Virus record (IMG/VR): IMGVR_UViG_3300042154_001056
Span: 1-30,502 of that record
DNA: 30,502 nucleotides
Origin: a virus
Reading direction: 5' to 3' (one strand)
Below the pieces are notes generated by a model. The model searched no databases and had not been told where the DNA came from. It saw only the letters and a program-made list of their open reading frames with translations. This document shows, piece by piece, positions 1 through 30,502 of this stretch (positions are counted from its first letter, which is position 1; each line of letters opens with the position of its first letter). The position numbers were made by a program, and so were the translations under genes.

Positions 1-231
1 TGGTGACCATGTATTCTGCAGGAATAGAATCCACATCATCAATCTCTACTGATTCAGAAGCTCTGAAGGATATCTTTAGGAGCGGAGATTCAATCTTGTC
101 AACCTCGAATAGTTGCATTGCCATTGTTAGGTTATTTTTTAAATATTCGATACTTTTTGTGCGGGACTTTTTTAGGTCACTAAGACGGTCAATTTCGGCA
201 TCAATTATCGAACATTCTGAAGTTAGTTGCT
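1..231. repeat. Terminal direct repeat, left copy
   Basis: These 231 bases recur at 30272-30502. The first 127 bases are identical. Six substitutions lie at 128, 167, 180, 188, 194 and 230. Joining the copies restores one open reading frame (Gp157 family), so this is an assembly overlap of a circular or circularly permuted genome rather than a biological terminal repeat placed between genes. Removing one copy gives 30,271 bp. Confidence 0.95.
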
Positions 232-388
232 TGATGATGAAGCCATAATTTGTGCCTTTGGTTGTCAGGTTCTCTGAATTGATTTTAAGTGCTTCCTCTA
301 TTTCTAGAGTAAGTTCCCCGCAATTTTCAATCAGTTGGTCAATTAATTGAATTTGGCTTTTTTCGATTTCATAGAGTGATAGTTTCAT
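1..388 (-). CDS. Siphovirus Gp157-family protein, N-terminal part (continues at 30271)
   Basis: This is the first 129 codons of a gene that reads across the window junction into 30271-30165, giving 164 aa in all. The start at 388 follows the ERF-side neighbour closely. The protein opens with MKLSLYEIEK, continues as a charged coiled coil (about residues 5-85: IDAEIDRLSDLKKSRTKSIE), and then has a beta-rich part with KISFRASESVEIDDVDSIP. This layout matches the Gp157 family (PF05565), first noted in Streptococcus phages and often placed beside single-strand annealing proteins and SSBs. Its biochemical role is not settled, but it is probably in DNA replication or recombination. It lies directly downstream of ERF in the leftward early operon. 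Confidence 0.85.
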   Translation of the reverse strand, partial: MKLSLYEIEKSQIQLIDQLIENCGELTLEIEEALKINSENLTTKGTNYGFIIKQLTSECSIIDAEIDRLSDLKKSRTKSIEYLKNNLTMAMQLFEVDKIESPLLKISFRASESVEIDDVDSIPAEYMVT

Positions 389-389
389 C

Positions 390-923
390 TTATGCTTTTT
401 TAGATTGGTTGATTAATTCTGCTTTGACTTCTGCTGAGACAATATATTTGCTTTCAATCTGCTCAATAGTACCTTTGCCATTTTTAAGAGCAGCCAAGCA
501 TTTATTGAAATTCTCAGTACCTCTGTTTAAGAAAGGCTTTTTAACTTCTGGCTCAATCTTAACTTCCGGCTTTTTGCTCGCTTCATTTCCATCATCATCT
601 TCAATCTCCAAGGCTAATAAACTAGCTAGGGTGTATCTCCGATAGTAAGTAATTGCGCTACCCATCTGCTGCGGATTAAGAGTTATCGGTAAAGGTAACG
701 ATGATTCAATAATCTCATCACCAGACATCAGCATGGTTCCGACATTGCCATCCTTAATCGGTTGCATAAGCACAATTCCGAGTTCTGAAAGGATTGGCTT
801 TACCTCTGAAATGATTTGTGTAAGGGTCGCATATTTGTTTTTAAAGTGTGGATTAACTCCATCCTTCTTAACGGCTTGGACCCGCTTTTGAAATTCCAAT
901 AGTTTTTCTGTTAATTTCTGCAT
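390..923 (-). CDS. erf: ERF-family single-strand annealing protein
   Basis: ERF proteins bind ssDNA and anneal complementary strands during phage recombination and genome circularisation. The 177-aa product shows the family signature: FQKRVQAVKKDG, then NPHFKNKYATLTQII near residues 24-38, then GSAITYYRRYTLASLLAL near 88-104, followed by the acidic DDDGNEA. The C-terminal third is Lys/Glu-rich and variable. The frame is open to 989, but I chose the ATG at 923 because homology-like sequence begins there and the longer form would overlap the upstream DUF3127 gene. The start is 10 nt after that gene's stop. The stop is 1 nt before the Gp157 start at 388. Together these make a recombination module. 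Confidence 0.88.
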   Translation of the reverse strand: MQKLTEKLLEFQKRVQAVKKDGVNPHFKNKYATLTQIISEVKPILSELGIVLMQPIKDGNVGTMLMSGDEIIESSLPLPITLNPQQMGSAITYYRRYTLASLLALEIEDDDGNEASKKPEVKIEPEVKKPFLNRGTENFNKCLAALKNGKGTIEQIESKYIVSAEVKAELINQSKKA

Positions 924-933
924 GACTTTTCTT

Positions 934-1269
934 TTAGAATGGTAAATCTGAATCTTGTGGGTTAAAACTTGGTGCTGAAGGTGTCGCACTCGCTGATTGT
1001 CCTTCTATTCTCCAGGCTTCTATTGTGTTGAAATACTTAATACCTTGTGGTCCGCTCCATTCACGACCCCGAAGATTAAAGTATACGGTTAGTTCCTGCC
1101 CCTCATTAAACTTATCTAACAATCCGCACTTGTCTTGTGTGCATTGGAAGGAGATGTGTTGCGGATACTTACCGTCTGCCTCTGTGGTGAGAACGAACTC
1201 ACGCTTTGAAAACTTCTCATTTACTACCTGAGTTGGTGACTTTGCTTTTAGGATTCCTTTGATTTCCAT
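934..1269 (-). CDS. DUF3127 protein, probable ssDNA-binding OB-fold protein
   Basis: The 111-aa protein resembles DUF3127 (PF11325), a small family common in Bacteroidota and their phages. Visible signatures are EIKGILKAKSPTQVV at the start, a central FVLTTEADGKYPQHISFQC strand set, and FNLRGREWSGPQGIKYFNTIEAWRIE. The tail is low-complexity and ends DSDLPF, very like the C-terminal acidic tip of bacterial SSB proteins that recruits partners. With ERF and Gp157 immediately downstream, a role as the phage's SSB substitute is a reasonable inference. The ATG follows an A/C-rich leader (1270-1290) with no Shine-Dalgarno sequence. Confidence 0.8.
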   Translation of the reverse strand: MEIKGILKAKSPTQVVNEKFSKREFVLTTEADGKYPQHISFQCTQDKCGLLDKFNEGQELTVYFNLRGREWSGPQGIKYFNTIEAWRIEGQSASATPSAPSFNPQDSDLPF

Positions 1270-1287
1270 TGTTTTGTTTTTGTTGGT

Positions 1288-1491
1288 TTATATTGTGTAT
1301 TTATTTATTTCGTAAAGGGGCGGCAGATTATAGCGTAGTCTTATAATTTGAACGCTCCCTGCTAATTGGTAAAAAGCATCATTAGCATTTAACTCTTTCG
1401 CTTCCATCTTTCTATAATACTTCTCTTGAAAATAGATCATGTCATGAGCTAAGTCTAAAAGCTGCTCTTTTGTTAATTCATTTAAGCTCAT
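1288..1491 (-). CDS. Hypothetical protein, 67 aa
   Basis: I do not recognise this protein. It is predicted mostly helical (NELTKEQLLDLAHDMIYFQ, then YYRKMEAKELNANDAFYQL) with a short basic/proline tail. Its ATG overlaps the stop of the 59-aa gene upstream as ATGA, and it ends 18 nt before the DUF3127 start, so it sits tightly in the leftward operon. The overlap is the main evidence that it is translated. Confidence 0.6.
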   Translation of the reverse strand: MSLNELTKEQLLDLAHDMIYFQEKYYRKMEAKELNANDAFYQLAGSVQIIRLRYNLPPLYEINKYTI

Positions 1492-1667
1492 AGATTTTGG
1501 ATTGATTCTTTCATTAATTCAATTCTTTCCTTGTAAAGTTGCACTAAATCTTTGTACATAACAAGCTCATCTTCATATATTTTCATCACTTTCTCTCTCA
1601 TTTGGAGCAGTTCAGTTTGTCTTGTTAATCTCCTGTTGAGGTCATCAATCATTTCAGTTGGTGTCAT
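1488..1667 (-). CDS. Hypothetical coiled-coil protein, 59 aa
   Basis: This short gene starts at the ATG at 1667 after the A/C-rich leader typical of this genome (AAAACCAAAAACA) and ends with TGA at 1488-1490, overlapping the next start by 4 bp. The product is almost wholly helical and highly charged (MIDDLNRRLTRQTELLQMRE...LYKERIELMKESI), consistent with a small coiled coil. Function is unknown. Confidence 0.55.
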   Translation of the reverse strand: MTPTEMIDDLNRRLTRQTELLQMREKVMKIYEDELVMYKDLVQLYKERIELMKESIQNL

Positions 1668-1678
1668 TGTTTTTGGTT

Positions 1679-1912
1679 TTATAGGTTAGTTATTGTTAAT
1701 TGGTGGATTTCTTCTGCAGTTAACTTTCTGGCTTGGTATACATAAACATAAAGTCCTTCCTGATGGCAAGTGGAGCAGAAGTAATCATCTTCAGTCTTGA
1801 CCCCGAATCCAGAATCAAAGCCATCTTTGCAGAACTCACATTTATAGTCATAAGTCAGTTTTTCTTTGTAGTAATATGCTGCCGCATCAGCTACCGGATT
1901 GTCTGTTCTCAT
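1679..1912 (-). CDS. Small putative zinc-ribbon protein, 77 aa
   Basis: The product carries two CxxC pairs, Cys25/Cys28 and Cys46/Cys49, 17 residues apart, which is the arrangement of a small zinc ribbon. The rest is tyrosine-rich and polar (AAAYYYKEKLTYDYK; GLYVYVYQ). The family is not recognised. It could bind nucleic acid or a host protein. Its start overlaps the stop of the upstream 76-aa gene by 4 bp (TGA at 1909-1911, ATG at 1912-1910), so translation is probably coupled. Confidence 0.6.
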   Translation of the reverse strand: MRTDNPVADAAAYYYKEKLTYDYKCEFCKDGFDSGFGVKTEDDYFCSTCHQEGLYVYVYQARKLTAEEIHQLTITNL

Positions 1913-2139
1913 ATTAATTTGTGAATAATAGTGTGAATTTTTATTGCTTCCTTCTCAAACTTTGCCCGATGGCAAGTCAGAGATCGTGCGTTCCTTAACT
2001 CATACCCGTTAAAGTTTTCGATAGGATGCTTATTCATAGCCAGCTCCATCAATCCCTCCTTTGCCTTGATGAGCATTTCAATATCAAAGATAGTTGCATG
2101 CTCGTATTTACCGATAAAGGAGAACTTACTTACTTCCAT
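1909..2139 (-). CDS. Hypothetical protein, 76 aa
   Basis: I do not recognise this protein. It is helical and rich in Lys, His and Ile (IFDIEMLIKAKEGLMELAMNK; HRAKFEKEAIKIHTIIHKLI), with no membrane segment. It overlaps the downstream zinc-ribbon gene by 4 bp and the upstream 36-aa membrane peptide gene by 10 bp. The packing supports expression in the leftward operon. Confidence 0.55.
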   Translation of the reverse strand: MEVSKFSFIGKYEHATIFDIEMLIKAKEGLMELAMNKHPIENFNGYELRNARSLTCHRAKFEKEAIKIHTIIHKLI

Positions 2140-2240
2140 GCTTTCTCGATTAAAAGGGTTATTATTAAAATTGAGGCTGCAAAGGCTATTGATAATAAGC
2201 CGAAGAATGCGAATGGGTTATTTGTTGCGAAGTCAATCAT
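2130..2240 (-). CDS. Single-pass membrane micro-protein, 36 aa
   Basis: The frame starts at the ATG at 2240, which overlaps the stop of the upstream 48-aa gene as ATGA, and ends at TAA 2130-2132, inside the start of the 76-aa gene. Almost the whole product is one hydrophobic helix (FAFFGLLSIAFAASILII), ending with a charged tail (EKAWK). It is one of three tiny membrane proteins in a row. The function is unknown; roles at the host membrane, such as exclusion or inhibition, are only a guess. Confidence 0.45.
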   Translation of the reverse strand: MIDFATNNPFAFFGLLSIAFAASILIITLLIEKAWK

Positions 2241-2383
2241 ATTGAGATAATAAAAATGGTTAAAAAAATAATTAATACTAAAGCTATTAGGGTTAACAAT
2301 GCGATATCAAATCTGCGATTGACCTCTTGGATGTCCTCATCCTGCTTTTCAAGTTCATCGAGTAGTTTTTTCCAATCTTCCAT
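2237..2383 (-). CDS. Tail-anchored membrane micro-protein, 48 aa
   Basis: The ATG is at 2383 and the TGA at 2237-2239, giving a 4-bp ATGA overlap with the next membrane peptide. The first half is a charged helix (MEDWKKLLDELEKQDEDIQE) and the second half is a single hydrophobic segment running to the C terminus (IALLTLIALVLIIFLTIFII). This is the topology of a small tail-anchored protein, perhaps oligomerising through its N-terminal helix. The family is not recognised. Confidence 0.5.
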   Translation of the reverse strand: MEDWKKLLDELEKQDEDIQEVNRRFDIALLTLIALVLIIFLTIFIISI

Positions 2384-2543
2384 TTTTTCTAAATTTTTGT
2401 CCGTTACTGCGGTTAATACTTACTTGTCTTTTGTGCATTACTTCTTTCAGAATCTCATCGTTGGCAAACTTCCTCCGATGAACGCTGAAGTCGAATCGCT
2501 TTTTTTTCTTTGGCCTGAACCAGGCTAGGATTCTTTTTATCAT
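2355..2543 (-). CDS. Basic hypothetical protein, 62 aa
   Basis: The product is strongly basic, with KRILAWFRPKKKKRFDF near the start and RSNGQKFRKNGRLEKTTR at the end, so it may bind nucleic acid or the inner face of the membrane. The frame is open up to an ATG at 2576, but the ATG at 2543 overlaps the stop of the upstream 30-aa gene as ATGA, which favours that start. It overlaps the following gene by 29 bp. The family is not recognised. Confidence 0.5.
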   Translation of the reverse strand: MIKRILAWFRPKKKKRFDFSVHRRKFANDEILKEVMHKRQVSINRSNGQKFRKNGRLEKTTR

Positions 2544-2632
2544 TTGTTTCCGATTTTTTGTAGCCACCAAATGCAAATCAATGTAAGTGGAATGGCTATT
2601 GTTAAACTTATGACCATTATGGGATAAAGCAT
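2540..2632 (-). CDS. Membrane micro-protein, 30 aa
   Basis: This minimal frame starts at 2632 within TAATG, sharing the last base of the regulator's stop, and ends with TGA at 2540-2542, overlapping the next start as ATGA. The product is one hydrophobic helix (YPIMVISLTIAIPLTLICIW) followed by WLQKIGNK. The double overlap makes chance less likely, but at 30 aa it remains tentative. Confidence 0.4.
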   Translation of the reverse strand: MLYPIMVISLTIAIPLTLICIWWLQKIGNK

Positions 2633-2850
2633 TAGTCTTGGTCTTCAGAGTTAGCTTTCTTAATTGCAGCCGCTTTTTTGTTCAGAAACTCCTTAATGAT
2701 AAGGATGTTCTTACTGCTAGTTTCCTGTTTCCCATACAGAATCCGGCTAAGGGTCTGACTTTTTAATTTAGTCAGCTCCGTCAAGGTTACTAGATCACCG
2801 TACTCCTTGATGTCTTTCCATTTTTTAATTAGTGTTTGAGGTGTTTGCAT
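2632..2850 (-). CDS. Small helix-turn-helix-like regulator, 72 aa
   Basis: This is the first gene of the leftward arm. The product is a helical bundle with a Cro/C1-like HTH pattern near residues 19-45: LVTLTELTKL (helix 2), then SQTLSRILYG (recognition-like helix), then a third helix at SKNILIIKEFL. A Lys/Ala-rich tail follows. The frame stays open to 2901, but the ATG at 2850 is preferred because it leaves the palindromic site at 2863-2873 and a TAGGTTTG element in the leader. The likely role is a repressor or Cro-like switch acting on the adjacent divergent promoters. The assignment rests on pattern only. Confidence 0.55.
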   Translation of the reverse strand: MQTPQTLIKKWKDIKEYGDLVTLTELTKLKSQTLSRILYGKQETSSKNILIIKEFLNKKAAAIKKANSEDQD

Positions 2851-2851
2851 A

Positions 2852-2873
2852 TTGTGATTTAATTGTGACACAA
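2852..2873. promoter_or_regulatory. Putative operator in the regulator leader
   Basis: TTGTGACACAA at 2863-2873 is a perfect odd-centred palindrome. A second TTGTGA half-site lies at 2852-2857, exactly 11 bp before the one at 2863-2868, so the two face the same side of the helix. The site lies just upstream of the regulator's ATG, a sensible place for autorepression. Confidence 0.45.
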
Positions 2874-2885
2874 AGTAAACACATT

Positions 2886-2893
2886 CAAACCTA
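2886..2893 (-). promoter_or_regulatory. Candidate leftward promoter -7 element
   Basis: On the minus strand these bases read TAGGTTTG, an exact match to the Bacteroidota primary-sigma -7 consensus TAnnTTTG. It lies about 36 nt before the regulator's ATG, and the operator would lie just downstream of the start of transcription. I see no convincing TTG at the -33 position. The match could be chance in AT-rich DNA. Confidence 0.4.
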
Positions 2894-2996
2894 AAAACCA
2901 AGTCTTTTTAAAAATTAACTAAAAATAGTTTTTAACAGCTAATTTTTGATAAATACCACATTTTCAGCAACTATTCTCTTGCTATTTAACAAAATA

Positions 2997-3040
2997 TCAC
3001 AATTAAAGTTGCAAATCAATAACAAATTGCATAATTTTAC
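2997..3040 (+). promoter_or_regulatory. Candidate rightward control site before the sigma gene
   Basis: TCACAATTAAA at 2997-3007 is the exact reverse complement of 2858-2868 in the regulator leader, so the same protein could bind both sides of the divergent region. A TTG at 3009-3011 is followed 20 nt later by TAATTTTA (3032-3039), one mismatch from TAnnTTTG. This would start transcription almost at the ATG at 3046. Confidence 0.35.
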
Positions 3041-3045
3041 TTTCC

Positions 3046-3621
3046 ATGAAAGAGATAGTTGATGCTCACTTTCTTGAGAACCATGAATATTACAAGAAAG
3101 TATGTCGCTACTCCTTTAAAGACCGCTATCTCTGGGAGGACCTACTGCAGGAAACATACCTTTGCTTTCTCAGAGTTAAGCCGGAAACAATAGAAAAGTA
3201 TCACGAACTCGGTAAGCTCCGCTCAATAGGAAACATAATCATCCGCTCCCTATACCAAGACAGAAAGAGAGCAAAGAAGAATAAGAACGGACATACTTCA
3301 CCACTATTTGAATTCAATTCATATAGCAATGAAGATAGCAACCTGCAGGATTCTAACGAACTAAACTACTTTGAGATTGAACTATACGAATTAGAGATGA
3401 AGGTTAACTATGACAAAGCTCTCATATTATTTGACAAGGCATTAACAGAACCCGTCTCAGATCATGCCGGAGCAAGTTCATTCCTAAAGATTAAAACATT
3501 CCTAGCAGTACAAGATTCTAATATCTATCGAATCAGCAAGCAGACAGGAATAAACAGAAAGTACATCACCGATGTATACAACGAAGCAAGAGAATACATA
3601 AAAAAAGAAATAGCAAAATGA
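3046..3621 (+). CDS. Sigma-70-like RNA polymerase sigma factor (phage)
   Basis: The 191-aa protein has the architecture of a small sigma factor. The region-2-like part contains WEDLLQETYLCFLR (residues 30-43, the core-binding motif) followed by IGNIIIRSLYQDRKRAKK (61-78, region 2.3/2.4-like, basic). A variable acidic linker follows, then a C-terminal HTH (about 158-185: IYRISKQTGINRKYITDVY) in the place of region 4. It is the first gene of the rightward virion arm, which suggests it redirects host polymerase to late promoters. A candidate promoter set is described below. It is an unusual sigma relative, and a non-sigma HTH regulator is the main alternative. The next gene overlaps by 4 bp. Confidence 0.68.
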   Translation: MKEIVDAHFLENHEYYKKVCRYSFKDRYLWEDLLQETYLCFLRVKPETIEKYHELGKLRSIGNIIIRSLYQDRKRAKKNKNGHTSPLFEFNSYSNEDSNLQDSNELNYFEIELYELEMKVNYDKALILFDKALTEPVSDHAGASSFLKIKTFLAVQDSNIYRISKQTGINRKYITDVYNEAREYIKKEIAK

Positions 3622-3839
3622 ACAACCTAGACCATTACACAGCCAACAAAGAAGAATTTGACTTTTGGGTCAATCAACACGTTAACGGGCAGACACCCAA
3701 GCTTGAAGTAAGCAACGACATCTTCCAACCACTTATCGCTCCATTCCTTAAAGCAAATCCAACGGTCAATATCTATGGATGCAAAGAATGTGTACTTGAT
3801 ATGTTAGTATGGACCAAAGCTCAACTTAAAAAGAAATAA
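3618..3839 (+). CDS. Hypothetical protein, 73 aa
   Basis: Its ATG overlaps the sigma gene's stop as ATGA. The product has an N-terminal aromatic-rich helix (EEFDFWVNQHVNG), then NIYGCKECVLDMLVWTKAQL with one CxxC pair. I do not recognise the family. A single CxxC is not enough to claim a zinc site. Confidence 0.6.
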   Translation: MNNLDHYTANKEEFDFWVNQHVNGQTPKLEVSNDIFQPLIAPFLKANPTVNIYGCKECVLDMLVWTKAQLKKK

Positions 3840-3840
3840 C

Positions 3841-4089
3841 ATGGCCAAACCAATACTCGTAGTTCGGACACCGAATTACAACAAAGAACTAGGGAAGCTT
3901 ATCTCAGCAGGGGTGAACAATGAATATCACGTCCTGGTTGTTGCCATGCCGGAAGATTCAGAAGTCTCCTTCGAAACTCACAATGCTGAAAGATTAAATT
4001 CCCTCGAGATGAAGGACCTGAAGAAGGCAGTCTTCGAACACAATAAAGCAAGCAAGCCAAAGCCAACAATATTAAGCAAGGCTAATTAA
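3841..4089 (+). CDS. Hypothetical protein, 82 aa
   Basis: The gene starts 1 nt after the preceding stop. The product opens with a beta strand (KPILVVRTPNYN), then EYHVLVVAMPEDSEVSFE, then a helix LNSLEMKDLKKAVFEH and a Lys/Pro tail. The alternation of strands and helices suggests a small compact domain. The family is not recognised. The stop shares its last A with the next tiny ORF (TAATG). Confidence 0.6.
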   Translation: MAKPILVVRTPNYNKELGKLISAGVNNEYHVLVVAMPEDSEVSFETHNAERLNSLEMKDLKKAVFEHNKASKPKPTILSKAN

Positions 4090-4124
4090 TGGAATACGAA
4101 TATCAATCATTCTGGAAGCAATGA
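4089..4124 (+). CDS. Possible 11-codon coupling ORF
   Basis: An 11-codon frame (MEYEYQSFWKQ) starts in a TAATG overlap with the 82-aa gene and ends in an ATGA overlap with the methyltransferase start at 4121. It bridges the 31-nt gap so that a ribosome could reinitiate from gene to gene. It may exist for coupling rather than for its product. Confidence 0.3.
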   Translation: MEYEYQSFWKQ

Positions 4125-5206
4125 CTAATAAAATAGAAGTAATATCAATCGGTAAAATAAAGCTTAATCCAAACAATCCCCGTTTGATTAAGGATGATAA
4201 ATTTACTAAGTTAGTTCAGTCAATAAAAGACTTTCCAGAGATGCTCGAAATCAGACCAATCGTTGTCAATGATGACATGGTTATTTTGGGGGGTAACATG
4301 CGATTTAAGGCATGCAAAGAAGCTGGGTTGAAAGAAGTACCTATTATAAAAGCAAGCGGTCTTTCAGAGGAAAAACAAAGGGAATTTTTAATCAAAGATA
4401 ATGTCAGCGGAGGCGAGTGGGATTGGGATATGCTTGCCAATCAATGGGATGAATTAGAGCTTGATGCTTGGGGACTTGATATCCCTGACTTTGCCGTTAA
4501 AGAATTAGAAGCGGAGGAAGATGACTTTGCCGTTCCGGAAGGGGGAATTGAAACTGATATTGTATTAGGTGATCTATTTGAGATTGGGGAGCATCGGTTG
4601 TTGTGTGGGGATAGTACTGATTCAGATTCAATAGCAAAATTAATGAATGGACAGAAGGCTGACATGGTATTTACTGACCCGCCTTATGGAATGAAGTTAG
4701 ATGCTGATTATAGTGGGATGAAAAGTGAAATATTTAAAGGTGGAATTGGTGGAAAGAAATATGAAAATATCAAAGGTGACCACGATGATTTTAGCCAAGA
4801 ATTAATCAATACAATATTTGCTTGTTTTAATGATTGTAAGGAAATATTTATTTGGGGAGCAGATTACTTCGCAGAATTATTGCCTAATAAAAATGACGGT
4901 AGTTGGGTTGTGTGGGATAAACGAGCAAATGGTAATGATGATATAATGGAAGATAAAAGTTCAGATAAGATGTATGGTAGTACATTTGAATTATGTTGGT
5001 CAAAGAATAAACACAAGAGAGATATTGCAAGAGTGAAATGGGCAGGGATATTTGGAATGCCATCACAAGATACGAAAGGTCGAGTTCATCCAACACAAAA
5101 ACCTATTGAATTGGCTAATTGGTTCTTTAATAAATGGGGTAAGAATAATGATTTAATCGCTGATTTATATTTAGGTGGCGGCACTACAATGGTAGCATCT
5201 CACTAA
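4121..5206 (+). CDS. ParB-like nuclease/DNA N-methyltransferase fusion, truncated by an in-frame TAA
   Basis: Residues 5-120 resemble the ParB/sulfiredoxin fold: KIKLNPNNPR, then ILGGNMRFKACKEAGLKEVP. The rest is a beta-class N6/N4 methyltransferase (PF01555 type) with motif IV DPPYG at 186-190, HPTQKP at 323-328 and a motif-I-like DLYLGGGTT at 348-356. Usually motif I reads DPFGGSGTT, so this version is atypical. The frame stops at TAA 5204-5206, right after the motif I helix. The conserved C-terminal strand and helix follow in the same frame (see 5207-5329). The enzyme could shield phage DNA from restriction. Whether the truncated form is active is doubtful. Confidence 0.82.
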   Translation: MTNKIEVISIGKIKLNPNNPRLIKDDKFTKLVQSIKDFPEMLEIRPIVVNDDMVILGGNMRFKACKEAGLKEVPIIKASGLSEEKQREFLIKDNVSGGEWDWDMLANQWDELELDAWGLDIPDFAVKELEAEEDDFAVPEGGIETDIVLGDLFEIGEHRLLCGDSTDSDSIAKLMNGQKADMVFTDPPYGMKLDADYSGMKSEIFKGGIGGKKYENIKGDHDDFSQELINTIFACFNDCKEIFIWGADYFAELLPNKNDGSWVVWDKRANGNDDIMEDKSSDKMYGSTFELCWSKNKHKRDIARVKWAGIFGMPSQDTKGRVHPTQKPIELANWFFNKWGKNNDLIADLYLGGGTTMVASH

Positions 5207-5329
5207 CTGAAACGTAAATGCTACGGAATGGAATTAGACCCTAAGTACTGCCAAGTAATAGTTGACCGGATGCTTAAACTCGACCCATCGATTAAGATTA
5301 AAAGAAACGGAGTAGATTATGCCAAGTGA
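5207..5329 (+). other. In-frame continuation of the methyltransferase beyond the TAA
   Basis: After TAA 5204-5206 the same frame stays open to TGA 5327-5329 and encodes LKRKCYGMELDPKYCQVIVD and about 20 more residues. This is the standard end of the family, where an acidic residue in the ELDP strand contributes to cofactor binding. Family members usually have a Gln or similar residue just before this LKRKC block, so a CAA-to-TAA change fits. The segment overlaps the terminase small subunit start by 11 bp, as expected of an intact gene end. Confidence 0.8.
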
Positions 5330-5735
5330 AGAAGGATATAAGAATTTAATACCTTATAAGAAAGGTCAATCTGGAAACCCTGCCGGAAGACCCCGTAAGT
5401 TTGTATGCCAACTTAAAGACATGGGATACAATAAGCAGGACATCAATCAGACCATTGAAAACATGATGGCTATGACTTTGGATGAGTTAGCAGACATCTA
5501 TAAAAACGAGATGTCCACTATTTTAGAAAGGACAATCGCCAATGCCATGCGTAAATCTTTAGAGCGTGGCTCCCTGTATTCTTTAGAAACTTTAATCAGT
5601 AGAGTTCACGGCACTCCAAAAGCTGAATTAGACCTTAATGCAAACGGAAGCTTGAATGTAAGTATCTTAAACGTGGACCCATTGGATTCAAATGATTCAG
5701 CAAACAACGGCACTCCGAAAGATAGTAGGTCTTAA
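5319..5735 (+). CDS. terS: Terminase small subunit-like protein
   Basis: The 138-aa product begins with the DUF5681-type motif YKKGQSGNPAGRPRKF (residues 13-28), common in phage and prophage terminase small subunits. A helical middle follows (TLDELADIYKNEMSTILERT; KSLERGSLYSLETLISRVHG). It lies immediately before, and overlaps by 44 bp, the large subunit. The expected role is recognition of phage DNA for packaging and regulation of the motor. The family is less conserved than TerL, so position weighs heavily in this call. Confidence 0.75.
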   Translation: MPSEEGYKNLIPYKKGQSGNPAGRPRKFVCQLKDMGYNKQDINQTIENMMAMTLDELADIYKNEMSTILERTIANAMRKSLERGSLYSLETLISRVHGTPKAELDLNANGSLNVSILNVDPLDSNDSANNGTPKDSRS

Positions 5736-6867
5736 AAAGCCGATTAAGATTATCCGAGGTGGCCAGGGTTCCGGCAAGACCATCTCAATTCTGATTCTCT
5801 TAATCAATCACGCTTCCAGAATCCCCAATCGGGAGATACTTGTTTTATCAGAGGAATTAACTAAGATGAGATTGACGGTCATAAAAGACTTTGTCAAGAT
5901 CATGCGAGAGATAGGGATATTTCAACAAAGTAGCTTCCTCGCTGAGACCCTTTACAAGTTCCCTAACGGGTCCTTTATTAAATTCATAGGATTAGATAAG
6001 GAAGATGTCGGAAAGGGTCTGCGCTCACATGTGGCCTATTTTAACGAGGTTAATAAATGCAATAGGGAATCTTATGTCCAGGTGGCATCCCGTGCTGATA
6101 ATATCTATGCTGATTACAATCCCGATGCTGAGTTTTACATTGACACCGATGTCATCCCAAGACCGGATGCTGACTTCCTTCAGTTAACCTTTAAAGACAA
6201 TGAGTTACTTCCAGAGAGGGAGCGGGAGAACATCTTAAACTATTACAATCAAGGTTATAACGAAGACGGCAGTATTAAGGATGCCTATTGGGCTAATAAG
6301 TGGCAAGTATACGGGCTAGGTAATATCGGTAACTTGCAGGGGGTTGTCTTCAGTAATTGGCAGATATGCGATGAGATACCAGAGCATGCCAACACCCTCT
6401 GTTATGCGATGGACTTTGGATTCACGAATGACCCTACTGCCCTAATCCAAGTCTTTAAACATGATGGCATGCTTTGGCTGGATGAGCTTGTTTATGAGAG
6501 GGGCCTAACCAATCCGGACATAGTTTCTAAGTTGGTTGAATACGGGGTCACGGGTCCTATTGTGGCAGATTCAGCAGAGCCTAAGAGTATTGAGGAAATA
6601 AGGAGAATGTGGTCCGGTGATATTGAGCCAGCTGAGAAGGGACCGGATTCAATTAGGAATTCAATAGACACCCTGCACAGATATAAATTAATGGTTACAA
6701 AAACTTCACTTAATCTAATAAATGAACTTAGATCATATCGCTGGAGGGAAGATAAGAGCGGCAATTCTCTTAATGAGCCGATTGATAAGAATAATCACGC
6801 TATTGATGCCGTGAGGTATGCTGCTTTGAATTACATCGGGAACCCATCAATATTCGAAGTATACTAG
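5692..6867 (+). CDS. terL: Terminase large subunit
   Basis: This is the packaging motor, an ATPase plus headful or site-specific nuclease. In the 391-aa protein the Walker A GGQGSGKT is at 23-30, a Walker B-like VAYFNEV at 114-120 supplies the catalytic Glu119, and a coupling-type QLTFKDN follows near 164-170. The RNase H-like nuclease has Asp241 in MDFGF, Asp293 in VADSAEP and Asp372 in HAIDAVRYA, a complete triad. Length and motif order fit the Terminase_3/PBSX group. The start lies inside the terS frame. The gene ends 34 bp before the next start, and that gap holds a candidate late promoter. Confidence 0.95.
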   Translation: MIQQTTALRKIVGLKKPIKIIRGGQGSGKTISILILLINHASRIPNREILVLSEELTKMRLTVIKDFVKIMREIGIFQQSSFLAETLYKFPNGSFIKFIGLDKEDVGKGLRSHVAYFNEVNKCNRESYVQVASRADNIYADYNPDAEFYIDTDVIPRPDADFLQLTFKDNELLPERERENILNYYNQGYNEDGSIKDAYWANKWQVYGLGNIGNLQGVVFSNWQICDEIPEHANTLCYAMDFGFTNDPTALIQVFKHDGMLWLDELVYERGLTNPDIVSKLVEYGVTGPIVADSAEPKSIEEIRRMWSGDIEPAEKGPDSIRNSIDTLHRYKLMVTKTSLNLINELRSYRWREDKSGNSLNEPIDKNNHAIDAVRYAALNYIGNPSIFEVY

Positions 6868-6870
6868 GGT

Positions 6871-6897
6871 ACAAAGTCCGAGATTCTCATATTATTA
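6871..6897 (+). promoter_or_regulatory. Candidate phage late promoter, site 1
   Basis: ACAAA (6871-6875), 12 nt, then CATATTATTA (6888-6897). The C of CAT is 14 nt before the ATG at 6902. The same two blocks with the same gap recur before 13364, 13962 and 16293. The TATTAT core is -10-like and would place the transcript start close to the start codon. Confidence 0.6.
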
Positions 6898-6901
6898 GAG
6901 T

Positions 6902-7519
6902 ATGGGTATGCAATCATTCAATGATTTCACGGTAGAGCAGTTCCAAGAGTGGCATAAGGTCATTTCTCAGGAAGATGACATCTTAGAACGTGAATTAAAA
7001 TTAGCAGCAATCTTAACGGGTAAGTCGGTGGAGTATCTTGAATCCATCCCTCGCAAGGACCTAACCAGAATCTTTGTAAAGGTTAACAGAATAGGCAATT
7101 CAATACCAAGCACAAAGGTCAACAGATATGTAAAGGTGGGCCGGAGTGTCTATTCTGCCATCTTGGATGCTAAAGAATTGCACGGGTTGATGAGTACTTC
7201 TCAATTCACAGCAGCGAAGACCTATGCTGCCAATCCGATTGAGAACATGCACATGCTGCTCCCACTTTACTACACAAAGTTTAAGTTATTCGGGAAGAAG
7301 AATCTCGAGGAAAACCAGCTCAAGCTCAGCGAAGACTTTAAGAAAGTTAAAATCGGGGATGTATACGGGGCTGTTTTTTTTTACTCAGTTCTGTGGAATC
7401 AATTTGCTCCAATTTTAGAAGCCTCTTTGAAGGAGGCGACAACGATAATAGAGGGTCTGGTGGAGGATGGGCAGGCTTTTATCAAGCATACGGATGGTAT
7501 GCCACCATTGAATGGGTAG
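6902..7519 (+). CDS. Tail assembly chaperone, upstream (G-like) product
   Basis: The 205-aa product resembles the first cistron of siphovirus tail assembly chaperones. It has an N-terminal helix pair (TVEQFQEWHKVISQEDD, then LAAILTGKSVEYLESIP), a middle domain, and a helical C terminus (QFAPILEASLKEATTIIEGL). These proteins hold the tape measure during tail assembly. A -1 frame that is open from 7351 and ends at 7644 carries a domain typical of the longer fusion product, so programmed frameshifting is likely. The start at 6902 is fixed by the promoter-like motif just upstream. An alternative start is the internal ATG two codons on. Confidence 0.62.
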   Translation: MGMQSFNDFTVEQFQEWHKVISQEDDILERELKLAAILTGKSVEYLESIPRKDLTRIFVKVNRIGNSIPSTKVNRYVKVGRSVYSAILDAKELHGLMSTSQFTAAKTYAANPIENMHMLLPLYYTKFKLFGKKNLEENQLKLSEDFKKVKIGDVYGAVFFYSVLWNQFAPILEASLKEATTIIEGLVEDGQAFIKHTDGMPPLNG

Positions 7520-7644
7520 CAAGGGAGACACCTGGTGTCAATGAGGATATTATTTGTGATTGGACTGCAATAAGATTTTTAAATAGGGTGCAATTTTTAA
7601 AGCACCGAGACGAGATTAGACAATTTGAACAACGAGGGCATTAA
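7351..7644 (+). CDS. Tail chaperone -1 frame extension (GT-like), translated by frameshift
   Basis: This frame is -1 relative to the 205-aa gene and is open from just after TAA 7348-7350 to TAA 7642-7644. It contains no ATG; the only usable internal start is a GTG at 7393. The last 60 residues (GWAGFYQAYGWYATIEWVAR, then a helical part ending FLKHRDEIRQFEQRGH) look like the T domain of tail chaperone fusions, with the GWYATI signature. A run of nine T at 7374-7382 offers the slippery heptamer TTTTTTT in the right phase (7375-7381). Codon character suggests the zero frame is still real to about 7470, so the slip may lie further on. The exact site is not resolved. Confidence 0.6.
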   Translation, partial: NRGCIRGCFFLLSSVESICSNFRSLFEGGDNDNRGSGGGWAGFYQAYGWYATIEWVARETPGVNEDIICDWTAIRFLNRVQFLKHRDEIRQFEQRGH

Positions 7645-8164
7645 TAGAATATTATTGAACTTCGGTATCACTTTAAAGAAGGACCTACAAAAGTCCTTAG
7701 TTAAAAAGGGTAGGGAGAAGGCTGCTAAGTATGGCAGCGTGCCTAACGACAATACCAACTTAGGGGATAGCATCCGACCAGAGATCATTGAGAGTGAGAG
7801 TGGCCTAACCTTCAATCTTAACCTATCAGACTACTATAAGTGGGTAGATGGAGGAAGGAAGCCAGGTGGAGTTAGCAGAGCAGGTAGAGCATCGATAAAA
7901 CAATGGATTAGGCAAAAGGGAATCAATCCCTCTGAGATAATTCAGAAAATAAGTGGCAGCAAGACTGCGGTCCCATTTGCAAAAGCACAAGAGCAACTTA
8001 GCTTCTTAATTGCTAGGAAGATTAAGAGAGAAGGATATAAAGCAAATCGATTCTTCTCATCAGTTTTAGAAGATGGCAGATTAAAGAACTTGGAAGAAGA
8101 TTTAAAAAAGGAAACAGGTAAACAAATCAGAATTATATTAAATGGCGGTAACGACTTACAATAA
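7625..8164 (+). CDS. Tail-completion/neck protein, HK97 gp10-like
   Basis: The 179-aa protein has the pattern of the gp10-like tail completion family: an N-terminal helix (NRILLNFGITLKKDLQKSL), LSDYYKWVDGGRKPGG near residues 71-86, the helix ASIKQWIRQKGI, and the C-terminal IARKIKREGYKANRFF. Such proteins join the tail tube to the neck. The start is TTG at 7625, inside the end of the chaperone extension (20-bp overlap); no ATG or GTG is available nearby that keeps the domain. It overlaps the next gene by 23 bp. Confidence 0.72.
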   Translation: MNNEGINRILLNFGITLKKDLQKSLVKKGREKAAKYGSVPNDNTNLGDSIRPEIIESESGLTFNLNLSDYYKWVDGGRKPGGVSRAGRASIKQWIRQKGINPSEIIQKISGSKTAVPFAKAQEQLSFLIARKIKREGYKANRFFSSVLEDGRLKNLEEDLKKETGKQIRIILNGGNDLQ

Positions 8165-9365
8165 ACCTTCAGCTTTTGCATTAGCGTATAATCCGCTCGT
8201 GTTCTATGCTAATTCAAATCAGACTGCACAACCTAACTTTAGATACAAGGTTGTCATAACTGACTTAATAAGTACTGAGGCACAGACTTATTGGATTAAC
8301 GCTGACCCTGCAGGATTCTGCAGATTTGATGCCTCCCCATTTACAATCAGTCGCTTCTCTCATTACTTGCCAGCTAATCAATACGGATGGAAGGCAAGCA
8401 ACTCAATCAGAAAGATTCGGGTTAACATCGGAGAGTATTACGGGACAACTCCAACCACTTACACGGGGACAAATTACGACTTCATCTGTTGGAATGGGGT
8501 TGAAGATACCAGAGATTTCCCCGACTTCAATTACACGAACTATGTGTACAATGATTCTGTAGCAAACTATAAGTATTTAACTAGCCCACTTAGCACCTTT
8601 GCTTATTTAGACCGCTCCGATTATCTGTATGTCTTAACAACTCAGGCAGGAGATTTAAAGCACCTTATAGTTAAGACTTGGAATGCTGCAGGAGCGCAGC
8701 AAGGTTTTTACAAGATTACAAGCCCATTTGAATCGAGTTCAGACTACCGAGAAAAGTACGTCTGCATTGATATCGGTATGAAGGGCTTAACTAATATCCC
8801 ATCCGGACAAGTGACGGTCTTGAGTGGGACCTTTCCAATCAATTGGAATAACGTAGCATATTACGATGTATCGGAGACTAATAGTTCAGCAGGTGAGCCA
8901 ACCAGCAGACAGATAAAGAGATTGACGGTTAATTGTACCGCTAAATTTCCTGTTTACACCGTTCACTTCCTAAAGAAGAATGGAGCCTTTGAAACTTGCC
9001 ACTTCAACAAGCGGAGTGACTTTACAAGCAACAAATCAGAATCAAGGTATAGTGTATTTCCTTATGTGGCCAATGGAGTAGACAATTATTCTTATTCTCG
9101 TGGGTCCACATTCAGCAAGGTATTGTCAATCGAGGAAACAACCACTTTTAATCTCAAGACCGACATGATCTCAAGTGACTTGGTTGATTTGTACAAAGAA
9201 TTGTTTACAAGCCCGTTGATATTTTTGGATGAGGGTTCTGCCAAAGGATATTCTCAATTAACCTACGTTGATAATTCTTACAAACTCAACAAGGCATGGA
9301 ATGAGAAGCTATTTAACATACAAGCAAACTTCACTCTCACTTCTACTAACTACAGGCAGCAATGA
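8142..9365 (+). CDS. Large tail structural protein, 407 aa
   Basis: The product is rich in aromatic residues, Asn, Ser and Thr and in predicted beta strands, as expected of a distal tail or baseplate protein. The opening (TTYNKPSAFALAYNPLVFYA, then QPNFRYKVVI) resembles a family I associate with Bacteroidota phages and prophages. I cannot name a function. It lies between the tail-completion gene and a second large tail protein, with overlaps on both sides (23 bp upstream, ATGA downstream). A Dit-like or tip role is inference only. Confidence 0.6.
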   Translation: MAVTTYNKPSAFALAYNPLVFYANSNQTAQPNFRYKVVITDLISTEAQTYWINADPAGFCRFDASPFTISRFSHYLPANQYGWKASNSIRKIRVNIGEYYGTTPTTYTGTNYDFICWNGVEDTRDFPDFNYTNYVYNDSVANYKYLTSPLSTFAYLDRSDYLYVLTTQAGDLKHLIVKTWNAAGAQQGFYKITSPFESSSDYREKYVCIDIGMKGLTNIPSGQVTVLSGTFPINWNNVAYYDVSETNSSAGEPTSRQIKRLTVNCTAKFPVYTVHFLKKNGAFETCHFNKRSDFTSNKSESRYSVFPYVANGVDNYSYSRGSTFSKVLSIEETTTFNLKTDMISSDLVDLYKELFTSPLIFLDEGSAKGYSQLTYVDNSYKLNKAWNEKLFNIQANFTLTSTNYRQQ

Positions 9366-11653
9366 AGTCAAGATTCGTAATTAGCGGAACAGAGGTAGGC
9401 TTTCTCAATGAGCTTCCATTATCAATCACAATGGCGGTCAATGATGCACGGGAAGTCGGCTCATCAATGTCCAGCTATTCAAACACGATTGAGATACCAG
9501 GTGGAGCGGCTGTCGATAGATTATTTGAATTCATCTTTCAGGTAAATGCTACCGGTACAAACTTCAATCCGAACTTGAAGACCCCTGCTGAGTATTATCT
9601 TAATGAGGTTAGGGTGTTTAATGGCTCCTTGCAGTTACTCAAGATTAAAAAGAAAATCAACGGAACCATCACGGAGAAAGTTTATGAGTGTTCGCTTAAG
9701 GGTGACAACGGCAATATCTTTACGGCTATCGCTGGCAAGTATCTCACCGATATTGACTTCTCTGATTTAGATCATCCATTCAGTATTAGCACAACGAACC
9801 CATTAGCAGACCCTAAGTTCAATGCAAGTGTATCTGACAAGTATTGCTATCCTTTTATAGATTACGGGGTTAATCAATATGAGGTAGGCGAGCCACTTGG
9901 ATTGAGATGGGACTTTACTTATTTAAAGCCTGCAATATTTGAGAAGGAGTATGTCTTTAGAATCTTTAGAGATGCGGGGTATACTTGGAGCAACACAAGC
10001 TGGTTCAATTTCTTTGAGGCAAGCAAGATTGTCATTCCTTGTGTTTCAGCGGGAAGACTTCAGATACCTGCTTCCGTAAAAGCAAGCAAATCATTCAGAG
10101 TAGGCAGGACTTCAAATATTGTTGTCAATACGGCTGGCACGGTGACAACGGGTTCAATTTATTCTTTTGGGAATGCAACCATCGCCTCTCCCGTTATTTG
10201 GAATGATGAAACGACTGCACCATACTTTGATACTGCCGGAGCTTATAATACAAGCACGGGTCTATTCACGGTGTCTTATGCGGCATTCTATGACTTAAGC
10301 ACGGTTGTCAATTTAGCTATTGATGTGACACCCCCTTCCGGAACCGGAGCATTTACAGGTGGACTTCAAGTGGAAGCGGTGCTTGAGAAAAGTACAAACT
10401 CTGGCAGCACTTACACAATGGTTGCCTCAAATATTGCAGCCATCACAATAGGTGGAGCAGGGACAAGCGTTCAAACATTCACAGGTGGTGTTCAAATAAG
10501 CTATTCAGACACGACTGCAAGTGCAGTAGGAACAATTTATCGGGTGAGAGTTATTAATCAGTCATGTCTAATTACTTTCTCTGGTGGTTCTGGTAGCTGC
10601 TCAATAGACACAAAGATTCTCGGTGGTACAAATAGCACTTTCTATGGTCTTATCACTCGTGGAGACCTGCCTTGGGGTAATACGGTTGTAATGAATGACA
10701 CCATCCCTAAGAAAGTTAGTCAATTAGACTTCCTGACATCAGTCATCAAGTGCGAGCATCTGATTCTGGAAGCGAATAAAGACAACCCAACGGAATATAA
10801 CATATTCACTCGGGAAGATTTCTACGATGAGGCTGATATATTAGATTGGACCGATAAGATTGACGTATCTCAGCAGATTGAGATCATGCCGATGGGAGAA
10901 TTGGACTTCAATCGGTACAACTTCACTTACAAAGCCGATGCAGATTATTACAACAAGCTTTATTTTGAGACTTACAAGGAAATTTACGGCACTCACATTC
11001 AAGATGTAGAGAATGACTTTGTCCGCAATGAGAAGACTATTGAGGTGGTTTTTTCTCCCACTCCGGTAGCTAGCTGGAACAATAGCATTGTGGTGCCTCG
11101 TTTTTACAATTACGATAAGAATACAGCAGGGCTGCAGGTAGTCAAGCCATTAGAAGTGAACATAAGGAGGTGCTACTTTCAATTTGTTTATACAACGGTC
11201 AATACGGTTGCTATGAGCTTCAATGGCAATAGCATCCAGCTGAATGCTTATCCGTATTGCGGTGACATCGGCAATCCTTATGTGCCGACTTATGATATGA
11301 ACTTCGGAGTGCCTCAGGAAATCTATTGGAATTATCCAGGGGCGCAGTATACGACAAATACACGCTACAACAGCCGATATAGCAAATGGCTATACGAAGT
11401 ATCTAATAAGGATAGTAAGATAGTTACAATGTATGCTAGGCTTAATGAGCATGACATTTATGGATTCTCATTCCGTAAAACTCTATACATAATCGATTCA
11501 TATTATCGGGTCAATAGGATTATTGATTACGACCCAAAGAATGACGGGCTTTGTCAGTTAGAACTTTTAAAGCTGACAATAGGAGACCCATTCGTTCCGG
11601 AAAGCATTAGTACAGAATATGACCCATCAGAAGGAACTGGTGGTTCAGCTTAA
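9362..11653 (+). CDS. Large tail/baseplate protein, 763 aa
   Basis: The N terminus (FVISGTEVGFLNELPLSITM, then SSYSNTIEIPGGAAVDRLFE) matches a pattern common at the start of Bacteroidota phage tail proteins, where the peptide resembles the first domain of distal tail or tail-hub proteins. The centre (about 240-420) is Ser/Thr/Gly-rich and beta-like (VVNTAGTVTTGSIYSFGNAT), perhaps a carbohydrate-binding or jelly-roll insert. The C-terminal third (LDFNRYNFTYKADADYYNKL) is again hub-like. It starts with an ATGA overlap and is followed, 24 bp on, by the tape measure. The likely place is the tail tip; receptor contact is possible. Confidence 0.62.
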   Translation: MKSRFVISGTEVGFLNELPLSITMAVNDAREVGSSMSSYSNTIEIPGGAAVDRLFEFIFQVNATGTNFNPNLKTPAEYYLNEVRVFNGSLQLLKIKKKINGTITEKVYECSLKGDNGNIFTAIAGKYLTDIDFSDLDHPFSISTTNPLADPKFNASVSDKYCYPFIDYGVNQYEVGEPLGLRWDFTYLKPAIFEKEYVFRIFRDAGYTWSNTSWFNFFEASKIVIPCVSAGRLQIPASVKASKSFRVGRTSNIVVNTAGTVTTGSIYSFGNATIASPVIWNDETTAPYFDTAGAYNTSTGLFTVSYAAFYDLSTVVNLAIDVTPPSGTGAFTGGLQVEAVLEKSTNSGSTYTMVASNIAAITIGGAGTSVQTFTGGVQISYSDTTASAVGTIYRVRVINQSCLITFSGGSGSCSIDTKILGGTNSTFYGLITRGDLPWGNTVVMNDTIPKKVSQLDFLTSVIKCEHLILEANKDNPTEYNIFTREDFYDEADILDWTDKIDVSQQIEIMPMGELDFNRYNFTYKADADYYNKLYFETYKEIYGTHIQDVENDFVRNEKTIEVVFSPTPVASWNNSIVVPRFYNYDKNTAGLQVVKPLEVNIRRCYFQFVYTTVNTVAMSFNGNSIQLNAYPYCGDIGNPYVPTYDMNFGVPQEIYWNYPGAQYTTNTRYNSRYSKWLYEVSNKDSKIVTMYARLNEHDIYGFSFRKTLYIIDSYYRVNRIIDYDPKNDGLCQLELLKLTIGDPFVPESISTEYDPSEGTGGSA

Positions 11654-11677
11654 ATAAATTTTAATTACTCAAAAGAA

Positions 11678-13333
11678 ATGGCAGAAGAAATTGGTTTTCA
11701 GGTAAAAGTTGGCGGTACAGATTCACTTTCATCTTTAAAAAAAGAATTTAAGGACCTACAGAAAGAACTTGAAAAGACAGAGATTGGTACTACTCAGTAT
11801 CAAAAGACTTTAGAAAAATTAGGAGCGGTAAAGGATGAAATCGGTGATCTCCGTGATGCCATTAATGCCTTAAATCCAGAGGGTAAGGTTGCTGCCTTTC
11901 AGAATGTAGCTGGTAAGTTAGCGGGAGGATTCCAGGCTGCTACCGGAGCCGCTGCTTTGTTTGGAGCGCAATCTGCAGAACTTGAAAAACAATTATTGAA
12001 GGTCCAAGCTGCTACCGCTTTAGCAGAGGGGATTCAGTCTGTGGTTGGTTTAAGTGATGCCTTTGTAGTTTTGAAGACGGCTGTAATGGCTACAAATCCT
12101 GTATTCCTAGTTCTTGCCGGAGTTTTAGCTGGTATTGCTACTGCTTATGCTTTGTGGAAGAATGTGATTGGAGAAACTGCTAAAGCAGATGCTGCTCTAA
12201 ATTCCGAACTTGAAAGACAAGCGGCAAATCAAGATATAATAACCAAGCAAATAGGTCGACAATTAGAATTACAGAAATTAACTGCAAAGAATAAAAGTGA
12301 AGAATTAAAGTTTGAACAGGAAGCAGAGATTAAACTCCTTGCTAGTATTCAAACTCGTGAATTCCTTTTAAAGCAAGTAAAAAATAAAACTGATGAGCAA
12401 AAGAAGGAATTAGCTGATTTAAGGCAGCAAGATGCTGATAGTTACAACAGGCTATTAATATTAAAGATAAATATAGGACGTGCCTTAAGGGATGAAGAAA
12501 AGCAACGTCTTGATGAGCTAGCTGCTAAGGAAATAACAACTACTAAAGAAGTTACGAAAGTAAAAGTTGATTCGATTAAGGAGGTAAGTAAAGCAAAAGA
12601 AGTAACGGGAATGAATGAGGTGCAATTTGAAGCATACATTCAAGGATTGAAGGATAAACAAAAGAAAAAGGATGATGATGCAAAGGCACAAGCAGAGCAG
12701 GAAGAAGCAAAACGACAACAGAAATTACAAGAAGATAAGGATAAGGCAGAGAAAAAAAGACAAGAGGATGCAGCAGCAGCATTAGTTTTAGAACAACAGC
12801 AAGCACAAGCTAGGTTACAAGCAGAAGAAAACTTCTTCAATGCAGCACAAGGATTAAGTCAGGCATACTTTCAAGCTCGACTTAACCAAGCTCAAGGTAA
12901 CGATGCCGAAACTGAGAAGATTAGAAAAAAACAATTCCAAGCAGAGAAGGCTTTTAGTGTTGCTCGTGCAATCATTGACGGATATAGGTCGGTTGTTGGA
13001 GCTTTGGCACAAACTGCCACTCTTGGTCCTGCTGCTTCAGTTCTGGCAGCATCCAACGCTATTCTTGCAGCAGCCAATGTAGCAAAGATATTAAGTACTC
13101 AATATAATAGCGGAACTCAAGCAGGAGGTGGAGGGGGAGGTAATTTAGCACTTCCTTCAGGCTCCGGAAATCAAAGCATTCCAATGCCAACGATATCTGC
13201 CCCCGTAAACCCACAGGCAAGCACTCAGTTGAACGCTCAAGGTTACAACGTGTCTAAAGTTGTGGTTGTTGAGAAAGACATCACAACCGTTCAAAATCGA
13301 ATAAACAGACTTAAGGTCCAAGCTACTTATTAG
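11678..13333 (+). CDS. Tape measure protein
   Basis: The 551-aa product begins with a helical region typical of tape measures (SLSSLKKEFKDLQKELEKTE), has an Ala-rich middle with a hydrophobic stretch (about 130-160: NPVFLVLAGVLAGIATAYAL), and continues into long Lys/Glu/Gln coiled coils (about 170-410). A second Ala-rich segment (about 430-470) and a Gly/Ser-rich tail (QAGGGGGGNL) follow. Tape measures span the tail lumen and set its length at roughly 0.15 nm per residue, so a tail near 80 nm is inferred, shorter than in most siphoviruses. It lies after the tail proteins rather than before them, which is unusual. Spurious reverse-strand frames at 12442-13077 are its shadows. Confidence 0.85.
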   Translation: MAEEIGFQVKVGGTDSLSSLKKEFKDLQKELEKTEIGTTQYQKTLEKLGAVKDEIGDLRDAINALNPEGKVAAFQNVAGKLAGGFQAATGAAALFGAQSAELEKQLLKVQAATALAEGIQSVVGLSDAFVVLKTAVMATNPVFLVLAGVLAGIATAYALWKNVIGETAKADAALNSELERQAANQDIITKQIGRQLELQKLTAKNKSEELKFEQEAEIKLLASIQTREFLLKQVKNKTDEQKKELADLRQQDADSYNRLLILKINIGRALRDEEKQRLDELAAKEITTTKEVTKVKVDSIKEVSKAKEVTGMNEVQFEAYIQGLKDKQKKKDDDAKAQAEQEEAKRQQKLQEDKDKAEKKRQEDAAAALVLEQQQAQARLQAEENFFNAAQGLSQAYFQARLNQAQGNDAETEKIRKKQFQAEKAFSVARAIIDGYRSVVGALAQTATLGPAASVLAASNAILAAANVAKILSTQYNSGTQAGGGGGGNLALPSGSGNQSIPMPTISAPVNPQASTQLNAQGYNVSKVVVVEKDITTVQNRINRLKVQATY

Positions 13334-13359
13334 CAAAATGAGGAATCTTCATATAGTTA
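13333..13359 (+). promoter_or_regulatory. Candidate phage late promoter, site 2
   Basis: GCAAA (13333-13337), 12 nt, then CATATAGTTA (13350-13359). The C of CAT is 14 nt before the ATG at 13364. This is the weakest of the four sites, with three differences from the consensus. It overlaps the tape measure stop. Confidence 0.45.
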
Positions 13360-13363
13360 ATGT

Positions 13364-13939
13364 ATGGAGATTCCAACTTTTAAAATGGTCCTTAATCCGG
13401 ATGACGAAGGATTAGGATTAAAATTAATGTCTGTCGTTGACAATCCTGCCATCATGGTGACATGGGCAAAGTTCAACGAGCAGGAAATCAAATTATCTAT
13501 TCAAGACGAAGACCAGCGCATCGTGTTCGGTCCTGCTCTTATCCCCGACCTTCCAATCAAGAGATCAATAATGGGTGAGAAATTCTTTGTGTCAATCGAC
13601 AGGGAGAATATTCTTAAGACTGCAATAAAATTCCAAAAGGACAACCTGGCAAACAAAATAGACGAGAATCACAGCCAGCAAGTTCTATCCGGCATCACAA
13701 TCTTTGAAACATTCGTGACTGATGAGAATCGGGTGACAATGGCTAAAGGCTTTGAGAGCCTGCCGATGGGAACTTGGTTTATCACCGCTAAAGTTAATAA
13801 CGATGACATCTGGTCTAAGATGAAATCTGGAGAGCTTAATGGCTTTTCTATTGATGGTTTATTCTCTTTCAAACAAGCTGAAGACTTGACTGAGAAAGAC
13901 ATCCGAGGCATCACTCGTGAAATTCTTAACAAATTATAA
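13364..13939 (+). CDS. Prohead maturation protease, XkdF-like
   Basis: The 191-aa protein resembles XkdF-type phage serine proteases (PF14550). It shows FGPALIPDLPIKR near 55-67, a His in DENHSQQ (His103), GTWFITAKVNNDDIWSKMKS near 136-155 and the Ser motif LNGFSIDG (Ser162). His and Ser are the expected catalytic pair. It cleaves the scaffold and capsid precursors during head maturation and, as usual, directly precedes the scaffold and capsid genes. The ATG at 13364 is the only start that follows the conserved upstream motif. No truncation is seen. Confidence 0.8.
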   Translation: MEIPTFKMVLNPDDEGLGLKLMSVVDNPAIMVTWAKFNEQEIKLSIQDEDQRIVFGPALIPDLPIKRSIMGEKFFVSIDRENILKTAIKFQKDNLANKIDENHSQQVLSGITIFETFVTDENRVTMAKGFESLPMGTWFITAKVNNDDIWSKMKSGELNGFSIDGLFSFKQAEDLTEKDIRGITREILNKL

Positions 13940-13955
13940 ATCTCGCATATTATTA
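13929..13955 (+). promoter_or_regulatory. Candidate phage late promoter, site 3
   Basis: ACAAA (13929-13933), 12 nt, then CATATTATTA (13946-13955), a perfect match to the consensus. The C of CAT is 16 nt before the ATG at 13962. ACAAA lies in the last codons of the protease gene. The site would drive scaffold and capsid, products needed in bulk. Confidence 0.6.
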
Positions 13956-13961
13956 TAATAG

Positions 13962-14546
13962 ATGAAAGAAAACAAATCATTACTAGCTAAGATGGGTGAA
14001 CTCATTAAGGCTCATTTCTCAGCTGAAGAAATTGCAGCGATGAAGGAATCACAAAAAAAACTAGAATCAGAAATGGCTCCGAAGTTCTCTGAGGCAAATA
14101 CTATTGACGGAAAGAAGCTTTCTTATGAAGGTGAATTACAAGTTGGTACTGCCATCATGGTTGTCGATGCTGCAGGCTTAACTCCTGCTCCAGATGCAGT
14201 TCATGAATTAGAAGACGGAACAAAAGTAACAACCGTAGGCGGTATTGTTACAATGATTGATAAAGAAGAAGCTGCTATGCCTGCTCCTGCTATGCCTGCA
14301 CCGGATGTAACTCAAATGTCTGCTCAATTTTCAGCACACAAAGATGAGGTGTCCGCATTGATTGCAAAGTTTTCAGCCGAAAAAGAAAGTCTCCTTGCAG
14401 AAATCAAAGGTCTGAAAGAAGTGCAACTCAGCACGCTGAAAGCATTTGACAAGGTATTCAACACTCCTATCAATACTGAATCAGTTGAAGTTAAAGAATT
14501 TAAAGACATGACACCTGCTGAAAGGTATCGTGCCTCTAAAGGATAA
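13962..14546 (+). CDS. Capsid scaffolding protein
   Basis: The 194-aa protein sits between protease and capsid, the position of scaffold genes. The N-terminal part is helical (LLAKMGELIKAHFSAEEIAA), the middle is a beta-like segment (GKKLSYEGELQVGTAIMVVD), followed by Ala/Pro/Met repeats (PAPAMPAP), and the C-terminal third is a coiled coil (DEVSALIAKFSAEKESLLAE). Acidic, helical and low-complexity composition is normal for scaffolds, which are poorly conserved. The call rests on composition and position. Confidence 0.65.
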   Translation: MKENKSLLAKMGELIKAHFSAEEIAAMKESQKKLESEMAPKFSEANTIDGKKLSYEGELQVGTAIMVVDAAGLTPAPDAVHELEDGTKVTTVGGIVTMIDKEEAAMPAPAMPAPDVTQMSAQFSAHKDEVSALIAKFSAEKESLLAEIKGLKEVQLSTLKAFDKVFNTPINTESVEVKEFKDMTPAERYRASKG

Positions 14547-14609
14547 TAAGAGCTAATCAAGCGGCTCCGTAACGACTTGAATTAATTAAAAAATAAACAA
14601 ACAAATAAA

Positions 14610-15632
14610 ATGGGAATTACTTATACTGGTCAGTCCACCATCAAAGGACCAAACTTGGTGCCTGTCCTCCAAGAAATCTTCTTCACAAATCAAACTGTTA
14701 GCAGCTCTTGGGTTACTTTCAATGATGACATGAAAGAAGGAACTATCATCACTTCTGCTTCTATCACTGCAACTGCTCAAGCTTACACAGGTGCTTCACT
14801 TTCTGCTTCTGGTAGCATTACTCTTACTGACCGTGTTGTTAGTTTGACTAAACTTGAATACAAAGATACTTTCGTTGAGGAAGCTATCCGTGCAGGTCGT
14901 TTCAACACTTCAATGGCACAAGGTGCTTTAGAAATTGAATCAAATGAATTCAACACTAAGGTTCTTGGAATGTACGCTCCAAAAGTATCTGCTGATGCAG
15001 AGCGTTTGTTTTGGGGTGGTGTAACTGCAGCTACTAAGACTGCTGTTGCTGCTTTAACTCCAGGTGCTGCTCAAGGTTCTATCACTGCTGCTGCTCAAAC
15101 TGCTTTCGCTACTTTGACTGCTGGTTTAGTTGATGGTATCTTCTCTAAGGCTTTCTATGACAATGGTGCAATTGGTGGTTACATCAAGGTAACCGGAACA
15201 ACCGTTACAAGTGCCAATATCGCTGCCGAAGTGTCCAAGATTTACGCTGCAATCCCAGCTGAGATGCTTGCTGATGCTGCTGACCCTGTATTGATCTATT
15301 GTCCACGTGCTTGGAAGCAATTAGCTTACAACGCTAACAATACAGTTGGTGCTTCACAACAAATCAACTTCCAGATTGAAGGTGGAAACTTCGCTACTAG
15401 CCGTGTATTCTACAACGGTGTTGAGATGGTTTTCATCCCTAGTCCTAGCAACCTTTGGGCTTATGCTAACCGTGTTAGCCGTGTAATGTGGAACTCTGAT
15501 TCTACTGCAGATATGAGCAAAGTAGAGATTGGTAAAGTAGCAAATGATGGTGACACTAAGTTCATCCGTGCAATCTACACAATCCAAGCTCACATCGCTG
15601 ATGCAGCAAAAGGAGTTCTTTACGGAGGTTAA
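14610..15632 (+). CDS. Major capsid protein
   Basis: The 340-aa product has the size, Ala/Thr richness and strand-helix pattern of an HK97-fold capsid subunit. Stretches such as TLTDRVVSLTKLEYKDTFVE and GGVTAATKTAVAALTP are visible, and the C-terminal part (GNFATSRVFYNGVEMVFIPS, then NLWAYANRVSR) is like the end of the family. The codons are visibly biased (many GCT, GGT, ACT, AAC) compared with neighbours, as expected of a highly expressed gene. A G-free A/C-rich leader (14587-14609) precedes the ATG, the form of strong Bacteroidota initiation regions. A rho-independent terminator follows 7 bp after the stop. Confidence 0.85.
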   Translation: MGITYTGQSTIKGPNLVPVLQEIFFTNQTVSSSWVTFNDDMKEGTIITSASITATAQAYTGASLSASGSITLTDRVVSLTKLEYKDTFVEEAIRAGRFNTSMAQGALEIESNEFNTKVLGMYAPKVSADAERLFWGGVTAATKTAVAALTPGAAQGSITAAAQTAFATLTAGLVDGIFSKAFYDNGAIGGYIKVTGTTVTSANIAAEVSKIYAAIPAEMLADAADPVLIYCPRAWKQLAYNANNTVGASQQINFQIEGGNFATSRVFYNGVEMVFIPSPSNLWAYANRVSRVMWNSDSTADMSKVEIGKVANDGDTKFIRAIYTIQAHIADAAKGVLYGG

Positions 15633-15638
15633 ATTCAT

Positions 15639-15665
15639 AGGGGGGGAGTAACATCTCCCCCTTTT
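15639..15665 (+). terminator. Rho-independent terminator after the capsid gene
   Basis: A 7-bp GC stem GGGGGAG (15642-15648) / CTCCCCC (15655-15661) with a TAACAT loop is followed by TTTT (15662-15665). Wobble and A-T pairs extend the stem to 15639/15664. The U-tract is short, so partial readthrough into the tail tube gene at 15680 is likely and would set capsid above downstream genes. Confidence 0.75.
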
Positions 15666-15679
15666 AAAACAATAAAAAT

Positions 15680-16204
15680 ATGCCTTGTCTATTAACATCT
15701 GGTTATAATTTTGCAGGCTGTAAAGGCGGTGCTGGTGGTATCTCTGAAGTTCTAATCACAGAGATTGACAACCTAACATCTAGCACCTTGACAGCTAATG
15801 TTTACACTGCATTGACTATGTCAACAGGTAAGCAATTCAGACGCTACATTCTTGATAAAGAAATGGGAAGCTGGTCTGATAATGGGACCTATACTAAAGA
15901 AAGCGGAACTTATACATATGAGCCAACCGTGTCTTTCACAATCAAAGGAATTTCGACTGCCTTACAGGCTGAGCTTAAATTAATCGCTCAGAATACTCTT
16001 ATTTTGATTGTTAAGGACCGGAATGGTGTCTATCGTTTATTTGGTCGTGAAAAAGGAATGGATTTAATGACGGTTGAGAGTACTGTTGGTAAGGCTATGA
16101 CTGATTTTGCTGGGTTCAATCTAAACTTTGTTGGTGGTGAGATTGACTTTGCGCACGAAGTGCAAACTTCACTAATCACGGCTTTACTTTCCCCTGCTGC
16201 TTAA
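15680..16204 (+). CDS. Major tail (tube) protein
   Basis: The 174-aa protein opens MPCLLTSGYNFAGCKGGAGG, a pattern of Bacteroidota-phage tail tube proteins, and continues with beta-rich sequence: KQFRRYILDKEMGSWSDNGT, TYEPTVSFTIKG, NTLILIVKDRNGVYRLFG, DFAGFNLNFVGGE. Such subunits stack in rings to form the non-contractile tube. Placed between the capsid and portal genes and flanked by two terminators, it has an expression unit of its own, which suits a structural protein needed in many copies. Length is normal for the family. Confidence 0.75.
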   Translation: MPCLLTSGYNFAGCKGGAGGISEVLITEIDNLTSSTLTANVYTALTMSTGKQFRRYILDKEMGSWSDNGTYTKESGTYTYEPTVSFTIKGISTALQAELKLIAQNTLILIVKDRNGVYRLFGREKGMDLMTVESTVGKAMTDFAGFNLNFVGGEIDFAHEVQTSLITALLSPAA

Positions 16205-16227
16205 TTCTTCAAATAAATCGAAAAGGA

Positions 16228-16258
16228 AGACTGCCCCGTAAGGCGGTCTCTTTTTTTT
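16228..16258 (+). terminator. Rho-independent terminator after the tail tube gene
   Basis: An 8-bp stem, AGACTGCC (16228-16235) and GGCGGTCT (16242-16249) with one G-U pair, encloses a CCGTAA loop. It is followed by C and eight T (16251-16258), a textbook strong terminator 24 nt after the tail tube stop. The next unit begins with a new candidate promoter at 16261. Confidence 0.88.
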
Positions 16259-16260
16259 AT

Positions 16261-16287
16261 ACAATAACCCTAATTCGCATATTATTA
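16261..16287 (+). promoter_or_regulatory. Candidate phage late promoter, site 4
   Basis: ACAAT (16261-16265), 12 nt, then CATATTATTA (16278-16287). The C of CAT is 15 nt before the GTG at 16293. It lies directly behind the strong terminator, where a promoter must exist if the portal unit is to be transcribed, which is independent support for the motif. Confidence 0.65.
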
Positions 16288-16292
16288 ATATA

Positions 16293-16706
16293 GTGAAGTT
16301 AACTGCTAATACATCAAATACGGTCATTGCGACATTAGCTGAGAAAACTACTATTGTTAATGTACGTTATTTATTCTGTGCAAAGGGTAAAGATGAGAAC
16401 ATTAGCAAGTATTGCCTGGTCACCGACATCGCTCCTTCAGTTAACAAGGAGAGATATAATCAATTCACCATCACATTAAAGCCTAGCCCTGTTCCAGCTA
16501 ATGGGGAGATATATTTGACGGAATCAAATTACGATTATTCGTTCTATGAATTAACACAAGCACAGGCAGCATCTATAAATTTTAATAGCGTTGATGTTAG
16601 TCAATACGGCCTCGTTGAGACCATGAGACTACAAGTGGTTGATAATACTAACAATACAAGCACGGAGTATGTGCTAACAGAAAATGACAGAGCCTACGAA
16701 GGATAA
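16293..16706 (+). CDS. Conserved structural-like protein, 137 aa
   Basis: The start is GTG at 16293, placed by the upstream motif. The product is beta-rich (KLTANTSNTVIATLAEKTTI, then YNQFTITLKPSPVPANGEIY) and ends with YEG. This opening resembles a small family found next to capsid, tail and portal genes in Bacteroidota phages. Its role is unknown; a neck, decoration or tail accessory protein is plausible. It overlaps the portal start by 23 bp. Confidence 0.6.
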   Translation: MKLTANTSNTVIATLAEKTTIVNVRYLFCAKGKDENISKYCLVTDIAPSVNKERYNQFTITLKPSPVPANGEIYLTESNYDYSFYELTQAQAASINFNSVDVSQYGLVETMRLQVVDNTNNTSTEYVLTENDRAYEG

Positions 16707-18687
16707 TATTGTAACCAATTCACAAGTCTTGACAATCAAGATGAGTGGCTCACAATCACCTAAGTTGGTCGAGGACCAATACAAGGGAATTATTAAGTGG
16801 GGGTCTAATAACAGATATCCGGCTGAGAAGCTGTTATATTGGTATGAAAACTCTGCTATTCACGGAGCTATCTGTAAGGGCAAAGCACGCTATTTAAGCG
16901 GTACTAAAATCACTGCAGACATTCAGTCACCGCAGGTCGATGAGTTTCTAAGTAAGGCTAATGCTCTTGAAAGCTGGCATGATCTAAAGAAGAAGATTGA
17001 CATTGATGAAGTTGTCTGTGGAGGTTACTTTATTAAGGTTTATTCTAATGCTTTTGGAGTGCCGCTTCAGTTCTTTCACTTGGACTTTGCTAGATGCCGG
17101 ATAACTAAAGATGGCAAGTTCATCAAGTATTCAAATGATTGGTCAGATAATTTAGAGCCTGTAACTGCTTTTCCTGTTTATAACGAGGGAATAGTTGAGA
17201 CAAGTGTTTACTATTATAAGTCTTATTCTCCATCTTCTAAGAAATTTGACGGCTTATATCCAAAGCCGGAATACGAGCAATGTAGTCAAGATATTGACAC
17301 CGATGCTCGTGTTTCTGTATTCTTTAATTCATTAGTAAGAAATAACTTCTCTGCCGGAACCATTGTGACTATCCGTAATGGAAGTCAGGAGCCAGCAGCT
17401 AAGAAGGCACTTGTTGACCGATTAAAGGGTGAGCATGCAGGAGAAGAAAATGCAGGTAAGCCTATTATAATCTTTACCGGAAAAGACGGTCAACCCACAG
17501 AGGTTGTCTCTCTGAATCCGAATGATCTCGACAAACAATACGAAGGAATCGGGATGAGAAATCAGCAGAATATCATCGCTGGTCATGGTGTCAATTCCGT
17601 TCTATTTAAAATCAAGACGGCTGGTCAATTAGGTGGTCGCACAGAATTAATCGAGGCTCACGAGCTTTTCGTTAATGAATATGTAAAGCCGAAGCAGGTA
17701 AAATTCAACAATATGCTTGCTGAGTTCTTCTCTCTGAAGTACAACATGGAGGCTAAATTCGATGTTGAGCAGGTTCGGCTTATTGGTAAGGAATTACCAC
17801 TTGACAATATAAATGTCATCAATGCGATTGGTCCAGAGGTATTCAAGGCTTATGTTTTCGACACTTTTGGTCTTAAGAAGCCGGAAGATGTTAATGGAGT
17901 AGTTGTGGAGCAGGGCAAGTCTAATGACAATCTAAGGGGCCTTTCTGCTTCAGAGAATGCCGATGTCATCCGTATTACTAGGGACTTCTCAAAAGGTCGC
18001 ATGCCGGAATCAATGGCAATGCATCGCTTGACTGCTTATGGACTTACCACAACTCAGGCAAAAGAGATTCTCGGCCTTCCTATCGATGTTCAGCAGTCTG
18101 CAGATAATTCAGACAGACTGATTGAGTTATTTAACAAGTACGCTCATGACATCAACTTTGATGATGAGGTTATTGATATTCAATCTGTGCAATTAGCGGA
18201 GGCGAATACTGATACTGAAATCCGTAATTCAATCCTTAATGAATTAAAAGGAGACCCTTCCATTAGCGTGTATAAACTCTCTAAGATGTTCTCAATTACC
18301 GAAGATGAGGTAAAGGGTCACATTGATTATTTGGAGAGCAAGAAGCTTGTTCAGATAGGTCCTAATGGCATAACCCCAACTGAAAAGGGAGCCAATAAAA
18401 CTATTGACCCTGTTACAACTGAGATTTACACTGAGTATGTTTATGGGTTGCGCAAAGACCAAGAAGGCAAGGATTTAGAACTGCCCACAACCCGTCAATT
18501 CTGCAAGGATATGATAGCCCTTACCAAAAATAAGGCTCTGACATTTGAGGCAATTAACATGCTTGAGAATGAATTTGGGGATAATGCTTGGTATTTTAAA
18601 GGTGGATTCTACAATAACGGAAAGGTGACAACTCCTTTCTGCAGACATACTTGGAAAGCTGTCACTAAAATTAGAAAGAAGAAATAA
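16684..18687 (+). CDS. Portal protein with long C-terminal extension
   Basis: The 667-aa protein has portal features: an N-terminal SSNxRYPAEKLLYWY-like segment (WGSNNRYPAEKLLYWYENSA), FFHLDFARCRITKDGKF near 136-152, a central part including LVRNNFSAGT, and NIIAGHGVNSVLFKIKTAGQ. It forms the ring at the packaging vertex. From about residue 510 the sequence is not portal core. A winged-helix-like stretch (ILNELKGDPSISVYKLSKMF, then VKGHIDYLESKKLVQIG) is followed by a Cys/His-containing tail (TTRQFCKDMIALT...TTPFCRHTWKAV) of the kind found at the end of some head morphogenesis proteins. The portal is thus probably a fusion. It overlaps its neighbours by 23 bp and 1 bp. Confidence 0.8.
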   Translation: MTEPTKDNIVTNSQVLTIKMSGSQSPKLVEDQYKGIIKWGSNNRYPAEKLLYWYENSAIHGAICKGKARYLSGTKITADIQSPQVDEFLSKANALESWHDLKKKIDIDEVVCGGYFIKVYSNAFGVPLQFFHLDFARCRITKDGKFIKYSNDWSDNLEPVTAFPVYNEGIVETSVYYYKSYSPSSKKFDGLYPKPEYEQCSQDIDTDARVSVFFNSLVRNNFSAGTIVTIRNGSQEPAAKKALVDRLKGEHAGEENAGKPIIIFTGKDGQPTEVVSLNPNDLDKQYEGIGMRNQQNIIAGHGVNSVLFKIKTAGQLGGRTELIEAHELFVNEYVKPKQVKFNNMLAEFFSLKYNMEAKFDVEQVRLIGKELPLDNINVINAIGPEVFKAYVFDTFGLKKPEDVNGVVVEQGKSNDNLRGLSASENADVIRITRDFSKGRMPESMAMHRLTAYGLTTTQAKEILGLPIDVQQSADNSDRLIELFNKYAHDINFDDEVIDIQSVQLAEANTDTEIRNSILNELKGDPSISVYKLSKMFSITEDEVKGHIDYLESKKLVQIGPNGITPTEKGANKTIDPVTTEIYTEYVYGLRKDQEGKDLELPTTRQFCKDMIALTKNKALTFEAINMLENEFGDNAWYFKGGFYNNGKVTTPFCRHTWKAVTKIRKKK

Positions 18688-19202
18688 TGTTCAGACTGAT
18701 TTCACATGCCTACTTAAAGGATAAGAGCATCATTGATGACAATGTCGATATGAAGAAGCTCAATCCGACTATTGAAGACGTACAACTTCTGAAGATTAAG
18801 CCTTTATTAGGTACCAATCTTTATGATCTAATTGTAAGCCAAGCAAGCACCGCTACTTTGTCCGCTAATAACAAGATATTGCTTGATGAGCATATTCTCA
18901 GAATCATGACCAACTATATTGTGTCTGAATCGACTGATATTCTGAAGTATCGCTTCATGAATAAAGGGGTTTTTAGCAAAAGTCCTGAGAACGCACAGAA
19001 CACAGATTTAAAAGAATTGCAATACTTATCGGACAAGTATAAGAATGTCGCTGAAAGCTATGCTGATTCAATGGTTCATTACATCAAATCAGATACTTCA
19101 AAGTACCCTGCTTATTTAACAAATAGCGGAATTGATAAGGTAAAGCCGAGGGGTGCATACGATTGCGATATCTATTTACCGGAATACTATGGGGAAGATT
19201 GA
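18687..19202 (+). CDS. Head-tail connector-like protein (DUF6712-like)
   Basis: The 171-aa, mainly helical protein starts in a TAATG overlap with the portal stop. Signatures are LNPTIEDVQLLKIKPLLGTN near 26-45 and the helix-rich EHILRIMTNYIVSESTDILK. The arrangement resembles the gp6-like adaptor fold and a family of Bacteroidota phage connectors I know as DUF6712. The expected role is the adaptor ring below the portal. The assignment is from pattern and position. Confidence 0.65.
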   Translation: MFRLISHAYLKDKSIIDDNVDMKKLNPTIEDVQLLKIKPLLGTNLYDLIVSQASTATLSANNKILLDEHILRIMTNYIVSESTDILKYRFMNKGVFSKSPENAQNTDLKELQYLSDKYKNVAESYADSMVHYIKSDTSKYPAYLTNSGIDKVKPRGAYDCDIYLPEYYGED

Positions 19203-19252
19203 GATTAAGAATAGAAAGAAGTTAATTAAGTTTCTAAAACAGGTCCAACTAA

Positions 19253-19831
19253 GTGCTGACATTAAACCAACTAATCAAGAGAATCCAAACCTTTGCAACG
19301 GCTCACAAGCAGTTAAAGGGTAGTTTCTTATTTGAGCTTCCTAATATAAAGGGGCCGGATGAGGCGAGGACATATCCTTGCCTTACTGCATTGCTGGTAT
19401 CGACAGAGCCGAGCGAGCAGCAAGAAACTTTCTCAATTCTTTTTACGGTCTGGGACTTACCATCTGATGATAATCACCGGATGCAAGCTCAAGAGGTACT
19501 CAGCGACACCAAGTTAATTGCTAACGACATTGTCGCCTATCTAAAGTACGGAATGGAAGATGTGTCACTTGATGTGCCTGTGACCATGACCCCCGTTTAC
19601 GATGCCGGAGAAGATGGGTCTTATGGATGGGAGTTTACATTGAATTTGAGACTTAACCAGGGGCTTGATTTATGCTTTGTTCCTTATGATGTAATCACAG
19701 CTAACATTTACACTTACAATATTGACGGAGGTGCTGCGACAACAATTTATCTCAACACCGTTACCGGAGGTACTGCTACAACACTTTACGACAACACCAT
19801 CAATGGTGGTAATGCAACGACTTTACAATAA
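19253..19831 (+). CDS. Tail terminator-like protein with C-terminal Gly/Thr repeats
   Basis: The 192-aa protein starts at GTG 19253. Residues 1-145 have an alpha/beta pattern (LNQLIKRIQTFATAHKQLKG, then a set of strands such as ARTYPCLTALLV and ETFSILFTVWDLP) resembling small tail-terminator or minor tail proteins that cap the tube. Residues 150-192 consist of three imperfect repeats of about 16 residues with GGxATT(I/L)Y and an Asn/Thr motif, not part of that fold. The repeats look like a stacked beta structure. The start is uncertain because no strong leader is visible in the preceding 50 bp. Confidence 0.55.
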   Translation: MLTLNQLIKRIQTFATAHKQLKGSFLFELPNIKGPDEARTYPCLTALLVSTEPSEQQETFSILFTVWDLPSDDNHRMQAQEVLSDTKLIANDIVAYLKYGMEDVSLDVPVTMTPVYDAGEDGSYGWEFTLNLRLNQGLDLCFVPYDVITANIYTYNIDGGAATTIYLNTVTGGTATTLYDNTINGGNATTLQ

Positions 19832-19846
19832 TAATACTATAAGACA

Positions 19847-21655
19847 ATGACAGATATCACAGCCATAATAACAATAAGAAGGGACACATCTTCTAATTGG
19901 ACCGCTGCAAACACTATTCTTGCAGATGGTGAGTTTGCTAAAGAGACTAACACCGGAAAAATAAAGCTCGGCAATGGTGTTACTGCTTGGAATAGTCTGG
20001 CTTATTTCACAGGTGATGTTAAGTCGGTTAACGGGCAAACAGGAATTGTGTTAGTTAATGAAGTTCCTAATGGAGGCACAACGGGACAAGTATTAGCAAA
20101 GAATAGCAATACTAATAACGACACGGAATGGGTTGATGTAACTGCAAAACAAATATTCTTTTCACTTTTAGGAAATTATAAGATTGATACTTCAGGTACA
20201 ACTCCACCAGCAACTCATGGAGATATTAAGTATTCAAATGCAACTCAGATAAGCTCGACTAATCTTTATGTCAGTGATTTAACTTCTGATGGAATAGATA
20301 TTGAGGTTGTTCTTTCCTTTTTAACGGTAGGCTCTGTTTTACTTATTCAAGATGCTGATAACCATTTGAACTATCAAAATTGGCAAATAAGTGCAGCTCC
20401 AACTTTATCTGGTGATACTTACACTATCCCTGTCACTCTTGCTTCTTCTGCAGGAACAGGTACAACGGGATTTGCCAATAATCATGATGTGTTTTTTAGT
20501 GTTTATGGCAGTCCTCAGACCTTTGAACTTATATCTAATAAGGATATCGATGGTACTTTGGCTGCAAATAGCGATACTAAATATCCATCACAGAAGGCAG
20601 CTAAAACCTATGTTGACACGGGATTGGCAACTAAGCAGAATTCACTCGGATTCACCGCTGAAAATGTCACTAATAAAGATATTGACGGCACTTTAGCAGC
20701 TAATTCGGACACTCGGTATGCCAGCCAAAAGGCAACTAAGACGTATACTGATGCTGCAAAAGCTTCAGCGATATCGACTGCTAATGGTTATACTGATACA
20801 GGTTTAGCTGGCAAGCAAAACACTCTCGGATTTACTGCAGAAGATAGCGCAAATAAAGATATTGACGGAACGCTTGCAGCAAATAGCGACATTAAATATG
20901 CCTCACAGAAAGCGACTAAGACTTATGTTGACACGGGACTTTCTGCCAAACAGAACTCTCTTGGATTTACTGCTGAGAACGTAGCAAATAAGGACATAGA
21001 CGGCACATTAACTGCTAATAGCGATACTAAGTATGCATCACAGAAAGCCGTTAAGACTTATGTGGATGCTGGCTTATCTGGCAAACAGAATTCGCTCGGA
21101 TTTACTGCTGAAGATGTTGCTAACAAAGATACCGATGTAGCACTTACAGCTAACTCAGATACTAAATATCCTAGTCAGAAAGCAATAAAAAGCTACGTTG
21201 ACACAGGTTTGGCAACGAAACAAAATTCTTTAGGTTTTACTCCTGAAGATGTTGCTAATAAGAAAAGCACCATTGCAAATAGTGCAACGGATTATCCTTC
21301 AAGCGCAGCCGTCTTTTTAGCATTAGCTGACAATTTAAAGCCGAGGGTTTCTGCTTCTGCAACAGCAACTACCTTGACAATTAATGCTGATTCTTTTGAT
21401 TGCATAAGTGTCACCGCTCTTGCCTCTGCTTTGACTTTAGATTGGAGTGGAACTCCGGTTGACTTTCAAGGAATGATTATCAGACTGAAAGACAATGGGA
21501 CCGCTCGTGCTTTGACCTTTACAGGTACAAAATTTGAGGCGAAAGGAACCGCCTTGCCAACAACAACGGTTGCTGGTAAAGTTTTAACGGTTGCATTTCT
21601 TTACGATTCTGTGACGGGTAAATTTGGATGCGTTGGAGCGCAGAAAGAGGCATGA
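19847..21655 (+). CDS. Tail fibre protein with Mtd-like N-terminal domain
   Basis: The 602-aa product begins with a domain like the N terminus of the major tropism determinant (IIRRDTSSNW-type: TIRRDTSSNWTAANTILADG, then KIKLGNGVTAWNSLAYF), which attaches fibres to the tail. A beta-rich part follows, then from residue 231 five tandem repeats (20537-21256) containing NKDIDGTLAANSDTKY and KTYVDTGL, and a C-terminal domain from about residue 490 (SATATTLTINADSFDCISVT). The repeats suggest a long trimeric shaft. It is probably a receptor-binding fibre that affects host range. No reverse transcriptase or template repeat is present, so it is not diversified by a retroelement here. The stop overlaps the next start as ATGA. 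Confidence 0.82.
   Translation: MTDITAIITIRRDTSSNWTAANTILADGEFAKETNTGKIKLGNGVTAWNSLAYFTGDVKSVNGQTGIVLVNEVPNGGTTGQVLAKNSNTNNDTEWVDVTAKQIFFSLLGNYKIDTSGTTPPATHGDIKYSNATQISSTNLYVSDLTSDGIDIEVVLSFLTVGSVLLIQDADNHLNYQNWQISAAPTLSGDTYTIPVTLASSAGTGTTGFANNHDVFFSVYGSPQTFELISNKDIDGTLAANSDTKYPSQKAAKTYVDTGLATKQNSLGFTAENVTNKDIDGTLAANSDTRYASQKATKTYTDAAKASAISTANGYTDTGLAGKQNTLGFTAEDSANKDIDGTLAANSDIKYASQKATKTYVDTGLSAKQNSLGFTAENVANKDIDGTLTANSDTKYASQKAVKTYVDAGLSGKQNSLGFTAEDVANKDTDVALTANSDTKYPSQKAIKSYVDTGLATKQNSLGFTPEDVANKKSTIANSATDYPSSAAVFLALADNLKPRVSASATATTLTINADSFDCISVTALASALTLDWSGTPVDFQGMIIRLKDNGTARALTFTGTKFEAKGTALPTTTVAGKVLTVAFLYDSVTGKFGCVGAQKEA
20537..21256 (+). repeat. Five tandem shaft repeats in the tail fibre gene
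   Basis: Units start at 20537, 20672, 20852, 20987 and 21122, with a partial sixth at 21257. Four units are 135 bp (45 aa) and the second is 180 bp because of a 15-residue Ala-rich insertion (AAKASAISTANGYTD). The protein repeats are close to identical while the DNA has many synonymous differences, so they are old and selected at protein level. Recombination between units could still change shaft length. Confidence 0.95.
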
Positions 21656-22440
21656 TTTTAAATTCTATCATATCAATGATGGGTGGGGGTTTAGCTGTAG
21701 GTCCTTATACATCAGCTTTTTCTGCAGAAGTAATTTCAAGAGGTGGAAGTTTAACCGCTAATGAACTTACGTACTTAAACACTTTTGAGGTATCAGTAGG
21801 TTCTGATTTGGCAGAATTTGACAGACTTTGGATTCATGGACTTAGTAACAACATTGCTGCGAGAACTAGTTTTGTCAATCCATCAAGCACAATAATAACA
21901 GCTGTTAATAGCCCGACATTTACAGCAAATCAAGGATATCAAGGTAATGGCACAACAAGCTATTTAAACTCTAATTTTATTCCTTCTACACAAGGTGTGA
22001 AATATACTTTAAATAGTGCATCTTACGGTGTTTATTCACGCACAAACTCAGACATATCAGCTGTTGACTTTGGTTCTTTTAACGTTTCATTTACTCAAGC
22101 TCGACTAAGACAAGGAAATATATTTTACGGAGATATCAGTAGCACTGGTAGTGCAATTACATTTGCAAATACATCTTCTTTAGGATTACATATTGTTAAT
22201 CGGTCAGGGGGAGTAATATCATTAAATAAAAATGGAGTTCAATTAGCAACAGTAGGACAAGCAGCAACTACTTTGTCTACAATTAATCAATATATTTTAG
22301 CTCGTAATCAAAACGGAACGGCTGATAATTTTAGTAGTAGACAACATGCTTTATCTTTTGCAGGTAGCGGGGCAATCAATTTAACAAACTTTTATAACGC
22401 AGTTCAAGCATTAGGGACATCAATAGGTTGGGCAGTATAA
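21652..22440 (+). CDS. Tail spike/fibre-associated protein, lectin-like
   Basis: The start is ATG 21652, which overlaps the fibre stop as ATGA; the frame is open to 21628 but the overlap decides the start. The 262-aa product has a hydrophobic, Gly-rich beginning (NSIISMMGGGLAVG), then a beta-rich body of Asn/Ser/Thr/Gly (NSPTFTANQGYQGNGTTSYL; YTLNSASYGVYSRTNSD; SLGLHIVNRSGGV). It resembles a LamG/concanavalin-like jelly-roll found in Bacteroidota phage tail proteins. Binding of surface glycans at the tail tip is inferred. Confidence 0.62.
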   Translation: MILNSIISMMGGGLAVGPYTSAFSAEVISRGGSLTANELTYLNTFEVSVGSDLAEFDRLWIHGLSNNIAARTSFVNPSSTIITAVNSPTFTANQGYQGNGTTSYLNSNFIPSTQGVKYTLNSASYGVYSRTNSDISAVDFGSFNVSFTQARLRQGNIFYGDISSTGSAITFANTSSLGLHIVNRSGGVISLNKNGVQLATVGQAATTLSTINQYILARNQNGTADNFSSRQHALSFAGSGAINLTNFYNAVQALGTSIGWAV

Positions 22441-22443
22441 AAT

Positions 22444-22692
22444 ATGAATACATTTTATAAAATATCAAAAGTAGATGCTGACAAGGTTGGCTATTTTGAA
22501 TACTCCGGAGGAAATGCTTTTAGCCCTTTCTGCTCAGAGCAAGTGGATGGAACTTATTTAGTGTCCTGCAGTCTTATTGAGCAGTTGAAAGATAATGCTA
22601 ACATCCTAAAAGCCGATTGGGAAAGTATGGATGTGATTGATGAAACTGAAATCGATACAAAGGAAGTATCAATGCCTGGTGCAAACTCTTAA
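22444..22692 (+). CDS. Hypothetical protein, 82 aa, downstream of the tail fibres
   Basis: The gene starts 3 nt after the preceding stop. The product is acidic and mixed alpha/beta (YKISKVDADKVGYFEYSGGN; SCSLIEQLKDNANILKADWE). I do not recognise it. Its position suggests a fibre accessory or assembly factor, but nothing in the sequence proves it. Confidence 0.6.
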   Translation: MNTFYKISKVDADKVGYFEYSGGNAFSPFCSEQVDGTYLVSCSLIEQLKDNANILKADWESMDVIDETEIDTKEVSMPGANS

Positions 22693-22705
22693 AAATTAAC
22701 AAATA

Positions 22706-22954
22706 ATGAACTTGAATAACATCCCTTGGAGCCTTGTAATCTTCGTAGTCGGCCAGAGTGGCCTTGCAGCATGGGCGATAATCAAAATGTACTTTAAGCT
22801 AAATGCTTTGGATGAGAAAGTAAACAAGCTTGAGACAGAGAACAAAGAACTAAAGCTGCAACTAAAGATACTTAGCGATACGCTATTGTTAGTCAAGAAT
22901 AACACCGACCTATTGTTATTAGGCAGAATTAAAACAGGGGCAAAGGCTGCATGA
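22706..22954 (+). CDS. Membrane-anchored coiled-coil protein, 82 aa (lysis cassette)
   Basis: A single hydrophobic segment near residues 4-24 (IPWSLVIFVVGQSGLAAWAI) is followed by a strong leucine-heptad coiled coil (LDEKVNKLETENKELKLQLK). It lies directly before the M15 peptidase gene (ATGA overlap), so it is probably part of lysis: a holin relative, antiholin or inner-membrane spanin-like protein. Topology alone does not decide. Confidence 0.55.
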   Translation: MNLNNIPWSLVIFVVGQSGLAAWAIIKMYFKLNALDEKVNKLETENKELKLQLKILSDTLLLVKNNTDLLLLGRIKTGAKAA

Positions 22955-23367
22955 TATCTGAACACATCACATACGAGGAAGCGACAAATAGCCCTACCGC
23001 TACACGCTTAAAAATACGGAACGAACCGGATGAAGCTACCCTCTACCGGATGAAGATAATTGCAGAGGAATGTTTTGAGCCGCTCAGAAAGTGGTACGGC
23101 AAGCCGATTAGGATAAACTCTTTCTACAGATCACCGGAACTCAATAAAGCCGTTGGAGGTTCAACAACTAGCCAACATTGCAAAGGTGAGGCGATTGATA
23201 TTTCAGCCGGAAGCAAAGAAGAAAATAAGAATCTATTTTATTGGATTAAGGCAAATCTTGTGTTTGACCAGCTAATTTGGGAATACGGTGATAAGAGTGG
23301 TCCGGATTGGGTGCATATCAGTTTCCGACACAAGGACAATAGAAATCAAACACTAGTCATAAAATGA
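22951..23367 (+). CDS. Endolysin, M15-family peptidase
   Basis: The 138-aa protein is a compact M15 (D-Ala-D-Ala carboxypeptidase/L-Ala-D-Glu type) zinc peptidase. Zinc ligands are visible in SQHCKGEAID (His76, Asp83) and DWVHISF (His122), with the substrate-side FYRSPELN near 58-65. It cleaves peptidoglycan peptides to release progeny. There is no signal peptide, so it needs a holin to reach the wall, and hydrophobic small proteins flank it. Both neighbours overlap by 4 bp. Length is normal for a phage M15A enzyme. Confidence 0.9.
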   Translation: MISEHITYEEATNSPTATRLKIRNEPDEATLYRMKIIAEECFEPLRKWYGKPIRINSFYRSPELNKAVGGSTTSQHCKGEAIDISAGSKEENKNLFYWIKANLVFDQLIWEYGDKSGPDWVHISFRHKDNRNQTLVIK

Positions 23368-23603
23368 AAGTAGCAGAAGTGAGAAGTAGTAGGGAATCTG
23401 AATACGGCTCACCTGCTGACAACATGGAAATTCAATTAAGAATCTTCCATGCCTATTTCCAACACAAGCCAGCTTCTGAGTTCACCAGACAAGACATGGC
23501 CATGATTGGAATTATCATCAAGTTGGCCCGCCAATCCTTCAAGCACAAAGAAGACAATCTCATTGATATTGCCGGATGGGCAGACGTAGCAAATAAAGTA
23601 TGA
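23364..23603 (+). CDS. Conserved phage protein, DUF6378-like, 79 aa
   Basis: The product shows the sequence LRIFHAYFQ, then FTRQDMAMIGIIIKLARQSF and DNLIDIAGWADVAN, the pattern of DUF6378 proteins, common in tailed phages and possibly related to MazG-like helical folds. Function is unknown. It lies inside the lysis cassette by ATGA overlaps on both sides, yet nothing suggests a lytic role. Confidence 0.6.
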   Translation: MKVAEVRSSRESEYGSPADNMEIQLRIFHAYFQHKPASEFTRQDMAMIGIIIKLARQSFKHKEDNLIDIAGWADVANKV

Positions 23604-23833
23604 AAGATATCTTAAATAAAATTATCGGTTCCTTGGACAATAAGTCCCATGGATTTAGCGGAAAGAAACTGAGCGCATTTATTGTAATTGGTTGCGTTGT
23701 GGCCGCTCACGTTAAGTGGATTGCTGAAGGCAACTTTGATATGTTGGAAATAGTGCTGACAATCGATTACGCTTTCATTGCGACCTTATTTGGTATTAAC
23801 GTGGTGGATAAAAAACAGAATCCAACGGAGTGA
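23600..23833 (+). CDS. Holin-like membrane protein, 77 aa
   Basis: Two hydrophobic segments are visible (LSAFIVIGCVVAAHV near 25-39, and a second near 49-68: IVLTIDYAFIATLFGINVV) with a short charged loop and charged ends. Size, two-helix topology and place between the endolysin and the spanin-like gene fit a holin, which opens the inner membrane for endolysin release. The family is common in Bacteroidota phages. Overlaps are ATGA upstream and GTGA downstream. Confidence 0.65.
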   Translation: MKDILNKIIGSLDNKSHGFSGKKLSAFIVIGCVVAAHVKWIAEGNFDMLEIVLTIDYAFIATLFGINVVDKKQNPTE

Positions 23834-24294
23834 ATTTCCGCATAAACATATTCTTTTTATCAGTCATTACGGCTTTAGTAATGTTCATTTTATTTCGTGA
23901 ATGTGGACATAAGCCTATTGAGGTATCAGAGCAGAAACAAGCCATTAAAGCTCTAAAGCTTTCCATCGATTCTGTTCAGAAAGTGGTTGTGTTCACGAAT
24001 ACGCAGCAAATCAAGATAGTGAACAGATGGAGAGAAGTTAGGCATGATTCGCTAATTCCATGCGAGCAACTGCTTGTCTTATGCGATACTTTAGTGACTG
24101 CAGATTCATCATTAATCTCGGAGCAGAAGGTCTTAATAGGGATGCAAGATTCAGTTATAAAGATTCAAGATTTGGTCATTAAATCGGATAGCGTAACCAT
24201 CACAAAACTCAATAAGAAAGTTAAAAATAGAAAGCTCATCTTTTGGACAGGATTTGTCCTTGGAGCAGCGACCAACCTAATCCAACAAAAATGA
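23830..24294 (+). CDS. Spanin-like (Rz-type) protein, 154 aa
   Basis: The start is GTG 23830 within a GTGA overlap. The protein has an N-terminal membrane anchor (NIFFLSVITALVMFILF), then a periplasmic coiled-coil-rich stretch (QKQAIKALKLSIDSVQKVV) like Rz inner-membrane spanins, with two Cys (LVLCDT region). A second hydrophobic segment lies at the C terminus (LIFWTGFVLGAATNLI), which classical Rz proteins lack and which could make it a unimolecular spanin or a different membrane protein. It closes the lysis cassette. Confidence 0.55.
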   Translation: MNFRINIFFLSVITALVMFILFRECGHKPIEVSEQKQAIKALKLSIDSVQKVVVFTNTQQIKIVNRWREVRHDSLIPCEQLLVLCDTLVTADSSLISEQKVLIGMQDSVIKIQDLVIKSDSVTITKLNKKVKNRKLIFWTGFVLGAATNLIQQK

Positions 24295-25037
24295 GACGTT
24301 TATTCTTCGATATCGAAACAAGTTTCAATCTATGTGCGGTATGGAAGCCGGGTTACCAGATAAGCGTTCCACACGATGCCATAATTAAAGAGGCTGCAAT
24401 AATGTGCATAGCATACAAGTGGAGCGACCAGAAAAGTGTTTATCACTTGGAGTGGGATGCCAAACAGAATGACAAAGCCATGCTTCAGAAGTTCATTAAA
24501 ATCTCACAAGATGCGGATGAACTTGTTGGACATAACGGAGATAATTTCGATTTAAAATGGATTCGGACTAGATGCTTTTTTCATGGTATTTCAATGATGC
24601 CAGACTACACAACGGTTGATACTCTTAAACAAGCCCGCTCCGGCTTTAGATTCAACTCTAATAAACTAGACTACATTAATAAGTACATAGGAGGCAAGGG
24701 CAAGAATCACACCTCATTTGATTTATGGAAAGAAATTGTACTCAATAATAGTAAAAAGTCCATGAAATTAATGACTGATTATTGCAAAATGGATGTCATT
24801 ATTTTGGAGCAAATATTCAATAAGATGTCACCATACATCAAGCATAAATCAAGTATAGCAGATTATAAATGTAACTGCCCGAATTGCAATAGTGAGAAGA
24901 TGGGTGTTACTTCTTATAAGACAAGTTCATCCGGAACGAAGTATGTTCAACTTCAATGCAAGGATTGCGGGAAGTATAACAAGGTAACGGCTAGCACATA
25001 TCACAAGGAAGTATCTAAAAGGGATTTAAGTAAATGA
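24291..25037 (+). CDS. DEDDy-type 3'-5' exonuclease with C-terminal zinc ribbon
   Basis: The 248-aa protein has an RNase H-like exonuclease fold. ExoI is FDIET (Asp7, Glu9), ExoII is HNGDNFDLKWI (Asp87), and ExoIII is YCKMD (Tyr164, Asp168), so this is the DEDDy type, like the YprB/RNase_H_2 group and polymerase B proofreading domains. A zinc ribbon follows, with CNCPNC (Cys194-199) and CKDC (Cys223-226). The start at 24291 makes an ATGA overlap with the spanin gene. The frame is open 48 bp further up, but that part is shadow. It is unusual to find a replication-type nuclease at the end of the lysis operon. It could process DNA late, or be a homing remnant. Confidence 0.8.
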   Translation: MRRLFFDIETSFNLCAVWKPGYQISVPHDAIIKEAAIMCIAYKWSDQKSVYHLEWDAKQNDKAMLQKFIKISQDADELVGHNGDNFDLKWIRTRCFFHGISMMPDYTTVDTLKQARSGFRFNSNKLDYINKYIGGKGKNHTSFDLWKEIVLNNSKKSMKLMTDYCKMDVIILEQIFNKMSPYIKHKSSIADYKCNCPNCNSEKMGVTSYKTSSSGTKYVQLQCKDCGKYNKVTASTYHKEVSKRDLSK

Positions 25038-25324
25038 TATTCGAATTCACAATTTGGGACACCCACAAGCAACCAATCCAGACAGAGGATGGTGATTTAG
25101 TATGGCACAATGTCGAGGATTCTGATGACGATGCGCCCTGGAAGACCTTTAAGTTTGCTCTGGAATTTAAGCAGGTGAAGGTTGACTATTTCTACGAAAC
25201 GGTTATCTTCCAGCAGGACGTTCCGGTTCGGTGTACACGGGTTGTTCTGAGTGATGGGTCATCCGTTCTTGCCAAGTGGCAATACGACACCTTTCGGGAG
25301 AGATACAACGAGTTGAAAGAGTAG
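25034..25324 (+). CDS. Hypothetical protein, 96 aa, end of rightward arm
   Basis: The start makes an ATGA overlap with the exonuclease. The acidic product is mostly beta-like with many aromatics (FEFTIWDTHK; APWKTFKFALEFKQVKVDYF) and a C-terminal helix WQYDTFRERYNELKE. Not recognised. It is the last gene before the converging leftward genes. Confidence 0.6.
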   Translation: MIFEFTIWDTHKQPIQTEDGDLVWHNVEDSDDDAPWKTFKFALEFKQVKVDYFYETVIFQQDVPVRCTRVVLSDGSSVLAKWQYDTFRERYNELKE

Positions 25325-25390
25325 GGCAATTAGAATAAACGATACGCTTTTATCCGCAAATATCCGTAATAATGTGTTATAAAAGATACA

Positions 25391-25708
25391 TTAAGGCAAG
25401 TTTTGCTCCTTATTGAACAAGTTATCAGACATTGCTTTTACCCCCTCATATTTTTCTACTGCTTTATTTCTGATTTCTAAATTGAGATTGTGATAGACAT
25501 CTGTTATGTCTTGAATAAAATCTACTTGATTTGGTTGTAATCTTCCTTCCAAGCTTGCTATTAAATCATCAGCATGTTTAATAAGGTTTGTAAAATCGTA
25601 TTTAAGTTTCATCTTAAATTCTCCCGTTAACATTGTTGAATGCTCGCTAAGAGCTTTTAACTGAGCAATGAATATTAATCTTGCTGCTTCTATTTCTGAT
25701 TGTTTCAT
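25391..25708 (-). CDS. Helical hypothetical protein, 105 aa, end of leftward arm
   Basis: The product is nearly all helix (EIEAARLIFIAQLKALSEHS; FTNLIKHADDLIASLEGRL) and unrecognised. It is the last leftward gene; only 66 bp separate it from the end of the rightward arm. The leader AAGACTAATATGAAA is shared exactly with the gene at 26050. Confidence 0.65.
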   Translation of the reverse strand: MKQSEIEAARLIFIAQLKALSEHSTMLTGEFKMKLKYDFTNLIKHADDLIASLEGRLQPNQVDFIQDITDVYHNLNLEIRNKAVEKYEGVKAMSDNLFNKEQNLP

Positions 25709-25723
25709 ATTAGTCTTGTTTGT

Positions 25724-26050
25724 TTAGTGGTTTAATTTTAAAGGATTTTCAATTATTTCTTTACCTCCTACTTTGCCTTTAGTAAATAACTTTAAAGCAT
25801 TTTTCTTATTTAAAGCAGATACATACTCAAACCCATCAGTAACTAATATTTCTTTTTTGTTTTCTTTACCAATATAAAAAGCAGTATTTAAGTATTTAGC
25901 TTCTTCAATCTCTAAAGTTTCTTTGTTTATCTTCCAAACCTTATGACCATTGTGAGGGATAATATCTCCAATAAACTTTTTTTCAACTTGCTTTTTTTGT
26001 TTAATAGATATTTCTAATTGGTCTTTTTGCTTAATTTCTATTTCTTTCAT
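25724..26050 (-). CDS. Hypothetical protein, 108 aa
   Basis: The product begins with a Lys/Gln-rich repeat-like segment (EIKQKDQLEISIKQKKQVEK) and then a small beta domain (GHKVWKINKETLEIEEAKYL; EILVTDGFEYVSALNKKNAL). Not recognised. It has its own leader rather than an overlap, so it may be separately translated or transcribed. Base composition is even more AT-rich than its neighbours. Confidence 0.6.
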   Translation of the reverse strand: MKEIEIKQKDQLEISIKQKKQVEKKFIGDIIPHNGHKVWKINKETLEIEEAKYLNTAFYIGKENKKEILVTDGFEYVSALNKKNALKLFTKGKVGGKEIIENPLKLNH

Positions 26051-26109
26051 ATTAGTCTTTTTTATAAACCGCCAAAACCACCTAAATTAATTAGTTTTGG
26101 CAAGTTATA

Positions 26110-26397
26110 TTATTGTTTATTCCTGTGTATTTTTAAAAGCATTAGGTAGCCAATCAGGTCGGTTAGATTATCTTCATTTGCCCCCTGCAGGCCCACCTTT
26201 TTAATCCGGCTCAGCTTATCGTTTATCCGTGCTATAATTCCAAGTTCAACTTGCTTATCCTTATCAATCCCATCAACATTGATGGTCCAATCGGAATTAA
26301 AGATTGAGCCGTTATAACTTATGTTTTTTGAGATTGCCATGTCTTTCATGGAATCGTATTCCAATTTTATCAAGTTGTTTATTTCTTCTAATGTCAT
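26110..26397 (-). CDS. Small Nmad1/DUF1599-like protein, 95 aa
   Basis: The C-terminal half, LGIIARINDKLSRIKKV... and EDNLTDLIGYLMLLKIHRNK, follows the pattern of the DUF1599/Nmad1 fold (nucleotide modification associated domain 1, an all-helical MazG-like relative). The N-terminal half is different (DMAISKNISYNGSIFNSDWT). It starts 5 bp after the helicase stop. A role near nucleotide metabolism is a guess from the family. Confidence 0.5.
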   Translation of the reverse strand: MTLEEINNLIKLEYDSMKDMAISKNISYNGSIFNSDWTINVDGIDKDKQVELGIIARINDKLSRIKKVGLQGANEDNLTDLIGYLMLLKIHRNKQ

Positions 26398-26401
26398 ATG
26401 T

Positions 26402-28171
26402 TTAAAATGGTAAAGGTTCTTTGCTAGTTATGATATCAGAGCCTGCAATTAGAAAGTCGGTGTTCTCTTGGATTCTGGAAGGCATCATGTTAATCCAATT
26501 ATCGTAGTTCGGATGGCCTTTAAAATATCTTCCGTTGGTGCTATCCCATCCTAAGTGAACACACCCCGTCTGTCCCCAATGTTTGAACTTTACCTTCTGG
26601 ATGTAGACTTCAGTCTGTCCCGTTTCGTAATTTCTGTATACAGTCAACCCATTGGCAGTCTTGTTATAAAAGTTAGCGGAGCCAGAGATGCTATAAAGGT
26701 TAGGTACTTCATAAAGTCCGGTATCTCGGTTCTTACTAATCTTAGTCGGATGAGCAACTAGGAAGCAATGCACCTTATTTCTCTCGCAGAACATGACAAT
26801 CTTATCAAGCTGCTCAGATATGTACTTTGTTTCGGAGGTGGTGTACTGATGATCTAATTTGTTCCATGCATCAATCACAAAGGCTTTAATTCCTTTTTTA
26901 CGAACCAATGAGCGCACAGAATCTAAAATATTATCGAGAGTGAAATTCTCCTTAGGATTAATAAAAAAGAAATTCTTTGCATGATAATCAATCATCTGCC
27001 TTAAGTCAGCAGGGGACATTCTGTTCATCCCTTCAAATGGCTTGCCTGTTATTTTCTCCGCAAACTTGCTGAAATGTAATTCAAGCGGGTGATTCTCTGG
27101 AGAATAAAGGGCAGTCTTCCATTCATGGCTGACATTAAGCTTGCATAGAATAAAGTCTAGGAATTCAGACTTCCCGTGTCCTGGTATTCCTGTGATGGTT
27201 GTCAGGTAGCCTTCTTGGAACCGAATAAACATATCAATTTCTGCCATCCCAATTCCGCTCCCCTTTGGAAGACCGTTATTGTAGTAGCTGTAGATTTCTT
27301 CCTCAATATCGTTGGCATTGAACACCCCCTCAATTGGGAATTCTTTGGCGGCATTCATTGCTTCAGTTACTCCCTGAATCCCGTATTTAATTAGGCAGTC
27401 ATTGGCATCTTTGCAATCCTTAAAGCGGACGTATGTGCAATTCTCAAAGCCTAATCTTCGTGCCAATTCGTTCTGAAGGTTCTGTCCGGCTTGATCGTTG
27501 TCAACTGCTAGGATGAACTGAGTATCTTCTGAGAAGGAATCTATTGAATTATCAAGGTAGTCGAAGTTTATCTTCCCAAGTCCTGCTCCATTGGGAACAG
27601 AAACTACGTTCTTGAATCCACATTCATACAGAGCAAGGCAGTCCATTTCACCCTCGACAATAATGATGGTATTGTTGTGGATGGAGCAATCAAGATTGTA
27701 AAAAATTAATTCACCCCCTTTTTCTAGCTTAAAAGACTTATTTTTACCCCTGTATTTGATATTTATCAATTCTCCATTGCGGAAATAGTTAAATTGGATA
27801 GTATTGACTTCGGCATTAATTTGAGGCATCCACTCCATGCCTTCAGTAACTTTCATTTCTAATAGCGTTTTTTCGCTGATTTTGCGCCCGCTAAAGAACT
27901 TTATTAGGTCAAGTGAATACTTTGTACCACTTTTAAACAAAGGTCGTTTATATTCAATTTTTGTGGGTTTCGCTATAAACTCTTTTTTGAGGACCAGAAC
28001 CACTCCGCAATGACTACATTTTCCTGCTCCTTTGGCAAGGTTGAAGGAAAAGCATTTATCTAGCTTCTTTTTCCGTTCTGGTGAACAAACAGGGCAAGTC
28101 TGAGGATTTTCACCCTGCTTTAATGCAAGTACTTCATATTCCTTTTTGGTTGTCAAATCCAATACTACCAT
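26402..28171 (-). CDS. Primase-helicase, T7 gp4/Twinkle type
   Basis: The 589-aa protein has an N-terminal zinc-binding part (CPVC at 26-29, CSHC at 52-55), a TOPRIM domain with VEGEMD (Glu174) and VDND (Asp224, Asp226), and a RecA-like hexameric helicase. The helicase has Walker A GIPGHGKS (328-335), Walker B VIDAW (432-436) and a His in VAHPTK (474). It would unwind the fork and prime replication. The C terminus ends EPLPF, like SSB-tip sequences and the end of the phage DUF3127 protein. The start overlaps the DUF1376-like gene by 7 bp. Its presence without a DNA polymerase indicates reliance on host polymerase. Confidence 0.93.
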   Translation of the reverse strand: MVVLDLTTKKEYEVLALKQGENPQTCPVCSPERKKKLDKCFSFNLAKGAGKCSHCGVVLVLKKEFIAKPTKIEYKRPLFKSGTKYSLDLIKFFSGRKISEKTLLEMKVTEGMEWMPQINAEVNTIQFNYFRNGELINIKYRGKNKSFKLEKGGELIFYNLDCSIHNNTIIIVEGEMDCLALYECGFKNVVSVPNGAGLGKINFDYLDNSIDSFSEDTQFILAVDNDQAGQNLQNELARRLGFENCTYVRFKDCKDANDCLIKYGIQGVTEAMNAAKEFPIEGVFNANDIEEEIYSYYNNGLPKGSGIGMAEIDMFIRFQEGYLTTITGIPGHGKSEFLDFILCKLNVSHEWKTALYSPENHPLELHFSKFAEKITGKPFEGMNRMSPADLRQMIDYHAKNFFFINPKENFTLDNILDSVRSLVRKKGIKAFVIDAWNKLDHQYTTSETKYISEQLDKIVMFCERNKVHCFLVAHPTKISKNRDTGLYEVPNLYSISGSANFYNKTANGLTVYRNYETGQTEVYIQKVKFKHWGQTGCVHLGWDSTNGRYFKGHPNYDNWINMMPSRIQENTDFLIAGSDIITSKEPLPF

Positions 28172-28839
28172 ACCATTCCTCCTGTCTTTCTTTTTGGGTT
28201 TTTATTAATCCACCGCTTCAAGTGAGTTGAAAATTCCGCCATCGAATTGTACTCCGCTTCGCTTACTGCTCTAAAATCATTTAATCGAGCAAGAATCTCA
28301 TCCGGCCTTTTTCCCAAATCTCTGCAGATTGATTCCAGATAACTTGAGTTTGGAAAGTCAGAAAAAAAAGTTTCACGCTTATTTATTTTAACATTACTAC
28401 CTAAAACAATTTCATCTTCATTTTCATTTTCAGATTGCATTACATTTGTATCTTTTTTCGATACATTTGTATTTATTTCTGGTACATTTGTATTACTTTT
28501 GCTTTGCTTTTGTATTTTGATTGCCTTCTCTAATTTCCTTTTTTCCCATACTTCTTTTGCCGTTTGGCTCATATTATTACTCTTTTTAGATCGTAGGTCC
28601 ACCTCATTTGCTAACCTTTCGTTGTAGAATCCGGTGTCGCTTTCAATGAATTTACTTCTAAGAATTTCATGATTTCCAACCAATGAATTAAAGCTAATTT
28701 TGTCAATTATCCCTCCGTGTTGATGTTGACTGCATAAGAGCCGAATGTAAATGCCAACTTGCTCATGACTTAAAAACATAGTTCCGGTAAGAAAGTCGCT
28801 GCTATAAAATAAAAATGCTGGGTCTTTTGCCATATTCAT
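28165..28839 (-). CDS. DUF1376-like replication protein
   Basis: The 224-aa protein opens with AKDPAFLFYSSDFLTGT and FLSHEQVGIYIRLLC, the typical start of DUF1376/replication-initiator-like phage proteins, winged-helix proteins usually adjacent to DnaB- or DnaC-type genes. The middle (about 110-150) is low-complexity with three TNV motifs, and the C-terminal part (DEILARLNDFRAVSEAEYNS, then HLKRWINKNPKRK) is helical and basic. The likely role is origin binding or helicase loading. The alternative start at 28833 (the second Met) gives MAKDPAFLFY, closer to the family's usual N terminus. Confidence 0.75.
   Translation of the reverse strand: MNMAKDPAFLFYSSDFLTGTMFLSHEQVGIYIRLLCSQHQHGGIIDKISFNSLVGNHEILRSKFIESDTGFYNERLANEVDLRSKKSNNMSQTAKEVWEKRKLEKAIKIQKQSKSNTNVPEINTNVSKKDTNVMQSENENEDEIVLGSNVKINKRETFFSDFPNSSYLESICRDLGKRPDEILARLNDFRAVSEAEYNSMAEFSTHLKRWINKNPKRKTGGMVW
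28441..28500 (-). repeat. Three short repeats in the DUF1376-like gene
   Basis: ACATTTGTAT occurs three times (plus-strand reading) within this stretch, 15-24 nt apart, encoding successive NTNV/TNV motifs in a hydrophilic linker. Linker-length variation between related phages would be expected. Confidence 0.7.
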
Positions 28840-29051
28840 ATAATAAAAAAACCCCCAATATTCTTAGCCCTACCACAGGCGTCAGAATAAAGAGGGCATA
28901 TTATTAATGTTTTTTTCAAAGTGGTAGAATTTATACAAATATTAAAATTATTTCCTAAGTTTAAAAGTTTTATCAGATCATTTAATTAACAAGATATTCC
29001 CTTAATAACTCAAATTTTAACCCCCCACCATAACGGCAGGGGGTTTGGTTA
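28840..29051. other. 212-bp non-coding region inside the leftward arm
   Basis: This is the longest gap in the window and holds no ORF of note. It contains an inverted repeat CTACCAC (28870-28876) / GTGGTAG (28921-28927), a very AT-rich stretch at about 28900-29018, and a strong hairpin at 29019-29045. It separates the NinG/HTH genes from the replication genes. It probably ends one transcript and starts another, and could include a replication origin next to the DUF1376-like gene. No iterons are visible. Confidence 0.5.
29019..29045 (-). terminator. Hairpin downstream of the HTH gene (minus strand)
   Basis: On the minus-strand RNA an 11-bp stem (AACCCCCTGCC with GGTGGGGGGTT, two G-U pairs) closes a 5-nt loop, 7 bp after the HTH gene's stop. 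On the plus strand two pairs become mismatches, so the structure belongs to leftward transcripts. No long U-tract follows, so it may attenuate or protect the RNA 3' end rather than terminate fully. Confidence 0.55.
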
Positions 29052-29237
29052 TTACTTCCTTTTTTTACCGAGTAAGTATCTTCCATCTTGAAAGATAACA
29101 TTCATCCCTTCACGTCTGAACACGCTTATTTGCGCACTCAGGCAGTTTGGATTGTTAAACTTCACGGTGTTCTGTGATACTTTCTTTCCGGCCACTAATA
29201 GGCTGCGGAGCTTTTCTGCTTTGCTTTTTGTTTTCAT
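29052..29237 (-). CDS. Small HTH protein, 61 aa (HTH_39-like)
   Basis: The product has the pattern of small phage winged-helix domains: KAEKLRSLLVAGKKVSQNTV (helix 1-2), SAQISVFRREGMNV (recognition-like helix), then a beta wing VIFQDGRYLLGKK. The start overlaps the NinG stop as ATGA. It may regulate the early operon or bind the adjacent non-coding region; both are inference. Length is normal for a minimal winged HTH. Confidence 0.65.
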   Translation of the reverse strand: MKTKSKAEKLRSLLVAGKKVSQNTVKFNNPNCLSAQISVFRREGMNVIFQDGRYLLGKKRK

Positions 29238-29815
29238 TGTTTGTTTTTTTGTTGGTATTTGTTTTTAATTTCTACAAGTTCTTCCCTTGTGTACTTGTAG
29301 TTCTTTTTTTCATTTGACAGAGATTCTAACTTTTCCAGATATTCAAGACCGTATCTATTAATCAATCCTTTACGATATTCTAATAAATTTCCGTGTAAAA
29401 AAACATTACACTTTTCACAGGATGAGTGGCAGTTAGCTTCATTAAAGATCAATCCAGAGTAGATTCCCGCTGCAAAATAATGGCTCGCATGCGTTCCATT
29501 CTGCTTCAGAAAAGCTCCGCATGAAATACAAGTCTGTCCGGAATCCCGCTTCCTTATCCACTTTTGAAACTCTTTTTTTGCTTCTGCTTCGAAGTCGCTG
29601 AGAGTTTTCATTTTTTGCTTTTGTTCTCTTTTCCATTTGCTTAATTCTTTTTTTTCCTGCCTTGCTTGATTCTCAATCTGTTGTTGAATGAAATTTTTTA
29701 CCTCCTTTGGATGAGCAAGATTGTATTCTAAAGAGCAGTTAACCGAGCAGACCTTTGCGCCTATTTTGTATACCGGTTTCCCGCACATCTTGCATTCTTT
29801 TAGGTTGCGCTTCAT
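29234..29815 (-). CDS. ninG: NinG-like recombination protein
   Basis: The 193-aa protein shows the NinG (Rap) layout (PF05766). An N-terminal CKMCGKPVYKIGAKVCSVNC zinc motif is followed by a long basic coiled coil (about 45-85). Then comes FQKWIRKRDSGQTCISCGA, THASHYFAAGIY and CHSSCEKCNVFLHGN with Cys/His residues of an HNH-like site. Lambda NinG is a Holliday-junction nuclease that acts in recombination. Its place between the Gp157/ERF genes and the replication genes matches that role. Starts and stops overlap both neighbours by 4 bp. Confidence 0.85.
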   Translation of the reverse strand: MKRNLKECKMCGKPVYKIGAKVCSVNCSLEYNLAHPKEVKNFIQQQIENQARQEKKELSKWKREQKQKMKTLSDFEAEAKKEFQKWIRKRDSGQTCISCGAFLKQNGTHASHYFAAGIYSGLIFNEANCHSSCEKCNVFLHGNLLEYRKGLINRYGLEYLEKLESLSNEKKNYKYTREELVEIKNKYQQKNKQ

Positions 29816-30168
29816 TCAAGCATCTCCTTATATTGTTCAATCAATCGCTCCATCTCTGCTGAGTAAAATTGCTCAAACTCCTGGTTGATTCCCTGCTGCT
29901 CATGTATTCTGAACATTACGCTTCTCAATCTTTGTGCAGGTGTCTTGGCTTTTTTACCTCCGGACATCTTTGTAGCTTCAACCAGACTTTCCTCTATGGG
30001 GCTGATATTTCCGTCCGTGATTAGAATCTTTGTGAACTTGTTAGTTAGGGAAAAGAGATCAGCAACTTGGTTTTTATCAATCTCCTGCGTTCCAATGACT
30101 ATCTTGAAAGACCCATCTGACCGAGTGCTAATCCCTTCTACAACTGCCCCTAATACTATCTTGCTCAT
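29812..30168 (-). CDS. Hypothetical protein of the recombination operon, 118 aa
   Basis: The N-terminal half is a small beta domain (KIVLGAVVEGISTRSDGSFK, then IVIGTQEIDKNQVADLF). The C-terminal half is helical and basic (AKTPAQRLRSVMFRIHEQQG, then EFEQFYSAEMERLIEQYKEM), a pattern I recall from Bacteroidota phages beside Gp157 and NinG. Function unknown, probably DNA-associated by context. ATGA overlaps on both sides. Confidence 0.65.
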   Translation of the reverse strand: MSKIVLGAVVEGISTRSDGSFKIVIGTQEIDKNQVADLFSLTNKFTKILITDGNISPIEESLVEATKMSGGKKAKTPAQRLRSVMFRIHEQQGINQEFEQFYSAEMERLIEQYKEMLE

Positions 30169-30502
30169 TTGATTTGCAGATTCTGGTTAACTTGAATATG
30201 CGCTCCGATTATCAATTCTCCAGCTTTGATAGCTGATTTAAGTTTAACCTTATCCGGCTGAGTTGTGGTCTTGGTGACCATGTATTCTGCAGGAATAGAA
30301 TCCACATCATCAATCTCTACTGATTCAGAAGCTCTGAAGGATATCTTTAGGAGCGGAGATTCAATCTTGTCAACCTCGAATAGTTGCATTGCCATTGTCA
30401 GGTTATTTTTTAAATATTCGATACTTTTTGTGCGGGATTTTTTTAGGTCAGTAAGACGATCAATCTCGGCATCAATTATCGAACATTCTGAAGTTAGTTG
30501 TT
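30165..30502 (-). CDS. Gp157-family protein, C-terminal part (continues from the window start)
   Basis: This is the second copy of the gene described at 1-388, truncated at its 5' end by the window edge. It contains the part missing there: the C-terminal TQPDKVKLKSAIKAGELIIG and the ending IQVNQNLQIK, which matches the conserved Gp157 tail (K-ALKAGE...GA-L..N.SL.IK). The ATG at 30395 is internal, not the true start. Confidence 0.85.
   Translation of the reverse strand, partial: QLTSECSIIDAEIDRLTDLKKSRTKSIEYLKNNLTMAMQLFEVDKIESPLLKISFRASESVEIDDVDSIPAEYMVTKTTTQPDKVKLKSAIKAGELIIGAHIQVNQNLQIK
30272..30502. repeat. Terminal direct repeat, right copy
   Basis: This is the second copy of 1-231, with six substitutions confined to the last 104 bases. 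Five of the six are synonymous in the Gp157 frame and one changes Ser to Thr, so the two copies look like two natural variants. Confidence 0.95.

Follow-up and report, generated by a model that had tools for sequence, protein, structure and literature searches.

Two-part elements before the virion genes of a Bacteroidota phage are very probably late promoters read by its own sigma factor

How does a virus of Bacteroidota bacteria switch on its virion genes, and which protein reads the signal? We addressed this question in a stretch of 30,502 nucleotides, hereafter the window (IMG/VR virus record IMGVR_UViG_3300042154_001056, positions 1 to 30,502), in which an earlier note had proposed a two-part late promoter, ACAAA and a 10-mer separated by exactly 12 nt, before four virion-gene starts, together with a phage sigma factor encoded at 3046-3621. 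All four sites exist exactly as described, and all lie on the plus strand. The first, P1 (6871-6897), reads ACAAA-N12-CATATTATTA, with the hexamer TATTAT at 6890-6895, 6 nt before ATG 6902. It follows the large terminase gene terL (5692-6867; Pfam Terminase_3C, E 1.6e-17) and precedes a gene at 6902-7519, whose homologs lie directly behind terL in relatives. P2 (13333-13359) is the weakest copy and reads GCAAA-N12-CATATAGTTA, with TATAGT at 13352-13357, 6 nt before ATG 13364 of the prohead protease gene (13364-13939; Pfam Peptidase_S78_2, E 4.7e-17). P3 (13929-13955), ACAAA-N12-CATATTATTA, has TATTAT at 13948-13953, 8 nt before ATG 13962 of a scaffold-like gene (13962-14546), whose role is inferred from position and homologs and which is followed by the capsid gene (14610-15632). 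P4 (16261-16287), ACAAT-N12-CATATTATTA, has TATTAT at 16280-16285, 7 nt before GTG 16293 of a gene (16293-16706) followed by the portal gene (16684-18687). Notably, the terminator before P4 is real: an 8-bp stem followed by CTTTTTTTTA at 16228-16249, an intrinsic terminator (16228-16259) whose T-run abuts the promoter.

We first examined whether such a set of sites could arise by chance in the window. With at most 1 mismatch, 3 hits were found against a shuffle mean of 0.017, and the exact 10-mer occurred 5 times against 0.15. A pattern covering all four sites gave 4 hits and 0 in 20 shuffles, although this pattern was written after seeing the sites. However, at 3 mismatches, which P2 needs, 5 hits were found where 3.0 are expected, and an unbiased test, one exact 10-mer shared by 3 of 47 gene-upstream regions, was reached in 18% of shuffles. 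Two further exact CATATTATTA copies, at 28570 and 28897, have no ACAAA box and were set aside. The window alone is thus suggestive, and it is the relatives that make the observation firm. In addition, the note had argued that the internal spacing is better kept than the distance to the start codon; counted from the start of the 10-mer, the start codon is 14-16 nt away, a variation of only 2 nt, so that within the window this argument is weak.

We therefore turned to related phages, labelled here by L numbers for single relatives and by letters for lineages. The exact window motif is absent from all relatives except L019, which is 99% identical, so that a simple motif count would have failed and the comparison had to be made at orthologous gene starts. 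Importantly, at the same starts (after terL, and before the protease, the scaffold and gene 16293), other lineages carry their own two-part motif, differently spelled, shared between sites within a genome and with constant internal spacing. Promoter-like sites were found after terL in relatives, strong sites before the protease in lineages C, D and H, and sites before the gene preceding the capsid gene in B1, B2, E, F, G and H. The nearest relative, L011, has ACAAA-N12-TACATTATTA-TTT-GTG at the ortholog of gene 16293, and ACAAA-N12 is shared by the window, L011 and L037. The terminator-promoter arrangement recurs in lineages B1, C and D. Late sites agreed within genomes in ten lineages, often with only 0-3 of 300 shuffles reaching the score, and lineage consensus patterns were found only at the late sites, with shuffles near 0. 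Moreover, the spacing stays constant while the distance to the start codon differs, being 4/24/4 nt in B1, 5/33/8 nt in B2 and 5/25 nt in F, and L168 behaves likewise. In the relatives, the note's argument from spacing is therefore strong.

We next asked what the protein encoded at 3046-3621 is. Its direct family scores are weak (PHROG 1740, E 3e-4; Pfam Sigma70_r2, 0.19), and its assignment rests on homologs. It belongs to a conserved family encoded upstream of terL, with sigma-70 region 2 and a region-4-like end. The L023 homolog, to which the window protein is linked by tblastn at 2e-6, passes the Pfam Sigma70_r2 cut-off (26.4 against 24), whereas the region-4 end is more tentative, with only a weak Sigma70_r4_2 match in one homolog and C-terminal helices in the structure model. 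Single-sequence structure prediction was of no use (pLDDT 39); with 13 homologs the model reached 60, usable for fold search only, and the top Foldseek hits over the whole length were ECF sigma factors. Searching viral contigs with the window sigma alone returned only L019.

To examine whether sigma and promoter change together, we compared 26 distinct sigma/promoter pairs from the L025-L290 sigma family, which is not the window's own lineage. In a partial Mantel analysis, the -35 box followed sigma region 4 (r 0.45, 9/5000) and not region 2 (-0.06), while the -10 box followed region 2 (r 0.53, 0/5000), as did the spacer (r 0.46). Mantel permutation does not fully remove common descent, and the terL distances used are rough. 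Two phages, L032 and L248, are natural hybrids, in which a hybrid sigma is matched by a hybrid promoter: region 2 is 95/88% and the -10 box 100% like L048, whereas region 4 is only 62% and the -35 box 62% like L048, the latter being 100% like L025/L029. The box GGGAAAA occurs only with the helix KEKNLIYANN (L048, L033).

Consistent with the note's remark that the motif does not match the host-type promoter, the TANNTTTG -7 box of the Bacteroidota primary sigma factor, which pairs with TTTG (PMC6847099), is absent at the four sites and present at only 2 of 29 late sites in the family. In sharp contrast, ten of 15 lineages have an exact TANNTTTG box before the sigma gene, against a background of 5%. 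The window does not have the exact box there, but an imperfect one, TAATTTTA at 3032-3039 (+), with TTG at 3009-3011 and a 20 nt spacer, is a possible early promoter of its sigma gene. An E. coli-type consensus (TTGACA-N16-18-TATAAT) scored only 9-10 of 12 at P2-P4, and such matches were at chance level in the region (37 against 33.1).

Taken together, these data make it very probable, in the absence of any measured transcription start or of a cultured isolate of this phage, that the four sites are late promoters, each with a -35 box (about TTANCAAA), a fixed spacer and a -10 box (CATATTATTA, hexamer TATTAT), read by host core RNA polymerase carrying the two-domain, ECF-like sigma factor of 3046-3621. 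In this model, in which the binding of this sigma to these sites and the timing are inferred, region 4 of sigma reads the -35 box and region 2 the -10 box, the sigma gene is expressed early, by the host sigma factor in most lineages, and P4 restarts transcription behind a terminator. RNA is expected to start about 6-8 nt downstream of TATTAT, as measured 6-8 bp behind the element for phiEco32 (PMC8948821), so the four mRNAs would begin at, or within about 2 nt of, the start codon.

Of the alternatives, the one that survives best, though it is unlikely, is that these promoters are read by the host's primary or an alternative sigma factor, possibly helped by a phage activator. Host-type TATATTTG boxes do stand after terL in lineage H and in several lineages where no sigma gene was seen, although those contigs are too short upstream for a clean test, and the window contig is incomplete and may lack other regulators. 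Yet 27 of 29 late sites have no TANNTTTG box, and the motif changes between close relatives together with the phage sigma, down to single-domain swaps. Less likely still is a translation signal, an AT-rich stretch helping ribosomes without Shine-Dalgarno pairing. In its favour, all four cores in the window end 4-6 nt before the start codon, and Bacteroidota use A-rich upstream contexts (PMC6847099). This reading is contradicted by B1, B2, F and L168, in which the same two-part element with the same spacing lies about 23-33 nt before the scaffold start; furthermore, the -35 half lies beyond ribosome reach, the halves follow separate sigma domains, and most gene starts lack the element. Chance repetition of AT-rich words, with only some sites real, draws on the unbiased test, the P2 mismatches and the two cores without a -35 box noted above, but is contradicted for the set by the equivalent elements at orthologous positions in many lineages. 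Finally, a phage single-subunit RNA polymerase, of a type known in other phages and not seen among the window genes examined on this partial contig, is very improbable, since two boxes with a variable spacer sequence are sigma-like and the co-variation is with sigma.

The closest known systems are the sigma factors phiEco32 gp36 and phage 7-11 gp47 with their late promoters (PMC8948821). There too, a phage sigma redirects host core to middle/late genes, late promoters stay at similar genome positions while their consensus differs between related phages, and start sites lie 6-9 bp from the element; the 7-11 promoters are two-part (GTAAtg-16-aCTA). The window sigma had no tblastn match in the phage collection, with no direct comparison to gp36 or gp47. 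What differs here is that the hosts are Bacteroidota, that the promoters abut start codons, and that many lineages allow sigma/promoter co-variation and natural domain swaps to be read. Literature searches, limited to open-access papers, found no described late promoters for this phage group. Bacterial ECF (group 4) sigma factors, such as M. tuberculosis sigma L and sigma H, share the two-domain layout (region 4 only tentatively), the fold matches, and the strict box sequence and rigid spacer described for ECF promoters (PMC6411747). On the other hand, no anti-sigma gene was identified, the sequences are far from Pfam models, the boxes are not GGAAC-like, and the -10 box resembles TATTAT. The set would offer a readable late-transcription code for a widespread, mostly uncultured phage group, indicating which genes are late, where their RNAs begin and which protein reads them, a data set on how sigma regions 2 and 4 choose DNA, and candidate orthogonal sigma/promoter pairs for Bacteroidota.

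The position of the -10 hexamer, ending 6, 6, 8 and 7 nt before the four start codons, predicts that most late mRNAs are leaderless or nearly so, as for leaderless genes with TA-like boxes about 10-12 bp before the start (PMC3160421). It is about as likely as not that this family runs its whole lytic switch on such mRNAs, with a host promoter making the sigma mRNA, in one large branch starting directly at an invariant AUC codon used as start, and a fast-changing two-domain sigma then reading co-evolving late promoters whose halves swap with its domains in nature. Routine leaderless translation would be notable in this phylum, where leaders under 10 nt are rare: about 3.7% in B. thetaiotaomicron (PMC7366714), while 87% of F. 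johnsoniae leaders exceed 10 nt (PMC6847099).

We found the four sites described in the earlier note as a two-part motif to be present at 6871, 13333, 13929 and 16261, with exactly 12 nt between the ACAAA-like and CATATTATTA-like halves. The hexamer TATTAT (TATAGT at the second site) ends 6, 6, 8 and 7 nt before the start codons at 6902, 13364, 13962 and 16293, respectively. Three of the sites match with at most one mismatch, where shuffled sequence gives 0.017. In contrast, the 13333 site needs three mismatches, and at that level chance already gives 3.0 hits. Moreover, an unbiased test of 10-mers shared among 47 gene-upstream regions reaches the observed sharing in 18% of shuffles. The window alone is therefore suggestive. 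Two further exact CATATTATTA copies, more than the 0.15 expected for the whole window, were noticed on the + strand in the early region at 28570 and 28897, antisense to the genes there and without the ACAAA box. Notably, the fourth site lies directly behind a terminator, 16228-16249 plus T-run. The T-run of the terminator before gene 16293 runs into the -35 box in several lineages (window 16228-16287, and L117:9497 and L008:11644 in two relatives), forming a compact terminator-promoter unit.

We next collected relatives with the capsid, terminase, portal and sigma proteins (contigs denoted L followed by a number, lineages denoted by letters) and examined the same gene starts. The exact motif is missing in all but L019, which is the same phage. 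However, at the same gene starts the relatives have their own motif. Lineage B1 (L008) carries TTGTAAAAA-N15-TTATAT after terL, before the scaffold and before gene 16293, and B2 (L033/L009) carries GGGAAAA-N13-TGTTWATA at the same three. Lineage C (L117, L144, L129) has TTGTAY-N15-ATATWATATA before the protease and gene 16293, and D (L107, L114, L125) has TTGCA-N15-GTCATATACC at those two. In E (L004), GTTATATKATTRA stands after terL and before the scaffold, while F (L026) has TTGTAAAAA-N13-GTATATTAA, G (L022) has GTAAC-N14-TGTATTATG, and H (L037) has ACAAA-N12-ACTTATTA before the protease and scaffold. Genome-wide, within the sequence examined, these patterns hit only the late sites, with shuffles near zero, although the patterns were written from the sites. 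Importantly, the nearest relative, L011 (capsid 80% identical), has ACAAA-N12-TACATTATTA before the orthologue of gene 16293, and lineage H shares the ACAAA-N12 half, so the window's -35 half and spacing recur independently.

We then asked whether the motif is a DNA element or a ribosome signal. Pairwise comparison of late sites within genomes gives scores reached by 0-3 of 300 shuffled pairs in most lineages, although some pairs (those with the window's second site, 13333, and some in lineages C2, C3, G and H) are weaker. In B1, B2 and F, the scaffold copy lies 23-33 nt before the start codon while the others lie 3-8 nt before it, with unchanged internal spacing, and the relative L168 shows the same. 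These results indicate a DNA element and not a ribosome signal.

The gene at 3046-3621 matches PHROG 1740 (sigma factor, 3e-4) and Pfam Sigma70_r2 only at 0.19. Iterated profile search finds homologs upstream of terL in many lineages, including C, and the homolog in L023 passes Pfam's region 2 cut-off. The AlphaFold model built on 13 sequences is of modest quality (pLDDT 60, pTM 0.43), but its PDB matches are headed by ECF sigma factors and almost all the better ones are sigma factors (best 6dv9, E 8e-3, probability 1.0). A 160-aa ORF in lineage E looks similar by eye but was not found by the profile; the 160-aa ORF at L155:13280 (minus strand) lies upstream of terL and is preceded by TAAATTTG.

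To examine whether promoter and sigma factor co-vary, we scanned with one sigma subfamily and obtained about 40 loci with sigma and the post-terL promoter, comprising 26 distinct pairs. The -35 box is GTAAAA-type except in L048 and L033, which have GGGAAAA and are the only ones with the recognition-helix sequence KEKNLIYANN in place of N-Q/E/H-R-K/Q-LIY-Q/E-N or its close variants. Partial Mantel correlation of the -35 box with region 4, given region 2 and terL, is 0.45 (9 of 5000 permutations), while that with region 2, given region 4, is -0.06. In contrast, the -10 box correlates with region 2 at 0.53 (0 of 5000) and with region 4 at 0.20 (319 of 5000). The spacer also follows region 2 (0.46), so part of the region 2 signal may be common descent, and permutation tests of this kind are liberal when sequences share descent. 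More tellingly, in L032 and L248 region 2 is 95 and 88% identical to that of L048 and the -10 box is identical to it, while region 4 and the -35 box are of the other type. The two boxes lie under 25 bp apart, so simple linkage does not explain why one half follows each sigma domain.

Regarding the regulatory order, an exact host-type TANNTTTG box stands within 65 nt before the sigma gene in 10 of 15 lineages, against 5% of random windows and 2 of 29 late sites. In the window itself, only TAATTTTA (3032-3039) is found. At L037:8497, and also in L052, L054, L058 and L087, a host-type TATATTTG box lies 4-7 nt before the first gene behind terL, so some lineages may use the host sigma at that site. 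The host is Bacteroidota, as terminase relatives in genome contigs are mostly from that phylum. Our TSS placement follows phiEco32 and 7-11, where starts lie 6-9 bp from the element (PMC8948821). The system very probably works like the already known phiEco32/7-11 late system, where related phages also keep promoter positions and change the consensus with the sigma (PMC8948821). We regard it as a variant of this kind that is new. No description of these promoters was found in the open-access literature searched, the window sigma finds no match in the phage collection, and the capsid finds only Cellulophaga phage phi46:1 at 37%.

Additionally, in 32 of 44 loci of the scanned sigma subfamily (among them L254:4893, L251:56, L262:2478, L275:7021, L032:1252 and L048:881), the first aligned codon is ATC, in 23 distinct genes without exception, although ATC is the rarest internal isoleucine codon (42 of 341). 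AUC initiation on a leaderless mRNA is the simplest reading, yet it is unproven, an ATG at codon 15 exists in 19 of 24, and the window's sigma starts with ATG. The host-type TANNTTTG -7 box ends 3-4 nt before the ATC codon, and in several loci (for example L251, L254, L262 and L275) a stop codon directly precedes it, so no ATG, GTG or TTG start is available upstream in frame.
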